DNA from: Sulfitobacter litoralis
GTDB lineage: Bacteria; Pseudomonadota; Alphaproteobacteria; Rhodobacterales; Rhodobacteraceae
DNA length: 64,000 nt
NCBI RefSeq assembly: GCF_900103185.1
Contig: NZ_FNJD01000015.1
Location: 1-64,000 of the forward strand
Direction: 5' to 3'
Shown: one piece after another, positions 1-64,000 of the stretch
Position numbering within the stretch: the stretch's first letter is position 1
How the letters are laid out: each line of letters begins with the position of its first letter
The notes under the pieces: generated by a model
What the model was told of the DNA's origin: nothing
Databases searched by the model: none
Seen by the model: only the letters and a program-made list of their open reading frames with translations
Position numbers and translations under genes: made by a program

Positions 1-275
1 CATCCGAAAGATCATCTACACCACCAACGCAATTGAAAGCTTGAACCGTGTAATCCGCAAATCGATTAAGACGCGGGGATCGTTCCCGACCGAAGACGCA
101 GCCACGAAGCTGATCTACTTGGCGATCCGCAAGTTTGAGAAAGGCGGCCGAAATGTTCGAGAATGGTTTGCGGCCCGCAATCATTTCGCCATAATGTTTG
201 AGGATCGCTTCAATGCGTGACTGTATCTAAAACCCGCATGGGCCAGACCAGATACACAAAGTTCATGACACTCCC
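1..275 (+). mobile_element. Right end of an IS256-family insertion sequence (left part outside window)
   Basis: The first 220 bases encode the C-terminal end of a mutator-type transposase. The following bases up to about 275 end in CAGATACACAAAGTTCATGA followed by CACTCCC. Read on the other strand this gives the GGGAGTGTCATGAAC...TGTATCTGG pattern expected for an IS256-type terminal inverted repeat (about 246-275). The left end lies outside the window, so target-site duplications cannot be checked. The element borders a glycosyltransferase cluster, where insertions are common. Confidence 0.75.
2..220 (+). CDS. IS256-family transposase, C-terminal fragment (5' end outside window)
   Basis: This is the last 72 residues of a mutator/IS256 transposase, a DDE enzyme that moves the element by a copy-out circle route. 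The reading frame is open from base 2 and ends at TGA 218-220. Visible family hallmarks are IYTTNAIESLNRVIRK near the window start, with the catalytic-region 'TTNAIES.N..IR' signature, then FPTEDAATKLIYLAI and the terminal REWFAARNHFAIMFEDRF. The first two catalytic Asp residues would lie upstream of the window. The 3' end looks intact. Whether the whole gene is functional cannot be judged from this part. Confidence 0.9.
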   Translation: MRKIIYTTNAIESLNRVIRKSIKTRGSFPTEDAATKLIYLAIRKFEKGGRNVREWFAARNHFAIMFEDRFNA

Positions 276-608
276 GCCTCATTCCCTAAAAGGCACCCAA
301 TATAACAATTTGCAGGGATAGCTACTGCACAATGAAAGTCTTAGGCGCCAAACAGCTGACGTCGTAAACTGTTTCGATATCCAATGGAACACCTTCGCAT
401 CTCCAAAAGCATTCTCTGCGTCGCCGCTGTCACCTTTCCACCCTCAATCGGACACGTATGGACCCTTGCGATTGATGTGGTTACATATAGCAAAGTTGCT
501 TGATATCTTGACGGCAAAGCCGCTGATGCGCGATCGGAATTGTTTGTGGCACAGCGTTGATAATATTTGCGTCGCATCGACGGTATGGATGAGGATTGGA
601 GCACAGTA
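221..608. other. Intergenic stretch: IS terminus, then unassigned DNA
   Basis: Bases 221-275 are the IS256 non-coding end with its inverted repeat. From 276 to 608 I see no convincing gene: both strands carry only short overlapping frames without ribosome-binding sites or recognisable motifs. The stretch before 608 probably holds the promoter of the glycosyltransferase operon, but I cannot place a clear -35/-10 pair. The region is less GC-rich than the genes that follow. Confidence 0.5.
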
Positions 609-722
609 ATGGTTGATATGACTAAATCCGCAGAGCAGGCGATGGTTGCGGATAGTCGCGCCCGCGCATGCACCGATGCGGCACGCATCCACGAGAACCT
701 CCAGTCAAGCGGGAACGCATAA
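609..722 (+). CDS. Possible 37-residue small protein upstream of GT25
   Basis: A short frame starts at ATG 609 with a GGAG-like site about 10 bases upstream and stops at TAA 720-722, one base before the ATG of the GT25 gene at 724. It encodes MVDMTKSAEQAMVADSRARA followed by a hydrophilic Ala/Arg-rich tail, with no signal peptide or membrane segment. The tight spacing suggests either a real small protein translationally coupled to the glycosyltransferase or a leader frame. I do not recognise it, and such a short frame can arise by chance in GC-rich DNA. Confidence 0.3.
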   Translation: MVDMTKSAEQAMVADSRARACTDAARIHENLQSSGNA

Positions 723-723
723 G

Positions 724-1479
724 ATGTGGCCGTCCTATGTGATTAACCTTGCTGACAACACCGCCCGTCTTGACGCGGTTACCAAAATTATGACCGCACA
801 GGATATTGCCTTCGAGCGGGTCGAAGGCGTGAATGGCTGGGCCTTAACCGAGGCCGAGATTGCCCGAACCTACGACGCCAAGCGCAACGCCAAAGAGGGA
901 CGCCACCCGTTGGTACCGGCTGAAATCGGGTGTTACCTGTCGCATATCGCCGCGTGGCAGCGCATTGCAGACGGTGACGCTGCAGGGGGATTTATCTTTG
1001 AAGATGATTTCGACGCAACAGCGCAGCTTGGCCCCGTTTTAAGGGCGCTGAGCGCCGACGCAGCCGGCGAGTGGGACATGACTAAACTGTTCACTTTGGA
1101 TACAGACGTAGAGCTTTGCAACGCACGGTCATTGCTTGATGATGTCCAGATCGGCACGCCCTACCGTGTGCCAACCTGCCTGATAGAGTATGCGCTCACC
1201 AAAAGCGCGGCTGCGCGTTTGGTTGCACAGGCCTTGCCGTTTTTCCGTCCCGTAGATGAAGACCAAAAATTTGTCTGGGAAACCGGGCTGCGGGTTGCTT
1301 TGGTTTTGCCGCCGCCTGTGGTTCTTGGGGATCAGCAGACCGTTACCGGAACAGTCGGACGGGCGCGGCGCACAGCGCGGCGCGGCGGTTTCGTTCAATT
1401 TCTGCACCGCGCACGTTACGCGCTGAGGTATCGCCTTGCTTTGGCGCGGCATAGACGGCGCGAAGGATGGCGCACGTGA
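724..1479 (+). CDS. Glycosyltransferase family 25 (LPS/surface polysaccharide) protein
   Basis: 251 residues, a cytoplasmic GT25-type sugar transferase of the kind that adds residues to lipooligosaccharide or other surface glycans. The N-terminus (WPSYVINLADNTARLDAV) shows the GT25 'YVINL.....R' opening. A C-Y-L-S-H segment near residue 70 and FEDDFDA (about residues 95-101) match the family's 'S H ... W' and 'EDD' metal/nucleotide-binding motifs. I chose ATG 724 because an in-frame start upstream (646) would add 26 residues unrelated to the family. The basic C-terminal tail overlaps the next gene by 13 bases, so the three glycosyltransferase genes probably form one operon. The acceptor sugar cannot be predicted. 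Confidence 0.85.
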   Translation: MWPSYVINLADNTARLDAVTKIMTAQDIAFERVEGVNGWALTEAEIARTYDAKRNAKEGRHPLVPAEIGCYLSHIAAWQRIADGDAAGGFIFEDDFDATAQLGPVLRALSADAAGEWDMTKLFTLDTDVELCNARSLLDDVQIGTPYRVPTCLIEYALTKSAAARLVAQALPFFRPVDEDQKFVWETGLRVALVLPPPVVLGDQQTVTGTVGRARRTARRGGFVQFLHRARYALRYRLALARHRRREGWRT

Positions 1480-2528
1480 CCGCGGCCAAGACCAGGGAGC
1501 CACGGGTCCTCCATATTCACTTTGGTAAAGAAGGTGGTGCCGAACGGTTCTTTGTGAACCTTGCCCAGGCCTTTGCCGAGCGAGGTGTCGAGCAGCGTTT
1601 CATTATCCGGCCTAACCGCAGTTGAGAGCCCGAGATATCCCCGCTTGGTCCGGTGATACGCAATAATTTCAGCCGCATCTCGCCGATGTCTCTTGTCGCG
1701 CATTATCAAGCTGACCGTTGGGTGAAAAGCTGGAAGCCAGACGCCGTGATGGCATGGATGCCACGGGCGGGCCGGCTTTTGCACAGCTGGCCTGATACGG
1801 TAAAGCTCGCCCGGATGGGGGACTTTCCGCAAAACCTCAAGCATTTTGGCAAGTGCGACCTGCTGGTGGGCAATCTGCCCGGCATCGCAACGCGGTGTCG
1901 GGATCTTGGCTGGACCAAGCCTGTGCTGACAATCTCTAACTTTGCGCGGGACATCACGCCAGTCGCGATTGACCGCGCCAGCCTGAACACGCCCGAGGAC
2001 GCTTTTGTCGTGGCCGCAAGCGGGCGCTTTGTGCCACGCAAGGGGTTTGATGTGCTGATACGTGCTGTGGCAAAGCTGCCTGGGGCTCATCTGTGGTTGT
2101 TGGGCGATGGTCGGGAACGCGGCAACCTCGAGGCGTTAGCACGCGAACTTGGCATGGCAGAGCGGGTTCATTTTACCGGCTGGGTATCCGAGCCCTTTCA
2201 CGTCGTGGCGGCCGCCGATGCATTCGTTATGCCCTCGCGCCATGAACCGCTTGGCAACACTCTGTTAGAGGCGTGGAAAGTCGGCGTGCCGACCGTCGCC
2301 ACCCGGTCTGAAGGGCCGGATTGGTATATGCGGGATGGCATCGACGGTATTGTAACCGAAATCGATGATCATGATGCGATTGCGGCAGGTTTGGCGCGCA
2401 TCCGCGATGATAAAACGCTCGCGGCGTCCTTTGTGGCTGGCGCGCGCGCGCGTCTGGACCAGTACTTTAGCAAATCAGCGATTGTGGATGCCTATCTAAA
2501 AGTCTTCTCTGGCGACTTCAGCGGTTAG
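1467..2528 (+). pseudogene. Glycosyltransferase family 4, interrupted by an in-frame TGA
   Basis: A GT-B-fold retaining glycosyltransferase (GT4/GT1 group). Translation from ATG 1467 gives VLHIHFGKEGGAERFFVNLA, the usual 'GGAE.....LA' N-terminal motif, then RPNRS and TGA at 1623-1625. In the same frame the protein continues EPEISPLGPVIRNN and runs without interruption to 2528, including SGRFVPRKGFDVLIRAV, LLGDG and the donor-site region MPSRHEPLGNTLLEAW with an E-x7-E pattern. One change, most simply TGG (Trp) to TGA, separates the halves. The downstream part could start internally near 1653, but it would lack the acceptor-binding N-domain. The lesion is either a true nonsense mutation or a base-call error. 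Confidence 0.8.
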
Positions 2529-2532
2529 GCTG

Positions 2533-3285
2533 ATGCGCGCGCTTGTCATCAATCTTGTCCGTGAAACGCAACGGTTGGCATTTCAGCGCGGCCAGGCTGA
2601 ACGGCTGGGTTTAGGGCTGGATGTGGTGCCCGCGATAGGCGTGGCGCAGCTGCCAAGCCTTGCGAATGATCTGGACTGGAGCCGCTGGCAAAGACCTTTA
2701 CGAGATGTCGAAAAAGCGTGCCTTTTGTCGCATCGGTCTGCGTGGCAGCGGGTTGTCGCAGTGGGCGAGCCGATCCTCATACTGGAAGATGACGCGTGGC
2801 TTATGCCTTCTGTCGCCCCGTTTCTTGCCCAAGCCATGCAGATTAAGGACATAGAACACCTGAGCCTCGAAACACGCGGCCGTAAAAAGCTGCTGGGGGC
2901 GACGCATCCGCAGATGTCAGACTTGCGGCGGCTGTGGCTCGACCGAAGCGGGGCCGCCGCGTATGTCCTTTGGCCCGAAGGGGCGCGTAAGCTACTCGAA
3001 CGGTCGGCGAAAGTGCCGGCGCTCGCAGACGCCGTGATCGTAGAAACCCCCCAGCTCAAGCGCTGGCAGGCCGCCCCTGCACAAGCCATCCAAATCGATA
3101 TGGCGTCACGGTATGGGCTCACGCCTCCTATTCCGGTGAGCAGCGCAATTTCTAGCGTGACGCGACCTGTGCAGGGCGGCACCCGTCATCGGGTCAGGCG
3201 ATATATGCGGCAATTGGCGATGGGGGCGGTCATGCTGCGCCCGGGCACCGAACGTCTTGAACTTTGGCCGCAGCTAGAGGGCTAG
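2533..3285 (+). CDS. Second glycosyltransferase family 25 protein
   Basis: 250 residues. It opens with RALVINLVRETQRLAFQRGQ, the GT25 'VINL.....R' start. It has CLLSHRSAWQRV (about residues 63-74), matching 'CxLSHxxxW', and ILEDDAWL (about 81-88), the acidic EDD motif. GT25 enzymes transfer sugars, often galactose, onto lipopolysaccharide or protein glycans in the cytoplasm; the substrate here is unknown. It follows the GT4 gene after four bases, which supports one operon. It is only distantly similar to the GT25 protein at 724-1479, so the two are probably separate enzymes and not a recent duplication. The 3' end is followed by a hairpin shared with the convergent gene. Confidence 0.83.
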   Translation: MRALVINLVRETQRLAFQRGQAERLGLGLDVVPAIGVAQLPSLANDLDWSRWQRPLRDVEKACLLSHRSAWQRVVAVGEPILILEDDAWLMPSVAPFLAQAMQIKDIEHLSLETRGRKKLLGATHPQMSDLRRLWLDRSGAAAYVLWPEGARKLLERSAKVPALADAVIVETPQLKRWQAAPAQAIQIDMASRYGLTPPIPVSSAISSVTRPVQGGTRHRVRRYMRQLAMGAVMLRPGTERLELWPQLEG

Positions 3286-3345
3286 ACGCTCTGCCAAGCT
3301 GCGCAAGGGACAGCGCAATGACATGACGCGGCCGCAGGCCCGAGC

Positions 3346-3381
3346 GTGCCGATGCGCATAATCGCTACGCGTCATCGGCAC
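3346..3381. terminator. Hairpin between convergent genes
   Basis: GTGCCGATG (3346-3354) and CATCGGCAC (3373-3381) form a perfect 9-bp stem with an 18-base loop. It lies between the end of the GT25 gene (+) and the end of the kinase-like gene (-). No U-tract is obvious on either strand, so it may be a weak bidirectional or Rho-assisted terminator. Confidence 0.5.
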
Positions 3382-3388
3382 CTCTACC

Positions 3389-4399
3389 TCAGAGCATCTT
3401 TGATGACGTGCTCAGCCTTGCAAGCCAGGGTGTCAAAGATTGGGTGCTTTGATCCTGAGCTGCGAAAAATTCTGCATTCTTCATGCAGTTCGCAAGCAGC
3501 TCTTGGCTTACACCGATGCGATCATACCGTCTGGCGCGTTCTGCATCGTACCACCCGAACTTTTGTTGCTGGTCTATGATGAGCAGACATCGCTGTATGG
3601 CCTGAAGCGCTGCGAACCTGAAGAAAACGGATCTATTTTGCTGCTTCAATACGCCGGTTTGCTCCAGAAGTTCGACCGATTTATCCGCGGTGAACGGCCA
3701 GAATTCGTCGGCGACAAGGAATGCAGTATCCTCCATCCCAATTCTGCGGCCGTAATCCTCCCAGTCGAACCATATGATCCTACCGTCGTCTGAAACGGCT
3801 GCGTTTCCTGGTCTGGCGTCCCATTTCACAAATTCTACGGGCAAGTCTAGAATGCTATGTGCAAGCGCGTTTTCATCGATTTCGGGAGCAGGGGCATCTA
3901 AGGCGTGTCCAAGGTGCCGCGGCCCGGATGCGAAACGCAGTGCCCACGCCGGGCTGGTCGCAATTGAGGGGGTGTCGCGCAAAAAATCCTTTTGAATAGT
4001 CTGCTTTATACGCACCAGACTTTCGATCGCCGCAACGGCAAGGTCATCTCTGTGAGCGCCCGACCGGCGCAACAATGCGCTTGTCAAACGTCTGCTGCCC
4101 ACATCGCTTTGAAATGTCCAGCCATCGTGCACACCGAGCAAAGTTGGAACGTCTGCCTCGGCCTGTGATAGATATTCTAGAATACGAATTTCTCTAAGCC
4201 GGCGTTTTGGGTCAGCGCGCCATGACGCGATGATCTGCTGGTCTTGAAAATGTATCCGGACGCTCGCCCGTTCCCGCCCTCCGGGGGCCGTTATTTTTTC
4301 TATGGGTTTGCCAAAAAACGCCTCTGCGGCCAGTGCGGCGTGATCTGCAGACGGACGTTTCGGTTTGGGATTTTTGCTCGGATGGTCTGGCGTATTCAC
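3389..4399 (-). CDS. Phosphotransferase (APH/choline-kinase fold) family protein
   Basis: 336 residues with a GTG start. The C-terminal half has the aminoglycoside/choline kinase-like signature: FVKWDARPGNAAVSDDG (about residues 188-204) resembles the catalytic loop, with Asp and Asn as the expected base and metal ligand, although the usual leading His is replaced (K-W-D). WFDWEDYG (about 208-215) matches the metal-binding 'iDWe' motif. The family phosphorylates small alcohols, sugars or antibiotics, and members near glycan genes can act on sugars or lipid A core. It converges on the glycosyltransferase operon. The substrate is not predictable, and there is no reason to call it a resistance gene. 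Confidence 0.65.
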   Translation of the reverse strand: MNTPDHPSKNPKPKRPSADHAALAAEAFFGKPIEKITAPGGRERASVRIHFQDQQIIASWRADPKRRLREIRILEYLSQAEADVPTLLGVHDGWTFQSDVGSRRLTSALLRRSGAHRDDLAVAAIESLVRIKQTIQKDFLRDTPSIATSPAWALRFASGPRHLGHALDAPAPEIDENALAHSILDLPVEFVKWDARPGNAAVSDDGRIIWFDWEDYGRRIGMEDTAFLVADEFWPFTADKSVELLEQTGVLKQQNRSVFFRFAALQAIQRCLLIIDQQQKFGWYDAERARRYDRIGVSQELLANCMKNAEFFAAQDQSTQSLTPWLARLSTSSKML

Positions 4400-4777
4400 G
4401 TAATTTTCAACCTATACAGGTGGCAGGATGTAATGTATTTAGCTTGGGACAGAAAGTATCGGTTGGCGGCATTTATCCCTTTTTGGTTGCTGCAGATGCA
4501 TTTCGATGCTATTGTGTGTAAAATGGAAACGCTCCTCTTGGTGCCTTAAAAGTATCATAATTCGGCATGGGCGTTTTTTTTGATTTAGTATCAGTGCCTT
4601 ATAATTTAAGATACTTTTTTCGCCTCGTTAGACCTGGTCTGCTCATTTGAACGCTCTTGCGTGCTTTCATTGGCACGCTATAGATTAGTTTAACTCTCTA
4701 CACCCTAGTTTTTTAATTCCGCAGTCATGCTGCACAGTCACACCTAGTGTTTTTTAGGTTCAAAGGATGCTCCTCAA
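4400..4777. other. AT-rich intergenic region with divergent promoters
   Basis: This region separates the kinase-like gene (-) from the RTX/Hint gene (+). It is much richer in A+T than the flanks, with several T-runs (4573-4580, 4613-4620, 4710-4715) and a second T-run near 4751-4756. The RTX gene has a good ribosome-binding site AAAGGA at about 4762-4767, ten bases before its ATG. I see no gene and no RNA I can name. The AT-richness resembles H-NS-like silenced or horizontally acquired promoter DNA. Confidence 0.5.
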
Positions 4778-6433
4778 ATGTCCGATATCGAAGGTAATAA
4801 CCAAGACAACGTCATCAACGGCACTTCTAATGGTGACACCATCAACGCCAAAGACGGTGATGATACCGTCTTTGGTATGGCGGGAAATGACGATATCGAT
4901 GGTGATGATGGCAATGACGTTATCTACGGCGGTGATGGCGATGACACCATCGACGGCGGCAAGGGGCAAGACACTGTTTACGGCGGCGCTGGCAACGATG
5001 AGATAACCGGAGGATCCGGTAGCGGGTCTGGGCATGGATCTGGTAGCGGATCCGGCAGCGGTGCTGGCGATAAACTCTATGGCGAAGCGGGCGATGATAC
5101 CCTTTACGGCAGCAAGGGTGATGACCGTCTAGCAGGCGGTGATGGTGACGATTACATCAAGGCCGGTTCCGGAGATGATGTTGTTCTGGGGGGTAATGGG
5201 AACGACACGCTCTACGGTCAAAAGGGCGACGACAGCATTTCTGGCGGTAAAGGCGATGACCTGATCTACGGCGGATCGGGCGATGATGTCATCCGCGGAA
5301 ACGATGGCGATGACACCATTAGCGGTGGATCCGGCGACGACATTATTTGCGGCGATGACGGTGACGATGTTATCTTCGGCGGCTCTGGTGCCGACAGCCT
5401 GTACGGCGGTGCCGGAGAGGATCTCATGTTTGGCGGGAAAGGCGGCTCTGGTTCCGGTTATGGCTCCGGTGGCGGGGGCGACTCCTTTTACGTCAGTCGG
5501 CAGGGCGGTGGTACCGACACCGTCTATGGTGGTGCCCCTGGGAGCAAGTATTTAAGCGGTGGTACAGGCGGCAGCGGCGGAAGCAAGAACCCTCCGTACG
5601 GGTCTGCGAGCGGACAAGACATAAACGACATCCTTTATGTCGAGGGTCCCGTGACGGTCACGCTCCAAAGCGGAGAGACCTTCACTTTGACGCCCGGTCA
5701 AATGCGCCAGATCGTAAACAAGCATGACGACATCGACGATGATCTTCAGGATGGCGGCGTTGTTCTCTTGGATGATGGCACGCGCGTAGTATTTGACGAC
5801 ATCGGTAAAATTGCTTCCGTTGAGGATGCCAGCCCGCCCCCTAAAGTCATCTGCTTTACCCCCGGCACGTTGATCGCAACGGACCGTGGTCAGGTGCGCG
5901 TAGAAGACATTCGCGAAGGCGATCGTCTGATTACCCGTGACAGCGGCTTGCAACCCGTTTGTTGGGTCGGATCGAAATCCCTTACTGCGCAGCACCTGCA
6001 AGCCCACCCCGAGCTGCGCCCTGTTCTAATTCAGGCTGGGTCGATTGCGCCCAACATCCCAGAAGTCGATATGTTGGTGTCGCCGAACCACAGAATGCTC
6101 ATGACTGGCAGCTCCGTACAGATGATCATGTCGGAAACCGAAGTTCTGATCGCTGCGAAACATATGGCTGGAAAGGCCGGCATCACGACGGTCGAGTCGT
6201 ATACTGGCGTGCATTACATTCACATCATGTGCGAACAACACCAAGTGATCCTGGCCGATGGCGCGTGGACTGAAAGCTTCCAGCCCGGAGATTATTCATT
6301 AGAAGGGCTGCACGACGCCCAGAGAAATGAAATCTTTACACTGTTCCCCGAGCTGCACTCTGCCGAAGGGCTGCAACAATTCCAATCAGCGCGGACGGTT
6401 GTCAAAAAGTTTGAAGCCCGACTTCTCATGTAA
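4778..6433 (+). CDS. RTX calcium-binding repeat protein with C-terminal Hint domain
   Basis: 551 residues in three parts. Residues about 10-220 are tandem hemolysin-type nonapeptides (GGxGxDxUx, for example GGDGDDTID, GGKGDDLIY) that bind calcium and fold outside the cell. They are interrupted by Gly/Ser-rich linkers at about 79-97 and 222-234. Residues 280-350 form an acidic bridge. From C359 a Hint_2-type domain starts with CFTPGTLIAT and continues with SPNHRM (H438) and a final His pair in HYIHIMCEQH. Hint domains autocleave like hedgehog proteins or inteins. Residues 1-9 form no signal peptide, so type I secretion is likely, but no T1SS genes are next to it. Roseobacters carry many such proteins, and their role is mostly unknown. 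Confidence 0.88.
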   Translation: MSDIEGNNQDNVINGTSNGDTINAKDGDDTVFGMAGNDDIDGDDGNDVIYGGDGDDTIDGGKGQDTVYGGAGNDEITGGSGSGSGHGSGSGSGSGAGDKLYGEAGDDTLYGSKGDDRLAGGDGDDYIKAGSGDDVVLGGNGNDTLYGQKGDDSISGGKGDDLIYGGSGDDVIRGNDGDDTISGGSGDDIICGDDGDDVIFGGSGADSLYGGAGEDLMFGGKGGSGSGYGSGGGGDSFYVSRQGGGTDTVYGGAPGSKYLSGGTGGSGGSKNPPYGSASGQDINDILYVEGPVTVTLQSGETFTLTPGQMRQIVNKHDDIDDDLQDGGVVLLDDGTRVVFDDIGKIASVEDASPPPKVICFTPGTLIATDRGQVRVEDIREGDRLITRDSGLQPVCWVGSKSLTAQHLQAHPELRPVLIQAGSIAPNIPEVDMLVSPNHRMLMTGSSVQMIMSETEVLIAAKHMAGKAGITTVESYTGVHYIHIMCEQHQVILADGAWTESFQPGDYSLEGLHDAQRNEIFTLFPELHSAEGLQQFQSARTVVKKFEARLLM

Positions 6434-6447
6434 GAAGCGAGATAGCT

Positions 6448-6490
6448 GCTCTGACGGCGGTGACTTTACGGTCCTGCCGTCAGAGCCTTT
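6448..6490 (+). terminator. Terminator hairpin after the RTX/Hint gene
   Basis: GCTCTGACGGC (6448-6458) and GCCGTCAGAGC (6476-6486) form a perfect 11-bp stem with a 17-base loop, followed by CTTTG. It starts 14 bases after the stop codon of the RTX gene. It can also serve the convergent ynfA-like gene that ends at 6502. Confidence 0.75.
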
Positions 6491-6501
6491 GACCATGCGA
6501 T

Positions 6502-6828
6502 CTATCCCGTGCGGGGTGCGAAAAGGATTAATCCTGCACCAAGAACGCACAAGCCCGCGCCAGCAACGTCCCAAAGATCCGGCCGCTGCTCTTCCACGAC
6601 CCACATCCACACAAGTGATGCCGCGATATAGATACCGCCATAGGCTGCAAACGCCCGGCCGGCGAAACCGGCCTCTATCATCGCTAGCAAGCCCGCAAAT
6701 ACCACCAGACATAGCAGCCCCGGCATCAGCCATAGCGGCGACGCACCACGCCACCACGCCCAGACCGCAAAACACCCCGCGATCTCGGCCAAGGCCGCAA
6801 GCGGATAGAGCAGGGCGGCGGGCATCAT
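6502..6828 (-). CDS. YnfA/UPF0060-family inner-membrane protein
   Basis: 108 residues with four predicted transmembrane helices: [57 protein letters not shown] and [18 protein letters not shown]. The [11 protein letters not shown] start and [15 protein letters not shown] are hallmarks of the UPF0060 (YnfA) family, small proteins related to SMR-type exporters. Its ATG (6826-6828) overlaps the TGA of the frameshifted merR gene (6825-6827), which suggests translational coupling and a role in the same metal response. The exported substrate is unknown. Confidence 0.88.
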
Positions 6829-7249
6829 GCGGCGGCTCCGTGGTCAGCAAGGCATTCCTCGTGATCGCGCAGCACCTCGAGAATGCGACAGTCGGCGACC
6901 CGATCCGCATTGCACGCTCCGATCATCCGCTGCAATTCAACGCGGAGTGCCTGGAGCCGCACAAGCCTTGCCTCGACTTCGCGGAGCTGCCTTTGGGCGA
7001 TAGCATCGACCTCAGCGCAAGAACGTTCGGGCGAGTCTGACAGGCCAAGAGCTCGCGGATCGCTTCAAGCGAAAAGCCAAGCTGGCGGGAATGGCGGATG
7101 AAGGCGAGGCGGTCTAGCTGGGTAATTCCGTACCGCCGCTGCCCGCCATCGGTGCGATCGGGTTCAGGCATAAGACCAATCTGTTCGTAGTAGCGGATCG
7201 TTTGCACCTTGGTGCCGGTGCGCTTTGCCAATGTTCCGATGGCGAGCAT
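6825..7249 (-). pseudogene. MerR-family heavy-metal regulator with a -1 frameshift
   Basis: The N-terminal 65 residues are a typical MerR DNA-binding domain: IGTLAKRTGTKVQTIRYYEQ, then GLMPEPDRTDGGQRRY and FIRHSRQLGFSLEAIRELL. At about 7042-7046 the frame is lost. In the other frame the expected effector part follows: SPERSCAEVDAIAQRQL, a long dimerisation helix, GACNADRVADC with metal-ligand Cys residues, and a stop at 6825-6827. Restoring one C in GGCC (to GGCCC) joins 'LLAL' to 'SDSPERSC', as in Zn/Cd/Pb-type MerR proteins. Without repair, a 108-residue protein lacking the Cys ligands would be made. The gene diverges from zntA and would normally control it. Confidence 0.8.
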
Positions 7250-7265
7250 GTCTGTTCTCCTTTAT

Positions 7266-7282
7266 CCTACAGTCGTTGTAGG
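7266..7282. promoter_or_regulatory. MerR-type dyad upstream of merR
   Basis: CCTACA-N5-TGTAGG lies 17 bases upstream of the merR start codon. Its core matches the CTACAG-TTG-CTGTAG dyad in front of zntA. Such sites are bound by MerR-family metal sensors; here the likely role is autoregulation. Just downstream on the minus strand is the AAAGGAGA ribosome-binding site of merR. Confidence 0.65.
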
Positions 7283-7366
7283 TTTTGGAGGCGCTCCGCG
7301 CAAGCCGGTGGTTCAAAGTGGCCCGTCAGCTGGGCACAAGGTGGGCGTCGCTGAATGGCCTTATGT

Positions 7367-7388
7367 CCCCAGTATTCCTATACTGGGG
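7367..7388. promoter_or_regulatory. Perfect 9-bp inverted repeat, unassigned operator
   Basis: CCCCAGTAT (7367-7375), four bases, then ATACTGGGG (7380-7388) form a perfect dyad between the two MerR-type sites. It is not followed by a U-tract on either strand, so a terminator is unlikely. TACT-plus-G-run half sites resemble those reported for RcnR/DmeR-type (CsoR-family) metal sensors, but no such regulator is in the window. This assignment is inference. Confidence 0.45.
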
Positions 7389-7414
7389 CCTGATAAAAAA
7401 ATCTTAATCAACGC

Positions 7415-7445
7415 TTGAAGCTACAGTTGCTGTAGGTCGTATGTC
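7415..7445 (+). promoter_or_regulatory. zntA promoter of MerR-activated type (19-bp spacer)
   Basis: TTGAAG (-35, 7415-7420) and TATGTC (-10, 7440-7445) are separated by 19 bases that contain the perfect dyad CTACAG-TTG-CTGTAG (7421-7435). An over-long 19-bp spacer with a central dyad is the hallmark of promoters twisted into activity by metal-bound MerR-family regulators. It drives zntA at 7479. Confidence 0.8.
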
Positions 7446-7478
7446 TGTTTCTGACAGTGAATCAGATAGGAAGATAAG

Positions 7479-9758
7479 ATGGCGGACGGCAAGGCGGCAC
7501 GCCGCGAATGGCGGGTTACGGGGATGGACTGCGGCGCCTGCGCGGCCAAGGTGCGCGGCGCGGTGGAGCGCTTGCCGGGGGTCGCGGAGGTCGATGTCGC
7601 GCTGATGTCTGAACGGCTGCGCCTGACGCTGAACGAGGGTGAAACCTCGCCCGAGCGGATCGAGAAAGCCGTGCGCGGTATCGGTTTTGGCATTTCTGCG
7701 AAGGGGGCGAAGGCAGAAAAGCCGAAGGTCGGTTTCGTTCTGCCTGACGACGCGATGCCTGACGATGACGGGGCGGGGCCTGAGCCACGCAGCGCCACCG
7801 ATGCGCCACCAGAACCTAATTGGTATCAGACTGCGAAAGCGCGTTTGGTGCTTGGCAGCGGTGCCTTGCTTGCTACGGCATGGGCGTCCCGGTTGGTCCT
7901 GCCAGCCGAGGTTTCACACTGGGTGTTCGTTCTGGCCACATTGATTGGGCTCATTCCCGTGGCCCGCCGTGCGGTCGCAATGGCGCGGGTGGGGATGCCG
8001 TTTACCATCGAAATGCTGATGACCATCGCTGCAAGTGGTGCGCTTGTGATCGGAGAGCCGGAAGAGGCCGCGCTGGTGGTCTTTCTCTTTGCCGTGGGCG
8101 AATTGCTGGAGGGTGTCTCTGCCGGGAAGGCGCGAAATAGCATTCGTGCACTGACCAAGCTGGTACCGAAAACGGCGCGCCTTGAAGTGGGCAGGAGGAC
8201 ACGCGAGGTGGCGGCAGAGACCCTTAGGGTCGGCCAAATTGTGCAGGTGCGCCCCGGTGATCGGGTGCCCTGTGACGGCAAAGTGGTCAGCGGCACCTCG
8301 GGCGTCGATGAAAGCCCTGTCACCGGCGAAAGCGTGCCGCGCCTCAAAGAGCCGGACGCGGAGGTGTTTGCCGGATCGATCAATACCGAAGCCCTGCTGC
8401 GCGTGCGCGTCATCAAAGCCGCGGCAGACAACACCATCGCCCGCATTGTGCGGCTGGTCGAAGAGGCAGAAAGCGCCCGAGCGCCGACCGAGCGGTTCAT
8501 CGACCGGTTCAGCCGCATCTATATGCCCGCCGTGGTGGGCTTGGCTGTATTGGTCGCCGTCGTGCCCCCGCTTGCCTTCGGAGGCGCGTGGGACGAATGG
8601 GTCTATCGTGCGCTGGCCTTGCTGCTGATCGGCTGCCCCTGTGCACTGGTGATCTCGGTGCCCGCGTCGATCACCTCGGCCCTGTCCACCGGGGCGCGCA
8701 ACGGGTTGTTAATGAAGGGCGGCGCGGTGATTGAAGCGGCCGCGCGGGTCACGCATGTGGCCTTTGACAAGACCGGAACGTTGACCCACGGCAAGCCGCA
8801 AGTGACCGATGTGCAAACCATCGTCGGAGACGAAACCGGTCTTTTGGCCCTTGCCGCCGGAGTAGAGAGTGGCGCCAGCCACCCGCTGGGCCAAGCCATT
8901 TGCCGCGCGGTAGAGGCGCGAGGGATCGACCCCGCCACTGCGACACAGTCACGCGCCTTGCCCGGAAAAGGGGCCGAAGCGGTGATCGCAGGCGCAACCA
9001 TCTGCGTGGGCTCACCGCGTTTGGCGGCAGAACGCGGGGCCCTGTCAGAGACATTGCGCGCCGAGGTCGAGACGCTTGAAGCGCAGGGCAAAACCGTGGT
9101 GATCGTGCTTCTCGACAGTGTGGCCCAAGGTCTTATCGCCCTGCGCGATGAACCCCGCGCCGATGCGGCAGAGGCGGTGGCCCAATTGAACGCCTTGGGA
9201 ATTTCATCGGTCATGCTTACAGGGGACAGCAGCCGCACAGCCTTTGTTATCGCAGAAGGCCTTGGCATCGACCACAAGTCAGAGCTGATGCCTGAGGATA
9301 AGGTCGCGGCCATTCAAAGCCTCGCGGCTGAAGCCAAGGTCATGATGATCGGCGACGGCATCAACGACGCGCCTGCATTGGCCGCAGCGCATGTGGGGGT
9401 TGCGATGGGGTCCGGCACCGATGTGGCGCTCGAGACAGCTGATGCTGCGATCTTGCGCGACCGGGTGACAGATGTACCCGGCCAAATTCGGCTTGCCCGC
9501 GCGACGATGGGTAATATCCGGCAGAACATTGCCATCGCACTTGGACTTAAGGGTGCGTTTCTGGTTACGACGATGCTCGGCGTGACGGGCCTTTGGATCG
9601 CGATCCTGGCTGATACTGGGGCAACCGTTCTGGTGACGTTGAACGCCCTGCGTTTGTTGTTCTTCCGGCCAAACACTGCTGATGGGCTGGCCGAACCTGC
9701 CAGCCGCCCTACAACCTATAGCAACCATAGTCTGAACCCTCGGAAGGACACGATATGA
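7479..9758 (+). CDS. zntA: Zn/Cd/Pb-translocating P1B-type ATPase
   Basis: 759 residues, an inner-membrane ATPase that pumps divalent soft metals from the cytoplasm to the periplasm. An N-terminal HMA domain carries GMDCGAC (C18, C21). The membrane metal site has CPC at 386-388 within IGCPCALVIS and a conserved late Asp in ADTGATVLVTLNALRLL, which is the ZntA-type (not CopA-type) signature. Catalytic motifs are TGES in the actuator domain, D430 in DKTGTLTHG, H468 in SGASHPLGQ and GDGIND at 625-630. It is led by a MerR-type promoter and its TGA overlaps the ATG of the DUF411 gene. Everything needed for activity is present. Confidence 0.95.
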   Translation: MADGKAARREWRVTGMDCGACAAKVRGAVERLPGVAEVDVALMSERLRLTLNEGETSPERIEKAVRGIGFGISAKGAKAEKPKVGFVLPDDAMPDDDGAGPEPRSATDAPPEPNWYQTAKARLVLGSGALLATAWASRLVLPAEVSHWVFVLATLIGLIPVARRAVAMARVGMPFTIEMLMTIAASGALVIGEPEEAALVVFLFAVGELLEGVSAGKARNSIRALTKLVPKTARLEVGRRTREVAAETLRVGQIVQVRPGDRVPCDGKVVSGTSGVDESPVTGESVPRLKEPDAEVFAGSINTEALLRVRVIKAAADNTIARIVRLVEEAESARAPTERFIDRFSRIYMPAVVGLAVLVAVVPPLAFGGAWDEWVYRALALLLIGCPCALVISVPASITSALSTGARNGLLMKGGAVIEAAARVTHVAFDKTGTLTHGKPQVTDVQTIVGDETGLLALAAGVESGASHPLGQAICRAVEARGIDPATATQSRALPGKGAEAVIAGATICVGSPRLAAERGALSETLRAEVETLEAQGKTVVIVLLDSVAQGLIALRDEPRADAAEAVAQLNALGISSVMLTGDSSRTAFVIAEGLGIDHKSELMPEDKVAAIQSLAAEAKVMMIGDGINDAPALAAAHVGVAMGSGTDVALETADAAILRDRVTDVPGQIRLARATMGNIRQNIAIALGLKGAFLVTTMLGVTGLWIAILADTGATVLVTLNALRLLFFRPNTADGLAEPASRPTTYSNHSLNPRKDTI

Positions 9759-10222
9759 CCCTCACACGACGCAGCTTTTTGGCTTTTACTGCGAGCTTGG
9801 CCGCCGCCGCACCCCTTGCAGCATGGGCCAAAGAGAAACCTGCGATCCACGTGATGAAAGACCCCAACTGCGGGTGCTGTTCAGCTTGGATCGATATCCT
9901 AGAAAAAGAGGGCTTTGCCGTCACGACCGAACGCAGCCTGGGAACGCTCCTGATCCGGTACAAGCAAGACAACGGCATCCCGCAGAACATGGCGTCTTGT
10001 CACACTGGAAAGATTGACGGCTATATGATCGAAGGCCACGTGCCGCCCGCTGACATCCGCAAACTGCTGGCCGAGCGTCCAGACGCCATTGGCCTCGCCG
10101 TACCGGGGATGCCCTATGGTTCGCCGGGCATGGGCCCCGAGACAAAGCGCGAAGCGTATGATGTCTATCTGATTGCCCGCGATGGCAGCACCGAAGTGTT
10201 CTCGAGCTACGAAGCCGCGTAG
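9755..10222 (+). CDS. DUF411 family periplasmic protein, putative metal binder
   Basis: 155 residues. The N-terminus has a twin-arginine-like signal (LTRRSFLAFTASLAAAAPLA, cleavage near AWA-KE). The mature part carries a thioredoxin-like opening IHVMKDPNCGCCSAWIDIL with three clustered Cys, then MASCHTGKIDGYMIEGHVP, the diagnostic DUF411 motif. Related proteins occur in copper/metal-resistance clusters and are proposed to bind copper in the periplasm. The ATG overlaps the zntA stop (ATGA), so the two are translated together. The exact metal and partner are unknown. Confidence 0.85.
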   Translation: MTLTRRSFLAFTASLAAAAPLAAWAKEKPAIHVMKDPNCGCCSAWIDILEKEGFAVTTERSLGTLLIRYKQDNGIPQNMASCHTGKIDGYMIEGHVPPADIRKLLAERPDAIGLAVPGMPYGSPGMGPETKREAYDVYLIARDGSTEVFSSYEAA

Positions 10223-10261
10223 CGCACGGCACTTTCTTTCTCAAATGAAAAGGTAGCTCCC

Positions 10262-11209
10262 ATGGCCCATGATCACGTTCATATTGACCCGCAAAGCGGT
10301 GATCGAAGAGTGTCGGTCGCGATTTGGGCGAATGCGCTGCTCACGGTCGCGCAGATTGTGGGCGGGGTGTTATCGGGATCGCTCGCGCTCGTCGCCGATG
10401 CGCTTCACAACTTTTCTGATATGGCCTCTTTGGTCATTGCGTTTGTCGCCCGCAAAATTGCGCGACGGCCGGCGGACGCGCGTATGACATTCGGCTACGG
10501 CCGGATCGAAATCGTGGCCGCCCTTATTAACTATACCACGCTGATTTTGGTCGGCTTTTACCTAATATACGAGGGCGGAATGCGCCTGATCGACCCGCCT
10601 CAGGTGGCGGGCTGGACCGTGGTCATTCTGGGTTGTGTTGCCCTTGTGATAGATACGCTGACGGCGCTGCTGACCTATACTATGCAAAAGGACAGTGTGA
10701 ACATCAGGGCGCTGTTCTTACATAACCTGTCAGATGCGTTGGCCTCGGTTGCGGTGATTTTCGGCGGTACGCTTATTATTCTGTATGACCTGCGTTGGGT
10801 CGATCCTGCGATTACAATCGGTATCGCTGTTTATATCCTCTATCTCGCGCTGACCGAAATCGGCGGGCCGATCCGCATGCTTATGCTGGGCAGCCCACCT
10901 GATATGGATGCCACCGCAGTCGTCGGGGCGCTGGCCAAACTGGATGGCGTGCGTGACGTGCACCACGTCCACCTATGGCAAATGCAAGAACATGAGGTGG
11001 CGCTTGATTGTCATGTGGTGTTGGTGGGGCAGGATTGGAGCGAACTTGACGCCGTAAAACGCGAGATCAAACGAATGCTCGCGGTGGATTTCGGTATTTC
11101 CCATTCGAGCCTTGAATTTGAAACCTCTGACAGCGCGCATGAAGGCGCATCGCTGTTTGGTCACGAGGAGCCACCCAAGGCGGGTGGCCCCAAGCCGGAT
11201 CACAGCTGA
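10262..11209 (+). CDS. Cation diffusion facilitator (CzcD/ZitB-like metal/H+ antiporter)
   Basis: 315 residues, six transmembrane helices and a cytoplasmic C-terminal domain. The transport site is shown by D46 with HNFSD (49-53) in helix 2 and HNLSD (154-158) in helix 5, the H-x3-D pairs typical of Zn/Cd exporters. A short His-rich N-terminus (AHDHVHID) and VHHVHLWQMQEHEVALDCHV in the C-terminal domain match the CzcD group. It lies 39 bases after the DUF411 gene with an AAAGGTAG site, and is probably part of the zntA operon, giving a second exit route for the same metals. It converges with the multicopper oxidase gene, leaving two bases between stops. Confidence 0.92.
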   Translation: MAHDHVHIDPQSGDRRVSVAIWANALLTVAQIVGGVLSGSLALVADALHNFSDMASLVIAFVARKIARRPADARMTFGYGRIEIVAALINYTTLILVGFYLIYEGGMRLIDPPQVAGWTVVILGCVALVIDTLTALLTYTMQKDSVNIRALFLHNLSDALASVAVIFGGTLIILYDLRWVDPAITIGIAVYILYLALTEIGGPIRMLMLGSPPDMDATAVVGALAKLDGVRDVHHVHLWQMQEHEVALDCHVVLVGQDWSELDAVKREIKRMLAVDFGISHSSLEFETSDSAHEGASLFGHEEPPKAGGPKPDHS

Positions 11210-11211
11210 CC

Positions 11212-12513
11212 CTAATCAGAGACCTTGACCCATGTCCGCATCCCGCCGACGGCGTGGCTTAACATGTGGCAATGGATCAACCAGCGTCCCGGATTGTCGA
11301 AGACGCAGATGACATCTCGGCTTTCGCCCGCGGCTACCAGTGACGTATCGCGCAGGTCACCGAGGCTACCATCAGGGGCAACTTCGTAAAAATGGTGGCC
11401 GTGCAGGTGAATGCCGTGCGGGAATGCGGTATCGTTCGCAAGGGTGATCCGCACCGTCTCGCCGCGCTCAAACGCTCCAAACGGGTCGTCATGCAGGTCA
11501 GAGATATTGTTGAAGGACCAGATATTAGCCCCCCCGTGTCGCCCGCCCATAGCACCGCCCATCATGGTCAGCGTCAGATGCTGGCTGGGGTCGCCCGGCG
11601 TTGGCAGGTTCGGCGCTACAAGCGGGGCAATTGGCTTGGGAATTCGGTCCGTGTTTGTACCAGAGATTGCCAACTCAGCCAGACGGTAGGACCCCTGACG
11701 CGACTGCATATCAAAGCCCACGGGACCGGTGATATCAACGATCAGATCCGCCCGCTGCGCAGGGGCCAGCACGAGGTCAGCCAAGCTGCGCGGCGTTTCA
11801 AGTGCCATGCCGTCTAGTGCAACGACCGACCCTGTGACGCCGGTAACCGCCAGCGAAAAGATGCGGTTTGTGGCCGCGTTGATCATGCGGAGCCGGACGC
11901 GGTCAGCATTTTTCACCGCATCCTGCGAGAGGAAGCCCCGCGCGAAATTGCCCATATAGCCTGCGTGGGCGACGCTGTGCATATCCGAGAATTCGTCGAT
12001 GAGGCTGCCATCTTCGGCGATGATCCAATCAGACAGGAGTACCGTGATGTCATGGTCCACATCGGGGGGTAGATCATCCTCGACGATCAATGGCCCCATC
12101 ATGCCGCGTGCGACCTGTTCTTGCGAGATGTAGTGCGAATGATACCAGTAGGTTCCCGCGTCCGGTGGCACGAAGCTATAGGTCTTGTTGTCGCCGGGGT
12201 TGATCAGATCCTGTGTCATCATCGGCACTCCGTCCATCCGGTTTTCAAGCCGGATGCCATGCCAATGGACTGCGGTGCCTTCGTCCAGACCGTTTTCGAC
12301 CTCCACCGTCGTGCGTGCGCCACGTTTGACCCTGATCTCCGGCCCGGGCATCGACCCGTTGAAGCCCAGCATCGCGGTGCTGCCTTCGCCTTCGGGTAGG
12401 ATCTGCCGCGTGACGGGTTCGGCCCTAAGCGTGAACGGGGCCGCAGCGGCCAAGCCCCGCAAGGGGAGGATTGCTGTGGCTGAAACGCTCGCGAGAAACT
12501 GTCGTCTGTTCAT
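11212..12513 (-). CDS. Tat-exported multicopper oxidase (CueO/CopA-like)
   Basis: 433 residues with a twin-arginine signal (MNRRQFLASVSATAILPLRG). Three cupredoxin domains carry the four copper-binding motifs: HWHG (83-86), HSH (125-127), HGIHLHGH (from 366) and HCHMLSH (414-420) with the axial Met (GGM, 425). Such enzymes oxidise Cu(I) to the less toxic Cu(II) in the periplasm. A short Met/His/Gly segment (MMGGAMGGRHGG) near residue 315 may bind Cu(I) near the type 1 site. It is the last gene of the minus-strand copper operon, separated from the cupredoxin gene by a strong hairpin, so it may be expressed at a lower level. Confidence 0.9.
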   Translation of the reverse strand: MNRRQFLASVSATAILPLRGLAAAAPFTLRAEPVTRQILPEGEGSTAMLGFNGSMPGPEIRVKRGARTTVEVENGLDEGTAVHWHGIRLENRMDGVPMMTQDLINPGDNKTYSFVPPDAGTYWYHSHYISQEQVARGMMGPLIVEDDLPPDVDHDITVLLSDWIIAEDGSLIDEFSDMHSVAHAGYMGNFARGFLSQDAVKNADRVRLRMINAATNRIFSLAVTGVTGSVVALDGMALETPRSLADLVLAPAQRADLIVDITGPVGFDMQSRQGSYRLAELAISGTNTDRIPKPIAPLVAPNLPTPGDPSQHLTLTMMGGAMGGRHGGANIWSFNNISDLHDDPFGAFERGETVRITLANDTAFPHGIHLHGHHFYEVAPDGSLGDLRDTSLVAAGESRDVICVFDNPGRWLIHCHMLSHAVGGMRTWVKVSD

Positions 12514-12569
12514 ATCGTGCCTTACCGAAAATAGTTCAAAGGTGGCGCTAGCTAGGAAAAATGAGCGCG

Positions 12570-12600
12570 TTCGGGGCCGATCAATGTGACCGGCCCCGAA
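12570..12600 (-). terminator. Intercistronic hairpin between cupredoxin-CusF and oxidase genes
   Basis: TTCGGGGCCG (12570-12579) and CGGCCCCGAA (12591-12600) form a perfect 10-bp stem with an 11-base loop. On the minus strand it follows the cupredoxin stop by about 7 bases and is followed by a T-rich stretch (TCATTTTTCC). It probably ends or attenuates transcription before the last oxidase gene. Confidence 0.72.
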
Positions 12601-12607
12601 GTCGGAT

Positions 12608-13342
12608 TTACTTCATCTGTGTGACAGTGAGCTTGCCTTTGACGCGGTCAGCGACGAATTCGATGTCTTGACCTTCTTTCATCTTGGCGATCAGCGCTTC
12701 GTCAGCTTTAAACACCATGGTCATGGACGGCATGTCTAGGTTTTCAAGCGGCCCGTGGATGATGGTGACCTTTTTGCCTTTGGCGTCGACTTTCTTGATC
12801 TTGCCGGTTGAGTAGACAGCCGGTGCCGCGGGTGCCTCATCAGACTGCGCCACGGTGATCGGGCCATGCATGCCGGATTCGTAGTGACCGGGGATCAGGC
12901 AGGCAAACTCAAAGTTGCCCTCATTGGCGAATTTCCAGATCACCTCGCCCTCCATGCCGGGATCCAGACGCACAGAATTCGGGTCGTCGTGCTCCATGTC
13001 CATCTTGGCCATGGCTTCTTTGTGCTCGGCGTTGCCTTCCATTGTGTCGATCACGAACTCATGCTCGATCTCGCCTTTGTTCGTGACGGCAAAACGGATG
13101 GTCTCGCCCTTCTTGATGTCGAACTCGGCGGGTTCAAAGATCATTTCGCCGTCGTCAGTCTCGCGCATGCTGACTTCGATGGTGCGGTCAACGGCATCTG
13201 CCTTGCCGGGCATGCCGACCGCCATTTCTTTATGCATGTCGCCGTGGCCGTCATCGCCGTGGCCCCCGTCATGGGCACCTGCAGCAAACGCAGGGGCCGA
13301 GAGAAGCAGGGAAAGGGCGGTCGAGATAAGAAGTTTGTTCAT
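12608..13342 (-). CDS. Periplasmic cupredoxin-CusF fusion protein
   Basis: 244 residues. It has a Sec signal (1-20) and a His/Asp/Gly/Met-rich linker (21-47). A plastocyanin-like domain (about 52-166) has type 1 copper ligands H94 (IEHEF), C148, H153 and M158 in FACLIPGHYESGMHG. A C-terminal CusF-like domain (about 175-244) contains IIHGPLENLDMPSMTMVF with H196, M207 and M209. The Trp that caps Cu(I) in E. coli CusF is replaced by Met (M204). The protein likely buffers or hands over copper to the neighbouring oxidases or to efflux. It lies mid-operon, 47 bases after the second oxidase. Confidence 0.88.
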   Translation of the reverse strand: MNKLLISTALSLLLSAPAFAAGAHDGGHGDDGHGDMHKEMAVGMPGKADAVDRTIEVSMRETDDGEMIFEPAEFDIKKGETIRFAVTNKGEIEHEFVIDTMEGNAEHKEAMAKMDMEHDDPNSVRLDPGMEGEVIWKFANEGNFEFACLIPGHYESGMHGPITVAQSDEAPAAPAVYSTGKIKKVDAKGKKVTIIHGPLENLDMPSMTMVFKADEALIAKMKEGQDIEFVADRVKGKLTVTQMK

Positions 13343-13389
13343 TGTGTTTCCTGTATGGTTTTTAGAGGTGATTATGGTCTAAGGGCCGC

Positions 13390-14577
13390 TTAGCCCTTTG
13401 AGGTTGGTTTCGGCGTGATTTGTGTTTTAGGACTGTGGTTCTGCGCAAAGTCTGGCAGCTCTCCCGTCCATTCATACGCCTCGGTGCCCGGAGGGTTTTC
13501 GTACCAGCCGGGATCTTCGTAATCGTCCGCATCGATGCCTTCGCGCACCTTTACGACCGAAAACATGCCGCCCATTTCCAGCGGGCCATGCGGCCCCCAA
13601 CCGGCCATCATCGGCACGGTATTGTCGGGCAGGGGCATCGACATTTCGCCCATATCCGCCATGCCCGCTGTACCCATGGGCATGAACTCGGGCTGCACGC
13701 GGCGAACCTGACGTGTCATGTTGGAACTGCTGGTGCCAATGAGCGTCGGCACGTCATGGCCCATTGCGTTCATCGTGTGGTGCGACTTGTGGCAATGGAT
13801 TGCCCAATCCCCCAGATGATCGGCGGTGAACTCATAGGCCCGCATGGCGCCCACGGGAATGTCGATGGAGACCTCGGGCCATTGCGCCGATTCCGGCACC
13901 CAGCCGCCATCGGTGCAGGTGACCTTAAAGTCATAGCCGTGCATGTGGATCGGGTGGTTTGTCATCGTCAGGTTGCCGACGCGTACGCGCACCTTGTCCC
14001 CTTGATTGACGACAAGCGGATCAATGTCGGGGAAAATCCGGCTGTTCCAGGTCCACAGGTTGAAATCCGTCATCGTCATGATGCGGGGTATGTAGGTGCC
14101 CGGATCAATATCAAAAGCGTTCAACATGATCAGGAAGTCCCGATCGACGCGCATGAAATCGGGATCCTTTGGGTGGACCACGAACATGCCCATCATGCCC
14201 ATTGCCATCTGCACCATCTCATCCCCATGGGGGTGATACATGAAGGTGCCGGATTTGGTCAGATCGAACTCATAGACAAAAGTCTTGCCCGGCGGGATGC
14301 CGGGGTGGCTGAGGCCGCCGACACCGTCCATGCCCGAGGGCAGGATCAGCCCGTGCCAATGCACCGTCGTATGCTCGGGCAGGCGGTTGGTGACATAGAT
14401 GCGCACCCGGTCGCCTTCGACCGCCTCAATGGTGGGGCGGGTTGGCGATTGGGTCAGCGCGCTGTCCATGACGGCGGCTTCAGGCAGGCCCATGTTCATG
14501 GTCTGGCCCCATGCTTTGGAGGAAACAAGCGTGGCCCCAGCCGCGCCGGCCCCTAGCAGTTGACGTCTGTTCATCAT
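13390..14577 (-). CDS. Tat-exported multicopper oxidase, copper-operon type
   Basis: 395 residues from ATG 14577, chosen because AGGA lies nine bases upstream; a start at 14598 would add seven residues before the signal. It has a Tat signal (MNRRQLLGAGAAGATLVSS). Copper motifs are HWHG (73-76), HPHGDE (115-120, where most oxidases have HSH), HPIHMHGYDF and HCHKSHHTMNAM. The last deviates from the usual HCHxxxHxxxG-M/L. The C-terminal 90 residues are Met-rich and unlike CueO. These features fit oxidases found in cop-like operons of alphaproteobacteria; whether it is a true oxidase or a copper-binding protein is open. It follows the TolC-like gene by 17 bases. Confidence 0.82.
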   Translation of the reverse strand: MMNRRQLLGAGAAGATLVSSKAWGQTMNMGLPEAAVMDSALTQSPTRPTIEAVEGDRVRIYVTNRLPEHTTVHWHGLILPSGMDGVGGLSHPGIPPGKTFVYEFDLTKSGTFMYHPHGDEMVQMAMGMMGMFVVHPKDPDFMRVDRDFLIMLNAFDIDPGTYIPRIMTMTDFNLWTWNSRIFPDIDPLVVNQGDKVRVRVGNLTMTNHPIHMHGYDFKVTCTDGGWVPESAQWPEVSIDIPVGAMRAYEFTADHLGDWAIHCHKSHHTMNAMGHDVPTLIGTSSSNMTRQVRRVQPEFMPMGTAGMADMGEMSMPLPDNTVPMMAGWGPHGPLEMGGMFSVVKVREGIDADDYEDPGWYENPPGTEAYEWTGELPDFAQNHSPKTQITPKPTSKG

Positions 14578-14594
14578 GTGATTGTTTTCCTGTC

Positions 14595-16058
14595 TCAATG
14601 TCCTGCACCGCCACCGGCGGCGATTTGCGTCTCTGCACCTGCACCGCCACCACCGCTGCCACCGCCATAGATCGCGGCGGTCAGACCAGCCGAGGCCAGC
14701 CAGAAGTCGCGTTTGGCGTTAGCCGCTTCCAACTCGCTCGACAGCTTCTCGCGCGCGTCATTGAGCAGGTCGAAGGTGCTGGTGATCATGCCGTTGTTGC
14801 TCAGCAGCGCCTCTTCGTTGATTGTGCGCCGCAGGGGCATCACCACGTCCGAATAGTGCCGCGCGATCTGGTGGCTTGAGCGATAGGCCGTGGCCGCTGC
14901 GCGTGCTTCGGACCGCACATTCACCGCCTGTTCAGCCAACACATTCGCAGCCTGCAGGTAGCTCAGCTCGGCCTTGCGCATCCGCGCCTTACCGCTGTCG
15001 AAGATCGGAATGACGAATTCGAACTCGACCTGCGGGGTGATGCTGGTCTCGATCTCGCCGTCTTCTACCTCGCGTTCCATCTCTGCGCCGGCGATCACTT
15101 CAAGGTCGGTGAGGGTGCGGGTGGCGTCGGTCAGGCCGTAAGCCTTGGCAGTAGCCGCGAGCCCCAGCCGCGCCACTTCCAGATCGACCCGATTAGCAAG
15201 CGCCAGCCGTTCGATCCCGCTGTGGCCGTTCACTGTGTTGGGCACGCGGGGTAGGGCATCGGGCACATAATACGCCACGTCTTGCCCCCAGAGCCCCATC
15301 AAACGGGTCAGCTGTTCCTTGGCCAGTTCCGCATCAAGCCGCGCCCGCGCCACCTGACCGGCCATCTCAGCGTTAAACGCCTGCTCGCGCGCTTGTGCGG
15401 CTTTGTTGAGGGCACCGGTCTTGCCAAGCTGTTGCGCCAGTTCTGCTGCCGCATCGGTGGTGATGGCGGCGCGTTTCAGATAGCTCACCGTCTCGAACGC
15501 CGCGACGGCGTTGACCCAAGCTTCGCGGGTCTCGTTCGCCAGTGCCAATGTGTCACTCACAGCCTGCATTTGCGCCTGTTGAAACTGCGCTTCGGCAGCG
15601 GCGATGCGCTGTTTGCGCGTGCGCGCGTCCAGCAAGTTGACGGCGATCATGCTTTCCAGTGCACGGTACAACCCCAACTCAGGCGCGCCGATGCCCAACA
15701 GACCGACCGAGACGACAGGGTTTTCAGGCGTGGACTGTTGCCATGCTTCTGCCGCTGACAGACCGATCTGCGCGTAAGACGCCTGCAGTCCCTTGTTATT
15801 CAGCAAAGCGACTTGCACGGCAGTTTCCGCATTGATCGTCTTGCCCTGCACCATGGCGCGGACCTGTTTCGAAGTGGCCACCGTTTCGGACTGTGACTGC
15901 GCCCAAACGGTGCGCTTGCCAATCGCTTTGGAGGTACGCGTCTCGACGGCGGCAAAGCCCGCATCGCGTGCGGAATAGCTGATGGGCAAGGTCGGGGCTG
16001 TGCAGGCACCAAGAATAAGCGGTGTGATGACGGCAGCTGTTTTCAATGTCCAACGCAT
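14595..16058 (-). CDS. TolC/CusC-family outer-membrane factor lipoprotein
   Basis: 487 residues. The signal ends in a lipobox (LILGACTAP), so it is probably a lipoprotein anchored in the outer membrane. Two long alpha-helical OEP repeats follow, rich in Ala/Glu/Gln (for example LNKAAQAREQAFNAEMAGQV and YLQAANVLAEQAVNVRSEAR), typical of the periplasmic tunnel of TolC proteins. The C-terminus is a Gly/Ala tail. No RND pump or membrane-fusion gene is in this operon, so it would need a pump encoded elsewhere or act differently. It is preceded by the short lipoprotein gene (the stop and start overlap by one base at 16058) and followed by the second oxidase. Confidence 0.85.
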   Translation of the reverse strand: MRWTLKTAAVITPLILGACTAPTLPISYSARDAGFAAVETRTSKAIGKRTVWAQSQSETVATSKQVRAMVQGKTINAETAVQVALLNNKGLQASYAQIGLSAAEAWQQSTPENPVVSVGLLGIGAPELGLYRALESMIAVNLLDARTRKQRIAAAEAQFQQAQMQAVSDTLALANETREAWVNAVAAFETVSYLKRAAITTDAAAELAQQLGKTGALNKAAQAREQAFNAEMAGQVARARLDAELAKEQLTRLMGLWGQDVAYYVPDALPRVPNTVNGHSGIERLALANRVDLEVARLGLAATAKAYGLTDATRTLTDLEVIAGAEMEREVEDGEIETSITPQVEFEFVIPIFDSGKARMRKAELSYLQAANVLAEQAVNVRSEARAAATAYRSSHQIARHYSDVVMPLRRTINEEALLSNNGMITSTFDLLNDAREKLSSELEAANAKRDFWLASAGLTAAIYGGGSGGGGAGAETQIAAGGGAGH

Positions 16059-16350
16059 CAGTGGTTCATCCCCTGCATCGTCATTCCTTGCTTAGGCGCC
16101 TGCTCAGTGTTCAGCCGTCGCCAGTCGAGCGGTTCCACCACGCCACGTCGGCGGTAGCCTGCAAAGGGCTGTTCAGCGGCGGTTGTAGCGCTGCCACGCG
16201 CGCTGCTGTCAGCAGCGGTCATCGCGGCGACGTCGGGCAGGGGGGTGGGCAGCTGCACATAGGCAGTCGTAACATCGGGAAAGGGCGGTAGCGTGGTTGC
16301 GCAAGCCCCAAGGGTCAGGACATCGCCCCTGCAATCAATACTGTTTTCAT
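16058..16350 (-). pseudogene. Small lipoprotein of the copper operon, frameshifted in the signal peptide
   Basis: From ATG 16350 the frame reads MKTVLIAGAMS and then hits TGA. In the next frame the sequence continues LTLGACATTLPPFPDVTTAY, a proper lipobox, and runs to 16058 with a Met-rich end (GMTMQGMNH). Adding one C to TCCTG (to TCCCTG) at about 16318 joins them into MKTVLIAGAMSLTLGACATT, a textbook lipoprotein signal. The mature part is about 75 residues, hydrophilic, with a C-terminal Met/His copper-like motif. As read, the gene cannot export its product. The same kind of lesion (CCC to CC) occurs in merR at 7043. Confidence 0.72.
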
Positions 16351-16436
16351 GGATATTTGACCTGAAATTTAGGTGATCTTGCCCGCGAACGCAAAAGGAT
16401 CGCAGGCGCAAAGGCCGCTATACCGCGGCGATCAGG

Positions 16437-16826
16437 TCAGGCTCGTGGGGGGCGCAGCTGGCTGGTTGCTTCGGCCGACGCCATGGTCCGGTAGCTGAGC
16501 GCGAAACGGGCGGCTTGAACGGCAGTCACTTCAGCGTGCTGCGATGCGCAAAGCGCTGCAGTCAGGCATATGCCACCGCAGCATGCGTCACCCTCAAAGC
16601 TGTCAGCTGTGTCGTCGGGCGCAGTCTGGGCGACCGCATTTTGCGGCGCGTGATGCAAGGCCATCGCAGAAGCATCCGCAGTGTGATGCGCCGCGTGTGC
16701 ACCCTCGTGCATCCCGCTGTTCGCGTGCGCCGACGAGGGGGGCAGTAACAAAAAGCCGCATATCAATACCGCCCCCAAAACGAGGCGAAAGAGGTTTGAT
16801 AGGGATTTAAGACAACGCATGGGCAA
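16437..16826 (-). CDS. Small exported Cys/His-rich protein, first gene of copper operon
   Basis: 129 residues, unrecognised. A signal peptide or membrane anchor (LFRLVLGAVLICGFLLLPPS, cleavage near AHA-NS) is followed by a His-rich stretch (GMHEGAHAAHHTADASAMAL) and a Cys cluster (EGDACCGGICLTAALC), which suggest periplasmic metal binding. It begins the run of minus-strand genes down to 11212. The ATG 16826 is chosen as the first start; an alternative lies six bases on (MRCLKS). Similar short proteins are found ahead of copper oxidase genes in alphaproteobacteria, but I cannot name a family. Confidence 0.65.
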   Translation of the reverse strand: MPMRCLKSLSNLFRLVLGAVLICGFLLLPPSSAHANSGMHEGAHAAHHTADASAMALHHAPQNAVAQTAPDDTADSFEGDACCGGICLTAALCASQHAEVTAVQAARFALSYRTMASAEATSQLRPPRA

Positions 16827-16885
16827 ATCTGTGCCCTACACAAAGCAAGCTGTCAACGCGTCCAGCCCTGGAAGCTTTGGCGATT

Positions 16886-16905
16886 TGTGGCGACATCCCG
16901 CCACA
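16886..16905. promoter_or_regulatory. Inverted repeat upstream of copper operon
   Basis: TGTGGCG (16886-16892) and CGCCACA (16899-16905) form a perfect 7-bp dyad with a 6-base loop, 60 bases upstream of the first copper-operon gene. TTGACA on the minus strand (about 16858-16853) could be its -35 box. The dyad may be an operator; no copper regulator gene is in the window, so the regulator is unknown. Confidence 0.4.
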
Positions 16906-17000
16906 GGTCCGCGACTGAGCAGGTGAATATCGCTTTTGCCAGATATGGGTATCCGCGTGAACTGTATTAGCTGTTTGGCTGCACCCTCGCTGGGTGTCGC

Positions 17001-17342
17001 CTAGCCAAGCACTTTTTTCACGAACTGCGATTTCAGGCCCATTTGGCCGACACCCGGAACCTTGCAGTCAATGTCGTGATCGCCGTCGACCAACCGAATG
17101 CCGCGAACCTTGGTTCCGACCTTAACCACAGACGAAGACCCCTTGATCTTCAGGTCCTTGATGACAGTCACGGTGTCACCATTCTCTAGCACGTTCCCGA
17201 CACTGTCGCGGGTGGCCGGCGCGATGTCGTCTGCGTCTTGCGCGACCCATTCGTGTCCACACTCAGGGCAATTCAATAGGGCATCAACCTGATAGACATA
17301 GATAGAGGCGCATTCGGGGCATGGCGGAAGTGTGTCATTCAT
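17001..17342 (-). CDS. PhnA/YjdM-family zinc-ribbon protein
   Basis: 113 residues from ATG 17342 (MNDTLPPCPECASIYVYQ); a start 12 codons upstream would add unrelated residues. Two CxxC pairs (CPEC near residue 8 and CPEC near residue 26) make an N-terminal zinc ribbon. The C-terminal part has GDTVTVIKDLKIKGSS and VKVGTKVRGIRLVDGDHDIDCK, diagnostic for the PhnA/YjdM family. Despite the name, these proteins are not established in phosphonate breakdown and their function is unclear. It is monocistronic, followed by a GC-rich hairpin around 16979-17003. Confidence 0.9.
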   Translation of the reverse strand: MNDTLPPCPECASIYVYQVDALLNCPECGHEWVAQDADDIAPATRDSVGNVLENGDTVTVIKDLKIKGSSSVVKVGTKVRGIRLVDGDHDIDCKVPGVGQMGLKSQFVKKVLG

Positions 17343-17514
17343 AGAACCGTTCGATATCCCGAAACCAAACCGAAGCACAGAGGAAACTCTGCGCCATCAT
17401 GTTTCAAGGTTCTTACTTGGGCCTGCGCGTTGTATATCGTCTGGGTCGAACATTTAGTCGCGTGGGTCCGGAGGCGTTGATCCATTGCTTGACCAAAGCA
17501 ACATCGACCGAGGG

Positions 17515-17907
17515 TTAGGTGCCTTCATCATCCGTATTTAGTGTGCTTTCAAGGTGCCAGATTTTGGAAACGATCTGCCACCCATCCTCGCCCTTCACAA
17601 ATCCAAGATGGTCGACAAAGATGCTTTGATGCGCGCGAATACGGATTTTGACTGTTGCACTGATCGGCGACAGGTGGTCGATCATCAATATCTCGGCTTC
17701 ACGCGGTTGGCCCTTGGACGCCGGTGACACACGCCCTGCAACGTCGCGGCTAAAGCTGTCTATGGGCTCTACAAAGATCGATCCGTTGTCGGCATCGAAC
17801 AAGCTGGATTGCGGGTGGAACACGGCGCTCAGCTTTTGGATATCACAGTCATGGATCGCGTCGAAATAGGTTTCGATTGCGACAAGAAGATCGGGGTCAA
17901 GTGTCAT
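17515..17907 (-). CDS. NTF2-like (SnoaL/lumazine-binding type) protein
   Basis: 130 residues from ATG 17907 (MTLDPDLLVAIETYFDAIHD); 32 further codons upstream look non-coding. The pattern of an N-terminal helix 'I..YFDAIHDCD...L..VFHP.S.LF' followed by beta strands ending in VKIRIRAHQSIFVDHLGFVK and GWQIVSKIWH is that of the cone-shaped NTF2-like fold. Members are small isomerases, cyclases or ligand-binding proteins. No catalytic residue assignment is possible and neighbours give no clue. Confidence 0.75.
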   Translation of the reverse strand: MTLDPDLLVAIETYFDAIHDCDIQKLSAVFHPQSSLFDADNGSIFVEPIDSFSRDVAGRVSPASKGQPREAEILMIDHLSPISATVKIRIRAHQSIFVDHLGFVKGEDGWQIVSKIWHLESTLNTDDEGT

Positions 17908-18578
17908 GGGATCAGATCCATCGGAGGTTACTGCAAACACCTTGCCAACAAAGTGAAAGTCGCGAAACTGGTAAGAGTGATAATATCCGGTCGGCTGCCG
18001 CAAATACGGGAGAGCGTCCTTTGCTGAAGCCGCGCGTGTGTCTGTAAGATTCCCCTACGGTTCGCACTGAGGTGAATTTCAGGGACCCTCAGCAGTTCTT
18101 TATTCTACTTTTGCGATAAAAAATACCCTCAGGGGTAGACGAGTCGAAAGGGGTATCGTAACACTTTTCTATCGATCGCGGGTCAGCCCCGCGTGAGATT
18201 TTAAAAGAGGTATTTGGCAAATTATTTTGTTATCGAATCAATTGCGTATTGTATTTGAATAGGTAAATGATTGGGTGTCATGTAGTTTGCGGAATCTATA
18301 TTTCTTGAGTTTATGCTTTCCACGTCGTTTGTATTGCGACGACGCTAGAGCATGGGTGCAAAAATATATTTCATTATCAACTGGGGGTGCCGTATTTTGC
18401 GGTGCCCTCAATTTATGATTTAACACAGTAAACTTACGATGAGTGTTATTTCTACAATAAATACATACGTGCGTTCAAAATATTGTGAACTGTGGGTTGC
18501 GTGCTCCACGCCTCTGGGGAAAACAAGAGGTGTTCAATTTGGGCGTGTATAAACGTAAGTATAGAAAGTGGATATTTC
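17908..18578. other. Long AT-rich intergenic region upstream of the TbpB-like gene
   Basis: About 670 bases with no convincing gene. From 18100 the DNA becomes strongly AT-rich. It contains a direct repeat GGTGCC...GGTGCC (about 18386-18407) and two small hairpins (GCGTG-CTC-CACGC and CCTCT-N9-AGAGG, about 18498-18532) just before the lipoprotein gene, probably in its 5' leader. An A-rich segment GATAAAAAATA at 18115-18125 could be part of an iron-type operator, which is a guess. No tRNA or known riboswitch is visible. Confidence 0.45.
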
Positions 18579-19208
18579 ATGAACTTCTCAACATTCAAAC
18601 TTGCCTTGGCTACCCCTGTCATCGCAGTAGCCTTGAGCGCATGCGGCAGCAGCAGCATTTCTGGCTTTGAAGATCTGGGCAACAAAGCGGACGCGGTAAC
18701 CAAACGTGTTGACGAAATCGGCGGGTACGATCCTGAAAGCGGTATTTATACAAACAAGACAGAAGCCCAAGAGATGCCTACTGAGGGAACGGCCAGCTAC
18801 GCAGGGTTCGCGGGCTTTTGGCTTAACGATGATCAGCAGCAGGTTCGCACAGACATGGCGGAAAACGACACGCCCGTACTTGCGGCGGAGTTGAATTTGG
18901 TTGCCGACTTCGCAACGTCTAAAATCTCTGGCTCCATGACCAACTTCCAAATTTCCGAAGAAGGTAATTCCGTGAACGGTACCATTGATGTTTCGGACGG
19001 CTCAATTTCAGGGGGTAACCTTTTGGCGGACCTGTCTGGGAACCTCAACGGAAACGTCGATGGCCAAGAGGAAGAGCACACCTTCACAGGAACTATGGAC
19101 GGTACTTTCCTTGGTGACGGCGCTGAGGCCGTAGTTGGTGGTATCGAAGGCTCTCTCTCTGATGGAACCTTCGTCGCTGGCGAATGGGAAGCAGTAGTAC
19201 AAGACTAA
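18579..19208 (+). CDS. TbpB-like surface lipoprotein, candidate Slam substrate
   Basis: 209 residues from ATG 18579. The signal ends in a lipobox (VIAVALSAC, lipidated C22). The mature part is acidic, Gly/Ser-rich and beta-strand-rich: ASYAGFAGFWL, LNLVADFATSKISGSMTNFQ, VNGTIDVSDGSISGGNL and DGTFLGDGAEAVVGGIEG. This matches the C-lobe barrel pattern of transferrin-binding protein B-like lipoproteins ('F....I.G......G.F.G..A...GG.....'). Many such proteins are moved to the cell surface by Slam proteins, and a Slam-like barrel gene follows. The ligand is unknown: it could be heme, iron or an adhesion target. Confidence 0.78.
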   Translation: MNFSTFKLALATPVIAVALSACGSSSISGFEDLGNKADAVTKRVDEIGGYDPESGIYTNKTEAQEMPTEGTASYAGFAGFWLNDDQQQVRTDMAENDTPVLAAELNLVADFATSKISGSMTNFQISEEGNSVNGTIDVSDGSISGGNLLADLSGNLNGNVDGQEEEHTFTGTMDGTFLGDGAEAVVGGIEGSLSDGTFVAGEWEAVVQD

Positions 19209-19230
19209 ATTCCTTCAAAGAGCTTCAGCA

Positions 19231-19250
19231 GGGGCGGCATATGTCGCCCC
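19231..19250 (+). terminator. Intercistronic hairpin between lipoprotein and barrel genes
   Basis: GGGGCGGC (19231-19238) and GTCGCCCC (19243-19250) form an 8-bp stem (one G-T pair) with an ATAT loop, followed by TTAACCTAAT. It sits 22 bases after the lipoprotein stop and would lower expression of the barrel gene relative to its abundant substrate. Confidence 0.55.
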
Positions 19251-19264
19251 TTAACCTAATAAAA

Positions 19265-20323
19265 ATGTTGAGTATTAAATTGTTTAACCTTTTCAGAGCT
19301 GGCACCGCTATTCTATTGTGCGGCTTGGCGACCGCGCCATTGGCTGACCCTCTGCCAGTGTGGAAATCCGCGATAATATCGGGATCTCAGCGTCTGAGCT
19401 TTTTTAGCATGCTCAAGACAAAGCCGCCTGGGCACGAGGCTTACCTGAAGCGGCTTATGCGGTATGATGGTCTGATGCACCGCCCCGGACAGGGGCCGCA
19501 GAAGCTGCTGTCTTACGTGGGGCTCAAGCCGTTGATCGGCTACGATTCCAACATCAACAACGGACTGCCAGGCGACGAATTCAATATCGGAAAATTTACC
19601 TTCCGCACCGATGAGGAAGATCAGGCCAAGGCGGGGATGACCGTGGGCGCGAGGGCGACAGGTACGCTGTTGTACAGCGTTGCACCGGCGCATGTTCTCA
19701 AGTTTTCTGCCTACGGCTCATACGAATTCGCCCCCGAACACAGTCTGTCAAAACACGCTGTCGGGGCGTCGGCGTGTCTTGGCAGCCATGTCGCGTCTTA
19801 TACCTGGATCGACAGTTGCGCGGGCGTACGCATTGCCGAAAAGAAGAACGCCAGCGTCGAAGAAGTGTACGCGTCGCTTGGCGGATCGCAGGCCTTCGCG
19901 ACTGGCTGGGGGCACCACGAGGCAAAATGGGCGTTCAAGAGATCGTTTCGGGATGACTATCCAAAGAGCTATATTAACCTTGGTTTACTAAGCGCCGTGC
20001 CAGATGTGGGTGCACTCTATACGGGTGTAAACTGGGGCGAGGAAATCGCGGGAAAACACACATCACGATGGGGGGCTACAGCGTCAATCACACGACCCGT
20101 GTTCAAACGTAAGACAACATTGTCCATTTCATATGGGAATTTTGGGGGAGGTTCACACTTCGGAGAACCGAGAGAAGATAATCAATACAATGTCAATTTA
20201 AAAAGTCAGGTACACAAGAATGTGGCTGTGAGTATTGGCTATTCTTGGAATAACTCGAACGTCGCGTTTTATGATGAGAACAGTGTGCTGTTCGGGGTGG
20301 ATGTAAAATCTATTTCGTTTTGA
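19265..20323 (+). CDS. Slam-like (DUF560) outer-membrane barrel, lacking the TPR domain
   Basis: 352 residues from ATG 19265, which gives a clean signal peptide (LFNLFRAGTAILLCGLATAP, cleavage near ADP). A start at 19241 lies inside the hairpin and is less likely. The mature protein is rich in alternating beta strands with Tyr/Trp/Phe. It contains GLKPLIGYDSNINNGLPG, resembling the barrel opening 'GYDSN.NN' of surface lipoprotein assembly modulators, and ends in aromatic Phe (VDVKSISF*), as outer-membrane barrels do. Typical Slam proteins carry N-terminal TPRs of about 200 residues; only about 60 residues precede the barrel here. It is paired with the TbpB-like lipoprotein, so a minimal type XI secretion unit is likely. 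Confidence 0.68.
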   Translation: MLSIKLFNLFRAGTAILLCGLATAPLADPLPVWKSAIISGSQRLSFFSMLKTKPPGHEAYLKRLMRYDGLMHRPGQGPQKLLSYVGLKPLIGYDSNINNGLPGDEFNIGKFTFRTDEEDQAKAGMTVGARATGTLLYSVAPAHVLKFSAYGSYEFAPEHSLSKHAVGASACLGSHVASYTWIDSCAGVRIAEKKNASVEEVYASLGGSQAFATGWGHHEAKWAFKRSFRDDYPKSYINLGLLSAVPDVGALYTGVNWGEEIAGKHTSRWGATASITRPVFKRKTTLSISYGNFGGGSHFGEPREDNQYNVNLKSQVHKNVAVSIGYSWNNSNVAFYDENSVLFGVDVKSISF

Positions 20324-20536
20324 ACGCTCCTTCGTTTTGTATTTCGATTAGGAATTAAATATATTGCACATTAAATAGCGAAAGTTCTTAAACTTCTATT
20401 TTTTTATTGGATTAATGGGGGGTTGTTATTCTGCTCAGGGTTGCATCTCTTTGGTTGCATCGGGACCTCGCGTCGGCAGCGCTCAAGCGAGGATGCAACT
20501 GAGCGAGATATCGGCGTTCACTTCCGCCGCATCCGC

Positions 20537-21007
20537 TCACATCGGGATGCTGGTGTTCCTCTTGATCTCGCGCAGCACAACGTTGGTCTGGGCGCTTTCG
20601 ACCGCAGGCAGACGGAACAGAAAATCTTCTAGGAAACGATTGTAGGCGGCGATGTCACGACATAGGACTCGCATCTGGTAATCAGCTTGCCCGGTCGTGG
20701 CATAACATTCCAGCACCTCCGCGCGATGCGCGATCGCGTTGATGAACTCGGCTAGTTTCTCTTGGTTATGGCGGGCCAATTGCACCTGTACCAAGGCCTG
20801 AAAGCTATTGCCCGCCTTGGTCGGGGATACGTCCGCCCGATACCGCTCGATGACGCCCGCGTCTTCAAAGGCCTTGACCCGTCGCCAGCAGGCAGAAGCC
20901 GACATGCCTGCCTTGTCGGCTAATTCGGCGTTCGAGATACGGCAATCGCGCTGCAAAAGCTCAAGCAGCCGACGGTCGCGGTCGTCAAAGATCATCTGGT
21001 CAGACAT
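20537..21007 (-). CDS. Lrp/AsnC-family transcriptional regulator
   Basis: 156 residues. The N-terminal winged helix-turn-helix is MIFDDRDRRLLELLQRDCRI followed by NAELADKAGMSASACWRRVK and FEDAGVIERY. The C-terminal RAM/ligand domain includes ALVQVQLARHN, ECYATTGQADYQMRVLCRD and VESAQTNVVLREIK. Such proteins respond to amino acids. It diverges from the indolepyruvate ferredoxin oxidoreductase gene at 21126 with 118 bases between, so it probably controls that gene in response to an aromatic amino acid or its keto acid; this is inference from context. Confidence 0.9.
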   Translation of the reverse strand: MSDQMIFDDRDRRLLELLQRDCRISNAELADKAGMSASACWRRVKAFEDAGVIERYRADVSPTKAGNSFQALVQVQLARHNQEKLAEFINAIAHRAEVLECYATTGQADYQMRVLCRDIAAYNRFLEDFLFRLPAVESAQTNVVLREIKRNTSIPM

Positions 21008-21125
21008 TTCGGTTTCCTTATTCCATGCGGATAGAATTTTCGATCAATCCGCAATCAGGCGCAAGTGAGGACAGATATTTCACGGAGATGTGGTTTGATG
21101 GTCATAACAGCCAAGGATCGCCATC

Positions 21126-24100
21126 ATGACCAAAGAGACCCACGACTTTTACCCCTACGCCCTGTCGGACCGCTATACGCGGACCGAAGGAACTGTGTTT
21201 TTGACTGGTACGCAAGCGCTGGTGCGGATCATGCTTGATCAGGCGCGGCGCGATAAGCAGCAGGGGCTAAACACCGCGGGGTTTATCTCGGGGTATCGCG
21301 GGTCGCCTTTGGGCGCGGTCGATCTTGAGCTCTGGCGCGCGCGCGATGTGACCAAGGACAACCACATCACCTTCATGCCTGCGGTGAACGAAGACCTTGG
21401 GGCCACGGCGGTTCTAGGGGCGCAGCAGGCCGTGCTTGATCCGCATTGTGAGGTGGAGGGCGTGTTCTCCATGTGGTATGGCAAGGGGCCGGGAGTGGAC
21501 CGGTCGGGCGATGCACTGCGCCACGGCAACGCCTACGGGTCGTCGCCCAAGGGCGGCGTTCTGGTTGTTGCGGGGGACGACCACGGGTGCGTGTCGTCGT
21601 CGATGCCGCATCAGTCCGATGTGGCGTTCATGACGTGGATGATGCCCACGCTTAACCCCGCAAACGTGGGGGAGTTTCTTGAATTCGGGGCCTACGGGCT
21701 CGCGCTGAGCCGTTTTTCCGGCACATGGGTCGGCTTCAAGGCGATCTCTGAAACGGTTGAAAGCGGACAATCCGTGGCGTTGCAACCTGACCGCACATTC
21801 ACGCTGCCGCAATTCACCCCACCGCTCGGCGGTCTGCATGTACGCCGCTCTGATATGCCGAGCCCCGAGATCGAGACACGTCTGGAACATAAGCTGCGAG
21901 CCGTCGAAGCCTTTGTCGAAGCCAACCCGATCGACAAGCGCATCTATGATCTGGAAGACGCGATCTTTGGCATCGTCACCACCGGCAAGGGCCATCTGGA
22001 CCTGATGGAGGCGCTGCGCCTGCTGGGTCTGGACGAGGCGGCGTGTCGGCGTCTTGGCATCGATATCTACAAGGTCGGCATGGTCTGGCCCTTGGCGCGA
22101 CGGGATGCGCTGGCATTTGTGTCCGACACCAAAGAGGTCCTGGTGATCGAGGAAAAACGCGGCATCATCGAAAGCCAGCTTAAAGAATATTTTTACGATT
22201 GGCCGGGGCACAAGCCCGGTCGCATGGTCGGCAAACACCGGGCGGCAGGCGACCCTCTGCTGCCATGGACCGGAGAGCTAAGCCCGCTGGCCTTGGTGCC
22301 GGTCGTGGCTGAACGGTTAGATGCCTTCTTTCCGGATGAAAACCTGCCACGAAAAGCGCGTGCGCTGACTGAAAAGCCGCCTGTTTTGTTGAACGTGCCA
22401 GGGGCCAAGCGCACGCCCTATTTCTGTTCGGGGTGTCCGCATAATACATCGACAAAACTGCCCGAAGGCTCGCAGGCTGCATCGGGCATTGGCTGTCATG
22501 TCATGGCGGGGTGGATGGACCGTGAAACCGGCGGCTATGCGCAAATGGGCGGCGAGGGCGTGCCGCATGTGGTGGCGTCCAAGTTTAACGGTGGCAAGCA
22601 TTTATTCCAGAACCTGGGCGAGGGCACGTGGTACCACTCGGGCTCGCTTGCGATTCGTCAGGCGGTCGCGGCTCAGACAAATATAACTTATAAAATCCTT
22701 TATAACGATGCGGTTGCGATGACCGGCGGGCAACCCGTCGACGGGCCGATCAGTGTGGCTGGTATCGCACAAACATGTCGTGCCGAAGGGGTGGCGCGGA
22801 TCGCGCTGGTGTCGGATGTCATCGACAAATTCGCCCGTGCTGATTTCCCGCAAGGCACCAGCTTTCATCCGCGTGAAGAGATGGACACCGTGCAGCGCGA
22901 ACTGCGCGAGGTCAAAGGCGTGTCGGTGCTGATCTACGAGCAAACCTGCGCCACCGAAAAGCGCCGCCGCCGCAAACGCGGCCAGATGGAAGACCCGAAA
23001 CGCTTTGCCTTTATCAACCCGGCCGTCTGCGAAGGCTGCGGCGATTGCTCGCTCGAAAGCAACTGTCTGAGCATCGAGCCGCTGGAGACTGAACTGGGCC
23101 GCAAGCGCAAGATCAACCTGTCGAGCTGCAACAAGGATTTTTCCTGTCTGAACGGTTTCTGCCCGAGCTTTGTGACCCTTGAAGGGGCTGTGCGGCGCAA
23201 GAAAACCGGTGCCGAGGTGGATATCGACGCGCTGCTGTCTGACATTACCCCGCCCGCTTTGCCAAAGTTACAGAAGCCGTTTGACCTACTGGTCACAGGG
23301 GTTGGCGGCACGGGGGGCATTACCGTGGGCGCGTTGATCACGATGGCGGCGCATCTGGAAGGCAAAGGGTCAAGCGTGCTGGATTTCACCGGCTTTGCGC
23401 AGAAATTTGGGACCGTGCTGAGCTTTATCAGGATCGGGATGTCGCCGGATGCGATCCATCAGGTGCGTATTGATCACGGGGCGGCGGATGCCGTGATTGG
23501 ATGCGATATCGTTGTGTCTTCAGCCGCGCAGGCCTCGGTCTACTACGGGGCCGACACCAAGGTTGTGCTGAACCTTGCGGAAATGCCGACGGGTGATCTG
23601 GTGTTGCACCGTGATGCGCAGCTGCACACCGATCTGCGTGAGGAGGCTATCCGCGCGACGGTGGGGGCTGGCAACCTTATAGGTTTTGACGCCAATGCCA
23701 TGGCCGAACGGTTTTTGGGTGATACGGTTTTTGCCAATATGATGATGCTGGGCTTTGCGTGGCAAAAAGGGCTCGTGCCGGTTTCTCATGGGGCATTGCA
23801 ACAGGCGATTGTATTGAATGGCGTAGCGATAGACAAAAACCACCGCGCCTTTGATTTGGGGCGCATTATGGCAGCAACGCCCGATGCGCTTGCCCTGCCG
23901 CAAAAGACAAAGCCCTCAGCGGACAGTCATGCGATTATTGCCGACCGAGCTGAACGGCTACGTGCGTATCAAAACGATGGATATGCGCAGCGCTATGTCG
24001 ATCGCCTAGCGCAATTCCGCCGCGCAATTCCAGATGCTCACGCCGAAGATCTGACGCAGGTTGCCGCCAAAGCTTTGTACAAGCTGATGGCGTTCAAAGA

Positions 24101-24545
24101 TGAATACGAGGTTGCGCGTCTGCACAGTGACCCCGCCTTTGCTGCGCAGCTGGAGGAAGAGTTCGAGCCGGGGTTCAAGATCAACTACCACATGGCCCCG
24201 CCGATCGTATCCTTGCGCAAGGATGCACGCGGGCGCCCGGTTAAGCGTGCTTTTGGTGCGTGGCTCAGGCCTGTGCTGTCCGGCCTTGCGAAGCTCAGCC
24301 TGCTGCGTGGTACGACGCTGGATGTGTTTGGCTACACGCAAGAGCGCCGCGAAGAGGTTGCCCTGATCCGCTGGTACGAAGGTTTGATGGAGGAGCTGCC
24401 GGCCAAGGTTGACGATGCACGCAGTGAGGTCGTGCATAAGCTGCTGGCGTTGCCGTTGGATATACGCGGTTTCGGACCGGTAAAACACGCCGCTGTCGAA
24501 GCCGCGCGTGTGCAAGAGCTACAGTTGAGAGCGGCGCTAGAATAG
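21126..24545 (+). CDS. Indolepyruvate ferredoxin oxidoreductase, fused IorA-IorB type
   Basis: 1139 residues, a cytoplasmic TPP- and Fe-S-dependent 2-oxoacid oxidoreductase that decarboxylates aryl pyruvates (from Trp, Phe, Tyr) to acyl-CoA. The N-terminal part has TEGTVFLTGTQALVRIMLDQ and GFISGYRGSPLGAVDLELW. The TPP-binding region includes GIGCHVMAGWMDR and MGGEGVPHVVASKFNGG. A four-Cys cluster CEGCGDCSLESNC begins at C635, and further Cys follow. The C-terminal gamma domain starts near 718 (LLVTGVGGTGGITVGALIT). Start ATG 21126 has AAGGA seven to ten bases upstream. The length matches the long alphaproteobacterial fusions. It is monocistronic and probably controlled by the divergent AsnC regulator. 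Confidence 0.93.
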   Translation: MTKETHDFYPYALSDRYTRTEGTVFLTGTQALVRIMLDQARRDKQQGLNTAGFISGYRGSPLGAVDLELWRARDVTKDNHITFMPAVNEDLGATAVLGAQQAVLDPHCEVEGVFSMWYGKGPGVDRSGDALRHGNAYGSSPKGGVLVVAGDDHGCVSSSMPHQSDVAFMTWMMPTLNPANVGEFLEFGAYGLALSRFSGTWVGFKAISETVESGQSVALQPDRTFTLPQFTPPLGGLHVRRSDMPSPEIETRLEHKLRAVEAFVEANPIDKRIYDLEDAIFGIVTTGKGHLDLMEALRLLGLDEAACRRLGIDIYKVGMVWPLARRDALAFVSDTKEVLVIEEKRGIIESQLKEYFYDWPGHKPGRMVGKHRAAGDPLLPWTGELSPLALVPVVAERLDAFFPDENLPRKARALTEKPPVLLNVPGAKRTPYFCSGCPHNTSTKLPEGSQAASGIGCHVMAGWMDRETGGYAQMGGEGVPHVVASKFNGGKHLFQNLGEGTWYHSGSLAIRQAVAAQTNITYKILYNDAVAMTGGQPVDGPISVAGIAQTCRAEGVARIALVSDVIDKFARADFPQGTSFHPREEMDTVQRELREVKGVSVLIYEQTCATEKRRRRKRGQMEDPKRFAFINPAVCEGCGDCSLESNCLSIEPLETELGRKRKINLSSCNKDFSCLNGFCPSFVTLEGAVRRKKTGAEVDIDALLSDITPPALPKLQKPFDLLVTGVGGTGGITVGALITMAAHLEGKGSSVLDFTGFAQKFGTVLSFIRIGMSPDAIHQVRIDHGAADAVIGCDIVVSSAAQASVYYGADTKVVLNLAEMPTGDLVLHRDAQLHTDLREEAIRATVGAGNLIGFDANAMAERFLGDTVFANMMMLGFAWQKGLVPVSHGALQQAIVLNGVAIDKNHRAFDLGRIMAATPDALALPQKTKPSADSHAIIADRAERLRAYQNDGYAQRYVDRLAQFRRAIPDAHAEDLTQVAAKALYKLMAFKDEYEVARLHSDPAFAAQLEEEFEPGFKINYHMAPPIVSLRKDARGRPVKRAFGAWLRPVLSGLAKLSLLRGTTLDVFGYTQERREEVALIRWYEGLMEELPAKVDDARSEVVHKLLALPLDIRGFGPVKHAAVEAARVQELQLRAALE

Positions 24546-24642
24546 AACTTAATATTTCAGTTTAACTTTGGATCTAAATCAAATAATATCAGTGGGATAC
24601 GGTGGTTTTGTAATGTTATGCTTCAGCGCTAAGTGTCGGAAT

Positions 24643-25350
24643 TCACTGACCCGCTGACTGCGTAAAATCAAGCCAGATCGGCAGGTGATCCGAGGCGCGG
24701 CGGGCGTCGTCCGTCTCGCATACGCCGCCGTCTGTGACATTCAGCGCGGCGTCTACCGCGATGCGGTCCAGTGCTGCCAGCGGCAGGCGTGCGTGATAGC
24801 TTTTGCCCGGAGCATAAATCTCAAAATGATGCGCCAGCCGTCCAAGACCGACGTTCAGCGACCACTCATTCATGTCTCCCGCGATAAGCGTCGGACGTTG
24901 AGACTGTTCATCCAGATGCGCGATTAACGCTGAAAGTTGCGCGCGACGCGATCGGCGCATGAGACCGAGGTGAGTAGCGATGATGCGCATGGGGATATCA
25001 TAGAGGTCGAAATCGACCACCATTGCACCCCGGGGTTCAATTCCCGGCAGGTTCAGGTGTTTTACATCAACCAGCTTTGCATCAGGGCTTAGTAGGACGG
25101 CGTTGCCATGCCACCCGATGCTGACTTCGCTGGGGACGGGCACCGCGATCAAACCGGTTTGGGCGGTCACCTGATCCACCGGCAGCGCCGAGGGGCGGGG
25201 CCCAAGCCGCATGTCGGCCTCTTGTAGCACGACAATGTCGGCATTGAGCGTCTGTATCACCCGCATAATGCGGTCGGGATCGCGTTTGCGGTCCGTGCCC
25301 ATGGCCTTGCGCATATTATAGCTGGCGATGCGAAGGGTGGTCTGGGTCAC
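24643..25350 (-). CDS. Endonuclease/exonuclease/phosphatase-fold hydrolase
   Basis: 235 residues from GTG 25350, whose GTGA overlaps the TGA of the upstream phospholipase gene. An ATG 26 codons upstream lies inside that gene and is unlikely. The EEP fold is shown by LRIASYNMRKAMG, IVVLQEADMRLG (metal-binding Glu), IATHLGLMRRSRRAQL, LIAGDMNEW (catalytic Asp/Asn) and ASDHLPIWLDF (final Asp-His). Substrates range from DNA and RNA to phospholipids and inositol phosphates. Coupling to a phospholipase D-type gene suggests lipid or phosphodiester metabolism. No signal peptide is seen. Confidence 0.85.
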   Translation of the reverse strand: MTQTTLRIASYNMRKAMGTDRKRDPDRIMRVIQTLNADIVVLQEADMRLGPRPSALPVDQVTAQTGLIAVPVPSEVSIGWHGNAVLLSPDAKLVDVKHLNLPGIEPRGAMVVDFDLYDIPMRIIATHLGLMRRSRRAQLSALIAHLDEQSQRPTLIAGDMNEWSLNVGLGRLAHHFEIYAPGKSYHARLPLAALDRIAVDAALNVTDGGVCETDDARRASDHLPIWLDFTQSAGQ

Positions 25351-26711
25351 AAGATCGGTGCTCCTATGCGAAAGACGCCCTCGGCCAGGCGGCGGGGTAG
25401 GTGTGGGCTTGGCATGTTCTCGTGGCACTCTGCCTCTCGGGCGTTGAACCAGTCCGACAGGATTGCCACGCTGCTTGCATCATAAACGAACAACATCGCC
25501 TCAAAGTTCAAAAGCATACTGCGAACGTCAAAGTTTGCCGTACCCACGAGGCCCACATCATCAATCAACGCGGCTTTGGCGTGGATCATGGCGGGTTCAA
25601 AATATTTGACTTTAGCACCCGCCGTATGGGCATCGCGCAAGTATCCGCCACGTGCAAAGTCGGCGATATGCTGGTTTGATTTATGCGGTACCAAAATACG
25701 CACATCGACCCCGCGCAACGCGGCGATGCGCAACGCATTCGCCAGCGGCTCTGTCGGGACAAAGTACGGCGTGGCGATCCAGATACGGGTTTGTGCCAGA
25801 TGCAGCGCACGAATGATCCCGTCGTGCAGCGGGTCTTCGACGATATCAGGGCCCGACGGGATGAGCTGTACCGTGGCATTGCCCGCCGTTGTGGGGGCGG
25901 GCGTAGTAATATGGTCTACATCTTCGCCACAGGCGACTTCCCAGTCTGAGCGGAACACATCGCAAAATGTCTGTACCGACTGACCTTCTAGGGTAAAGGC
26001 CAGATCAACCCAGTGATCCGCGTGGGGATGGTCAGACATATAGTGTTCGCCAATATTCATCCCGCCCGAAAAAACGCGGGCGTGATCGGCGATGATCATC
26101 TTGCGGTGATTGCGCAGGTTCAGGTGGCCACTGCTGGGCAGTTGCAGGATCGGGGAAAAGAACAGCACCTCCCCGCCGGCCTTGCGCAGCGCCTTGACTG
26201 CCTTGGAGGGGCCGCGCAACGTGCCCAACCGGTCCATCAGCAAGCGGACTTTAACGCCGTTGCGGGCTTTCTCGGTCAGCGCAGTGACGACATGATTACC
26301 GGTATCGTCATCTGAGACGATATAAAACAGCACGTCGATGGTCTGCGTTGCGCTGGCAATCAGCTCCATCGCGGCGGTGTAGGCGGTTTGCGGGGTCTCG
26401 TACAAGTTGAACCGCTGCGCCTCTAGCGCGGGGGGCAGGCCGAAGTTCTGGAACATCTGGTCAAGCGCATGCACCGGCGTTTGGGGATCTTCTTTTTGAG
26501 TAAAGTGGATGGGCTCGTAGCGTTTCCCTTGTTTGCGGAACCCCAGTGCCAGAAACAGCGGAGCGGCAACATAAGGCATGACCACCAAAAACAGGATCCA
26601 CGCGGCCGTTGATTGCGGGCTGCGGCGCTGTTGCAAGAGAATAAAGGCCACACCAAGCGTCAGCAAGATAACGCCAACAACCTCTATATGGGTGGTGAGA
26701 AATGCGATCAT
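25347..26711 (-). CDS. Cardiolipin synthase-like phospholipase D protein
   Basis: 454 residues. Two N-terminal transmembrane helices (VVGVILLTLGVAFILLQQ and AAWILFLVVMPYVAAPLFLA) are followed by two HKD motifs: NHRKMIIADHARVFSGGMN (H-x-K-x4-D) and MIHAKAALIDDVGLVGTANF. This architecture is that of bacterial ClsA/ClsB enzymes, which join two phosphatidylglycerols into cardiolipin at the inner membrane. SDPxL-like spacing and length (about 450-480) agree. It is translationally coupled to the downstream EEP-fold gene. An alternative role as another phosphatidyltransferase cannot be excluded. Confidence 0.88.
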   Translation of the reverse strand: MIAFLTTHIEVVGVILLTLGVAFILLQQRRSPQSTAAWILFLVVMPYVAAPLFLALGFRKQGKRYEPIHFTQKEDPQTPVHALDQMFQNFGLPPALEAQRFNLYETPQTAYTAAMELIASATQTIDVLFYIVSDDDTGNHVVTALTEKARNGVKVRLLMDRLGTLRGPSKAVKALRKAGGEVLFFSPILQLPSSGHLNLRNHRKMIIADHARVFSGGMNIGEHYMSDHPHADHWVDLAFTLEGQSVQTFCDVFRSDWEVACGEDVDHITTPAPTTAGNATVQLIPSGPDIVEDPLHDGIIRALHLAQTRIWIATPYFVPTEPLANALRIAALRGVDVRILVPHKSNQHIADFARGGYLRDAHTAGAKVKYFEPAMIHAKAALIDDVGLVGTANFDVRSMLLNFEAMLFVYDASSVAILSDWFNAREAECHENMPSPHLPRRLAEGVFRIGAPIL

Positions 26712-27082
26712 GGTCGTTTTGCCCCTGAGTCGAAGAAAATCCCGCCATCCGGGCTGCTCAGCTACCTAGCACATAGCGGTCTAGACGCCACATTTTGCAG
26801 CATTTTTGCCCAATTTTGACTTCAGTGCGCGTGGGTATGGTTCCAACTTTAGGAAAATTTATTTTCGAGTGTTGTGTCAGGGTGCGGTGAAACCGCCTGT
26901 GTGGCGTTATTTTTAAGGGGCTACGGCAGCAATGCCCTGCCGAAGGAATGTGCATTTGAGCAACATATTACCGATCACCAACCCGTGATTGGGAAATCCT
27001 GCAACCAGAGCTTAGCTGCCGTGTTGTGTCGATGAAGCGGGAAGCGCCCGCTCCGATGTAAACTGATCGAGGAGTTACGATT
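26712..27082. other. Intergenic region with divergent promoters
   Basis: This lies between cls (-) and the outer-membrane barrel gene (+). It contains a small hairpin (GCGGT-GA-AACCGC near 26883-26895), a GGGAAGCGCCCGCTCC hairpin-like stretch in the probable leader (27039-27054), and a strong ribosome-binding site GAGGAG (27069-27074) before ATG 27083. No gene or named RNA is seen. A long leader is usual for abundant outer-membrane protein genes. Confidence 0.45.
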
Positions 27083-27700
27083 ATGAAACGCACTATGAAA
27101 CTTGCATCCGCAGCCTTTTTGGCATCCACAGCATTCGCTGGCGCAGCATTCGCTGGTAGCCTGTCGGAGCCAGTGATCGAGCCCGTAATGACCGCGCCCG
27201 TTCCTGCACCAAACCTGGGCGGCGACTGGACAGGCTTCTACACAGGTCTGCAGTTGGGCTATGCCGACGCTGAGACCGATGGCGGTGTTGCTGATCTGGA
27301 TGGCGACAACGGTTCCTACGGTTTCCACGCAGGTTACAACTATGACTTCGGTCGTTTTGTCCTGGGCGGCGAGCTGGACTATGATAAAACAGACATCGAT
27401 CTGGACAACGCTGCAGGCACCACGATCGGGACTGTTGACTCCGTTGCTCGTGCTAAAATCAAAGGCGGCTACGATCTGGGCAACACTCTGATCTACGCAA
27501 CCGGTGGTTACGCTCGTGCCGACACCTCCATGGGTGACGAAGACGGTGCCTTCTACGGTATCGGCATGGACTACAAAATCACCGAGCAATACAGCGTTGG
27601 TGCCGAGCTTCTCGAGCACAAATTTGATGACGTAGGCGGAAACTCCGATGTGGATGCAGATGTAACCACATTCAACGTTCGTGGTTCTTACCGTTTCTAA
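27083..27700 (+). CDS. Outer-membrane beta-barrel protein, Omp25/OprF-barrel-like
   Basis: 205 residues. Sec signal 1-24 (LASAAFLASTAFAGAAFAG). The mature barrel starts WTGFYTGLQLGYADAETDGG and includes NGSYGFHAGYNYDFGRFVLG, GGELDYDKTDID, AKIKGGYDLGNTLIYATGGY and ends VTTFNVRGSYRF with terminal Phe, giving eight strands as in small alphaproteobacterial porin-family proteins. Codons such as GGT, AAA and AAC are preferred compared with neighbours, which suggests high expression. It is monocistronic and ended by a strong bidirectional terminator. The function is probably structural or adhesive. Confidence 0.87.
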   Translation: MKRTMKLASAAFLASTAFAGAAFAGSLSEPVIEPVMTAPVPAPNLGGDWTGFYTGLQLGYADAETDGGVADLDGDNGSYGFHAGYNYDFGRFVLGGELDYDKTDIDLDNAAGTTIGTVDSVARAKIKGGYDLGNTLIYATGGYARADTSMGDEDGAFYGIGMDYKITEQYSVGAELLEHKFDDVGGNSDVDADVTTFNVRGSYRF

Positions 27701-27786
27701 GCTGATAAGCTGACAACTGGCGGTGTATCTGCCGAGGGCGTCGCAACGCGATTTCTTCGGCAGATGATATATAAAAAGTGCCAGTC

Positions 27787-27819
27787 AAAAAGGCCGGAGG
27801 ATTATCCTCCGGCCTTTTT
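27787..27819. terminator. Strong bidirectional Rho-independent terminator
   Basis: AAAAAGGCCGGAGG (27787-27800) and CCTCCGGCCTTTTT (27806-27819) form a perfect stem with a five-base loop; the A-run on the left and T-run on the right make it work both ways. It separates the outer-membrane barrel gene (+) from the convergent aminotransferase gene (-). Confidence 0.92.
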
Positions 27820-27856
27820 AGATTCTTTCATATCGGTTCTTGCCGGGATGCCGGTG

Positions 27857-29035
27857 TCAGGCCGCGAGCGCCTCGGCGAAATCGCACACTGTCGCCAGCG
27901 CTTGGGCAAAGCGCGTGTCCTCGATCGTCATTGCGACACGGATATGTCCCGCCGCGGCCTCGCCAAAACTTTCGCCAGGCATGACCGCGATGTGGTGTTT
28001 CTCGAGCAGGGCATAGGCAAAGTCCTCGCCCGTCATGCCGGTGCTGCGAATATCGAGCATCACGTACATTGCGCCTTGGGCGGGCACGAGGCTGACGGCG
28101 TTTTGCCGTGCCAGAATATCCTGAGCCAACAACCGGCGACGTTGGAAGGGGGCCGAGATTTCGGTCTCGAACGCGGTGCCTTGGTTCAGCGCGAACAAGG
28201 CGGCGTCCTGAATGTATCCCGGCACGCCATAGGTCGTGTGCGTCGCAAGATTGGTCAGATGTTCAATCGCGTCAACCGGCCCGACGATCCAGCCACAACG
28301 GGAACCGGTCATGGCGTGGCTTTTCGACATCGACCCCACGACCAGCGTGTGATCTGCCATACCGTCCAGCGCGCGCGGCGACAGATGTTCGCCTTCCCAG
28401 ACCTGCGTGTCATACACCTCGTCCGAGATCAGCCACATGTTGTGATCCCGGCAGACTTGCGCGATGCCTTCAAGCGTCTCGCGAGAATAGACAACGCCCG
28501 TTGGGTTGTTGGGGGAATTGACCAGCAGCGATGTTGCTCCGGTCTGCTTGGCTGCGGCGGCTATCGCGGCGGGTCGGGGCTGAAATGCATCATCGGCACT
28601 GGCCAAAACGGCATGGGGCAGGGCGCTGACACCGCGGATCGTGCCGGGGTATGTGGCATAGTACGGATCGATATAAAGCGCGGTATCGCCGGGGTTGCAG
28701 GTCGCCATATGCGCCGCAAACAGCGCACTTTGCCCACCGGGTGTGATCAGCACGTTATCGCGCGTTGTGGGGACACCGGTGCGTTCTTGCAGCCGCGCGG
28801 CCACGGCATCGCGCAGGTCGGTGGTGCCGGGAATGGCAGCATAGCCCGTGTGACCGGCCAGCGCTGCACGGTGCATATCTTGCAAGATCGGCGCGGCAGT
28901 ACGGATGTCATGTTCACCAATGGTAAGTTCGGTTACATCGGCACCATCTGCGATCATCTGGCGCGCGCGCAGGAAAACGCCCCAACCGTCTGATCCGCCG
29001 CCAAGCAGTCCTGTAATACGCGATGATAGTTGCAT
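27857..29035 (-). CDS. Class I/II PLP-dependent aminotransferase
   Basis: 392 residues, cytoplasmic fold-type I enzyme. The PLP lysine is in VGSMSKSHAMTGSRCGW (about residues 233-249). Other family marks are LITPGGQSALFAAHMA, LLVNSPNNPTGVVYSRET (Asn contacting PLP) and LISDEVYDTQVW (Asp/Tyr). The substrate is most likely an aspartate- or aromatic-type amino acid; similar roseobacter genes are annotated only as 'aminotransferase'. It stands alone and converges on the outer-membrane barrel gene. Exact specificity cannot be read from sequence. Confidence 0.9.
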   Translation of the reverse strand: MQLSSRITGLLGGGSDGWGVFLRARQMIADGADVTELTIGEHDIRTAAPILQDMHRAALAGHTGYAAIPGTTDLRDAVAARLQERTGVPTTRDNVLITPGGQSALFAAHMATCNPGDTALYIDPYYATYPGTIRGVSALPHAVLASADDAFQPRPAAIAAAAKQTGATSLLVNSPNNPTGVVYSRETLEGIAQVCRDHNMWLISDEVYDTQVWEGEHLSPRALDGMADHTLVVGSMSKSHAMTGSRCGWIVGPVDAIEHLTNLATHTTYGVPGYIQDAALFALNQGTAFETEISAPFQRRRLLAQDILARQNAVSLVPAQGAMYVMLDIRSTGMTGEDFAYALLEKHHIAVMPGESFGEAAAGHIRVAMTIEDTRFAQALATVCDFAEALAA

Positions 29036-29260
29036 GCCGTCTCTCCCTCGTAACGTGAAGACGCAGGGGCGCAGAGCAGGGTTGATTTGTCAATCAGGCT
29101 TGACCGCCACGGGCGGGTCGGGCTACGCAGACCCTATGAGGATGATGCCACCCCTTATTTGCTGTATTCCCTGCTAAGACCTTCCGGCGGGCTTGCTCAC
29201 ATCGTTTTCTTCCCGAGATTTCAGTGCCATGCCCGCGCAATCCTTGCGTAAGGACGCGCC

Positions 29261-30802
29261 ATGACCACAATCAAGCTGCACAATACGAAAACCCGCAAGC
29301 GCGAGGATTTCATCCCAATCGATGATAACAACGTGCGGATGTATGTCTGTGGGCCGACGGTGTACGACCGCGCCCACTTGGGCAACGCGCGCCCCGTCAT
29401 CGTGTTTGACGTGCTCAACCGTCTGCTGCGCCATGTCTATGGCGAGGATCATGTGACCTATGTGCGCAACTTCACGGATGTAGACGATAAGATCAACGCA
29501 CGGGCGGCCGAAAGCGGGCGGTCCATTGGCGAGATCACCGCTGAAACAACCCAGTGGTTTCTGGAGGACATGGCCGCCGTTGGCGCGCTAGAGCCCGACC
29601 ACATGCCACGCGCCACCGCCTATATTCCGCAGATGGTCGCGATGATCGAAGATCTGATCGCCAAGGGACACGCCTATGCCGCCGAGGGACATGTGCTGTT
29701 CTCTGTCGAAAGCTACAAAGCCTATGGCGCGCTGTCGGGCCGGTCGATCGACGATATGATTGCCGGCGCGCGGGTCGAGGTTGCGCCATACAAGCGTAAC
29801 CCCATGGATTTCGTACTGTGGAAGCCGTCGGACGACGCGACGCCGGGGTGGGACAGCCCGTGGGGTCGGGGCCGTCCGGGCTGGCATATCGAATGTTCGG
29901 CCATGGCGGACGAGCTGCTGTGGAAAGAGCCCCTTCGTCAGGACCGTCTGTCTGAAGAGGCAAAGAGCCAACCGCACGTTTTTGACATTCACGGCGGCGG
30001 GCTGGACCTGCAGTTCCCGCACCACGAGGACGAAATCGCCCAAAGCTGCTGCGCCAATGGCACCGACGAAATGGCCCGCTACTGGCTGCACAACGAGATG
30101 TTGCAGGTCGAGGGCAAGAAGATGTCGAAGTCCCTTGGTAACTTCTTTACGGTACGGGACTTGTTGGATCAGGGCGTGCCGGGCGAAGTGATCCGTTTCG
30201 TCATGCTCAGCACCCACTATCGCAAGCCGATGGACTGGACGGAGAAGAAGCGCGACGAAGCGGAAAAGACGCTGCGGAAGATGGCCGAGTTACTTTCTGA
30301 TATTAATCTAAATTTTATGCGTGCGGCGGTTGGAGGACTAGAGATTCCGCCCCCCTCTGAATTCGTAGATGCGCTCTCAAGTGATTTGAATACGTCCCTC
30401 GCGCTCACGCTTTTGAACGGTTACTTTAAGAAATCAGATGCTCATCGACTGGCATCGTCGCTTATTATGTTGGGGTTCGACCCTGATGAATTGGTGCGTA
30501 AGTTTCATTCTTTCGATTTTATTTCTTCCTCCAGTGAAGTATCGGAAAGTTCAATTGTAGAGGGCACCGTCACAAGAACATGGGGTGAGGTTGATGCCAA
30601 GCTGCCTGAAACCCTGAGCAAAATTGCCAATGATTTCGAGTTACTTAGGGCTGAGGCCTCAACAACAAAAGATTTCACAAAACTTGATCAACTCAAATCC
30701 GGTTTAGGTGAGGCTGGTGTAAATGTTCAAATGTCAAAGGACGGTGTTCTTTTGCAACCAGGCCCCAATTTCGACCCCGCCAAACTGGATGCTTTGAAGT
30801 GA
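29261..30802 (+). CDS. cysS: Cysteinyl-tRNA synthetase with a composition switch in the C-terminal third
   Basis: 513 residues; charges tRNA-Cys in the cytoplasm. The class I motifs are [16 protein letters not shown] (HIGH variant and first zinc Cys), [10 protein letters not shown] (zinc Cys), HHEDEIAQS (zinc His and Glu) and KMSKS at 287-291. Start ATG 29261 has AAGGA seven to eleven bases before it. Residues 1 to about 343 use GC-rich codons like the neighbours. From about 30290 to 30770 the codons become AT-rich (TTA, CTA, AAA, TCA, ATT), and the DALR/anticodon region diverges in content. The frame stays open, so the enzyme is probably functional, but this part looks acquired from another lineage. 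Confidence 0.93.
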
Positions 30803-30840
30803 TTTGCTTCGCGTCCAGCGCTGGTGCTTTTGCAACGTGC

Positions 30841-30870
30841 GGGAGTGAGGGGCCAGCCCCTCACGCTCCC
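30841..30870 (+). terminator. Hairpin after cysS
   Basis: GGGAG-TGAGGGG and CCCCTCA-CG-CTCCC form two stacked stems (7 and 5 bp, with a two-base bulge) around a CCAG loop, 38 bases after the cysS stop and 39 before cimA. There is no T-run, so termination may be partial. Confidence 0.5.
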
Positions 30871-30908
30871 CGAAGTTTATCTGGCAAAATGAAGGAGGGA
30901 TCGCTGCG

Positions 30909-32525
30909 ATGACCCGCGAACGCCTTTACCTTTACGACACCACGCTGCGCGACGGGCAGCAGACCCAAGGGGTGCAGTTTTCGACCGCTGAAAAGGTCAC
31001 CATCGCCACTGCGCTCGACACTTTGGGCGTTGATTATATCGAAGGCGGCTGGCCGGGCGCGAACCCGACGGACAGTGCTTTTTTCGATGCCGCACCCACG
31101 ACGCGGGCGAAGATGACGGCCTTTGGCATGACCAAGCGCAACGGCATGTCGGCGCAAAATGATGATGTACTTGCGGCGGTGATGAACGCAGGGACGGATA
31201 CGGTCTGTCTGGTGGGCAAAACCCATGATTTCCACGTCTCGGCGGCCCTTGGCATCACGCTGGAAGAAAACACCGACAATATCGCAAAGTCGATCGCGCA
31301 TCTGGTGGCCCAAGGACGCGAGGCGTTGTTTGATGCAGAGCATTTCTTTGACGGCTACCGCGCCAACCCCGATTACGCACTGACCGCTATCAAGGCGGCT
31401 TATGACGCGGGCGCGCGCTGGATTGTGCTGTGCGACACCAATGGCGGCACCATGCCAGCCGAGGTCGGGCGCATCACGGGCGAGGTCATCGCCGCAGGCA
31501 TTCCCGGCGATCGTCTGGGCATCCACACCCACAATGACACCGAAAATGCGGTCGCCTGTTCGCTGGCCGCCATTGACGCAGGCGCGCGGCAGATACAGGG
31601 GACGTTGAACGGTCTGGGTGAACGCTGCGGCAACGCCAACCTGACCACGCTGATCCCGATCCTACTGCTGAAAGAACCTTATATCAGCCGCTTTGACACG
31701 GGAATCCCCTTGGACAGCTTGGCCAACCTGACGCAGATCAGCCGCGCGCTGGACGAGATATTGAACCGCGTGCCGACCAAGCAAGCAGCCTTTGTCGGGT
31801 CGTCGGCCTTTGCGCATAAGGCCGGGCTGCACGCCAGCGCGATCCTGAAAGACCCGTCCACCTACGAACATATTGACCCCGCGCTGGTCGGCAATACGCG
31901 CATCATTCCCATGTCGAACCAAGCCGGCCAGTCGAACCTGCGCCGCCGACTTGAAAGCGCAGGGTTGACCATCGCCAAGGGAGACCCCGCCTTGGGGCAG
32001 ATCCTGGACGAGGTGAAAGCGCGCGAGGCCGAAGGCTATAGCTATGACACCGCGCAGGCGAGCTTTGAGCTGTTGGCGCGCAAGGCCTTAGGGCAGATGC
32101 CGGATCTCTTTGAGGTAAAACGCTACCGCGTCACCGTCGAGCGGCGCAAAAACAAATATGACCAGATGGTCAGCCTGTCAGAGGCGGTTGTCGTCGTGAA
32201 GGTCGACGGCGAAAAACGTCTGTCGGTGAGCGAAAGTATGGACACAGAGGGCTGTGATCGCGGACCCGTCAATGCGCTGAGCAAGGCGTTGGTCAAAGAT
32301 CTGGGGCAGTATTCCGCCTTGCTCGAAGACATGCATCTGGTCGATTTCAAGGTGCGGATCACCCAAGGCGGCACCGAAGCGGTGACACGTGTTATCATCG
32401 ATAGCGAAGACGGGCAGGGGCGACGCTGGTCCACGGTGGGCGTGTCGGCAAACATCGTTGATGCGTCATTCGAGGCGCTGCTGGACGCGATCCGCTGGAA
32501 GCTGATCCGGGACCGTAAAGGGTAA
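30909..32525 (+). CDS. cimA: (R)-citramalate synthase
   Basis: 538 residues. The TIM-barrel condensing domain begins LYLYDTTLRDGQQTQGVQFS and has the metal-binding HTHNDTENAVACS. AHKAGLHASAILKDP and the C-terminal LeuA-type dimer domain (about 400-535, with VNALSKALVKDLGQY) complete the family layout. CimA-type proteins condense pyruvate with acetyl-CoA to citramalate, giving 2-oxobutanoate for isoleucine without threonine. The 2-isopropylmalate synthase family is close, but FGMTKRNGMSAQND, DTDTVCL-like spacing and the length favour CimA. It follows cysS and is followed after three bases by the phytoene-synthase-fold gene. Confidence 0.9.
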   Translation: MTRERLYLYDTTLRDGQQTQGVQFSTAEKVTIATALDTLGVDYIEGGWPGANPTDSAFFDAAPTTRAKMTAFGMTKRNGMSAQNDDVLAAVMNAGTDTVCLVGKTHDFHVSAALGITLEENTDNIAKSIAHLVAQGREALFDAEHFFDGYRANPDYALTAIKAAYDAGARWIVLCDTNGGTMPAEVGRITGEVIAAGIPGDRLGIHTHNDTENAVACSLAAIDAGARQIQGTLNGLGERCGNANLTTLIPILLLKEPYISRFDTGIPLDSLANLTQISRALDEILNRVPTKQAAFVGSSAFAHKAGLHASAILKDPSTYEHIDPALVGNTRIIPMSNQAGQSNLRRRLESAGLTIAKGDPALGQILDEVKAREAEGYSYDTAQASFELLARKALGQMPDLFEVKRYRVTVERRKNKYDQMVSLSEAVVVVKVDGEKRLSVSESMDTEGCDRGPVNALSKALVKDLGQYSALLEDMHLVDFKVRITQGGTEAVTRVIIDSEDGQGRRWSTVGVSANIVDASFEALLDAIRWKLIRDRKG

Positions 32526-32528
32526 GAC

Positions 32529-33299
32529 ATGATGGAGTTTGATGCCGATCTGAACGCCTGCGCGGGAATCGTCGAGCGCGCCGATCCGCTGCGCTTTCGT
32601 GCCAGCATGGCCGCACCTGTTGCGGCGCGGCGCGTGCTTTTCCCGCTTTATGCATTCAACATCGAAGTGGCGCGGGCCCCATGGGTGACGCAGGAAACCA
32701 TGATCGCAGAGATGCGGCTGCAATGGTGGCGCGATGTCTGTGACGAGATCGCGAACCGTGGTGTCGTACGGCGGCACGAGGTTGCGACACCCCTTGCACT
32801 TGCCATCGCGCCCGAGGATGCGGTGCTGCTGGACACGCTCGCTGCGGCTCGGCGGTGGGACATCTACCGCGACGCCTTTGAGGATACCGCGCATTTCGAC
32901 GCTTATATCGACCAGACCACCGGCAATCTGATGTGGGTGGCTGCGCGGTCTTTGGGACCGGCAGAGGAGGCGACGGTGCGGGATGCGGCCTATGGTGCTG
33001 GGGTGGCGGCCTGGCTGCACGCGATCCCGCAGCTCGTCGAGCAGGGGCGCGTGCCGCTGTTGGACGGCACCGACGCGGGCGTCGTGGCGCTAGCGGAAAA
33101 GGCGCGGGCCCGGTTGCGACAGGCGCGGGCCAACCGTGGCAAGATATCGAAAGCAGCGCGAGCGGCGATGTATAGCCTCGGCGCGGCGGACAAAGTGCTC
33201 AGCGCGGCGATGGCCTCTCCCGCACGCGTTAGCGCGGGGGAATTGCCGCCGATGAATGATTTCCCGCTGTCATGGCGTGCGCTGTCGGGGCGCTGGTAG
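32529..33299 (+). CDS. Squalene/phytoene synthase-fold protein (NDUFAF6-like)
   Basis: 256 residues. The fold is indicated by DPLRFRASMAAPVAARRVLFP, YAFNIEVARAP, MRLQWWRDVCDEI and the C-terminal NRGKISKAARAAMY. The Asp-rich DxxxD motifs needed for prenyl-diphosphate ionisation are missing or reduced (AYIDQTTGNL replaces the second one), so catalysis is doubtful. This fits the alphaproteobacterial relatives of the complex I assembly factor NDUFAF6 more than a true carotenoid enzyme. No other carotenoid gene is nearby. It starts three bases after cimA and may be co-transcribed. Confidence 0.75.
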   Translation: MMEFDADLNACAGIVERADPLRFRASMAAPVAARRVLFPLYAFNIEVARAPWVTQETMIAEMRLQWWRDVCDEIANRGVVRRHEVATPLALAIAPEDAVLLDTLAAARRWDIYRDAFEDTAHFDAYIDQTTGNLMWVAARSLGPAEEATVRDAAYGAGVAAWLHAIPQLVEQGRVPLLDGTDAGVVALAEKARARLRQARANRGKISKAARAAMYSLGAADKVLSAAMASPARVSAGELPPMNDFPLSWRALSGRW

Positions 33300-33300
33300 G

Positions 33301-34524
33301 CTAGACCCGCGCGCTACGTTGCCGCAGCATCAGCCAGATCAGCGACCCGCCTGCCAGCACCAGAAACGGGATCATCGCGATGTTGACGGCGGCCCAGCCT
33401 TCGACAGGGTTGCCGCCGGAGCAGTTCATCAGCCCGCCGCTTGACAGCGACGCAAAGGTCACCCCGCCAAACACCAGCAGATCGTTCAGCCCCTGCATCC
33501 GCCCACGTTCGTGGGGCTCGTGCGCACCGGCCAGCATGGATGTCGCGCCGATAAAACCAAAATTCCAACCGATGCCAAGCAGGATCAGCGCGATGTAGAA
33601 GTTGTTCAGATCAACCCCTTGCAGCGCGACCACACCGGCCCCCGCAAGGATCGCGATGCCAAGGCCAAGGATCTTCTCGACCCCGAATTTCGCGATCAGG
33701 TGGCCGGTGAAAAATGACGGCGCATACATGGCAAGCACGTGGCCGGTCACCACGTGGGATGCATCGACGATGTCATAGCCGCAGCCCACAACCGCCAGCG
33801 GGGTCGATGTCATCACGAGGTTCATCAGCGCATAGGACACCATCCCGCAGATCACTGCGACGGCGATGCGCGGGGTTTTCAAAAGCTCCATCCGGCTGCG
33901 GCCCTTGGGGGCATCCACGGCAGGCACGGGTGGTTTGGGGATGTTGAGAAAGGCGAAAAGCACCATGCCCACAGCGTTCAGCGCAATCGCGGCCAGATAG
34001 ACCGGATAAAAGCGCATGACGGTCGCGTCACCGTTCGCGCCGGTCAGAAAGCCCACCAGCTGCGGCCCGATGATGGCCGAGATCAACCCGCCCGCCATGA
34101 CATAGGAAATCGCTTTGGGCCGGTACGCGTCAGAGGCGGTGTCCGTGGCGGCGAAGCGGAAAAAGCCTTGGGAGCTCATGTAGATGCCGATCAGATAACT
34201 GCCCAGCAGGAAGATCATGAAGCTTTGCACCGTCAGCGCATATGCGCAAAGTGCGGCCCCCGTCATACCGCCAACCGCGCCCGTAACGAATCCTGCACGG
34301 CGGCCAAAGCGCTGCATCACAGTGGACAGCCAAGGTGCCGTGGTCATCGACCCGAACACGATCATCGAGATCGGCAGCGTGGCAAGGCAGACATTGGGCG
34401 ACAGCTGCTGCCCCGCCAATCCGCCAACGACAAAATACATCGGCATCTGGCTGCCAAGAAAGGCCTGCGCGGTCACCAGCACGGCAACGTTGCGCTTGGC
34501 GCGGGTGTCATCAATCACTGTCAT
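33301..34524 (-). CDS. Major facilitator superfamily transporter
   Basis: 407 residues from ATG 34524; a longer frame adds 42 codons that overlap the divergent cobK gene and is rejected. Twelve hydrophobic helices are seen, for example VAVLVTAQAFLGSQMPMYFV, LPISMIVFGSMTTAPWLSTV, FMIFLLGSYLIGIYMSSQGF and FYIALILLGIGWNFGFIGAT. The loop QRFGRRAGF between helices 2 and 3 matches the MFS 'G.l.dr.GRR' pattern. The substrate is unknown. Divergent to cobK, convergent to the phytoene-synthase-fold gene with one base between stops. Confidence 0.88.
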   Translation of the reverse strand: MTVIDDTRAKRNVAVLVTAQAFLGSQMPMYFVVGGLAGQQLSPNVCLATLPISMIVFGSMTTAPWLSTVMQRFGRRAGFVTGAVGGMTGAALCAYALTVQSFMIFLLGSYLIGIYMSSQGFFRFAATDTASDAYRPKAISYVMAGGLISAIIGPQLVGFLTGANGDATVMRFYPVYLAAIALNAVGMVLFAFLNIPKPPVPAVDAPKGRSRMELLKTPRIAVAVICGMVSYALMNLVMTSTPLAVVGCGYDIVDASHVVTGHVLAMYAPSFFTGHLIAKFGVEKILGLGIAILAGAGVVALQGVDLNNFYIALILLGIGWNFGFIGATSMLAGAHEPHERGRMQGLNDLLVFGGVTFASLSSGGLMNCSGGNPVEGWAAVNIAMIPFLVLAGGSLIWLMLRQRSARV

Positions 34525-34599
34525 GGTGAATGCGTAGACCGGGCTTTGGGGTGCTGCAAGGGCCTTGCGTCCGACGGCGGGCTCGTCGATGGTCGCGCC

Positions 34600-35358
34600 A
34601 TGAACCAGAGCCCGAATATCCTGCTGATCGCAGGCAGCGCTGAGGCGCATGAGATTGCTACTGCCATGGCGGCGGCGGGCGTGTCTGCACGGGCGGTATT
34701 GCGACGGGCGGAGCGGAGCTTTGGCCCGCTGGCCGTACCTTCTGAAATCTGGTCACCGCGCGATGTCGATGAGGTTGAGGCCTATCTTCGCGTGCATAAA
34801 TTTACCGCCGTTCTGGACGCGGGGCACGGGTTTGACGCTGATATATCCCAGATCGCTTTCGGCGCAGCGGCACAGCTGAACCTGCCCTATGTGCGAATAG
34901 TGCGGCCCATGTGGGATATCACCGCGCCAGCGGAGCGGGCTGCGTCAGTGGCCGAGGCCGCGCTGATGATCCGATCCAAGGCGCGCGTCTTTGCCGCGAC
35001 CGGGCGGGGGACGTTAGACCAGTATCACCCTTTCTCAGGTGCGCGGCTGTATCTGCGTCAAACCAACGCACAGGCGCGATCCGCGCTGCCACCCTTTGCC
35101 GAAGCCGTCTTTGGTCAGCCGCCGTTTACGCGGGCAGCCGAAGCAGAATTGTTTCGCCGATTGCAGATCGACACGCTGGTCTTGCGCAATGTCGGAGGCG
35201 CGCCAAGCCGCCCTAAACTGGATGCGGCGCTTGACCTTGGGATGCGGGTGATCGCCATTGATCGCCCGCCACCGCCCGCAGGCGCTCAAACGCTGGATGG
35301 GGCAGAGGCGGGGTTGCGGTGGATTGAAACCTTGCCACGAAAGGGGGTGGGCCTATGA
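34600..35358 (+). CDS. cobK: Precorrin-6A reductase
   Basis: 252 residues, NAD(P)H-dependent reductase of the aerobic cobalamin pathway. The N-terminal NILLIAGSAEAHEIATAM is the CobK 'iLiLGGT.EA..LA' motif. LDAGHGFDADIS corresponds to 'DaTHPyA..is', and LPYVRIVRPMW to 'p.l.y.R..W'. VFAATGRGTLDQY and the late LVLRNVGGAPSRPKLDAAL ('KnsGg.gt..Kl.AA') confirm it. ATG 34600 is chosen; a very long upstream in-frame extension is antisense to the MFS gene. No other cobalamin genes are in the window. The stop overlaps the next start (ATGA). Confidence 0.9.
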   Translation: MNQSPNILLIAGSAEAHEIATAMAAAGVSARAVLRRAERSFGPLAVPSEIWSPRDVDEVEAYLRVHKFTAVLDAGHGFDADISQIAFGAAAQLNLPYVRIVRPMWDITAPAERAASVAEAALMIRSKARVFAATGRGTLDQYHPFSGARLYLRQTNAQARSALPPFAEAVFGQPPFTRAAEAELFRRLQIDTLVLRNVGGAPSRPKLDAALDLGMRVIAIDRPPPPAGAQTLDGAEAGLRWIETLPRKGVGL

Positions 35359-35987
35359 GTACTGGCCCGATTATTACCTGCGACGCTGATGTCGTCGAAG
35401 GTGCCGCGTGGCTGGCAGCCCATGTGTCGCAGTTTGCCATCGCATTGGACGCGACCGGCCCCTTGCCGTTGCGGTTGCGGGCGGACGGGTTTGACGCGCT
35501 GATCGGGGCGATCATCAGCCAGCAAGTCTCTGTCGCGTCGGCAAATGCAATGCGTGCCAAGATGGACGCGGCGGGGTTGACCCATGAGGCGGCGATTATC
35601 GCCGCGGGTGAGGAGGGCTTGCGCGCGGCGGGGCTGAGCCGCCAGAAAATCCGATATGCGTTGGCGTTGGCCGAGGCCGGGATCGACTATACTGCTTTAC
35701 GGGACGCACCCGATGCCGTGGTGATTGACACGCTGACGGCGGTGCCCGGTGTCGGACTGTGGACGGCGCAGATCTATGCGATGTTTTCACTGGGCCGCGC
35801 CGATATCCTGCCGCAGGGCGATCTGGCCTTGCAAGAGGCGGCGAAAATCCTGTTTGATCTGCCTCAGCGACCAAAGCCGAAACAGCTTGCATCGATGGCG
35901 CAGGACTGGTCGCCATGGCGATCGGTTGCAGCCCGCATCCTGTTTTCGTACTACCGCGTGGCAAAACAACGGGAAGGGATTTCATGA
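35355..35987 (+). CDS. DNA-3-methyladenine glycosylase II (AlkA-like, HhH-GPD)
   Basis: 210 residues, a base-excision repair enzyme that removes alkylated purines. FDALIGAIISQQVSVASANA is the conserved first GPD segment. The helix-hairpin-helix is LTAVPGVGLWTAQIYAMFSL and the catalytic Asp is D156 in RADILPQGDLALQ. Length agrees with short AlkA-type enzymes lacking the N-terminal domain of E. coli AlkA. The gene starts inside the cobK stop (ATGA) and ends inside the start of the esterase gene, so three unrelated functions share one transcript. Confidence 0.9.
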   Translation: MSTGPIITCDADVVEGAAWLAAHVSQFAIALDATGPLPLRLRADGFDALIGAIISQQVSVASANAMRAKMDAAGLTHEAAIIAAGEEGLRAAGLSRQKIRYALALAEAGIDYTALRDAPDAVVIDTLTAVPGVGLWTAQIYAMFSLGRADILPQGDLALQEAAKILFDLPQRPKPKQLASMAQDWSPWRSVAARILFSYYRVAKQREGIS

Positions 35988-36649
35988 CACGAGTACTAAA
36001 CGCAGAGCGCCGCGAACCGGTCTCGGGGGAAACGCGGTCTGCCGTCGTGTTCCTGCACGGTTATGGTGCGAATGGCGCCGATCTACTGGGGCTTGCCGAC
36101 CCGTTGGGTGAACATCTGCCCGATACACTGTTCGTGGCCCCCGATGCGCCCGAAGCCTGCGCCGGTGCGCCCATGGGGTTCCAGTGGTTCCCGATCCCGT
36201 GGATCGACAATTCGTCGGAGGAAGAAGCCGAGCGCGGCATGACGCAGGCAGTCGATGACCTGAATGCCTTTCTCGACGCGCTGATGGTGGACGAAGACCT
36301 GCTGCCGGAACAGGTTGTGCTGTTTGGCTTTTCCCAAGGGACGATGATGGCGCTTCATGTCGCACCGCGGCGCGAAGACGCGGTGGCCGGTGTTGTGGCG
36401 TTCTCGGGCCGCTTGCTGTCACCAGAAAGCCTGAAAGATGAAATCGTCGTACGCCCTCCTGTGCTTCTGGTGCATGGGGATGCCGATGATGTCGTCCCGC
36501 CGCAGTCCTTGCCCCAAGCCGCAGAGACGCTGCAAGAAGCCGGCTGGACCGATGTCTTTGCCCATATCATGAAGGGCACAGGCCACGGGATCGCCCCCGA
36601 TGGGCTGAGCGTGGCGCTTGCCTTTATGCGCGACAAACTGGGTCTTTGA
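35984..36649 (+). CDS. Carboxylesterase/phospholipase (alpha/beta hydrolase)
   Basis: 221 residues from ATG 35984, which overlaps the alkA-like stop. It belongs to the phospholipase/carboxylesterase group (PF02230). The oxyanion segment is VVFLHGYGANGADLL, the nucleophile S117 is in LFGFSQGTMM, the acid is D168 or D169 in LVHGDADDVVP, and the base H201 is in GTGHGI. No signal peptide, so cytosolic. Typical members hydrolyse short-chain esters or lysophospholipids. It is followed by a hairpin. Confidence 0.9.
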   Translation: MTRVLNAERREPVSGETRSAVVFLHGYGANGADLLGLADPLGEHLPDTLFVAPDAPEACAGAPMGFQWFPIPWIDNSSEEEAERGMTQAVDDLNAFLDALMVDEDLLPEQVVLFGFSQGTMMALHVAPRREDAVAGVVAFSGRLLSPESLKDEIVVRPPVLLVHGDADDVVPPQSLPQAAETLQEAGWTDVFAHIMKGTGHGIAPDGLSVALAFMRDKLGL

Positions 36650-36652
36650 CCT

Positions 36653-36688
36653 GTCCCCTGCGGCGGCCTTGGCTGTGCGCAGGGGGAC
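36653..36688 (+). terminator. Hairpin after the esterase gene
   Basis: GTCCCCTGCG (36653-36662) pairs with CGCAGGGGGAC (36678-36688), a 10-bp stem with one bulged G, four bases after the stop codon. No T-run follows. Confidence 0.55.
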
Positions 36689-36862
36689 CCCCGCGACGCA
36701 AGCCCCTTGCCGTCACATGCCTGTTACGTAATCGCCCTAATCCTTCTGCGACATCTTGTAGCCGTTTGCGACTTGTCAGACGCAAACCACGAGATATAGT
36801 CGAAAGCATCAGCGGGGCTGTCTCGCTGGACCGGACGCGGAACGGCAAGGGGCGATCGAACA

Positions 36863-37447
36863 ATGGACGGCGACTTTAGAACTGAATTTACGCGAAGCCC
36901 GGCAGGGCTGAAAAATAAACCGGCCCTTGTGCTGAATGCGGATTATAGACCTTTGTCTTATTACCCGCTGTCGCTTTGGCCTTGGCAAGAAGCCGTCAAA
37001 GCCAAATGGCTAGACCGGGTGGATATCGTCGCCGAGTATGACGATTATGTTCACAGCCCGTCGATGCAAATTCGCATCCCGTCGGTGGTCGTTCTCAAAG
37101 ATTATGTCAAACCTCAAAAGCGCGTGGCCTTCACGCGCTTTAATTTATTTCTGAGGGATGAATTTTGCTGCCAGTACTGCGGCGCGCGCGGGGATCTGAC
37201 CTTTGATCACGTGGTGCCACGCGCGGCAGGCGGGATCACCAGCTGGCAAAATGTCGTGGCGGCCTGTAGCCCCTGTAATCTGAAAAAAGGGTCCAGAGCG
37301 CTGCATCAGACCGGGTTCCAGCTGCGCAAACCACCGCGCCAGCCGCAGGCCGAAGACCTCCGGAATATGGGCCGTAAATTCCCGCCTAATCACCTGCACG
37401 AAAGCTGGATGGATTTTCTGTATTGGGACGCTGAGCTCCAAGCCTGA
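36863..37447 (+). CDS. HNH endonuclease family protein
   Basis: 194 residues. The zinc/HNH module is EFCCQYCGARGDLTFDHVVP with C103, C106 and H116, then SWQNVVAACSPCNLKKGSR with C135, C138 and the Asn of the motif. This matches the McrA/HNH_5-type ubiquitous in roseobacters. The N-terminal 95 residues (PALVLNADYRPLSYYPLSLW) are characteristic of a conserved chromosomal HNH protein, not of restriction or intron enzymes. The role is unknown; no methylase or mobile element is adjacent. Upstream 36689-36862 is non-coding. Confidence 0.88.
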   Translation: MDGDFRTEFTRSPAGLKNKPALVLNADYRPLSYYPLSLWPWQEAVKAKWLDRVDIVAEYDDYVHSPSMQIRIPSVVVLKDYVKPQKRVAFTRFNLFLRDEFCCQYCGARGDLTFDHVVPRAAGGITSWQNVVAACSPCNLKKGSRALHQTGFQLRKPPRQPQAEDLRNMGRKFPPNHLHESWMDFLYWDAELQA

Positions 37448-37627
37448 GGCGTAGAAACCTCGGTCTTCACGACTATCAAGATTTGAACGCGTCCGTAGGG
37501 GGGGCGGATGGAGCTATCTGACAAATGCTCTAATTAATAAATAAGAGTGATTTAATTATTGACTTGCTGTCGCTTGTTTGGGAATTCTGCGGATAAAGCT
37601 ACGCAGATACCAAAGGGGGAGGTCGGT

Positions 37628-38818
37628 TTGCAGGACAATCAATCGCACGCCGACCGACCGACGCGCGGGTCAAACCAAAGCGGGATGCGGGCCTATAACG
37701 AAAGGCTGGTTCTGTCTTTGCTGCGCCGTAACGGACCAACACCCAAGGTCGAAGTCGCCCGCGCGACGGGGCTCTCTGCGCAAACTGTCTCGGTCATCAT
37801 GCGCGCGCTCGAAGCCGATGGTATGCTGAAAAAGGGTGTGCGGGTAAAAGGCAGGGTAGGGCAGCCATCTGTTCCAATCGGGCTAGCCCCCAACGGTGCG
37901 TTCTTCCTTGGACTGAAGGTCGGGCGGCGTAGCGTAGAGCTAATCCTCATCGATTTCGCGGGGAAGGTGCTGCGCCACAGCAGCGAGGTTTATGCCCATC
38001 CGACCCCGAGCGCGGTTATGGAATTCACTGAGCGGGCGTTAAAAAAAATGCGCGCCACTCTATCCGCCCCGCAGCGCATGCGGACGGCGGGATTGGGCGT
38101 CGCGCTGCCGTTCAACATGTGGGCATGGGACGTCGCGAACCAAAGCCTCGATGCGTGGCGCGACTTCGATATCGTGGCGGCGTTGGCAAAGTTTGTTGAG
38201 GGCCCAATCTACCTATGCAACGACGCTTCGGCGGCCTGCGGGGCGGAGCTGGTATTCGGTGCTCACGATAAACCGCGCGAGTTCCTTTACTTTTATATCG
38301 GTTATTTTGTCGGCGGTGGACTGGTGCTCGACAACAAGCTTTATATCGGCAAAAGCGGTGACGCAGGGGCGCTTGGCTCCATGCCGCTCGCGGGTTCGGG
38401 TACATCCGGACAGCAGCTCGTTGATGTCGCGTCTCTTTCCACGCTGGAGGCGATGCTGCATGATGCTGGCCAGAGCCACAGCCATGGCTGGAACGATCCG
38501 GCGGCGTGGCAGTTCCCACGAGACATTCGGGATAGTTGGCTGGATGCGGCCGCCAAGGCATTGGCACAGGCGATCCGTGCCGCGACCTGTCTGATCGATT
38601 TCGACACCGTGATGATCGATGGCTCGCTGCCCGAAGATACCCGCGCCGACCTGGTTATGCGGACCCGGCGCGCGCTCGAGCTCCAGCCGTTGCCCGGTGT
38701 GAATATCCCCGAAGTGCGCGAAGGTACCATCGGTGCTGACGCGCGTGCGCTTGGTGCGGCGAGCCTACCGCTCTCGGACCGTTTCCTCGTCGACCGCGAC
38801 GCATTTTTGAAAGGTTAA
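37628..38818 (+). CDS. ROK-family transcriptional regulator of the polyol locus
   Basis: 396 residues from TTG 37628, preceded by GGGGGAGG at good distance; an ATG 23 codons upstream (37559) lacks such a site. The N-terminal winged helix is MRAYNERLVLSLLRRNGPTP plus VEVARATGLSAQTVSVIMRA. The sugar-kinase-like ROK part follows (FFLGLKVGRRSVELILIDFA, GLGVALPFN, YLCNDASAAC, FYIGYFVGGGLVLDNKLYIG). The kinase catalytic and zinc motifs are weak, as in repressors that only bind sugars. It precedes the fructokinase gene by three bases and probably senses fructose or a hexose phosphate. AT-rich imperfect dyads at about 37530-37557 may be its operator. Confidence 0.86.
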   Translation: MQDNQSHADRPTRGSNQSGMRAYNERLVLSLLRRNGPTPKVEVARATGLSAQTVSVIMRALEADGMLKKGVRVKGRVGQPSVPIGLAPNGAFFLGLKVGRRSVELILIDFAGKVLRHSSEVYAHPTPSAVMEFTERALKKMRATLSAPQRMRTAGLGVALPFNMWAWDVANQSLDAWRDFDIVAALAKFVEGPIYLCNDASAACGAELVFGAHDKPREFLYFYIGYFVGGGLVLDNKLYIGKSGDAGALGSMPLAGSGTSGQQLVDVASLSTLEAMLHDAGQSHSHGWNDPAAWQFPRDIRDSWLDAAAKALAQAIRAATCLIDFDTVMIDGSLPEDTRADLVMRTRRALELQPLPGVNIPEVREGTIGADARALGAASLPLSDRFLVDRDAFLKG

Positions 38819-38821
38819 CAG

Positions 38822-39763
38822 ATGATCCTTTGCTGCGGAGAAGCTCTGATCGATATGATCCCGACACCAACCAATGCTGGTCCTGACGGTTTCGTGCCGC
38901 ATGCGGGCGGGGCGGTCTTTAATACAGCCATCGCTTTGGGGCGGCTCGGGGCGCAGGTGGGGATGCTCTCGGGTCTATCTTCCGATAGGTTCGGGCAGCA
39001 ATTGGTCAATGGCCTTAAGGAGAGCCATGTAGATGTGTCGCATCTTATTGTCTCTGACCGCCCGACGACGCTTGCGTTTGTACGGCTGATCGGCGGCCAC
39101 GCGACCTATGATTTCTATGATGAAAACTCTGCCGGGCGCATGATCACGGCGGACGACCTTCCCGCGCTTTCGGATGAGGTTTCGGCGCTCTATTTCGGCG
39201 GGATCAGCTTGGCGTGCGAGCCGGGGGCAGATACCTACGCCGCGCTGCTGGCGCGCAATGCCGACGGGCGTGGGGTGATGATCGACCCCAATATCCGCCC
39301 CGGTTTCATCAAGGATATAGCGCGTTACCGCGCGCGGCTCGATCATATGCTGGCGCTGGCGGACATTGTGAAAGTCTCGGACGAGGATCTTAACTGGATC
39401 AACCCCGCGCCGCTCGCGCTCCGAGATAAGGTGGCAGATCTTCTGAATAACGGACCGTCGGTCGTCATTCTTACACGCGGAAGCGAGGGGGCCACAGGCT
39501 ATTTGGCGGATGGCGCAGAAGTGCAAGTGCCCGCTTTGAAAACAGAAGTTGTCGATACGGTCGGGGCCGGGGATACGTTCAACGCAGGCGTTCTGGCGAA
39601 AATGTCAGAGCTTGGGCAGCTGCACAAAGACGCCCTCAGACGCATCACGCCCGAGGTGCTGGCAGAGGCATTGGCCTATGGCGCGCAGGTCGCCGCGGTG
39701 ACTGTTTCGCGTGCCGGTGCCAATCCGCCGTGGATCGAAGAGATGAGACAGGGGCCGCAATGA
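38822..39763 (+). CDS. PfkB-family fructokinase
   Basis: 313 residues, a ribokinase-fold enzyme likely to phosphorylate fructose to fructose 6-phosphate. MILCCGEALIDMIP, then HAGGAVFNTAIALGRLG (first PfkB signature) and VVDTVGAGDTFNAGVLAKM (second signature with catalytic Asp in GAGD) are clear. Substrate-loop residues around FYDENSAGRM are like those of fructokinases. It follows the ROK gene and precedes the LacI regulator of the smo operon. Fructose would come from mannitol by MtlK at 45328. Confidence 0.9.
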   Translation: MILCCGEALIDMIPTPTNAGPDGFVPHAGGAVFNTAIALGRLGAQVGMLSGLSSDRFGQQLVNGLKESHVDVSHLIVSDRPTTLAFVRLIGGHATYDFYDENSAGRMITADDLPALSDEVSALYFGGISLACEPGADTYAALLARNADGRGVMIDPNIRPGFIKDIARYRARLDHMLALADIVKVSDEDLNWINPAPLALRDKVADLLNNGPSVVILTRGSEGATGYLADGAEVQVPALKTEVVDTVGAGDTFNAGVLAKMSELGQLHKDALRRITPEVLAEALAYGAQVAAVTVSRAGANPPWIEEMRQGPQ

Positions 39764-39919
39764 CCTCTCGCGCCCGCTCAGGTATCAGGCGTCGCGATTA
39801 AACAGTTTAACCGCGCATCGCCGTAGGGGCGGTGTCGGCAATCCCACTATCGCGGCGTTTCTGCGCCAAGGCTCAGCGCTCTTGCGGTCCGGGCGAACCT
39901 TTCCCTATATTGACTAGAG

Positions 39920-39933
39920 TTTACGCGCGCAGC
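39920..39933. promoter_or_regulatory. Candidate LacI-family operator upstream of its own gene
   Basis: TTTACGCGCG at 39920-39929 repeats the core of the palindrome found before smoE (41020-41033, read on the other strand). It overlaps the space after TTGACT (39910-39915), a possible -35 box of the lacI-like gene, and would allow autoregulation. Confidence 0.5.
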
Positions 39934-39955
39934 GTTTTGTTAAGCGAGGGTCAAG

Positions 39956-40987
39956 ATGGGTGAGAAAAGAATCCGTAACATGGAGGAATTTGCCGCCGTC
40001 AGTGGGATTTCCCGGCCCACGCTGTCAAAGTATTTCAACGACCCTGACAGTGTAAGGCGCACCACCCGCGAACGGATCGAAGCGGCGCTTAGCCAGTATG
40101 ACTACCGGCCGAATGTCTATGCGGTAAACCAAAATCGCCGCAAGACGCGCAACATCGGCATTGTCGTGCCCAACCTCGCTGACCCTTTCTTTTCCGAGAT
40201 CGGGCGCGAGGTGGAACTTGCCTGTATGGCAGCGGGCTATAGCCCCATATTGCTCAGCTCGCACGGCAACCCCGCACAGGAGCGGGTTAATCTTGAATCC
40301 CTGAGGGCCCTTAAACCGGCGGGCGTTTTGCTGGCACCGTTTGGCAAAGCCTCTGACAGGGCCGATATTGAACGCTTTAGCAAAGACGTCCCCGTTGTGA
40401 CCTTTGATGCAAATATCGAAGGGGTCTGCGAGGCGTTCGTCGGAACCGACAATTTTCAATGTGTCGATCTGATGGTTGAATACCTGTGTCGCAGCGGCGA
40501 GCCACCGTGTTTTTTCGAGATGAAGACCCCAAGCAATCCCAACGCCAACAAACGTCGTCAGGCCTATCTGGAGGCAATGGCGCGTCACGGGTTTGCGCCA
40601 CATATCCATCAGGTGCCTGGCGAGGGATGGAAGTTTGAGGAAATTGGCGCCACCGAAGGCGGTAAACTGATGGCCGCGGGGGCGTTCGAGACGGATACGG
40701 TGCTATGCTCGAACGACCGACTGGCCATAGGGATGCTGTCGGCAGCCTACGAACTGGGGATGCAGGTTGGTCACGGCAAGGGCTGTGTCCTGCGGATCGC
40801 AGGGCAGGATGACCACCCGTTTTCGCGATACACATGCCCGCCGCTCACCACCATCGCACAGGATTATGGCGCCATCGCGAATCGTGCAGCCAGCACCTTG
40901 TTCGGTATCATCGAAAACGAAACCCGGCTGACCGAACGCGAAGAGACGTTGTTTGAGGGAACGCTGGTCATGCGGGCGTCGGCGTAA
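39956..40987 (+). CDS. LacI-family regulator of the smo/mtl operon
   Basis: 343 residues. The LacI helix-turn-helix is IRNMEEFAAVSGISRPTLSK with the hinge region DYRPNVYAVNQNRRKTRNIG. The periplasmic-binding-like effector domain contains VVPNLADPFFSEIGREVE, LLSSHGNPAQERV and TVLCSNDRLAIGMLSAA. It lies directly upstream of smoE on the same strand. Matching TTTACGCGCG-type sequences before this gene and before smoE are probable binding sites. The inducer is probably a polyol or fructose. Confidence 0.9.
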   Translation: MGEKRIRNMEEFAAVSGISRPTLSKYFNDPDSVRRTTRERIEAALSQYDYRPNVYAVNQNRRKTRNIGIVVPNLADPFFSEIGREVELACMAAGYSPILLSSHGNPAQERVNLESLRALKPAGVLLAPFGKASDRADIERFSKDVPVVTFDANIEGVCEAFVGTDNFQCVDLMVEYLCRSGEPPCFFEMKTPSNPNANKRRQAYLEAMARHGFAPHIHQVPGEGWKFEEIGATEGGKLMAAGAFETDTVLCSNDRLAIGMLSAAYELGMQVGHGKGCVLRIAGQDDHPFSRYTCPPLTTIAQDYGAIANRAASTLFGIIENETRLTEREETLFEGTLVMRASA

Positions 40988-41019
40988 GTCGTTGTGTTCT
41001 CAGGTTGCCTGAAAAATAA

Positions 41020-41069
41020 TTAACGCGCGTAAAATTTAAGTTGACTGCGCGTTGTATCACTGGCTACTC
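41020..41069 (+). promoter_or_regulatory. smoE promoter with palindromic operator
   Basis: TTAACGCGCGTAAA (41020-41033) is a near-perfect 14-bp palindrome with a central CG, as LacI/GalR proteins prefer. It is followed by TTGACT (41041-41046), a 17-base spacer and CTACTC (41064-41069), a plausible -35/-10 pair with a weak -10. The operator just upstream of the -35 could act in repression or activation. RBS GGGAGGA lies before ATG 41103. Confidence 0.55.
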
Positions 41070-41102
41070 TCGCTTCATCATCTATAGAGGGAGGAACTAT
41101 TG

Positions 41103-42407
41103 ATGGTCTGCAAGAACTCACTGTATGCTGCTACGGCCTTGTCCCTGATCATGGGCGGGGGTGCGTTTGCTGAAACGATCACCATCGCCACCGTGAACAA
41201 TGGCGACATGATCCGTATGCAAGGCTACACCGACAAATTCACCGAAGAGACCGGCCACGAAGTGGAATGGGTCACCTTGGAAGAGAACGTGCTGCGCCAG
41301 CGCGTCACCACTGACATCTCGACCAAGGGCGGCTCTTTCGACATCATGACCATCGGCATGTATGAAACGCCGATCTGGGGTGCGAACGGCTGGCTTGTAC
41401 CGCTGGATGACCTCAGCGAAGACTATGACGCAGACGATATCCTTCCTGCTATGGCAGGTGGCCTGAGCCACGAGGGCACGCTTTACGCTGCACCTTTCTA
41501 TGGCGAAAGCTCCATGATCATGTACCGCACGGACCTGATGGAGAAAGCCGGCATGGAAATGCCGAAAGACCCCACTTGGGAATTCATCCGCGAAGCCGCG
41601 GCTGCGATGACCGACCGCGAAAACGACATCAACGGCATCTGCCTGCGCGGCAAAGCCGGTTGGGGCGAGGGCGGCGCGTTTATCACAGCGATGTCGAATT
41701 CCTTTGGTGCGCGCTGGTTCGACGAGGACTGGAACGCCCAGTTCGATACCGAGGCATGGGCCAACACGATCAACTTCTACAAAGACCTGATGGATGAGAG
41801 CGGCCCTGCGGGCTATGCCTCCAACGGCTTTAACGAAAACCTTTCGATGTTCCAGCAAGGCAAATGCGGCATGTGGATCGACGCCACAGTGGCGGCGTCC
41901 TTCGTGACCAACGGTGAAGATTCCACCGTGGCCGACAAGGTTGGTTTTGCGCTGGCACCGGACACGGGCCTTGGCAAACGCTCCAACTGGCTCTGGGCAT
42001 GGGCGCTGGCGATCCCGGCGGGCACTCAAAAAGAAGATGCCGCGAAAGAGTTCATCGAATGGGCCACCTCCAAAGACTACATCGATCTGGTTGCCGAGAA
42101 CGAAGGCTGGGCAAACGTTCCTCCCGGCGCACGCAAGTCGCTTTATGAGAACCCAGAGTATCAAAAAGTGCCTTTTGCTCAGATGACGCTCGACTCGATC
42201 CTGTCGGCTGATCCGCAGAACTCCACGGTTGATCCGACGCCTTACGTCGGTGTTCAGTTCGCCGCGATCCCCGAATTTGCAGGCATCGCGACCGACGTAA
42301 GTCAAGAGTTCTCTGCCGCCTATGCCGGTCAGCAGACCGTCGAAGAGGCGCTCGAGAAGGCGCAAGCGCTGACCAACGACGCAATGGAAGCCGCCGGCTA
42401 CCGCTAA
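41103..42407 (+). CDS. smoE: Sorbitol/mannitol ABC transporter, periplasmic binding protein
   Basis: 434 residues from ATG 41103, with GGAGGA eight to fourteen bases upstream. A Sec signal (SLYAATALSLIMGGGAFA, cleavage before ETIT) is followed by a cluster-D-type solute-binding protein: ITIATVNNGDMIRMQGYTDK, FTEETGHEVEWVTLEENVLR, FDIMTIGMYETPIWGANGW and MFQQGKCGMWIDATVAASFV. This pattern is that of SmoE of Rhodobacter sphaeroides, which binds sorbitol, mannitol and related polyols. It is the first gene of smoEFGK-mtlK and is followed by a strong hairpin, which would give more binding protein than permease. Confidence 0.92.
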   Translation: MVCKNSLYAATALSLIMGGGAFAETITIATVNNGDMIRMQGYTDKFTEETGHEVEWVTLEENVLRQRVTTDISTKGGSFDIMTIGMYETPIWGANGWLVPLDDLSEDYDADDILPAMAGGLSHEGTLYAAPFYGESSMIMYRTDLMEKAGMEMPKDPTWEFIREAAAAMTDRENDINGICLRGKAGWGEGGAFITAMSNSFGARWFDEDWNAQFDTEAWANTINFYKDLMDESGPAGYASNGFNENLSMFQQGKCGMWIDATVAASFVTNGEDSTVADKVGFALAPDTGLGKRSNWLWAWALAIPAGTQKEDAAKEFIEWATSKDYIDLVAENEGWANVPPGARKSLYENPEYQKVPFAQMTLDSILSADPQNSTVDPTPYVGVQFAAIPEFAGIATDVSQEFSAAYAGQQTVEEALEKAQALTNDAMEAAGYR

Positions 42408-42427
42408 GCCGCCGCTTCACCGGTATT

Positions 42428-42454
42428 AAGGGCGGCGGACCCCGCCGCCCTTTT
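42428..42454 (+). terminator. Intercistronic terminator-like hairpin, smoE-smoF
   Basis: AAGGGCGGCGG (42428-42438) and CCGCCGCCCTT (42442-42452) form a perfect 11-bp stem with a three-base loop, followed by TTCC. It lies 20 bases after smoE. Partial termination and 3'-end protection here would raise smoE over the permease genes. Confidence 0.8.
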
Positions 42455-42525
42455 CCACCCCACCACCTCATATGATACCCTTCACCTAAACGCGGCATCC
42501 GCCGCCAGCAGAGGAGATGTGCCAG

Positions 42526-43392
42526 ATGGCGACCCAACATTCCCGATCAGCGGCACGTCTGATGATGGCCCCTGCGGTGGTCTTGCTCCTTGGATGGATG
42601 CTTATTCCGCTGACCATGACGCTTTACTTTTCGTTCAAGAAATACCTGCCCATGCGCGGCGGTGATCTGGGCTGGGTAGGGTTCGACAACTATGTGCGCT
42701 TCATCACATCCAGCGCCTTCTGGCCCTCGGTGGTGACCACGCTCATTATTGTCTGCAGTGTTTTGGCGATTACTGTGGGCTTGGGTATTTTGCTCGCCAT
42801 CCTTCTGAACCAGCCGATGTGGGGGCAGGGTTTTGTCCGCATCCTTGTGATCGCACCCTTTTTCGTCATGCCGACCGTCTCGGCTCTGGTGTGGAAGAAC
42901 ATGTTCATGGACCCGAACTACGGGCTCTTTGCCTACCTTTGGGAATTCTTCGGTGCGACACCGGTGCAATGGATGAGCCAAGCCTCGCTGACCTCGATTG
43001 TCATCATCGTGTCTTGGCAATGGCTGCCTTTTGCGACGCTGATTCTGCTGACGGCAATTCAATCGCTCGACCGCGAGCAGTTGGACGCCGCCGAGATGGA
43101 CGGCGCCCCCGCGACCAAGCGTTTCGCTTATATTACACTCCCGCATCTGGGCCGCGCGACCACCGTGGTGATCCTGATCCAGACGATCTTTTTACTGTCG
43201 ATCTTTGCGGAAATCTTTGTGACCACGGGCGGTGCCTTTGGGACCAAAACGCTGACCTATCTCATCTACCAGCGGGTGCTGGAAAGCCAAAACATCGGCC
43301 TCGGATCTGCGGGCGGTGTCTATGCAATCATTCTTGCCAATATCGTTGCCATCTTCTTGATGCGCATCGTCGGCAAGAACCTGGACGCCTGA
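42526..43392 (+). CDS. smoF: Polyol ABC transporter permease 1
   Basis: 288 residues from ATG 42526; GAGGAG lies nine bases upstream, so the ATG-like TGC frame three codons earlier is not the start. Six transmembrane helices are seen (LMMAPAVVLLLGWMLIPLTM, VVTTLIIVCSVLAITVGLGI, LVIAPFFVMPTVSALVWKNM and so on). The EAA loop is DREQLDAAEMDGAPATKRFA, the contact site for the SmoK ATPase. It follows smoE and precedes smoG by 12 bases. Confidence 0.92.
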   Translation: MATQHSRSAARLMMAPAVVLLLGWMLIPLTMTLYFSFKKYLPMRGGDLGWVGFDNYVRFITSSAFWPSVVTTLIIVCSVLAITVGLGILLAILLNQPMWGQGFVRILVIAPFFVMPTVSALVWKNMFMDPNYGLFAYLWEFFGATPVQWMSQASLTSIVIIVSWQWLPFATLILLTAIQSLDREQLDAAEMDGAPATKRFAYITLPHLGRATTVVILIQTIFLLSIFAEIFVTTGGAFGTKTLTYLIYQRVLESQNIGLGSAGGVYAIILANIVAIFLMRIVGKNLDA

Positions 43393-43404
43393 GGAGGAGA
43401 TATC

Positions 43405-44235
43405 ATGGCACGCGCAATCACCCAGAACCGCAAGATCTTCAACACCGCCCTCGCTTGGGGCATCGGTTTCCTGATCTTCTTTCCCATCCTTTGGACCATC
43501 CTCACCAGCTTCAAGACCGAGGCGCAGGCGATTGCCGATCCGCCGATCTTTCTCGGCTTTGATTGGACACTGGCCAACTACCAAGCGGTTCTGGAGCGGT
43601 CCAACTACGGGCGCTTCTTGTGGAACTCTATCATCATTGCGGGCGGCTCTACCGTCCTTGGTATCTTGATCGCTGTACCTGCCGCATGGTCGATGGCCTT
43701 TGTGCCTGGCAAGCGCACCAAAGACATTCTGCTTTGGATGCTGTCGACCAAGATGCTGCCTGCGGTAGGTGTGCTTTATCCGATCTATCTGCTTTGCATC
43801 GAGTTCGGCGTGCTCGACAGCAAGATCGCACTGGTCATCATTCTGATGCTTATCAACCTGCCGATTATCGTCTGGATGCTTTACACTTACTTCCGCGAAA
43901 TCCCCGGCGAGATCCTAGAAGCCGCACGGATGGATGGGGCGAGCTTGCGCGAAGAGGTGCTTTATGTGCTCACGCCGATGGCGATCCCGGGCATTGCCTC
44001 CACCTTGCTGTTGAACTTTATCCTCGCGTGGAACGAAGCCTTCTGGACGCTTAACCTCACCGCGGCCAAGGCCGCTCCGCTCACCGCCTTCATCGCGAGC
44101 TACTCCAGCCCCGAAGGCCTTTTCTATGCCAAACTCAGCGCGGCCTCCACGATGGCAATTGCGCCAATCCTCATCCTCGGCTGGTTCAGCCAAAAGCAGC
44201 TTGTCAGCGGCCTGACATTCGGCGCGGTCAAGTAA
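43405..44235 (+). CDS. smoG: Polyol ABC transporter permease 2
   Basis: 276 residues, six helices (WGIGFLIFFPILWTILTSF, WNSIIIAGGSTVLGILIAVP, IALVIILMLINLPIIVWMLY and others). The EAA loop is IPGEILEAARMDGASLREEV with the conserved Gly three residues after the second Asp-like position. MalG-type partner of SmoF in the inner membrane. AGGAGG lies before ATG 43405. The next gene, smoK, follows after 15 bases. Confidence 0.92.
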   Translation: MARAITQNRKIFNTALAWGIGFLIFFPILWTILTSFKTEAQAIADPPIFLGFDWTLANYQAVLERSNYGRFLWNSIIIAGGSTVLGILIAVPAAWSMAFVPGKRTKDILLWMLSTKMLPAVGVLYPIYLLCIEFGVLDSKIALVIILMLINLPIIVWMLYTYFREIPGEILEAARMDGASLREEVLYVLTPMAIPGIASTLLLNFILAWNEAFWTLNLTAAKAAPLTAFIASYSSPEGLFYAKLSAASTMAIAPILILGWFSQKQLVSGLTFGAVK

Positions 44236-44250
44236 GTAAGGGACAGTCAC

Positions 44251-45255
44251 ATGGGACAAATCAGACTTAATCAGGTTTCCAAAAGTTTCGGCGACGTGCG
44301 GGTTATTCCGCCTCTGGATCTAACCATCGAAGACGGCGAATTTACCGTCTTTGTCGGCCCTTCGGGCTGCGGGAAATCGACGTTGCTGCGGCTCATTGCA
44401 GGGCTAGAGGATATCACATCCGGCCATATCGATATCGACGGCATGGATGCGACCCATGTGCCGCCCGCCAAGCGCGGACTGGCGATGGTGTTCCAATCCT
44501 ACGCACTTTATCCGCATATGTCGGTGCGCAAGAACATCGCCTTTCCGATGAAGATGGCCGGTCTGCCTGCGGATGAGCAGAAGCGCCGGATCGAAGCCGC
44601 TGCCAATGCGCTTAATCTGACCGACTATCTGGACCGTCGGCCGGGGCAGCTTTCGGGCGGGCAGCGCCAGCGTGTCGCCATTGGGCGTGCCATCGTGCGC
44701 GAACCTTCGGCCTTCCTATTTGACGAGCCGCTGTCGAACCTCGACGCCGCGCTGCGGGTGGGGATGCGTCTGGAAATCAGCGAGCTGCACAAGCGGCTGG
44801 CCACGACGATGATCTACGTCACCCACGATCAGGTCGAAGCGATGACAATGGCCGACAAGATCGTCGTGCTGCGCGCAGGCTATATCGAACAGGTCGGCAG
44901 CCCGCTTGAGCTGTACTATAAGCCGCGCAATGAATTCGTCGCGGGCTTCATCGGATCGCCTAAAATGAACCTCATCAAAGGTGCCGAAGCCGAAGCGCGC
45001 GGCGCGCCCACCATCGGCATCCGGCCCGAACATCTTGACGTATCCACCACCGCAGGCGCTTGGGAAGGCACCATCGGAGTGGCCGAGCATTTGGGCTCTG
45101 ACACCTTCTTGCACGTCCACGGGGCCGCGGGCTCGGAACCGATGACTGTGCGCGTCGACGGCGAGTTGCCGGTGAAACACGGGGACCGGATTTACCTGAC
45201 ACCACAGGCTGACAAGCTGCACCGTTTCGATGCGCAGGGCCTAAGGGTCGAGTGA
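44251..45255 (+). CDS. smoK: Polyol ABC transporter ATPase
   Basis: 334 residues, MalK/UgpC-type ATPase that powers SmoFG. Walker [10 protein letters not shown] is at 36-44, the signature LSGGQ at 134-138, and Walker B AFLFDEP with the following SNLDAALR (D-loop) at about 154-169; the switch His is in [12 protein letters not shown]-terminal TOBE regulatory domain starts near 235 ([12 protein letters not shown]). All catalytic residues are present. In R. sphaeroides smoS (sorbitol dehydrogenase) follows smoK; here only about 70 bases separate smoK from mtlK. Confidence 0.94.
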
Positions 45256-45327
45256 TGCAATCAGCAGGAATGACAGGTTGGACCCCGCGCCGTGTTTCTG
45301 GCGCGCGATCCGACAAGGATGTGGATC

Positions 45328-46866
45328 ATGGATAAGTTGGTAGACCTCTCAAATGCGACGCTCGGCGATCTTGATATCGTCCGGCCCACCTATGATCGCA
45401 GCGCGCTGACGCCTGGCATTGTCCATATCGGCGTCGGCAACTTCCACCGTGCCCATCAGGCGTGGTATCTACACAGGTTGATGCAGATCGGTCAGGCGCA
45501 TGATTGGGCGATCCTTGGTGCGGGCGTGCGTCCCTATGATGCGGCCATGCGTGAAAAGCTTCTGGCGCAGGATTGCCTGACAACGCTGATTGAACTCGAC
45601 CCTGCGCAAACCTCGGCAGAGGTTGTAGGATCGATGATCGATTACCTCCCGATCGAGGACGGCAACGGTGCGCTTATCCGGGCTATGGCCGATCCGGCTA
45701 TTCGCATCGTCGGACTGACGGTGACCGAAAGCGGCTATTACATTGATCCGGTGAGCAAGGGGTTCGACGCGTCCCATACCGATATCGTCCATGACGCTGC
45801 GAACCCTGAAACCCCGCGCACGGCCTTTGGGGCCATTGTCGCCGCACTCTGTCTGCGGCGCGGTGCGGGGCAGGGGCCGTTCACGGGGCTGAGTTGCGAC
45901 AACCTGCAAGGCAACGGCGATATCCTACGACAAACCGTCGTGTCCCTTGCACGGATGTCGGACCCGTCGCTGGCTGATTGGATTGACGCGAACGCCAGTT
46001 TCCCCAACTCCATGGTCGATTGCATCGCCCCGGCCACCGGCCCTGCCGAGATTGCGCAGGCGCGGGAGTTCGGCGTGAACGACGCGGCTCCGGTGACGCA
46101 TGAAGCTTTCCGCCAATGGGTGATCGAAGACGATTTTTGCGCAGGCCGCCCCGATTGGGACAAGGTGGGCGCAACCTTTTCGGACGACGTCCATGCTTAT
46201 GAGAAAATGAAGATCCGCATTCTCAACGCGGGCCATCAGATTTTGGCGAATGTTGGTGAAGTACTGGGGATCGAGACGATCTCTGGCTGTATGACACATC
46301 CAGCGATCCGCGCGATGTTCCACCGTGTGCAGGCTGACGAGATCACACAGACAGTTGCCCCTGTGCCCGGCATGATGCCGCTGACATATCTGGAGTTGAT
46401 TGAGCAGCGCTTCTCTAATCCGCGCATTGTCGACACCACCCGCCGCGTCGCTTTCGACGGATCGGCGCGGCACGCAGGTTTCGTTCTTCCGATCCTACGC
46501 GATCAATTGGCCGCAGGTCGGTCGGTTGCCGGTCTGGCCTTGGTCGAAGCATTCTGGGCCCGAATGTGCGCAGGCACGCGGGAAGACGGCAGCGAGATCG
46601 TGCCAAACGATCCGATTTGGGACGCATTGCGCCCTGTTGCCGAAGCTGCGCGTACGCGCCCTGCGGCGTGGCTGGAGCAAGCGCGTCCCTACGGTGATCT
46701 GGCGCAGGCCGAGGACTTTAGCGCTGCGTTTTCCGATTGGCTTTCATTGATATGGGCAGAGGGGGCTGTCGCCGCGATGAACACCTATACATCGGCCGAC
46801 AACCAAGATGGACGGGTTCAACCTGACAGGCCTCAAAGATCGAGGTCGACCCACACCGGCACGTGA
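45328..46866 (+). CDS. mtlK: Mannitol 2-dehydrogenase (long-chain polyol dehydrogenase)
   Basis: 512 residues from ATG 45328 with AAGGA upstream. It is a NAD-dependent zinc-free dehydrogenase that oxidises D-mannitol to D-fructose. PGIVHIGVGNFHRAHQAWY is the nucleotide-binding start. VGLTVTESGYYID, VSCDNLQGNG-type (SCDNLQGNGD) and YEKMKIRILNAGHQILANVG with the catalytic Lys are conserved. The C-terminus carries about 20 extra residues (SADNQDGRVQPDRPQRSRST) compared with related enzymes of about 480-495, and this tail overlaps the end of the convergent exonuclease gene by 34 bases. The stop may have been shifted. Otherwise it looks functional. Confidence 0.9.
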   Translation: MDKLVDLSNATLGDLDIVRPTYDRSALTPGIVHIGVGNFHRAHQAWYLHRLMQIGQAHDWAILGAGVRPYDAAMREKLLAQDCLTTLIELDPAQTSAEVVGSMIDYLPIEDGNGALIRAMADPAIRIVGLTVTESGYYIDPVSKGFDASHTDIVHDAANPETPRTAFGAIVAALCLRRGAGQGPFTGLSCDNLQGNGDILRQTVVSLARMSDPSLADWIDANASFPNSMVDCIAPATGPAEIAQAREFGVNDAAPVTHEAFRQWVIEDDFCAGRPDWDKVGATFSDDVHAYEKMKIRILNAGHQILANVGEVLGIETISGCMTHPAIRAMFHRVQADEITQTVAPVPGMMPLTYLELIEQRFSNPRIVDTTRRVAFDGSARHAGFVLPILRDQLAAGRSVAGLALVEAFWARMCAGTREDGSEIVPNDPIWDALRPVAEAARTRPAAWLEQARPYGDLAQAEDFSAAFSDWLSLIWAEGAVAAMNTYTSADNQDGRVQPDRPQRSRSTHTGT

Positions 46867-47615
46867 TCTGACGGTTTCTCACGTCCGCGCACATCCTTGT
46901 CGATCTGGCAATCGCGCAGACTGTCGGCGATGGCGGGGCTCAGCAAGAAATGATCAATGCGGATGCCGTTGTTGCGGTTCCACGCACCTGCTTGATAATC
47001 CCAAAAGCTGTAGTGCCCCGGCCCTTGGGTCCGCGCACGAAAGGCCTCTGTCAGGCCAAGCGCCAGCAAGCGTCGCCATGCGGCACGGGATTCCGGGCGA
47101 AACAACGCATCTTCGCGCCATGCGTCCGGCGTGGCCGCATCTTCGGCCTGCGGAATAATGTTGAAATCGCCGGTCAGCAAAAACGGGGTTTCTTCGGCCA
47201 GCAGCGCACGGGCACGGTCTTCTAGGCGCTGCATCCAGGCCAGTTTATAATCATATTTCGGGCCCGGCGCAGGGTTGCCATTGGGCAGATACAGCCCGCA
47301 CAGCCGGACAGATGAATGATCCCCCACAACGGTCGCCTCGATATAGCGGGCCTGGTCGTCGCTGTCGTCACCGGGAAGGCCACGGGTCACATCCTCAAGC
47401 GCCAGCTTTGACAGGATTGCGACGCCGTTAAACGATTTCTGACCGTGGGTTTCGACGTTATAGCCGCGGTCCTCAAAAAGTTCGCGCGGGAAACCTTCAT
47501 CGACGGATTTTATTTCTTGCAGGATGGCGACATCAGGCTGCGCTTCGTCCAGCCATTGGGGCAGGGCATCGATCCGCGCTTTGATTCCGTTGATGTTGAA
47601 CGTGGCGATTTTCAT
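46833..47615 (-). CDS. xth: Exodeoxyribonuclease III
   Basis: 260 residues, apurinic/apyrimidinic endonuclease and 3' exonuclease for base-excision repair. MKIATFNINGIKARIDALPQ, VAILQEIKSVDEGFP (metal Glu), LLTGDFNIIP (catalytic Asp/Asn), YSFWDYQAGAWNRNNGIRID and EKPSDHVPVWVDLDL (Asp-His) are complete. Length fits Xth (about 260). Its 3' end overlaps mtlK. Upstream, a 7-bp dyad lies in the promoter region. Confidence 0.93.
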   Translation of the reverse strand: MKIATFNINGIKARIDALPQWLDEAQPDVAILQEIKSVDEGFPRELFEDRGYNVETHGQKSFNGVAILSKLALEDVTRGLPGDDSDDQARYIEATVVGDHSSVRLCGLYLPNGNPAPGPKYDYKLAWMQRLEDRARALLAEETPFLLTGDFNIIPQAEDAATPDAWREDALFRPESRAAWRRLLALGLTEAFRARTQGPGHYSFWDYQAGAWNRNNGIRIDHFLLSPAIADSLRDCQIDKDVRGREKPSDHVPVWVDLDL

Positions 47616-47976
47616 GACAGCCCCCCTTTATTGGTTCGCGCAGCTATCGCGCATACCGCGATATGGGGCAAGGGGGCTGCGCCGGCTTGGCCGGTTTCCG
47701 CACGCGATTCGGGTGTAGAGCACGCGTTTATCCAAAGGGGGTAGCGTCGTGGCAGGGGCGTGCAGGATAGGTCTTTAAAGTTGTCTCTAATGTGGAGAAG
47801 CCCACGTCGGTTCGCAATTTCAATGGGATCAACAACGTGCCGCATGTGAATGAATTACATCATTAAAATTCGATCTTTTTGACGGCTAGGTTCACGCTGC
47901 GCTGTGGTGATTGATGAGGGACGTGCAGCCTCAGGTTTAGCTACCGATTTCAAAAACCACCTAAAAGGAAGAAAAT
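47616..47976. other. Intergenic region between xth and the repeat-peptide gene
   Basis: This stretch carries the divergent promoters. A perfect dyad TATCGCG-N5-CGCGATA lies at 47645-47663 next to xth. TTGACG at 47879-47884 could be the -35 of the peptide gene, with only a weak -10 (CTGTGG) after 17 bases. AAAAGGAAG (47964-47972) is a good ribosome-binding site for ATG 47977. I see no gene and no RNA of known type. Confidence 0.5.
47645..47663. promoter_or_regulatory. Perfect 7-bp dyad upstream of xth
   Basis: TATCGCG (47645-47651), CATAC and CGCGATA (47657-47663) form a perfect inverted repeat 30 bases before the xth start. Its position suits an operator. The regulator is unknown. Confidence 0.4.
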
Positions 47977-48204
47977 ATGACCGCAATTGCCTACGCCGAA
48001 AACACCCTTCCCTCCAGTCGTGCTGCTGATGCATCGATGCAGCTGGGGGGAGGCACCGGCCTCTATACCACCGGCTTAATTCGTACCGGACGCGACCCGC
48101 ATTGTGGTCACGGGACCGGATTGTTCACCACCGGATTGCAGTCAGAGCTACAGGCAGACCCCATGGCGACCAGGGGGATTAGCGGTCTGTTTACCGCTGG
48201 CTGA
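47977..48204 (+). CDS. Repeat peptide with three G-x-G-L-[Y/F]-T-x-G units, unknown
   Basis: 75 residues. After a 23-residue N-terminal part (MTAIAYAENTLPSSRAADAS) come three imperfect repeats: GTGLYTTGL (26-34), GTGLFTTGL (46-54) and ISGLFTAG (68-75, the C-terminus). Spacers between them are polar (IRTGRDPHCGH, QSELQADPMATR). There is one Cys (C43), no Sec signal and no membrane helix. RBS AAAAGGAAG stands before ATG 47977. A 9-bp hairpin separates it from a 363-residue partner gene. The layout of short repeat peptide, hairpin and large unknown protein resembles modified-peptide precursor loci, but no known modifying enzyme is present. I recall Rhodobacteraceae-specific DUF names for such a pair (DUF6749/DUF6902) but could not verify this. 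Confidence 0.75.
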   Translation: MTAIAYAENTLPSSRAADASMQLGGGTGLYTTGLIRTGRDPHCGHGTGLFTTGLQSELQADPMATRGISGLFTAG

Positions 48205-48217
48205 TACTCCCGTGTCA

Positions 48218-48241
48218 CCCTGCGCCAGAAACGGCGCAGGG
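48218..48241 (+). terminator. Hairpin between repeat-peptide and partner gene
   Basis: CCCTGCGCC (48218-48226), loop AGAAAC and GGCGCAGGG (48233-48241) form a perfect 9-bp stem, 14 bases after the peptide stop and 24 before the partner start. There is no T-run. It probably stabilises the short mRNA or causes partial termination so that the peptide exceeds its partner. Confidence 0.65.
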
Positions 48242-48264
48242 GTAACCAACGAAAAGGGAGTTCT

Positions 48265-49356
48265 ATGTCTAACGTTGTGACACTTTCGTCCGTTCGCGCC
48301 CGCGGTATTGCTGCGAAACACGCCGATATAGCAGCGATCAGCCGCATGTTTGCACAGCAGCGCCGTCGTGCTGGCGATGTGTTCTGGCTAAAGGAAAACG
48401 CCGAATGGCTTGGGGTGTTGGCAAGCTCGAATATGCCAGCGTCGTCGGGTGCCTTGATGCCCTACGCATCCTTTTACGATCAACTGGAGGAAACGATCCG
48501 CTTTTTCCCGCAGTATTACCGTTTTTTCCTGTCGCTGGCCCTCGATCTCGAGGATCTTGGCATGCCCGGAGAGACAGGGCTGCGATTGTCGCACTGGGTC
48601 TCGCGTATGCGCTTGGTCGATGGGGAACTATCCGATCTGCAACGCGCCGAGGCAGAGCGGTTGATCGCACGGCGGATGCCCGTCACCCGAGACGAAACCC
48701 TGCACGCGCGATTGCGCGGCTTTTTTCTGAGATCAGAAAACTTTGTGTTGCCGAATAAAAAGGCATCTTACGATCTCGCGCATATTGTTTTCTACCTGTC
48801 CGATTATGGGCAACGCGATCCGGCGCTGCCTCTGGCGGCAATTGAAAGCCTGACCTTCGCCAGCATTTTGGCCTATCTGGATCAGGATATGGATTTGTTG
48901 GCAGAGCTCTGTGCTGCTTTAAGATTGGCCGGCTCGCCTGCACCCGTATTATGGGAAGACGCTGTCCGTACTGCCGCAAACGCCTGCCAGATCGTGCCGC
49001 ACCACGGGGAGGGGGCGGGCGACGGGTATCATATTTATTTGATGGCCGGCTGGCTGTCGCAGATGGCAGGGGCACCGGCGTTCAGCCAAGCGGTGCCACA
49101 GGGTCCGGTCTCCATCCGCTACGCGCCACCAGAGGGTGCGCTATTGGGGCTATCCGAAGCTCTTTTCAAAATGGGAGACACGCGGCAATCAGATTGGGCG
49201 CGTATGCGTGGGAGGATAATGGCGTCGCTTGCCCCCTCGGCACAAAATATCTTGGCACAGGCAGAGGCGTCCTGCCCGCAGTTCGACGCGTTCTTCGCCC
49301 GCTTCGCCCGGGCACCTGTCAAAATGGGGGAAGGTTCGGCACGCGTGCAGCTTTAA
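48265..49356 (+). CDS. Uncharacterised 363-residue protein paired with the repeat peptide
   Basis: 363 residues, no signal peptide or membrane helix, predicted mostly alpha-helical. I do not recognise a catalytic domain. Noticeable segments are FYDQLEETIRFFPQYYRFFL (70-89), LALDLEDLGMPG (91-102), SYDLAHIVFYLSDYGQ (168-183, a H-x2-FYL-S/T-D-Y/F-G pattern), LTFASILAYLDQDMDLLAEL (196-215) and YHIYLMAGW (255-263). Repeated helical units with conserved His could form an alpha/alpha barrel that binds or modifies the peptide; this is only an idea. RBS AAGGGAG precedes ATG 48265. It is the second gene of a two-gene unit with the repeat peptide and is followed by a short GCTGGC/GCCAGC hairpin (49369-49385). 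Confidence 0.75.
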   Translation: MSNVVTLSSVRARGIAAKHADIAAISRMFAQQRRRAGDVFWLKENAEWLGVLASSNMPASSGALMPYASFYDQLEETIRFFPQYYRFFLSLALDLEDLGMPGETGLRLSHWVSRMRLVDGELSDLQRAEAERLIARRMPVTRDETLHARLRGFFLRSENFVLPNKKASYDLAHIVFYLSDYGQRDPALPLAAIESLTFASILAYLDQDMDLLAELCAALRLAGSPAPVLWEDAVRTAANACQIVPHHGEGAGDGYHIYLMAGWLSQMAGAPAFSQAVPQGPVSIRYAPPEGALLGLSEALFKMGDTRQSDWARMRGRIMASLAPSAQNILAQAEASCPQFDAFFARFARAPVKMGEGSARVQL

Positions 49357-49426
49357 AGCGGCCGCATGCTGGCATGAGGCCAGCCTCCGGCGGGAGTTTA
49401 TTGGGCAAAATGAAACGGGCTGAGTG

Positions 49427-49750
49427 TTAAATTGAGAAGGACGTGCCGCAGCCGCAAGCGCTGGTCGCGTTAGGGTTTTCAATCACGAAACGCGCGCCGA
49501 TCAGTTCTTCGGAGAAGTCGATGACAGCATTGGCAAGGAAGGGCAGCGAAATGCTGTCGACCACGACTTTTTGGCCGGCACCTTCCAGGATCAGGTCGTC
49601 GTCCTTGGGGGCATCGAGCGCGATGTCGTACTGAAAGCCGGAGCAACCGCCGCCTTCTACGGCGACGCGCAGGGCTTTGCCCTCGGCTGCGGCACCGATT
49701 TCGGCAAGGCGGTCAAAGGCGCGCGGGGTGACTTGGGGGGGCAGGTTCAT
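49427..49750 (-). CDS. A-type iron-sulfur carrier protein (HesB/IscA/ErpA family)
   Basis: 107 residues from ATG 49750 (MNLPPQVTPRAFDRLAEIGA), preceded by GGAG; an ATG 14 codons upstream is possible. The three cluster-binding Cys are C36 in VEGGGCSGFQY and C99 and C101 in ATSACGCGTSFSI. Such proteins carry [2Fe-2S] or [4Fe-4S] clusters to target enzymes. The ErpA/IscA subtype is not certain; the single-copy setting next to dgt, away from suf/isc genes, is usual for ErpA-like proteins in Rhodobacteraceae. Divergent from dgt with 85 bases between starts. Confidence 0.88.
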   Translation of the reverse strand: MNLPPQVTPRAFDRLAEIGAAAEGKALRVAVEGGGCSGFQYDIALDAPKDDDLILEGAGQKVVVDSISLPFLANAVIDFSEELIGARFVIENPNATSACGCGTSFSI

Positions 49751-49835
49751 TTTTCGGGCTCCGGGGTGATCGGTTTCCATCTGTCTTGTCATACAATATA
49801 GAAACCCTCAGGACAGGCCACAAGGACCACCGACT

Positions 49836-50978
49836 ATGCGCGCTTCTTTTGCTTCTGATCCGGCACTGACCCGGGGACGGTTAATACCGGAAGAGGAAAG
49901 CACCTTTCGTTCCTGCTTTCAGCGGGACCGCGACCGGATTATTCACGCCAGCGCCTTTCGGCGGCTCAAGCATAAGACCCAAGTGTTCATCGAACATGAA
50001 GGCGATTATTACCGCACACGGCTGACCCATTCGATCGAGGTGGCGCAGGTGGCGCGCACGATTGCCGGTGCCTTGGGTCTGAACGCAGAGCTGACGGAGG
50101 CTGTCGCGCTGGCGCATGATCTGGGGCATCCGCCTTTTGGTCACACCGGCGAAGATGCGCTGGAGACGTTGATGGCCCCCTTTGGCGGGTTTGATCACAA
50201 CGCACAGGCCATTCGAATCGTCACCCATCTTGAACGGCACTATGCGGAATTCGACGGGTTGAACCTGACGTGGGAAACACTGGAGGGGCTGGCGAAACAC
50301 AACGGGCCGGTGACAGGAGTCCTGCCGTGGGCTCTAGCGGCTTATGGGCGGCAGCATGATCTTGAGCTGGATACATTTGCCAGTGCCGAAGCACAGGTGG
50401 CGGCGATTGCCGACGACGTGGCCTACAACCACCACGATCTGCATGACGGGCTGCGCGCGGAGCTGTTTTCGACGGATGAACTGGCCGAGCTTCCGATCCT
50501 CAAGGACAACTTTGCCGAGGTGGACCGGCTTTATCCCGGTTTGAACTACTACCGGCGTCGCCACGAGGCGTTGCGCCGGTTCTTTGGTGTGCTGGTCGAG
50601 GATGTCATTACAGTCGCGCGGACCCGTTTGGCTGAAATGAAGCCCGAAACCGCCACTGATATTCGCATGGCGGGGCGCACGCTGATCCAGTTTTCCGATC
50701 CGGTGTTCCAAGACCTCAAGGTGATCCGCGCATTTCTGTTTGACCGCATGTACCGCGCGCCGTCGGTGGTTCTTATGCGCAAGCAGGTGACGCAGGTGGT
50801 CGAGGATTTGTTTCCTTATTTTTGCGCGCATACGGATCAATTGCCCAAACAGTGGCGCAAGGACGTCGAGGACGCCGACGGCGATACGGCGCTCGCGCGG
50901 ATCGTGAGCGACTATATCTCGGGGATGACAGATCGCTTTGCCCTGCAAGAGCACGAGCGGTTGATCGCTAAAGGCTGA
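49836..50978 (+). CDS. dgt: Deoxyguanosinetriphosphate triphosphohydrolase-like protein
   Basis: 380 residues, HD-superfamily enzyme that cleaves dNTPs to deoxynucleoside and triphosphate. SAFRRLKHKTQVFIEHEGDY, RTRLTHSIEVAQVARTI (H65), ALAHDLGHPPFGHTGE (HD at 94-95) and VAAIADDVAYNHHDLHDGLR (final Asp) make the metal site. The length of about 380 matches the shorter alphaproteobacterial type 2 proteins. It runs upstream of argS with 63 bases between and may share its transcript. Confidence 0.9.
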   Translation: MRASFASDPALTRGRLIPEEESTFRSCFQRDRDRIIHASAFRRLKHKTQVFIEHEGDYYRTRLTHSIEVAQVARTIAGALGLNAELTEAVALAHDLGHPPFGHTGEDALETLMAPFGGFDHNAQAIRIVTHLERHYAEFDGLNLTWETLEGLAKHNGPVTGVLPWALAAYGRQHDLELDTFASAEAQVAAIADDVAYNHHDLHDGLRAELFSTDELAELPILKDNFAEVDRLYPGLNYYRRRHEALRRFFGVLVEDVITVARTRLAEMKPETATDIRMAGRTLIQFSDPVFQDLKVIRAFLFDRMYRAPSVVLMRKQVTQVVEDLFPYFCAHTDQLPKQWRKDVEDADGDTALARIVSDYISGMTDRFALQEHERLIAKG

Positions 50979-51041
50979 ACCGCCCTTGATTATGGGCGCA
51001 TATTCAGGTGATACACGGGGCCAAGTCGAAGGAACTCCGTT

Positions 51042-52784
51042 ATGAACCTATTTGCCGATATCCGCAGCCTTGTGCTGTCCACCCTTGATACGCTGGTTGC
51101 CGACGGGTTTCTGCCCGACGGCCTGGGCTTTGACGCCATCACTGTTGAGCCGCCGCGCGATGCGTCTCATGGGGATATGGCAACCAATGCCGCGATGGTG
51201 CTGGCCAAGCCTGCCCGTATGAAGCCGCGTGATATCGCCGACAAGCTGGCTGCAAAGCTGGGTGAGGATGCGCGGATTACTGCGGCTGATGTGGCGGGGC
51301 CCGGTTTTTTGAACCTGCGGCTAAGCGCTGCGGTCTGGCAGGGCGTTGTTGGCGCGGTTCTGGGGCAAGGGACTGATTTTGGCCGCGGCGATCTGGGGCA
51401 GGGCAGACGCGTGAACGTTGAATATGTCTCCGCCAACCCGACCGGCCCGCTGCATGTTGGCCACACCCGCGGGGCGGTCTTTGGGGATGCGCTGGCGTCG
51501 TTGCTTGATTTTGCGGGCTTTGATGTCACGCGCGAATATTACATCAATGATGGCGGGGCTCAGGTCGATGTTTTGGCGCGCTCTGTCTATCTGCGGTATC
51601 TTGAGGCACACGGCCAAGAGGTTGCTTTCCCCGAAGGCACATACCCCGGCGACTATCTGGTCGACGTGGGCGTGGCGCTGAAAGACAAGGTGGACGACGC
51701 TTATATCGATAAGGATGAATCCGTCTGGCTTGAAGATGTACGCAATTTTGCCACCGACGAGATGATGAAGCTGATCCGCGAAGATCTCGCCTCGCTCGGG
51801 GTGGAGATGGATGTGTTTTATTCCGAAAAGTCGCTTTATGGCACGGGCCGGATTGAATCCGCGATTGATGACTTGAAAGCCAAAGGGCTGATCTATGAGG
51901 GCGTGCTTGAGCCGCCAAAAGGCAAGAAGCCCGAAGACTGGGAACCGCGCGAGCAGACGCTGTTCAAATCCACCGCGCATGGCGATGATGTGGACCGCCC
52001 GGTGATGAAATCGGACGGCGGCTGGACCTATTTCGCGCCCGATATTGCGTACCACTACGACAAGGTGCAGCGCGGCTTTGACATGTTGATTGACGTGTTC
52101 GGCGCGGATCATGGGGGCTATGTCAAACGGATGAAGGCCGCGGTGTCGGCACTGTCGGAAGGGGCTGTGCCGCTCGACATCAAGCTGACGCAGCTGGTCA
52201 AGCTGTTCAAGGACGGCAAGGAATTCAAAATGTCCAAGCGGGCAGGGACATTTGTGACCCTGCGTGATGTTGTTGATCAAGTGGGCGCGGATGTGACGCG
52301 TTTCGTTATGTTGACTCGTAAAAATGACGCGATGCTGGACTTCGACTTTGCCAAAGTGCTTGAGCAATCGCGCGAAAACCCCGTTTTTTATGTGCAATAC
52401 GCCAACGCTCGCGTGCATTCCGTGTTGCGCAAGGCGGCAGAGGCCGGCGTCGCGACAGATATTGAAACGCTTCAACGCGCCGATCTAAGCAAGCTGGACC
52501 ATGAGGCAGAGCTGAAACTGGCGCAGAAGCTGGCAGAGTGGCCGCGGATGGTCGAGACGGCGGCGCGTAGCAACGAACCACACCGGATCGCGTTCTACCT
52601 TTACGAACTGGCGGGTGATTTCCACGGGCTTTGGAACCGTGGCAATGACGTACCAGAGCTGCGTTTCTTGCAAGATGATGCGGCGGTCTCGCAGTCGAAA
52701 ATCGCCCTTGCGCAGGCCGCAACGATTGTAATTGCGTCAGGTCTTGGTATTCTTGGGGTTAAGCCAGCGGAAGAGATGCGTTAA
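51042..52784 (+). CDS. argS: Arginyl-tRNA synthetase
   Basis: 580 residues, class I synthetase that charges tRNA-Arg. The additional N-terminal domain (1-110) is followed by [20 protein letters not shown] with the HVGH signature. The zone [17 protein letters not shown] has the KMSK-like loop. The C-terminal DALR anticodon-binding domain ends the protein ([20 protein letters not shown]). AGGAACTCC-like site before ATG 51042. It is followed by the SPOR gene, nagZ, scpA and scpB in one direction, as in many Rhodobacteraceae. Confidence 0.95.
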
Positions 52785-52859
52785 CGCACACACGCTGGTC
52801 AGGCAGGTTCAAAAAACAGACCCGCGCAGGCGATGCCGGACGCGGTCAGTGAGGCAGAA

Positions 52860-53864
52860 ATGGCAGATTACACGTCCTCCTCCCAGGGTGGGGGGTATTC
52901 CTTTGAGCATGACACCGGACTAGGCCCGCAAACACCGGCTAAGCCTTTGACAAAGTTTGCAAACTTCGCAGGTGCTGCGCTTTCTATCACCTTGATCATC
53001 GGGATCGGGGTGTGGGGCTACAAGCTGCTGGTGCGCGATGTGACGGGTATTCCGGTGGTCCGTGCGGCCCAAGGCGATATGCGTGTGCGTCCTGAAAATC
53101 CGGGCGGGCAACTGGCCGATAACCAAGGGCTGTCGGTCAACGCCGTTGCCTCTGAAGGGACGGCGAACCAGTTCGCTGAACAGTTGATACTGGCCCCCAA
53201 ACCATTGGATCTGGAAGAAGAAGACCAGCCCATCCCCGTCGCGATGGTTGCACCTGTGCAACAGGCCCCTGTCGCCGCTGCGCCAGCGGTAGACGTTGTA
53301 GCGGCGTTGCAAAACGGGGATGTGGACGGTCTGGTTGCCTCTCTTACGGATGGGATGGAGCCACTGGAAGACCAGGAAGATGGGACTGCGCTGCCAGAGC
53401 CGATGAACGCGAGTGCCACGATGGATGTGGATCCGCTCGAAATGGCGGTGTCGAACGCGGTGGCCGTGGCCATGGGTGAAGAGCCCGGCGTACGTGCATC
53501 CTTGCGGCCACAAAATCGGCCCGGTGGCCGCATGGTTGCGACCAAAGCATCCTTTGAACCCGTACCCGTGGCTGCGGCAGAAGTCAAAGAGCTTTCGCCC
53601 GACAGCCTGCCCACAGGCACACGTCTGGTGCAACTGGGCGCATTCGATTCACCGCAGATCGCACGGGCGCAATGGGTCCGTTTAAACGCACGTTTCGGCG
53701 CCTATATGGAAGGCAAAGACCGCATCATCCAAGAGGCCAGCAGCGGCGGTCGGACGTTCTACCGTCTGCGCGCGCATGGGTTTTCGGATATTGCCGACGC
53801 GCGGCGTTTTTGTTCGGCGCTGGTTGCTGAAAACACTGACTGCATTCCCGTCGTTACACGTTGA
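52860..53864 (+). CDS. SPOR-domain protein with one membrane anchor
   Basis: 334 residues from ATG 52860 (MADYTSSSQGGGYSFEHDTG), preceded by GAGG; an in-frame ATG nine codons upstream is less likely. A single transmembrane helix (FAGAALSITLIIGIGVWGYK, about 37-56) leads to a long Pro/Ala/Glu-rich periplasmic linker. The C-terminal SPOR domain (about 257-334: GTRLVQLGAFDSPQIARAQW, TFYRLRAHGFSDIADARRFC) binds peptidoglycan stripped of stem peptides at division sites. It is followed by nagZ, whose ATG overlaps the stop, which fits cell-wall turnover. Confidence 0.9.
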   Translation: MADYTSSSQGGGYSFEHDTGLGPQTPAKPLTKFANFAGAALSITLIIGIGVWGYKLLVRDVTGIPVVRAAQGDMRVRPENPGGQLADNQGLSVNAVASEGTANQFAEQLILAPKPLDLEEEDQPIPVAMVAPVQQAPVAAAPAVDVVAALQNGDVDGLVASLTDGMEPLEDQEDGTALPEPMNASATMDVDPLEMAVSNAVAVAMGEEPGVRASLRPQNRPGGRMVATKASFEPVPVAAAEVKELSPDSLPTGTRLVQLGAFDSPQIARAQWVRLNARFGAYMEGKDRIIQEASSGGRTFYRLRAHGFSDIADARRFCSALVAENTDCIPVVTR

Positions 53865-54868
53865 TGCGGTGCGGGGCGACAATACTGGATGCGTCGGGGC
53901 TGCGGCTGACGGCGCAAGAAAAGGCGTTGTTTCGCGCCGTAAAACCCTTTGGGTTCATTTTGTTTGCACGCAATATCGACACGCCTGATCAGGTACGTGC
54001 CCTTTGCGCTGAAATGCGCGACGCGGCGGGACATGATGCAGTGATTACCGTCGATCAGGAAGGCGGACGGGTGCAGCGTCTGCGTGCGCCGCAGTGGCGC
54101 GATTGGTCGGCTCCGCTTGATTTTGTGCAGGCTGCGGGCAGCCATGCGGCAGAGGCAATGTATCTGCGCTTTCGTCTGATCGCGCATGAGCTGCACCGCG
54201 TCGGCATCGACAGCAATTGCGCGCCGATGGTCGATGTCGCTGGCACGCAAACGCATGAGTTTCTGCGCAACCGATGCTATGGCACGACGCCGGACGTGGT
54301 CGCGGCTTTGGGCCGTGCGGCAGCAGACGGCATGTTGGCGGGGGGCGTTTTGCCCGTGGTCAAACATATGCCCGGACACGGGCGCGCCACGATGGACAGT
54401 CATTTTGCCTTGCCCTTGGTGGATGCTCCGCGCGAGGCGTTGGACACCCATGATTTTGCGCCCTTCAAGGCATTGTGCGACCTGCCGATGGGAATGACAG
54501 CGCATCTTGTTTATGACGCGATTGATCCACGTCCTGCCACGCTGTCACCGGTGATGATGAACCTGATCCGCGAGGACATCGGCTTTGACAATCTGATTAT
54601 GACCGATGACATCTCGATGAAAGCATTGGCGGGTGAAGTAAACCAGATTGCGGCTGATGCGTTGTCGGCAGGCTGTGACGTCGTTCTTTATTGCAACGCC
54701 ACATTGGCAGACCGCGCCCGTGTGGCCGAGGCAGCAGGCGAAATGACCGACGCTGCGCAAACTCGTGCAGAACGGGCGCTGGCGATGCGCCGTGAGCCTG
54801 ATGATGTGGACATTCCTGCCCTAAGCGCCAAGATCGACACGCTCTTGGGCGGGGCGGTAAATGGCTGA
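53864..54868 (+). CDS. nagZ: Beta-N-acetylhexosaminidase (GH3), muropeptide recycling
   Basis: 334 residues from ATG 53864, whose first base is the last base of the upstream stop. Cytoplasmic glycoside hydrolase family 3 enzyme that removes GlcNAc from anhydro-muropeptides. PFGFILFARNIDTPDQVRAL, ITVDQEGGRVQRLRAP, KHMPGHGRATMDSH (167-180, Asp-His dyad loop) and NLIMTDDISMKAL with nucleophile D248 are present. The stop overlaps the start of scpA by 8 bases. The setting after a SPOR protein is common in roseobacters. Confidence 0.93.
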   Translation: MRCGATILDASGLRLTAQEKALFRAVKPFGFILFARNIDTPDQVRALCAEMRDAAGHDAVITVDQEGGRVQRLRAPQWRDWSAPLDFVQAAGSHAAEAMYLRFRLIAHELHRVGIDSNCAPMVDVAGTQTHEFLRNRCYGTTPDVVAALGRAAADGMLAGGVLPVVKHMPGHGRATMDSHFALPLVDAPREALDTHDFAPFKALCDLPMGMTAHLVYDAIDPRPATLSPVMMNLIREDIGFDNLIMTDDISMKALAGEVNQIAADALSAGCDVVLYCNATLADRARVAEAAGEMTDAAQTRAERALAMRREPDDVDIPALSAKIDTLLGGAVNG

Positions 54869-55646
54869 TACGGTCATGGACGACGGGCAGACAAAAGTTG
54901 CTGAACGGCGCGCCGCCGAGGCGCTGATCGTGGATGTCGACGGGTTCGAGGGGCCTCTTGACCTGTTGCTGACGCTTAGCCGGACCCAGAAGGTTGATCT
55001 GCGCAAGGTTTCGGTGCTGCAATTGGCGCGGCAATATCTGATGTTCGTCGATAAGGCCAAGGCCCTGCGGCTGGAACTGGCGGCGGACTATCTCGTCATG
55101 GCGGCGTGGCTGGCGTTTTTGAAATCGCGTTTGCTGCTGCCGCCTGACCCCAAAGACGAAGGCCCCTCGGGCGAAGAGTTGGCCGCGCATCTGGCGTTTC
55201 AGCTGGAACGTCTACAAGCGATACGAGACGTCGCCTCGCAGCTTATGGCACGTGATCAGTTGGGACGTGATTTTTTTGCCCGCGGCCAGACCCAGGAAAT
55301 GCAGCAGACCCGCCGCGTGACGTATACCGCGACCTTGCTGGACCTGATGCAAGGTTATGCCCGCATACGGACGCGCGACGAGTTTCGTCCCTTTGTGATG
55401 GATCGTGAAAAGGTTTTTACGATGGAGCAGGCGCTTGAACGGATGCGGGGTCTCATCGGGTTCGAGGGCGATTGGTCCGACCTGACCCGCTATCTGCCTG
55501 AAGGCTGGGGCGAAGAACCGGCAATGCGCCGCTCGGCGACGGCATCAACGTTTGCAGCGTCGCTTGAATTGGTAAAGGAAGGGCACCTGGAAATCCGCCA
55601 AGAGGGGATGTTTGCCCCGATCCAGTTGCGCAAGAAGGATTACTGA
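54861..55646 (+). CDS. scpA: Chromosome segregation and condensation protein A
   Basis: 261 residues, kleisin subunit of the bacterial SMC-ScpAB condensin. The N-terminal DVDGFEGPLDLLLTLSRTQK is the family signature that contacts the SMC neck. ADYLVMAAWLAFLKSRLLLP follows. The C-terminal winged helix (LELVKEGHLEIRQEGMFAPI) binds the SMC head. The start lies within nagZ (8-base overlap) and scpB follows after one base, so the pair is co-translated. Confidence 0.93.
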   Translation: MADTVMDDGQTKVAERRAAEALIVDVDGFEGPLDLLLTLSRTQKVDLRKVSVLQLARQYLMFVDKAKALRLELAADYLVMAAWLAFLKSRLLLPPDPKDEGPSGEELAAHLAFQLERLQAIRDVASQLMARDQLGRDFFARGQTQEMQQTRRVTYTATLLDLMQGYARIRTRDEFRPFVMDREKVFTMEQALERMRGLIGFEGDWSDLTRYLPEGWGEEPAMRRSATASTFAASLELVKEGHLEIRQEGMFAPIQLRKKDY

Positions 55647-55647
55647 C

Positions 55648-56301
55648 GTGGCCGACCCCGCCCAACAAACTGAAGAAAGCCTGTTTGACGCGCCACCTCT
55701 GGCCGAACAAGAACGCATGATCGAGGCGATCCTATTTGCCACCGCAGATCCCATGTCCCTGCGCGAGATTGCAGCCCGTCTGCCCCACGGCTGTGATCCT
55801 GCCGAAGCGCTGGTGCATCTGCGTAAACGCTATGCCGGGCGGGGGGTGCAGCTATGCCGGATCGGGGATGCCTATGCCATGCGCACGGCCGCCGATCTGG
55901 GGTATTTGATGCAGCATGAGACAGTCGAGATCCGTAAACTGTCCCGCGCCGCGATCGAGACGCTGGCGATCATTGCCTATCACCAGCCTACCACCCGTGC
56001 CGAAATCGAAGAGATCCGCGGCGTGTCGGTATCGCGCGGGACTTTGGACCAGCTTATTGAACTTGACTGGATCCGCTTTGGCCGCCGCAAGATGACGCCC
56101 GGCCGGCCCGTGACCTTTGTCGTGACCCAAGAGTTTCTGGCACATTTCGGGCTAGAAAGCCCGCGCGATCTGCCAGGTCTACAGGAGCTCCGCTCTGCCG
56201 GGCTGCTCGAGGGGCGTCCCGCATTCAGTGCAATTCCGGGTGTCGATAGCGACGAAGAACCAGAGGCCACCGAGGGCCAGAGCGAGCTGTTCGAGGATTA
56301 A
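55648..56301 (+). CDS. scpB: Chromosome segregation and condensation protein B
   Basis: 217 residues from GTG 55648, one base after the scpA stop; an upstream ATG lies inside scpA. Two winged-helix domains are seen: ERMIEAILFATADPMSLREI (with QLCRIGDAYAMRTA) and ETLAIIAYHQPTTRAEIEEI followed by GTLDQLIELDWIRFGRR. An acidic tail (DSDEEPEATEGQ) ends the protein. ScpB dimers bind the central part of ScpA and regulate the SMC ring. Confidence 0.93.
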   Translation: MADPAQQTEESLFDAPPLAEQERMIEAILFATADPMSLREIAARLPHGCDPAEALVHLRKRYAGRGVQLCRIGDAYAMRTAADLGYLMQHETVEIRKLSRAAIETLAIIAYHQPTTRAEIEEIRGVSVSRGTLDQLIELDWIRFGRRKMTPGRPVTFVVTQEFLAHFGLESPRDLPGLQELRSAGLLEGRPAFSAIPGVDSDEEPEATEGQSELFED

Positions 56302-56381
56302 TCCCCCACGGGCCTGAAAATCGCCGCAAAGGATGCTATATTAAGCCCGGATATAGACCTATGCGGGAGTGAAATCACGAA

Positions 56382-56624
56382 ATGAACCAGATTGTGAACA
56401 TGATCATGCGTCGCTTTATGGGGCGATTGATCAATAAGGGTATCAATATCGGCTTTGACCAAGCCTCTAAACTTGGGAAGGGCCGGAAAGCTGCGCAAGG
56501 TCGCGATAGCGATGCCGTGCCACCAAGCCCTGCTGAAAACGCACGGCGGAATAAAGCCGGTAACCAACAGGGAAAACAGGCGCGCAAAATGGTGCGAAAC
56601 ATGCGCAAGCTGACGCGGTTCTAG
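56382..56624 (+). CDS. Small basic conserved hypothetical protein
   Basis: 80 residues, unrecognised. MNQIVNMIMRRFMGRLINKG may form a short amphipathic helix, and the rest is rich in Lys/Arg/Gln (GKGRKAAQGRDSD, NKAGNQQGKQARKMVRNMRK). A reasonable GGGAGTG site lies about 12 bases upstream of ATG 56382. It follows scpB by 80 bases and converges on dcd. Its basic charge would allow nucleic-acid or membrane binding, but there is no evidence for either. Confidence 0.65.
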   Translation: MNQIVNMIMRRFMGRLINKGINIGFDQASKLGKGRKAAQGRDSDAVPPSPAENARRNKAGNQQGKQARKMVRNMRKLTRF

Positions 56625-56652
56625 CAACCGGCAGCGCGCCCTGACGCTGACC

Positions 56653-57732
56653 TTAACGCGGTGGGCTGAAATGCTTGCTTAGCTTGAGCCCTTGCCCCTG
56701 ATAGTTCGACGCGATGCCTGCGCCGTAGAGCTGGGTTGGTACTTGGGTCATTTTCTCGTAGACGAGCCGTCCGACAACTTGACCGTGCTCAAGCACAAAG
56801 GGGGCTTCGTGACAGCGTACTTCGAGCACGCCGCGTGACCCTGCTCCGCCTGCGGAAGCATGGCCGAACCCGGGGTCGAAGAACCCTGCATAATGCACCC
56901 GAAATTCACCTACCATCGCGAGGTAGGGGGCCATTTCGGCGGCATATTCGGGGGGGATCGTCACGGCCTCGCGGCTTACCAGAATATAGAACGCGCCGGG
57001 ATCGAGGATAATCTGGCCATTGTCGCTGTGGACCTCTTCCCAGTATTGGGCGCGCGCGTAATAGCCGAGCTTGTCCAGATCAATCACACCGGTATGCGGC
57101 TTGGCGCGATAGCCAACAAGCGTCGTATCAGGCAGCCGCAGATCGACGGAAAAGCCCAAACCATCGTCGATCACGGCCTCGCCATCGACCAGCGGTGTAT
57201 CCGCATGCAAGGCACGCAGGGCGTCATCATCTAACGTCGCATCCCCGGTCGAGAACCGTATCTGGTTCAGCCGCATACCGGGGCGTACCAGCACCGAAAA
57301 CGAGCGCGGGCAAATCTCGGCGTATAGAGGGCCGGTGTAGCCTGGCGCGATGCGATCGAATTCCGTGCCACCGTCAGTGATTGTCCGTGTGAGCAGATCC
57401 AACCGCCCGGTAGAGCTTTTGGCATTGGCCGCCGCAGAGGTGTCTTGGGGCAGGGCGAGGGTCTCCATCAGCGGAACGACGTAGACACAGCCCTTTTCCA
57501 GCACAGCACCCTCGGTCAGATCCACGCGGTGCATCTCGAACTCAGTCAGACGGTCTGCCACCTTGGCACCATGTCCTGCAAGGAACGACGCACGTACGCG
57601 GTAAGCCACTGTACCCAAACGCAGATCAAGGCTGGCCGGTTGAATTTGAGCGTCATCAACGGGCGGTGTGCCGATGATCTGACCCGATGCGATCATGTCG
57701 GTGATATGCTGGTTGGGAACTACGCCGATCAT
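56653..57732 (-). CDS. dcd: Two-domain dCTP deaminase
   Basis: 359 residues from ATG 57732 (MIGVVPNQHITDMIASGQII) with AAAGG seven bases upstream; a start seven codons earlier is possible. The trimeric dUTPase/dCTP deaminase fold occurs twice, which explains a length about double the usual 190. The first domain has IQPASLDLRLGTVAYRVRAS and AAANAKSSTGRLDLLTRTIT (substrate-binding SSxGR). The second has AGFFDPGFGHASAGGAGSRG and LEVRCHEAPFVLEHGQVVGR. It converts dCTP to dUTP for dTMP synthesis. Double-length Dcd proteins are known in alphaproteobacteria. It lies downstream of tRNA-Pro behind a terminator. Confidence 0.9.
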   Translation of the reverse strand: MIGVVPNQHITDMIASGQIIGTPPVDDAQIQPASLDLRLGTVAYRVRASFLAGHGAKVADRLTEFEMHRVDLTEGAVLEKGCVYVVPLMETLALPQDTSAAANAKSSTGRLDLLTRTITDGGTEFDRIAPGYTGPLYAEICPRSFSVLVRPGMRLNQIRFSTGDATLDDDALRALHADTPLVDGEAVIDDGLGFSVDLRLPDTTLVGYRAKPHTGVIDLDKLGYYARAQYWEEVHSDNGQIILDPGAFYILVSREAVTIPPEYAAEMAPYLAMVGEFRVHYAGFFDPGFGHASAGGAGSRGVLEVRCHEAPFVLEHGQVVGRLVYEKMTQVPTQLYGAGIASNYQGQGLKLSKHFSPPR

Positions 57733-57751
57733 ATCCGGGCCTTTCAAATGC

Positions 57752-57783
57752 AAACACCCGCACCCATCAGGGTACGGGCGTTT
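57752..57783 (-). terminator. Terminator after tRNA-Pro
   Basis: On the plus strand AAACACCCGCACCC (57752-57765), ATCA and GGGTACGGGCGTTT (57770-57783) form a long stem with two mismatches. On the minus strand it starts 14 bases after the tRNA 3' end and is followed by TTTG and, after a few bases, ATTTG. It should release the tRNA-Pro transcript. Confidence 0.7.
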
Positions 57784-57796
57784 GTTGTATGTCGGT

Positions 57797-57873
57797 TGGT
57801 CGGGCTAGCAGGACTCGAACCTGCGACCTTCCGTCCCCCAGACGGACGCGCTACCAGGCTGCGCCATAGCCCG
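57797..57873 (-). tRNA. tRNA-Pro, anticodon GGG
   Basis: On the minus strand the 77-base sequence folds as a full cloverleaf. The acceptor stem CGGGCTA/TAGCCCG has the C1-G72 pair typical of proline tRNA. The D arm is GCGC-AGCCTGGTA-GCGC, the anticodon stem TCCGT/ACGGA with loop CTGGGGG (anticodon GGG), and the T arm GCAGG-TTCGAGT-CCTGC. Discriminator A and CCA are encoded (57797-57800). It reads CCC codons. Confidence 0.95.
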
Positions 57874-57942
57874 ACATGAGGCGTTTCATACCTGATAAAA
57901 CCGGGCGCGCAAGGGGGAATTGTTGCAAATCGCACGGGCAGC

Positions 57943-58920
57943 TTAGACTTTTGTACGACGCAGCACATCAGCGCGCATGGAATCACGTAATTCGGCCAAG
58001 CGGTTAAGCAATGGCGCAATATCCTGAGCCGATTCCTGTGACAGATCGCGGCACATCAGCGCCGCGGACAGCACAGAGGGTTTTGCCGGGAACGCGTCTT
58101 CTGCCAGCAGCGGGGGCAGGTCGATCACGCGTGGCTTTGGGCCAGCCTCAAGTGGTTCTTCTTGGTCCTCGTCATCCTCAAAGATGTTGTCGACGGTATG
58201 ATCGATATCTGCCTCTGGCGGTAGCGCAGATGCGGCAGGTGTCTTGGTCACTTCGTCTTCGACTGGTGTCGCGCCTTGCGGTGCAGCAGGCGCTTCGTCA
58301 GGCGTGTTGTCGCTTGGCGGCACGGGTGCAGAGGTCATCGGATGGCGCAAGAAACTTGGCAGGTCTTCGTCGATACCTTTATCCAGCGCGGATGGGGTAG
58401 GCTCTGCTTCGGTGGGGGCTTCGCCCTCAACCGGCGGAGTAGAAGATGGGGTGTCAGTTTGCGCCGTCGGTGGCTCTGGCGCGTCGGGAGCTGGGGGTTG
58501 TTGCCGGTCTGAACCTTTTGCAGCCTTGCCCGCGCGCGATTCGAACGCAAGCACAACGCCTTCATGGGTCTGCTCTGCATCTTCGTGCATTGGTGCCATG
58601 TCGATGGTGTCGCCAGCCGTGGTCAGATCCTCTGGGGTGACGCCTTCAAGAGGGGCGGAAAGCGCGGCGACATGGCCCATGCCTTCCTCGCGCAGGACTT
58701 TCTGAACGCCTTTGATCGTCAGCCCGTCTTCGTGTAACAAACGTTTGATCCCGCCAAGCAGCAGCATATCATTGGGGCGATAATATCGCCGCCCGCCTGC
58801 ACGTTTGATCGGTTTGACTTGTGTGAACTTGCTCTCCCAGAAACGCAGAACATGGGCCTGAATTTCAAGCCACTCTGCAACTTCTGAGATGGTTCGGAAT
58901 GCATCCGGGGACTTGGGCAT
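57943..58920 (-). CDS. MerR-family regulator with a long acidic/proline-rich linker
   Basis: 325 residues. An N-terminal MerR helix-turn-helix ([55 protein letters not shown]) is followed by a disordered Pro/Ala/Glu region (about 115-285) and a short C-terminal helix ([20 protein letters not shown]). It carries no known ligand domain. This protein is a fixed neighbour of ihfA, fabH and plsX in Rhodobacteraceae and many other alphaproteobacteria; its targets are not established. The start is four bases before the ihfA stop region. Confidence 0.85.
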
Positions 58921-58924
58921 CAGG

Positions 58925-59227
58925 TTATCGCTTGTTCCCGTCTGCGACCCGGTCCTTCATCAGATGGGACGGGCGGAATGTCAGAACGCGGCGCGGGTTG
59001 ATCGGGACCTCTTCGCCGGTTTTAGGGTTCCGACCCACGCGGGCCGATTTATCCCGCACAGAGAAAGTACCAAAAGAGGAAATTTTGACCTGCTCGCCAT
59101 CGACCAGCGCGTCGGACATATGATCCAGCACAGATTCGACCAGCTGTGCGCTTTCATTGCGGGAAAGACCTACTTCACGAAAAACGGCTTCGCTTAAATC
59201 CATTCGGGTCAACGTCTTGTCGGCCAT
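58925..59227 (-). CDS. ihfA: Integration host factor subunit alpha
   Basis: 100 residues from ATG 59227 ([20 protein letters not shown]); an ATG 16 codons upstream lies in untypical sequence. The fold includes [36 protein letters not shown] and [20 protein letters not shown], with the DNA-intercalating Pro in RNPKTGE. It bends DNA as a heterodimer with IhfB. Between fabH and the MerR gene, both on the minus strand. Confidence 0.95.
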
Positions 59228-59323
59228 AACTTCCCCCATGTGTTTTAAGCAGCATAGGCTGTCATTTTTCCGCAAGTCAACAACTATGGGGCGTAACGTG
59301 CTGTTCGCGCGAAGAAAAGCCGC

Positions 59324-60295
59324 TTACCAGCGCAGAACAACTGCGCCCCATGCAAGCCCGCCGCCGATCGCTTCGGTGACCAGCAGGTCGCCTTTCTTGA
59401 TCTGGCCGCGCTCTTGCCCGACTGAAAGAGCCAGCGGAATCGATGCAGCTGAGGTGTTGCCGTGGTCTTGAACCGTTACGACGACGTTATCCATCGACAG
59501 GTTCAGTTTCTTGGCAGTGCCTTGAATAATACGGATATTCGCCTGATGAGGGACAATCCAGTCAACTTCATCCGGCGACACGCCTGCGCGCTCCATCGCG
59601 GTATTTGCCGAAGCGGCGAGCTTTTCAACCGCGTGGCGGAAGACCTGATTCCCCTGCATCCGCAGATAGCCGGTGGTGCCTGTGCTGATGCCGCCGTCGA
59701 CATACAGCAGATCTTTGTACCGGCCGTCAGAATTCAGGTCGGTCGACAGGATACCGCGGTCATCCGACGTACCTTCGCCGGTCTGGGCCTCGAGCAGAAT
59801 CGCGCCGGCCCCATCGCCAAACAGGACGCTGGTGCTGCGGTCAGTCCAGTCCATGATTTTCGAGAAGGTCTCGGACCCGATCACAAGCACGCGGTCAGCC
59901 TGACCCGATATGATCAGTGCGTTGGCGTTGGCCAAGGCATAGACAAAGCCCGCACATACGGCCTGCACATCAAAGGCAAAGCCGCGTTCCATCTCGAGCT
60001 GTGCCTGCACCATCGTGGCGGCAGATGGGAACGTGAGATCGGGCGTAGAGGTGGCGACGATGACAGCATCGACATCGGCAGCTGTCTTGCCTGCATCAGC
60101 CAGTGCGGCCTTGGCAGCGGCGGTAGCCATCGTCGATGTGGTTTCGCCTTCGCCAACAAAGTGGCGGCGTTCAATGCCGGAGCGTGACCTGATCCATTCG
60201 TCAGTGGTGTCAATCTTGCCTTCAAACTCTGCGTTTTCGACAATGCGCTCCGGGAGGTAGTGTCCGGCACCAATTACGACGGCTCTTTTTGTCAT
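59324..60295 (-). CDS. fabH: 3-oxoacyl-ACP synthase III
   Basis: 323 residues, condensing enzyme that starts fatty-acid synthesis from acetyl-CoA and malonyl-ACP. The catalytic triad is C114 in DVQAVCAGF, H250 in VPHQANIRI and N280 in DHGNTSAAS. The GGGLAWGAVVLRW end is typical. The ATG overlaps the plsX stop (60292-60295), so both are co-translated. Confidence 0.96.
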   Translation of the reverse strand: MTKRAVVIGAGHYLPERIVENAEFEGKIDTTDEWIRSRSGIERRHFVGEGETTSTMATAAAKAALADAGKTAADVDAVIVATSTPDLTFPSAATMVQAQLEMERGFAFDVQAVCAGFVYALANANALIISGQADRVLVIGSETFSKIMDWTDRSTSVLFGDGAGAILLEAQTGEGTSDDRGILSTDLNSDGRYKDLLYVDGGISTGTTGYLRMQGNQVFRHAVEKLAASANTAMERAGVSPDEVDWIVPHQANIRIIQGTAKKLNLSMDNVVVTVQDHGNTSAASIPLALSVGQERGQIKKGDLLVTEAIGGGLAWGAVVLRW

Positions 60296-61368
60296 TCTTC
60301 GGTCTCTTTCGTCGGCTTTGCTGAGGCCACACGTGCGGCCAGCCGATGTGTGAATTCACTTTCCGCTAATCGCGCGGCCAGCTTGATCGCCGATGAAACC
60401 CCTCTGGCATCCGCTGCCCCGTGGGATTTCACGACGGTTCCGTTCAAGCCCAGAAACACGCCGCCGTTTACGTTGCTCGGGTCAAAGCGTTTGCTGACGC
60501 GGCGCAGCGAAGTGTAGGCGAAAAACGCAGCTGCGCGGGACCAGATCGAATTTTTGAACGCCTGACGTAGACCTGACCCGATCAACGTGGCGGTACCTTC
60601 GCCGGTCTTGATCGCGATATTACCAGTAAATCCGTCCGTGACGATCACATCTGCGGCATTACCCGCGATATCGCCGCCTTCGACGAAGCCGACGAATTCA
60701 AAGCCCGCTTCATCCGCGGCGTCGCGAATCAATTCGTGGGCTTCTTTCAGCTCCGTCCGGCCTTTGTGTTCTTCGGTCCCGACATTCAGCAGGCCGATGC
60801 GCGGGCGTTCGATGTCCATGCCGTTGCGGGCATAGGATTTGCCCATCAGCGCATAGCGCAATAGGTCATCGGCATCCGCACGCACATCCGCACCCACGTC
60901 CAGCAACACATTGAACCCTTGCGGGTTGGTCGACGGGTAAAGCACAGCGATTGCGGGGCGGTTGACGCCGGGTAGCTTTTTCAGGCGGATCATCGACAGC
61001 GCCATCAGCGCGCCGGTATTGCCACAGCTGACGGCGACAGAGGCCTCGTTGTCGCGCACGGATTCTATGGCAGACCACATCGAGGTGTCCTTGCCATTGC
61101 GTACAACGTTGCTGGGTTTGTCATCCATCGTGACAACCCCTTGAGCATCCCGAATAGTGCAGCGCCCTTTAAGTTCGGGACGTTTGGCCACCAGCGGTTC
61201 CAGCGTGTCGGCAGGGCCGTGCAGGATAAAGCTGATATCGGGATTTTTGAGCGCGGACGCAGAACACCCGGCAACAACGATTGCCGGGCCCTGATCGCCC
61301 CCCATCGCATCAACTGAGATAAGGGTGCGCTGAGTACTCGCGCTAGGCTGATCGGACGTGGCCGTCAT
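60292..61368 (-). CDS. plsX: Phosphate acyltransferase PlsX
   Basis: 358 residues, makes acyl-phosphate from acyl-ACP for phospholipid synthesis at the membrane surface. ISVDAMGGDQGPAIVVAGCS is the family start. VAVSCGNTGALMALSMIRLK, LDVGADVRADADDLLRYALM, GLLNVGTEEHKG and VIVTDGFTGNIAIKTGEG follow. The N-terminal 15 residues (TATSDQPSASTQRT) are longer than usual; a start at a later codon is not evident. Downstream of rpmF, upstream of fabH, as in most alphaproteobacteria. Confidence 0.95.
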   Translation of the reverse strand: MTATSDQPSASTQRTLISVDAMGGDQGPAIVVAGCSASALKNPDISFILHGPADTLEPLVAKRPELKGRCTIRDAQGVVTMDDKPSNVVRNGKDTSMWSAIESVRDNEASVAVSCGNTGALMALSMIRLKKLPGVNRPAIAVLYPSTNPQGFNVLLDVGADVRADADDLLRYALMGKSYARNGMDIERPRIGLLNVGTEEHKGRTELKEAHELIRDAADEAGFEFVGFVEGGDIAGNAADVIVTDGFTGNIAIKTGEGTATLIGSGLRQAFKNSIWSRAAAFFAYTSLRRVSKRFDPSNVNGGVFLGLNGTVVKSHGAADARGVSSAIKLAARLAESEFTHRLAARVASAKPTKETEE

Positions 61369-61410
61369 CTGGTGCGATGCCTCTTATGAACTGCGATTGA
61401 CGTGACGAAC

Positions 61411-61617
61411 TTACGCTGCGTCTTCGTCGAGGTCGATCTCTTCGTTCAGAGAAACAACTTCGTTGTCGTCATAGTGACCGCATGCAGCGCAGATGTGGTG
61501 TGGGCGCTTGAGCTCACCACAGTTGGTGCATTCGTTAGGGTTCGCTGCAGTCAGCGAATCGTGCGCGCGGCGGTTGTTGCGACGCGATTTGGAAACTTTA
61601 TTCTGTTGGACAGCCAT
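61411..61617 (-). CDS. rpmF: 50S ribosomal protein L32
   Basis: 68 residues. [20 protein letters not shown] is the classical L32 start ([15 protein letters not shown]), and the zinc site is C30, C33, C43 and an adjacent position ([17 protein letters not shown]) with a following GHYD. The acidic C-terminal tail ([11 protein letters not shown]) is typical for alphaproteobacteria. It lies between yceD and plsX in the conserved order. Confidence 0.96.
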
Positions 61618-61811
61618 GTCTGGTGCCTTTGCCTTCGGGGTCGTTCATCGGCTTCCTGCCAAAGACGACCGTGTTTCAGATCAACTCCCGGTTTGGGCGT
61701 GACGTGCGTTTAGGCCGAAGCCTATCCGATGTCCAACCTTAATTGGGGTGAAGGGCGCAAAATACTGCGAAAACCTGCCGAAGCAACCCTTATTCACCCA
61801 AACCGACAGGG

Positions 61812-62366
61812 TTATTCGCCGTTACTATCCTTTAGCTGGTCCTTTAGATTAGCCAGACCGGCGAACGGGCGGGCGTCTTCATCGGTCATCGGGGCCTCGC
61901 CGGGCTTGGTGTAGACGGCTTGCCCCAGTTCCGCCCCGTCGGCGCGGGGGTATTCGGGGATTTCTAGCGCCAGCGCTTCTATCATGACAACGGCAGGATC
62001 GATCCAGGCACCCAGAGGTTCGGTACAGTCATCCTCTGCCATCTCGACCTCGGTTTCCTCGGGCTCTTCGTAGTCCTGTACGAAAAGCCGCGTGACATCG
62101 ACGTCGATCCGCGTCTGCACCGGCTCCAGCGTCACGACGCAGGGCTGCACCACAGTGGCCCCCAGACGCGCTTCGAGCTGCCAGTCGCTGCGCCCGAGCG
62201 CCTTGAGCCGCCCTTCGAACGAGAGTTTACGAAGCGCTGAGAGATCAAGTTCTTCTGCGATCTTGCGCAAGCTGTCGGCGTCAGGGCGCAGGGAGAAAGG
62301 GGTTTGCGCATTCTGCGACAGCTCTGCGACGCGCAATGCTGTGGGGCTTGGGGGCGTGCGAGACAT
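61812..62366 (-). CDS. YceD/DUF177-family protein
   Basis: 184 residues from ATG 62366 (MSRTPPSPTALRVAELSQNA); 45 upstream codons overlap the divergent bamE promoter and are rejected. The family signature is GRLKALGRSDWQLEARLGAT, VVQPCVVTLEPVQTRIDVDV and the acidic core VEMAEDDCTEPLGAWIDPAV with EALALEIPEYPR. DUF177 proteins sit next to rpmF in bacteria and are linked to 23S rRNA accumulation in plants and E. coli. Divergent from bamE. Confidence 0.9.
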   Translation of the reverse strand: MSRTPPSPTALRVAELSQNAQTPFSLRPDADSLRKIAEELDLSALRKLSFEGRLKALGRSDWQLEARLGATVVQPCVVTLEPVQTRIDVDVTRLFVQDYEEPEETEVEMAEDDCTEPLGAWIDPAVVMIEALALEIPEYPRADGAELGQAVYTKPGEAPMTDEDARPFAGLANLKDQLKDSNGE

Positions 62367-62457
62367 GTTAGGGGTACTTTCGTTTCTTGAACCATGGGGC
62401 GTGCTTAGTGTATGCGAGATAAAAGCCATGATCCCCAAGGGCAAGAGGGCACCAAGA

Positions 62458-62922
62458 ATGCGTATCGACCGCCATGTCAAAAAGACACTGCTGACCGCCA
62501 CAGTTCTCGCTGCTGGTCTGACGCTTGGGGCCTGCTCCCCTCAGTATAGCAACCACGGCTATATCCCGCCGCAAGAAGACCTATCGAAGATCACCGTCGG
62601 TCAGGATACGCGCGACACTGTGGCCGAAACCGTAGGTGTGCCTGCATCGGCGGGCCTGTTGACCAATTCGGGCTATTACTATGTCCGGTCGCGCCGTCAG
62701 GCAATGTGGTTCATGGCGCCGCGTGAAACAGAGCGCGAAGTTGTGGCTGTGAGCTTTGACGGGAACGGTGTGGTGCAGAATGTCGAACGGTTCGGGCTTG
62801 AGCGCGGCAATGTCATCACCCTTGACCGCCGAGTCACCAGTTCGCCGATTTCTGACAAATCCTTCATCCGTCAGCTTTTGGGCAACATCGGGCGGTTTAA
62901 TCCCGCGGCGCTGGCCGGCTAG
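62458..62922 (+). CDS. bamE: Outer-membrane assembly lipoprotein BamE
   Basis: 154 residues from ATG 62458; AGAGGG lies about ten bases upstream, and an ATG ten codons earlier is possible. The signal ends in a lipobox (LAAGLTLGACSP). The SmpA/OmlA domain contains LSKITVGQDTRDTVAETVGV, SGYYYVRSRRQAMWFMAPRE and EVVAVSFDGNGVVQNVERFG. It stabilises the BamA-BamD complex. The gene precedes olsB by nine bases. Confidence 0.92.
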   Translation: MRIDRHVKKTLLTATVLAAGLTLGACSPQYSNHGYIPPQEDLSKITVGQDTRDTVAETVGVPASAGLLTNSGYYYVRSRRQAMWFMAPRETEREVVAVSFDGNGVVQNVERFGLERGNVITLDRRVTSSPISDKSFIRQLLGNIGRFNPAALAG

Positions 62923-62931
62923 GGCGCGGAT

Positions 62932-63681
62932 TTGACGGTGCTGCGCGGCGCTGTACTGAAGCCGCTGCTGCGTGGTCCGTACCGTGCCTACCGTGCGACC
63001 TCGCCACAAGATATGGATGCCGCACAGGCGTTGCGTGCACGGGCCTTTGGTCTGGATCAAACACACGATAGTGACAGGTTCGACGCGAAAAAGCATCATA
63101 TCCTCGTACGTGATCAAGGTAGCGGCGAACTGCTGTGTTGCTACCGTATCGGGGTGATGGATGGTGCGTCGCTGGACCAAAGCTATGCGGCGCAGTTTTA
63201 TGATCTGACCAAACTTGCAGGTTTTGATGGCCCGATGATGGAACTGGGTCGGTTCTGTCTGGCACCGGAGGTGCAGAATCCTGACGTGGTGCGTATGGCT
63301 TGGGCCGCGCTGGCGCAGGTTGTCGACGCCCATGCGGTAACGCTGCTGTTTGGGTGCACGTCTTTCCGCGGCACTGATCCCGCTCCTTATCGTGATGTGA
63401 TGCGCTTGCTGCAGGACCGCCACCTTGCGCCGTTGCAATGGCGGCCTCAGGTCAAAGCCCCCGAGACGGTGGCTTTTGCAAAGGGGCAGCTGGACAAACC
63501 TGCCGAGAAGGCTGCACTTCAGATGCTTCCGGCCTTGCTGCGCAGTTACCTGATGATGGGCGGCTGGGTCAGCGACCATGCGGTGATCGACCGACCGATG
63601 AAAACGCTGCATGTGTTCACCGGGCTCGAGATCGCGGCGATCACCGAAGGGCGCAAACGTTTGCTGCGCGGTACCGCCTAA
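62932..63681 (+). CDS. OlsB-like ornithine N-acyltransferase (GNAT fold)
   Basis: 249 residues from TTG 62932, preceded by AGGGCGCGGA; GTG 62938 is an alternative. The lysolipid-acyltransferase/GNAT signature of OlsB is seen in YRATSPQDMDAAQALRARAF, GLDQTHDSDRFDAKKHHILV, LCCYRIG, MELGRFCLAPEVQNPDVVRM and FGCTSFRGTDP. OlsB attaches a 3-hydroxyacyl chain to ornithine, the first step of ornithine-lipid synthesis, important in membranes under phosphate limitation. The partner acyltransferase OlsA is not in the window. Confidence 0.87.
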   Translation: MTVLRGAVLKPLLRGPYRAYRATSPQDMDAAQALRARAFGLDQTHDSDRFDAKKHHILVRDQGSGELLCCYRIGVMDGASLDQSYAAQFYDLTKLAGFDGPMMELGRFCLAPEVQNPDVVRMAWAALAQVVDAHAVTLLFGCTSFRGTDPAPYRDVMRLLQDRHLAPLQWRPQVKAPETVAFAKGQLDKPAEKAALQMLPALLRSYLMMGGWVSDHAVIDRPMKTLHVFTGLEIAAITEGRKRLLRGTA

Positions 63682-63766
63682 GAGATTTCATGCCTTCGGC
63701 GAGGATTTTAGCCCATTTGGAACAGGGGTCATTGACGCTGACGCGGCACGACGCTAGCTGGCTGTC

Positions 63767-64000
63767 ATGGCACGCGCACCCCTTTTACAAGTAAACGAGA
63801 TCTCGCTGACTTTCGGCGGCGATCCCGTATTCGAAGACATGTCCCTTGTGGTTCAATCCGGCGACCGTTTGGCGCTGGTGGGCCGGAACGGATCTGGTAA
63901 ATCCACCCTCATGAAGGTCATGGCCGGATTGATCGAAGCCGATAGCGGTGATGTGATCGTCGGACCAGGCGTTTCGGTCGGCTATATGGAGCAGGACCCG
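63767..64000 (+). CDS. ABC-F type ATPase, N-terminal part (cut by window end)
   Basis: The first 78 residues of an ABC-F protein (Uup/EttA group): MARAPLLQVNEISLTFGGDP, then DRLALVGRNGSGKSTLMKVM with Walker A GRNGSGKST, and IVGPGVSVGYMEQDP with the 'GY.eQ' Q-loop region. These soluble ATPases act on the ribosome or in DNA processes; there are no membrane segments. The exact subtype needs the rest of the gene, which continues beyond the window. Confidence 0.9.
   Translation, partial: MARAPLLQVNEISLTFGGDPVFEDMSLVVQSGDRLALVGRNGSGKSTLMKVMAGLIEADSGDVIVGPGVSVGYMEQDP

What the first reader, a model, noticed from the sequence alone, without database searches (positions are those of the whole stretch)
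47977..49356. Two-gene unit: triple-repeat 75-residue peptide plus unknown 363-residue partner
The peptide has three spaced repeats G-[T/S]-G-L-[Y/F]-T-[T/A]-G, the last forming its exact C-terminus, and no signal peptide. A perfect 9-bp hairpin lies between it and a large helical protein with no recognised domain but a conserved-looking H-x2-FYLSDYG segment. Precursor-like peptide, stoichiometry hairpin and one large protein is the layout of peptide-modification or peptide-signalling loci. The unit sits alone between housekeeping genes, which suggests a lineage-conserved function and not a mobile cargo.
Basis: partly seen in the sequence, partly recalled or inferred. Interest (0 to 1): 0.78.

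Follow-up and report, generated by a model that had tools for sequence, protein, structure and literature searches.

The report
Tandem-core peptide with dedicated modifying enzyme
Many marine roseobacter bacteria carry a two-gene unit in which a small protein made of repeated, nearly identical short segments is paired with one enzyme-like protein, probably a machine for making short modified peptides of a type for which we found no description.

Summary
The 75-aa peptide (47977-48204) and the 363-aa protein (48265-49356) form a conserved two-gene unit. The partner is not domainless: it is DUF6902 (PF21843, 415 bits) and a remote relative of DUF6895. DUF6895's one mention in the searched literature is a cited 2026 title naming a DUF6895 epimerase in lasso-peptide modification. 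A tandem-repeat peptide lies upstream at 118 of 119 DUF6902 loci with upstream sequence. Each ~20-aa repeat is G-[DE]-x-[TV]-x-[ML] plus a five-residue core (41 main types, such as FTSGS, FTTSC, FTSWS). Cores are 92% identical within a peptide and 47% between loci, although their DNA has diverged, so selection keeps the copies alike. In 149 family genomes the peptide profile hits 42 of 45 with DUF6902 and none of 104 without. Of 12 DUF6895 loci read by eye, 8 also follow a precursor-like peptide. DUF6902 is confidently predicted as all-helical, resembling alpha/alpha toroids; six residues are invariant across 29 DUF6902/DUF6895 sequences. Best reading: a multi-core, RiPP-like precursor modified by DUF6902, most likely by C-alpha epimerisation. 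Chemistry, cleavage, export and role are untested. The window's copy is a short, diverged member.

The parts
47977..48204 (+). 75-aa tandem-core precursor peptide (short, diverged member)
   Evidence: 13 database proteins listed, E 4.4e-41 to 1.4e-5; own-genome hit of peptide profile A3 (which contains this peptide), E 4.3e-20
48046..48078 (+). repeat unit 1: GGGTGL-YTTGL
48106..48138 (+). repeat unit 2: GHGTGL-FTTGL
48172..48201 (+). repeat unit 3, degenerate, ends at the C-terminus: RGISGL-FTAG
   Evidence: in 86 of 115 peptides the last detected unit ends exactly at the C-terminus
48218..48241 (+). 9-bp intergenic hairpin, loop of 6
   Evidence: z -4.93 for the 60-nt spacer; covariation in 8 chosen loci
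48207..48211 (+). CTCCC, predicted to pair with the probable ribosome-binding site of DUF6902 as an outer stem
   Evidence: MFE fold; not tested in relatives
48255..48260 (+). AGGGAG, probable ribosome-binding site of DUF6902
   Evidence: read from sequence
48265..49356 (+). DUF6902 protein, 363 aa, proposed peptide-modifying enzyme
   Evidence: PF21843 E 2.1e-124; PF21836 (DUF6895) E 1.5e-17
48781..48810 (+). H173-IVFYLSDYG-182 motif
   Evidence: H173 invariant in 29 DUF6902 and DUF6895 sequences
48892..48906 (+). D210-LLA-E214, both invariant in the 29 DUF6902 and DUF6895 sequences
   Evidence: in the 65 DUF6902 sequences D210 is invariant, E214 at least 90%
49027..49032 (+). Y255-H256, invariant in the 29 DUF6902 and DUF6895 sequences
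   Evidence: in the 65 DUF6902 sequences H256 is invariant, Y255 at least 90%
46833..47615 (-). left flank: exodeoxyribonuclease III (xth); not part of the unit
   Evidence: TIGR00633/TIGR00195 above cut-off
49427..49792 (-). right flank: ErpA-like iron-sulfur protein; not part of the unit
   Evidence: TIGR00049 above cut-off; the ErpA model scores best but below its cut-off

Best explanation
The unit makes a multi-core, RiPP-like peptide. The small gene encodes a cytoplasmic precursor: a short N-terminal leader (often M-[TSN]-A-x-x-K) followed by repeats, each a recognition segment G-[DE]-x-[TV]-x-[ML], a five-residue core (F-x-[ST]-x-x) and a variable spacer. DUF6902, encoded just downstream behind a hairpin in the same apparent operon, binds the recognition segments and modifies the core in every repeat, most likely by inverting a C-alpha centre (epimerisation) with an acid/base set drawn from H173, H256, D210, E214, Y169 and Y255. 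Host proteases would then cut the precursor, because no dedicated protease or exporter was recognised at the locus. SHOWN by sequence: the pairing, the repeat architecture, selection for identical cores, the fixed site, homology to DUF6895 and a confident predicted fold. INFERRED: that DUF6902 modifies the peptide (about 0.75), that the reaction is epimerisation (about 0.4), that the cores are cut out (about 0.5), and that the species-specific core acts as a signal or an inhibitor.
For: Pairing: a repeat peptide lies upstream at 118 of 119 DUF6902 loci with upstream sequence (make-up of the set rechecked), and in 42 of 45 versus 0 of 104 genomes (Fisher p 6e-34, which ignores kinship). Repeats: 684 units in 115 of 117 peptides, 20 or 21 residues apart in 514 of 569 intervals; core identity 0.92 within and 0.47 between loci. 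Selection: dN/dS between repeats of one peptide is core 0.09, recognition 0.23, spacer 0.48; 1476 of 1682 unit pairs with the same core amino acids differ in core DNA. By parsimony the main core type changes 55 times over 114 tips. Enzyme: profile match of DUF6902 to DUF6895, probability 96.5, E 7.3e-10; Y169 H173 D210 E214 Y255 H256 invariant in 29 sequences. A DUF6895 protein is called a lasso-peptide epimerase (reference 371 of PMC13352647; title only). Of 12 DUF6895 loci read by eye, 8 have an upstream peptide with a shared leader and a W-containing C-terminal core. Fold: pLDDT 91.3, alpha/alpha-toroid neighbours.
Against: No enzymatic evidence for any DUF6902. The DUF6895 epimerase paper was not readable; only its title was seen, and it concerns lasso peptides, while no feature annotated around the six annotated plasmid DUF6895 genes is named as a lasso gene (many are 'hypothetical protein', and L189 and L190 carry no annotation). 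DUF6895 rows are only 13-20% identical to the window protein, so the reaction may have changed. E214 and Y255 are not strictly invariant in the larger DUF6902 set. L046 has a divergent DUF6902 at the same site without any repeat peptide found. Nine weaker DUF6895 hits in the gammaproteobacterial sample (L176-L184) showed no such peptide. No protease or exporter was recognised at the locus. In 27 of 115 peptides the last unit ends 3-9 residues before the C-terminus and in 2 at 21-23. Core residues track kinship in part: positions 8-11 change less often on the tree than in shuffles, and 25 of 41 independent close pairs share the core. The window peptide is a weak example: two clean units and one degenerate.
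Confidence: 0.5

Rival explanations
1. Same multi-core precursor and modifying enzyme, but another reaction: for example Ser/Thr dehydration, hydroxylation, backbone cleavage or cyclisation, with the invariant His/Asp/Glu set holding a metal.
For: Core positions 7 (F 93%) and 9 (S or T 96%) are the most fixed core residues. The fold neighbours have many chemistries: terpene cyclases, prenyltransferase beta subunits, GH105, PL5 lyases.
Against: The only characterised relative met, by title, is an epimerase. No ATP-binding, SAM or redox domain is seen: over cut-off Pfam gives only DUF6902 and DUF6895.
Confidence: 0.3
2. DUF6902 does not modify the repeats. It is a stoichiometric binding partner or chaperone, and the repeat protein acts whole, as a scaffold, storage or metal-buffer protein.
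For: No protease or exporter was recognised at the locus; some cores contain Cys (FTTSC, FTNWC, MMCCS). The hairpin suggests unequal expression of the two genes.
Against: Enzyme-like invariance: 58 invariant columns in 65 sequences, many of them charged or polar; six residues are kept in DUF6895, whose partner peptides look unrelated in sequence. A whole-protein scaffold would not obviously need cores that are alike within one protein but repeatedly replaced between species.
Confidence: 0.17
3. A toxin-antitoxin or phage-defence pair.
For: Two adjacent genes with patchy distribution, 45 of 149 genomes.
Against: No PADLOC or PHROGs match, no viral relatives found, no plasmid DUF6902 found, one fixed chromosomal site, purifying selection on both genes.
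Confidence: 0.03

Closest known systems
DUF6895 family epimerase of a lasso-peptide pathway (Shi et al., ACS Catal. 2026; title seen in the reference list of PMC13352647)
   Same: Same remote homology group, six shared invariant residues in 29 sequences; acts on a ribosomal peptide (by title).
   Different: DUF6902 is a separate Pfam family; no lasso cyclase or leader peptidase seen at the locus; the presumed substrate is a repeat peptide.
MslH, MS-271 lasso-peptide epimerase (PMC10406935, abstract read)
   Same: Proposed logic: acid/base epimerisation of a ribosomal peptide at or near its C-terminus; MslH uses two His/Asp pairs.
   Different: MslH has a calcineurin-like fold with Ca(II); DUF6902 is predicted almost all-helical.
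Multi-core RiPP precursors such as cyanobactins, some microviridins and fungal dikaritins (recalled)
   Same: Several cores per precursor separated by recognition or spacer segments.
   Different: Their enzymes (recalled: ATP-grasp ligases, PatA/PatG proteases, UstYa oxidases) were not recognised at these loci.
Terpene-cyclase and prenyltransferase alpha/alpha toroids; LanC recalled
DUF692 RiPP clusters reported in Sulfitobacter (PMC11278168, passages read)
   Same: RiPP potential in a genus that also carries this unit.
   Different: Key enzymes named in the passages are DUF692, P450 and S9 peptidase, not DUF6902.

Membership tests
DUF6902 (PF21843) | Score above Pfam gathering cut-off (27 bits) | tested here: met
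   415.4 bits, residues 1-350
DUF6895 (PF21836) | Score above cut-off (23.8 bits) | tested here: met
   64.3 bits, secondary to DUF6902; hhalign probability 96.5
DUF6895-type peptide epimerase | Inverts C-alpha of a residue in a ribosomal precursor | not testable with these tools
   Needs enzymology; homology only
RiPP pathway | Ribosomal precursor with leader or recognition segment plus core, genetically linked to its partner protein | tested here: met
   that the partner is an enzyme is inferred
RiPP pathway | Post-translational modification of the core is demonstrated | not testable with these tools
   No mass spectrometry available
RiPP pathway | Release of a mature peptide by proteolysis and export | tested here: inconclusive
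   None recognised at the locus; an unlinked protease or exporter is possible. An EamA-like transporter (named by eye) follows DUF6902 in L017 and L033
Lasso peptide cluster | Linked asparagine-synthetase-like cyclase and B protein | tested here: not met
   Immediate flanks in the window are xth, erpA-like and dgt, and xth/erpA flank 70 of 80 named loci
Known RiPP precursor family in Pfam or NCBIfam | Precursor matches a model over cut-off | tested here: not met
   Window peptide: none over cut-off; five relatives: none over cut-off in Pfam
alpha/alpha-toroid enzymes | Ring of helical hairpins | tested here: inconclusive

The most novel reading that the evidence does not exclude
DUF6902 and DUF6895 define a widespread superfamily of stand-alone peptide-modifying enzymes (loci seen here in Pseudomonadota, Bacillota and Actinomycetota) and an undescribed class of natural products. 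In roseobacters one alpha/alpha-toroid epimerase converts every core of a tandem array into a short D-amino-acid-containing peptide, and the core sequence, kept alike within a strain and replaced repeatedly between species, works as a species-specific chemical label or signal.
Probability: 0.35. Interest if true: 0.88.

Novelty: new variant of a known kind. Interest (0 to 1): 0.74.

Why it matters
It would give function to two domains of unknown function and add a minimal two-gene route to modified peptides in a major group of marine bacteria, where finders that start from known RiPP enzymes would not see this unit. An array of up to 20 near-identical cores is a ready tool for making many copies of a short modified peptide. 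The system is directly testable by co-expression and mass spectrometry.

Tried and rejected
Tried without result: PDB sequence relatives; NCBIfam; PADLOC and PHROGs; viral collection; plasmids with DUF6902; Rfam over 47600-49500; sigma-70 promoter scan of 47600-49450, whose only two sites lie inside DUF6902. Literature: 'DUF6902' in 0 papers, 'DUF6895' in 1; (multicore RiPPs in Rhodobacter or marine alphaproteobacteria; epimerase plus multiple core peptides) returned nothing; some searches returned 10, 2, 3 and 6 papers, of which I opened only PMC13352647 and PMC11278168 (passages) and, from a reference list, PMC10406935 (abstract and outline). That I found no description of the unit rests on these searches of an open-access library.

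Residues of DUF6902 that track the core type (mutual information) were not interpreted because kinship was not removed. LanC and N-acylglucosamine 2-epimerase came to mind as alpha/alpha-barrel comparisons (recalled) but neither is in the 50 rows shown, and a paper search for the latter found nothing. The alternative that the peptide ORF is not translated was rejected: 11 pairs computed of 12 that qualified, one locus (L115) in two pairs; the window itself is in none of them.

Rows dropped: L034 (DUF6895), L046, L047 and L139; also L137, L151 and short proteins. L139 has the peptide by eye, with degenerate cores. My start-codon choice truncated the L068 and L069 peptides, so that they gave at most one unit each; L045 also gave fewer than two. 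The 8 loci for the hairpin test were chosen by eye for a similar stem, so that test favours the structure; over all loci 31 of 113 spacers have z below -2, mean -0.95.

Full report
WHAT IS THERE. The two ORFs are as described: a 75-aa peptide at 47977-48204 and a 363-aa protein at 48265-49356, 60 bp apart on the + strand. The partner is DUF6902, PF21843, 415 bits over 350 residues, and also scores 64 bits to DUF6895, PF21836, over its cut-off. It is the only DUF6902 match in the window's genome. The flanks are exodeoxyribonuclease III, an ErpA-like protein and dGTP triphosphohydrolase.

THE PEPTIDE IS A SHORT MEMBER OF A TANDEM-CORE FAMILY. A direct search lists only 13 proteins like the window peptide, because the family diverges fast. 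Reading upstream of DUF6902 in other genomes shows it plainly. Of 121 distinct loci (make-up rechecked) one is DUF6895 (L034) and one, L047, has only 32 bases upstream. Of the remaining 119, 118 carry a repeat peptide upstream: 113 by an automatic repeat score and five by eye (L001, L040, L045, L098; L139). The exception, L046, is a divergent DUF6902 at the same site. A profile scan of 117 peptides found 684 units in 115 of them, median 5 and up to 20 per peptide, 20 or 21 residues apart in 514 of 569 intervals, G at position 1 in nearly all, F at position 7 in 93%, S or T at position 9 in 96%. In 86 of 115 peptides the last unit ends exactly at the C-terminus. There are 41 main core types, such as FSSGS, FTTSM, FTTSC, FTSGS, FTSWS, FVSWS, FPSWS, FTNWC, FCSAS and MMCCS.

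SELECTION. Between close pairs of loci the peptide has dN/dS 0.04-0.27 in 11 of 11 pairs computed, which speaks for a translated and kept protein. Between repeats of one peptide, dN/dS is 0.09 in the core, 0.23 in the recognition segment and 0.48 in the spacer. Among 1682 unit pairs with identical core amino acids, 1476 differ in core DNA. The copies are therefore mostly not recent duplicates: the exact core is maintained. Yet by parsimony the main core type changes 55 times on a DUF6902 tree of 114 tips. Single core positions do follow kinship in part (15-34 changes at positions 8-11 against shuffled means of 38-54), and 25 of 41 independent close pairs share the core. Uniform inside a strain and repeatedly replaced between species is what one expects if the core itself is the product.

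CO-OCCURRENCE AND SITE. In 149 genomes of the family, 45 have DUF6902 and 42 have the peptide by profile; comparing the handles, all 42 are among the 45, so 0 of 104 DUF6902-negative genomes has it at that threshold. The three missed are G039 (L046), G099 (L040, which has MMCCS repeats by eye) and G139 (contig edge). Outside the family DUF6902 was hardly found: a class-wide sample of 289 genomes gave 4 matches, three in the same family and one, below the family's cut-off, that is DUF6895-like. A scan of named genomes reported 357 stretches encoding relatives, of which 80 were fetched. Of these 80, 70 show both xth and erpA in the fetched stretch; six of the other ten are cut short by contig ends, and four (L103, L112, L129, L146) lack one flank gene within the stretch. 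In 11 of 12 DUF6902-negative genomes examined, xth and erpA lie within 1.5 kb of each other without the unit. The unit thus looks like an inherited element at one site, gained once or often lost.

DUF6895 HAS ITS OWN PRECURSORS. Twelve DUF6895 loci were read by eye (L034, L061, L062, L064, L185-L192). Eight have, 3-152 bases upstream, a peptide with a leader like (K)SGILNxxTTLxQLL and a C-terminal core with a tryptophan, such as GPWYAYHTLEQ (Streptomyces), EWELATKHFLLRG (Pseudalkalibacillus), LAWDKYVLVVP (Kitasatospora), and GPWYIYKE and GPWFVLKE in one peptide (L062). In L187 two DUF6895 genes, and in L191 one, stand behind a different small ORF; L189 and L190 are unclear. Nine weaker hits in the gammaproteobacterial sample (L176-L184) showed nothing comparable. 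None of six such peptides has a Pfam or NCBIfam match over cut-off. That members of both families sit behind precursor-like peptides of unrelated sequence is the strongest argument that they act on peptides.

MECHANISM. [quoted passage not shown] the paper itself is not held). By homology I take C-alpha epimerisation as the most likely single reaction, by acid/base chemistry on two His and two carboxylates, which resembles in logic but not in fold the Ca-dependent MslH with its two His/Asp pairs (abstract of PMC10406935). The conserved aromatic residue (F in DUF6902 cores, W in DUF6895 cores) or the residue at the end of the core are candidate targets; this is a guess. The intergenic hairpin, supported in the window and in eight chosen relatives, probably sets the ratio of precursor to enzyme; in the window its outer stem pairs with the probable ribosome-binding site of DUF6902.

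LIMITS. No chemistry is shown. Cleavage, export and role are open. The window's own peptide is a reduced form with two clean units and one degenerate, and on its own would be unconvincing. The literature library is open-access only. A genome study of Sulfitobacter RiPP clusters names DUF692, P450 and S9 peptidase genes in the passages seen, not this unit (PMC11278168).

Noticed in passing
L185:5638-6909, L186:5747-6825, L188:5438-7467, L192:2299-4425: DUF6895 genes on plasmids of Bacillota and Streptomycetaceae follow a small ORF with a similar leader and a Trp-containing core; these look like precursor-enzyme pairs in their own right.
   Followed up: partly
L187:4088-6858, L191:1611-3591: Streptomyces fungicidicus has two DUF6895 genes side by side behind a 62-aa ORF and another ORF; Kitasatospora fiedleri has one DUF6895 gene behind another ORF and a 68-aa ORF. 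Both small ORFs contain LLLSP; a serine hydrolase follows in both, and a cytochrome P450 precedes in the first.
   Followed up: no
L151, L137: DUF6902 genes with premature stops beside repeat peptides whose reading frame is open (Roseovarius litorisediminis and a Rhodobacteraceae MAG).
   Followed up: partly
L046:3352-4425: A highly divergent DUF6902 at the same xth-erpA site with no repeat peptide found.
   Followed up: partly
L017 and L033, downstream of DUF6902: An EamA-like transporter (named by eye from the translation) follows DUF6902; in the window the ErpA-like gene follows directly.
   Followed up: no
window 48207-48260: The hairpin's outer stem can sequester the probable ribosome-binding site of DUF6902, which would couple its translation to that of the peptide.
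   Followed up: partly
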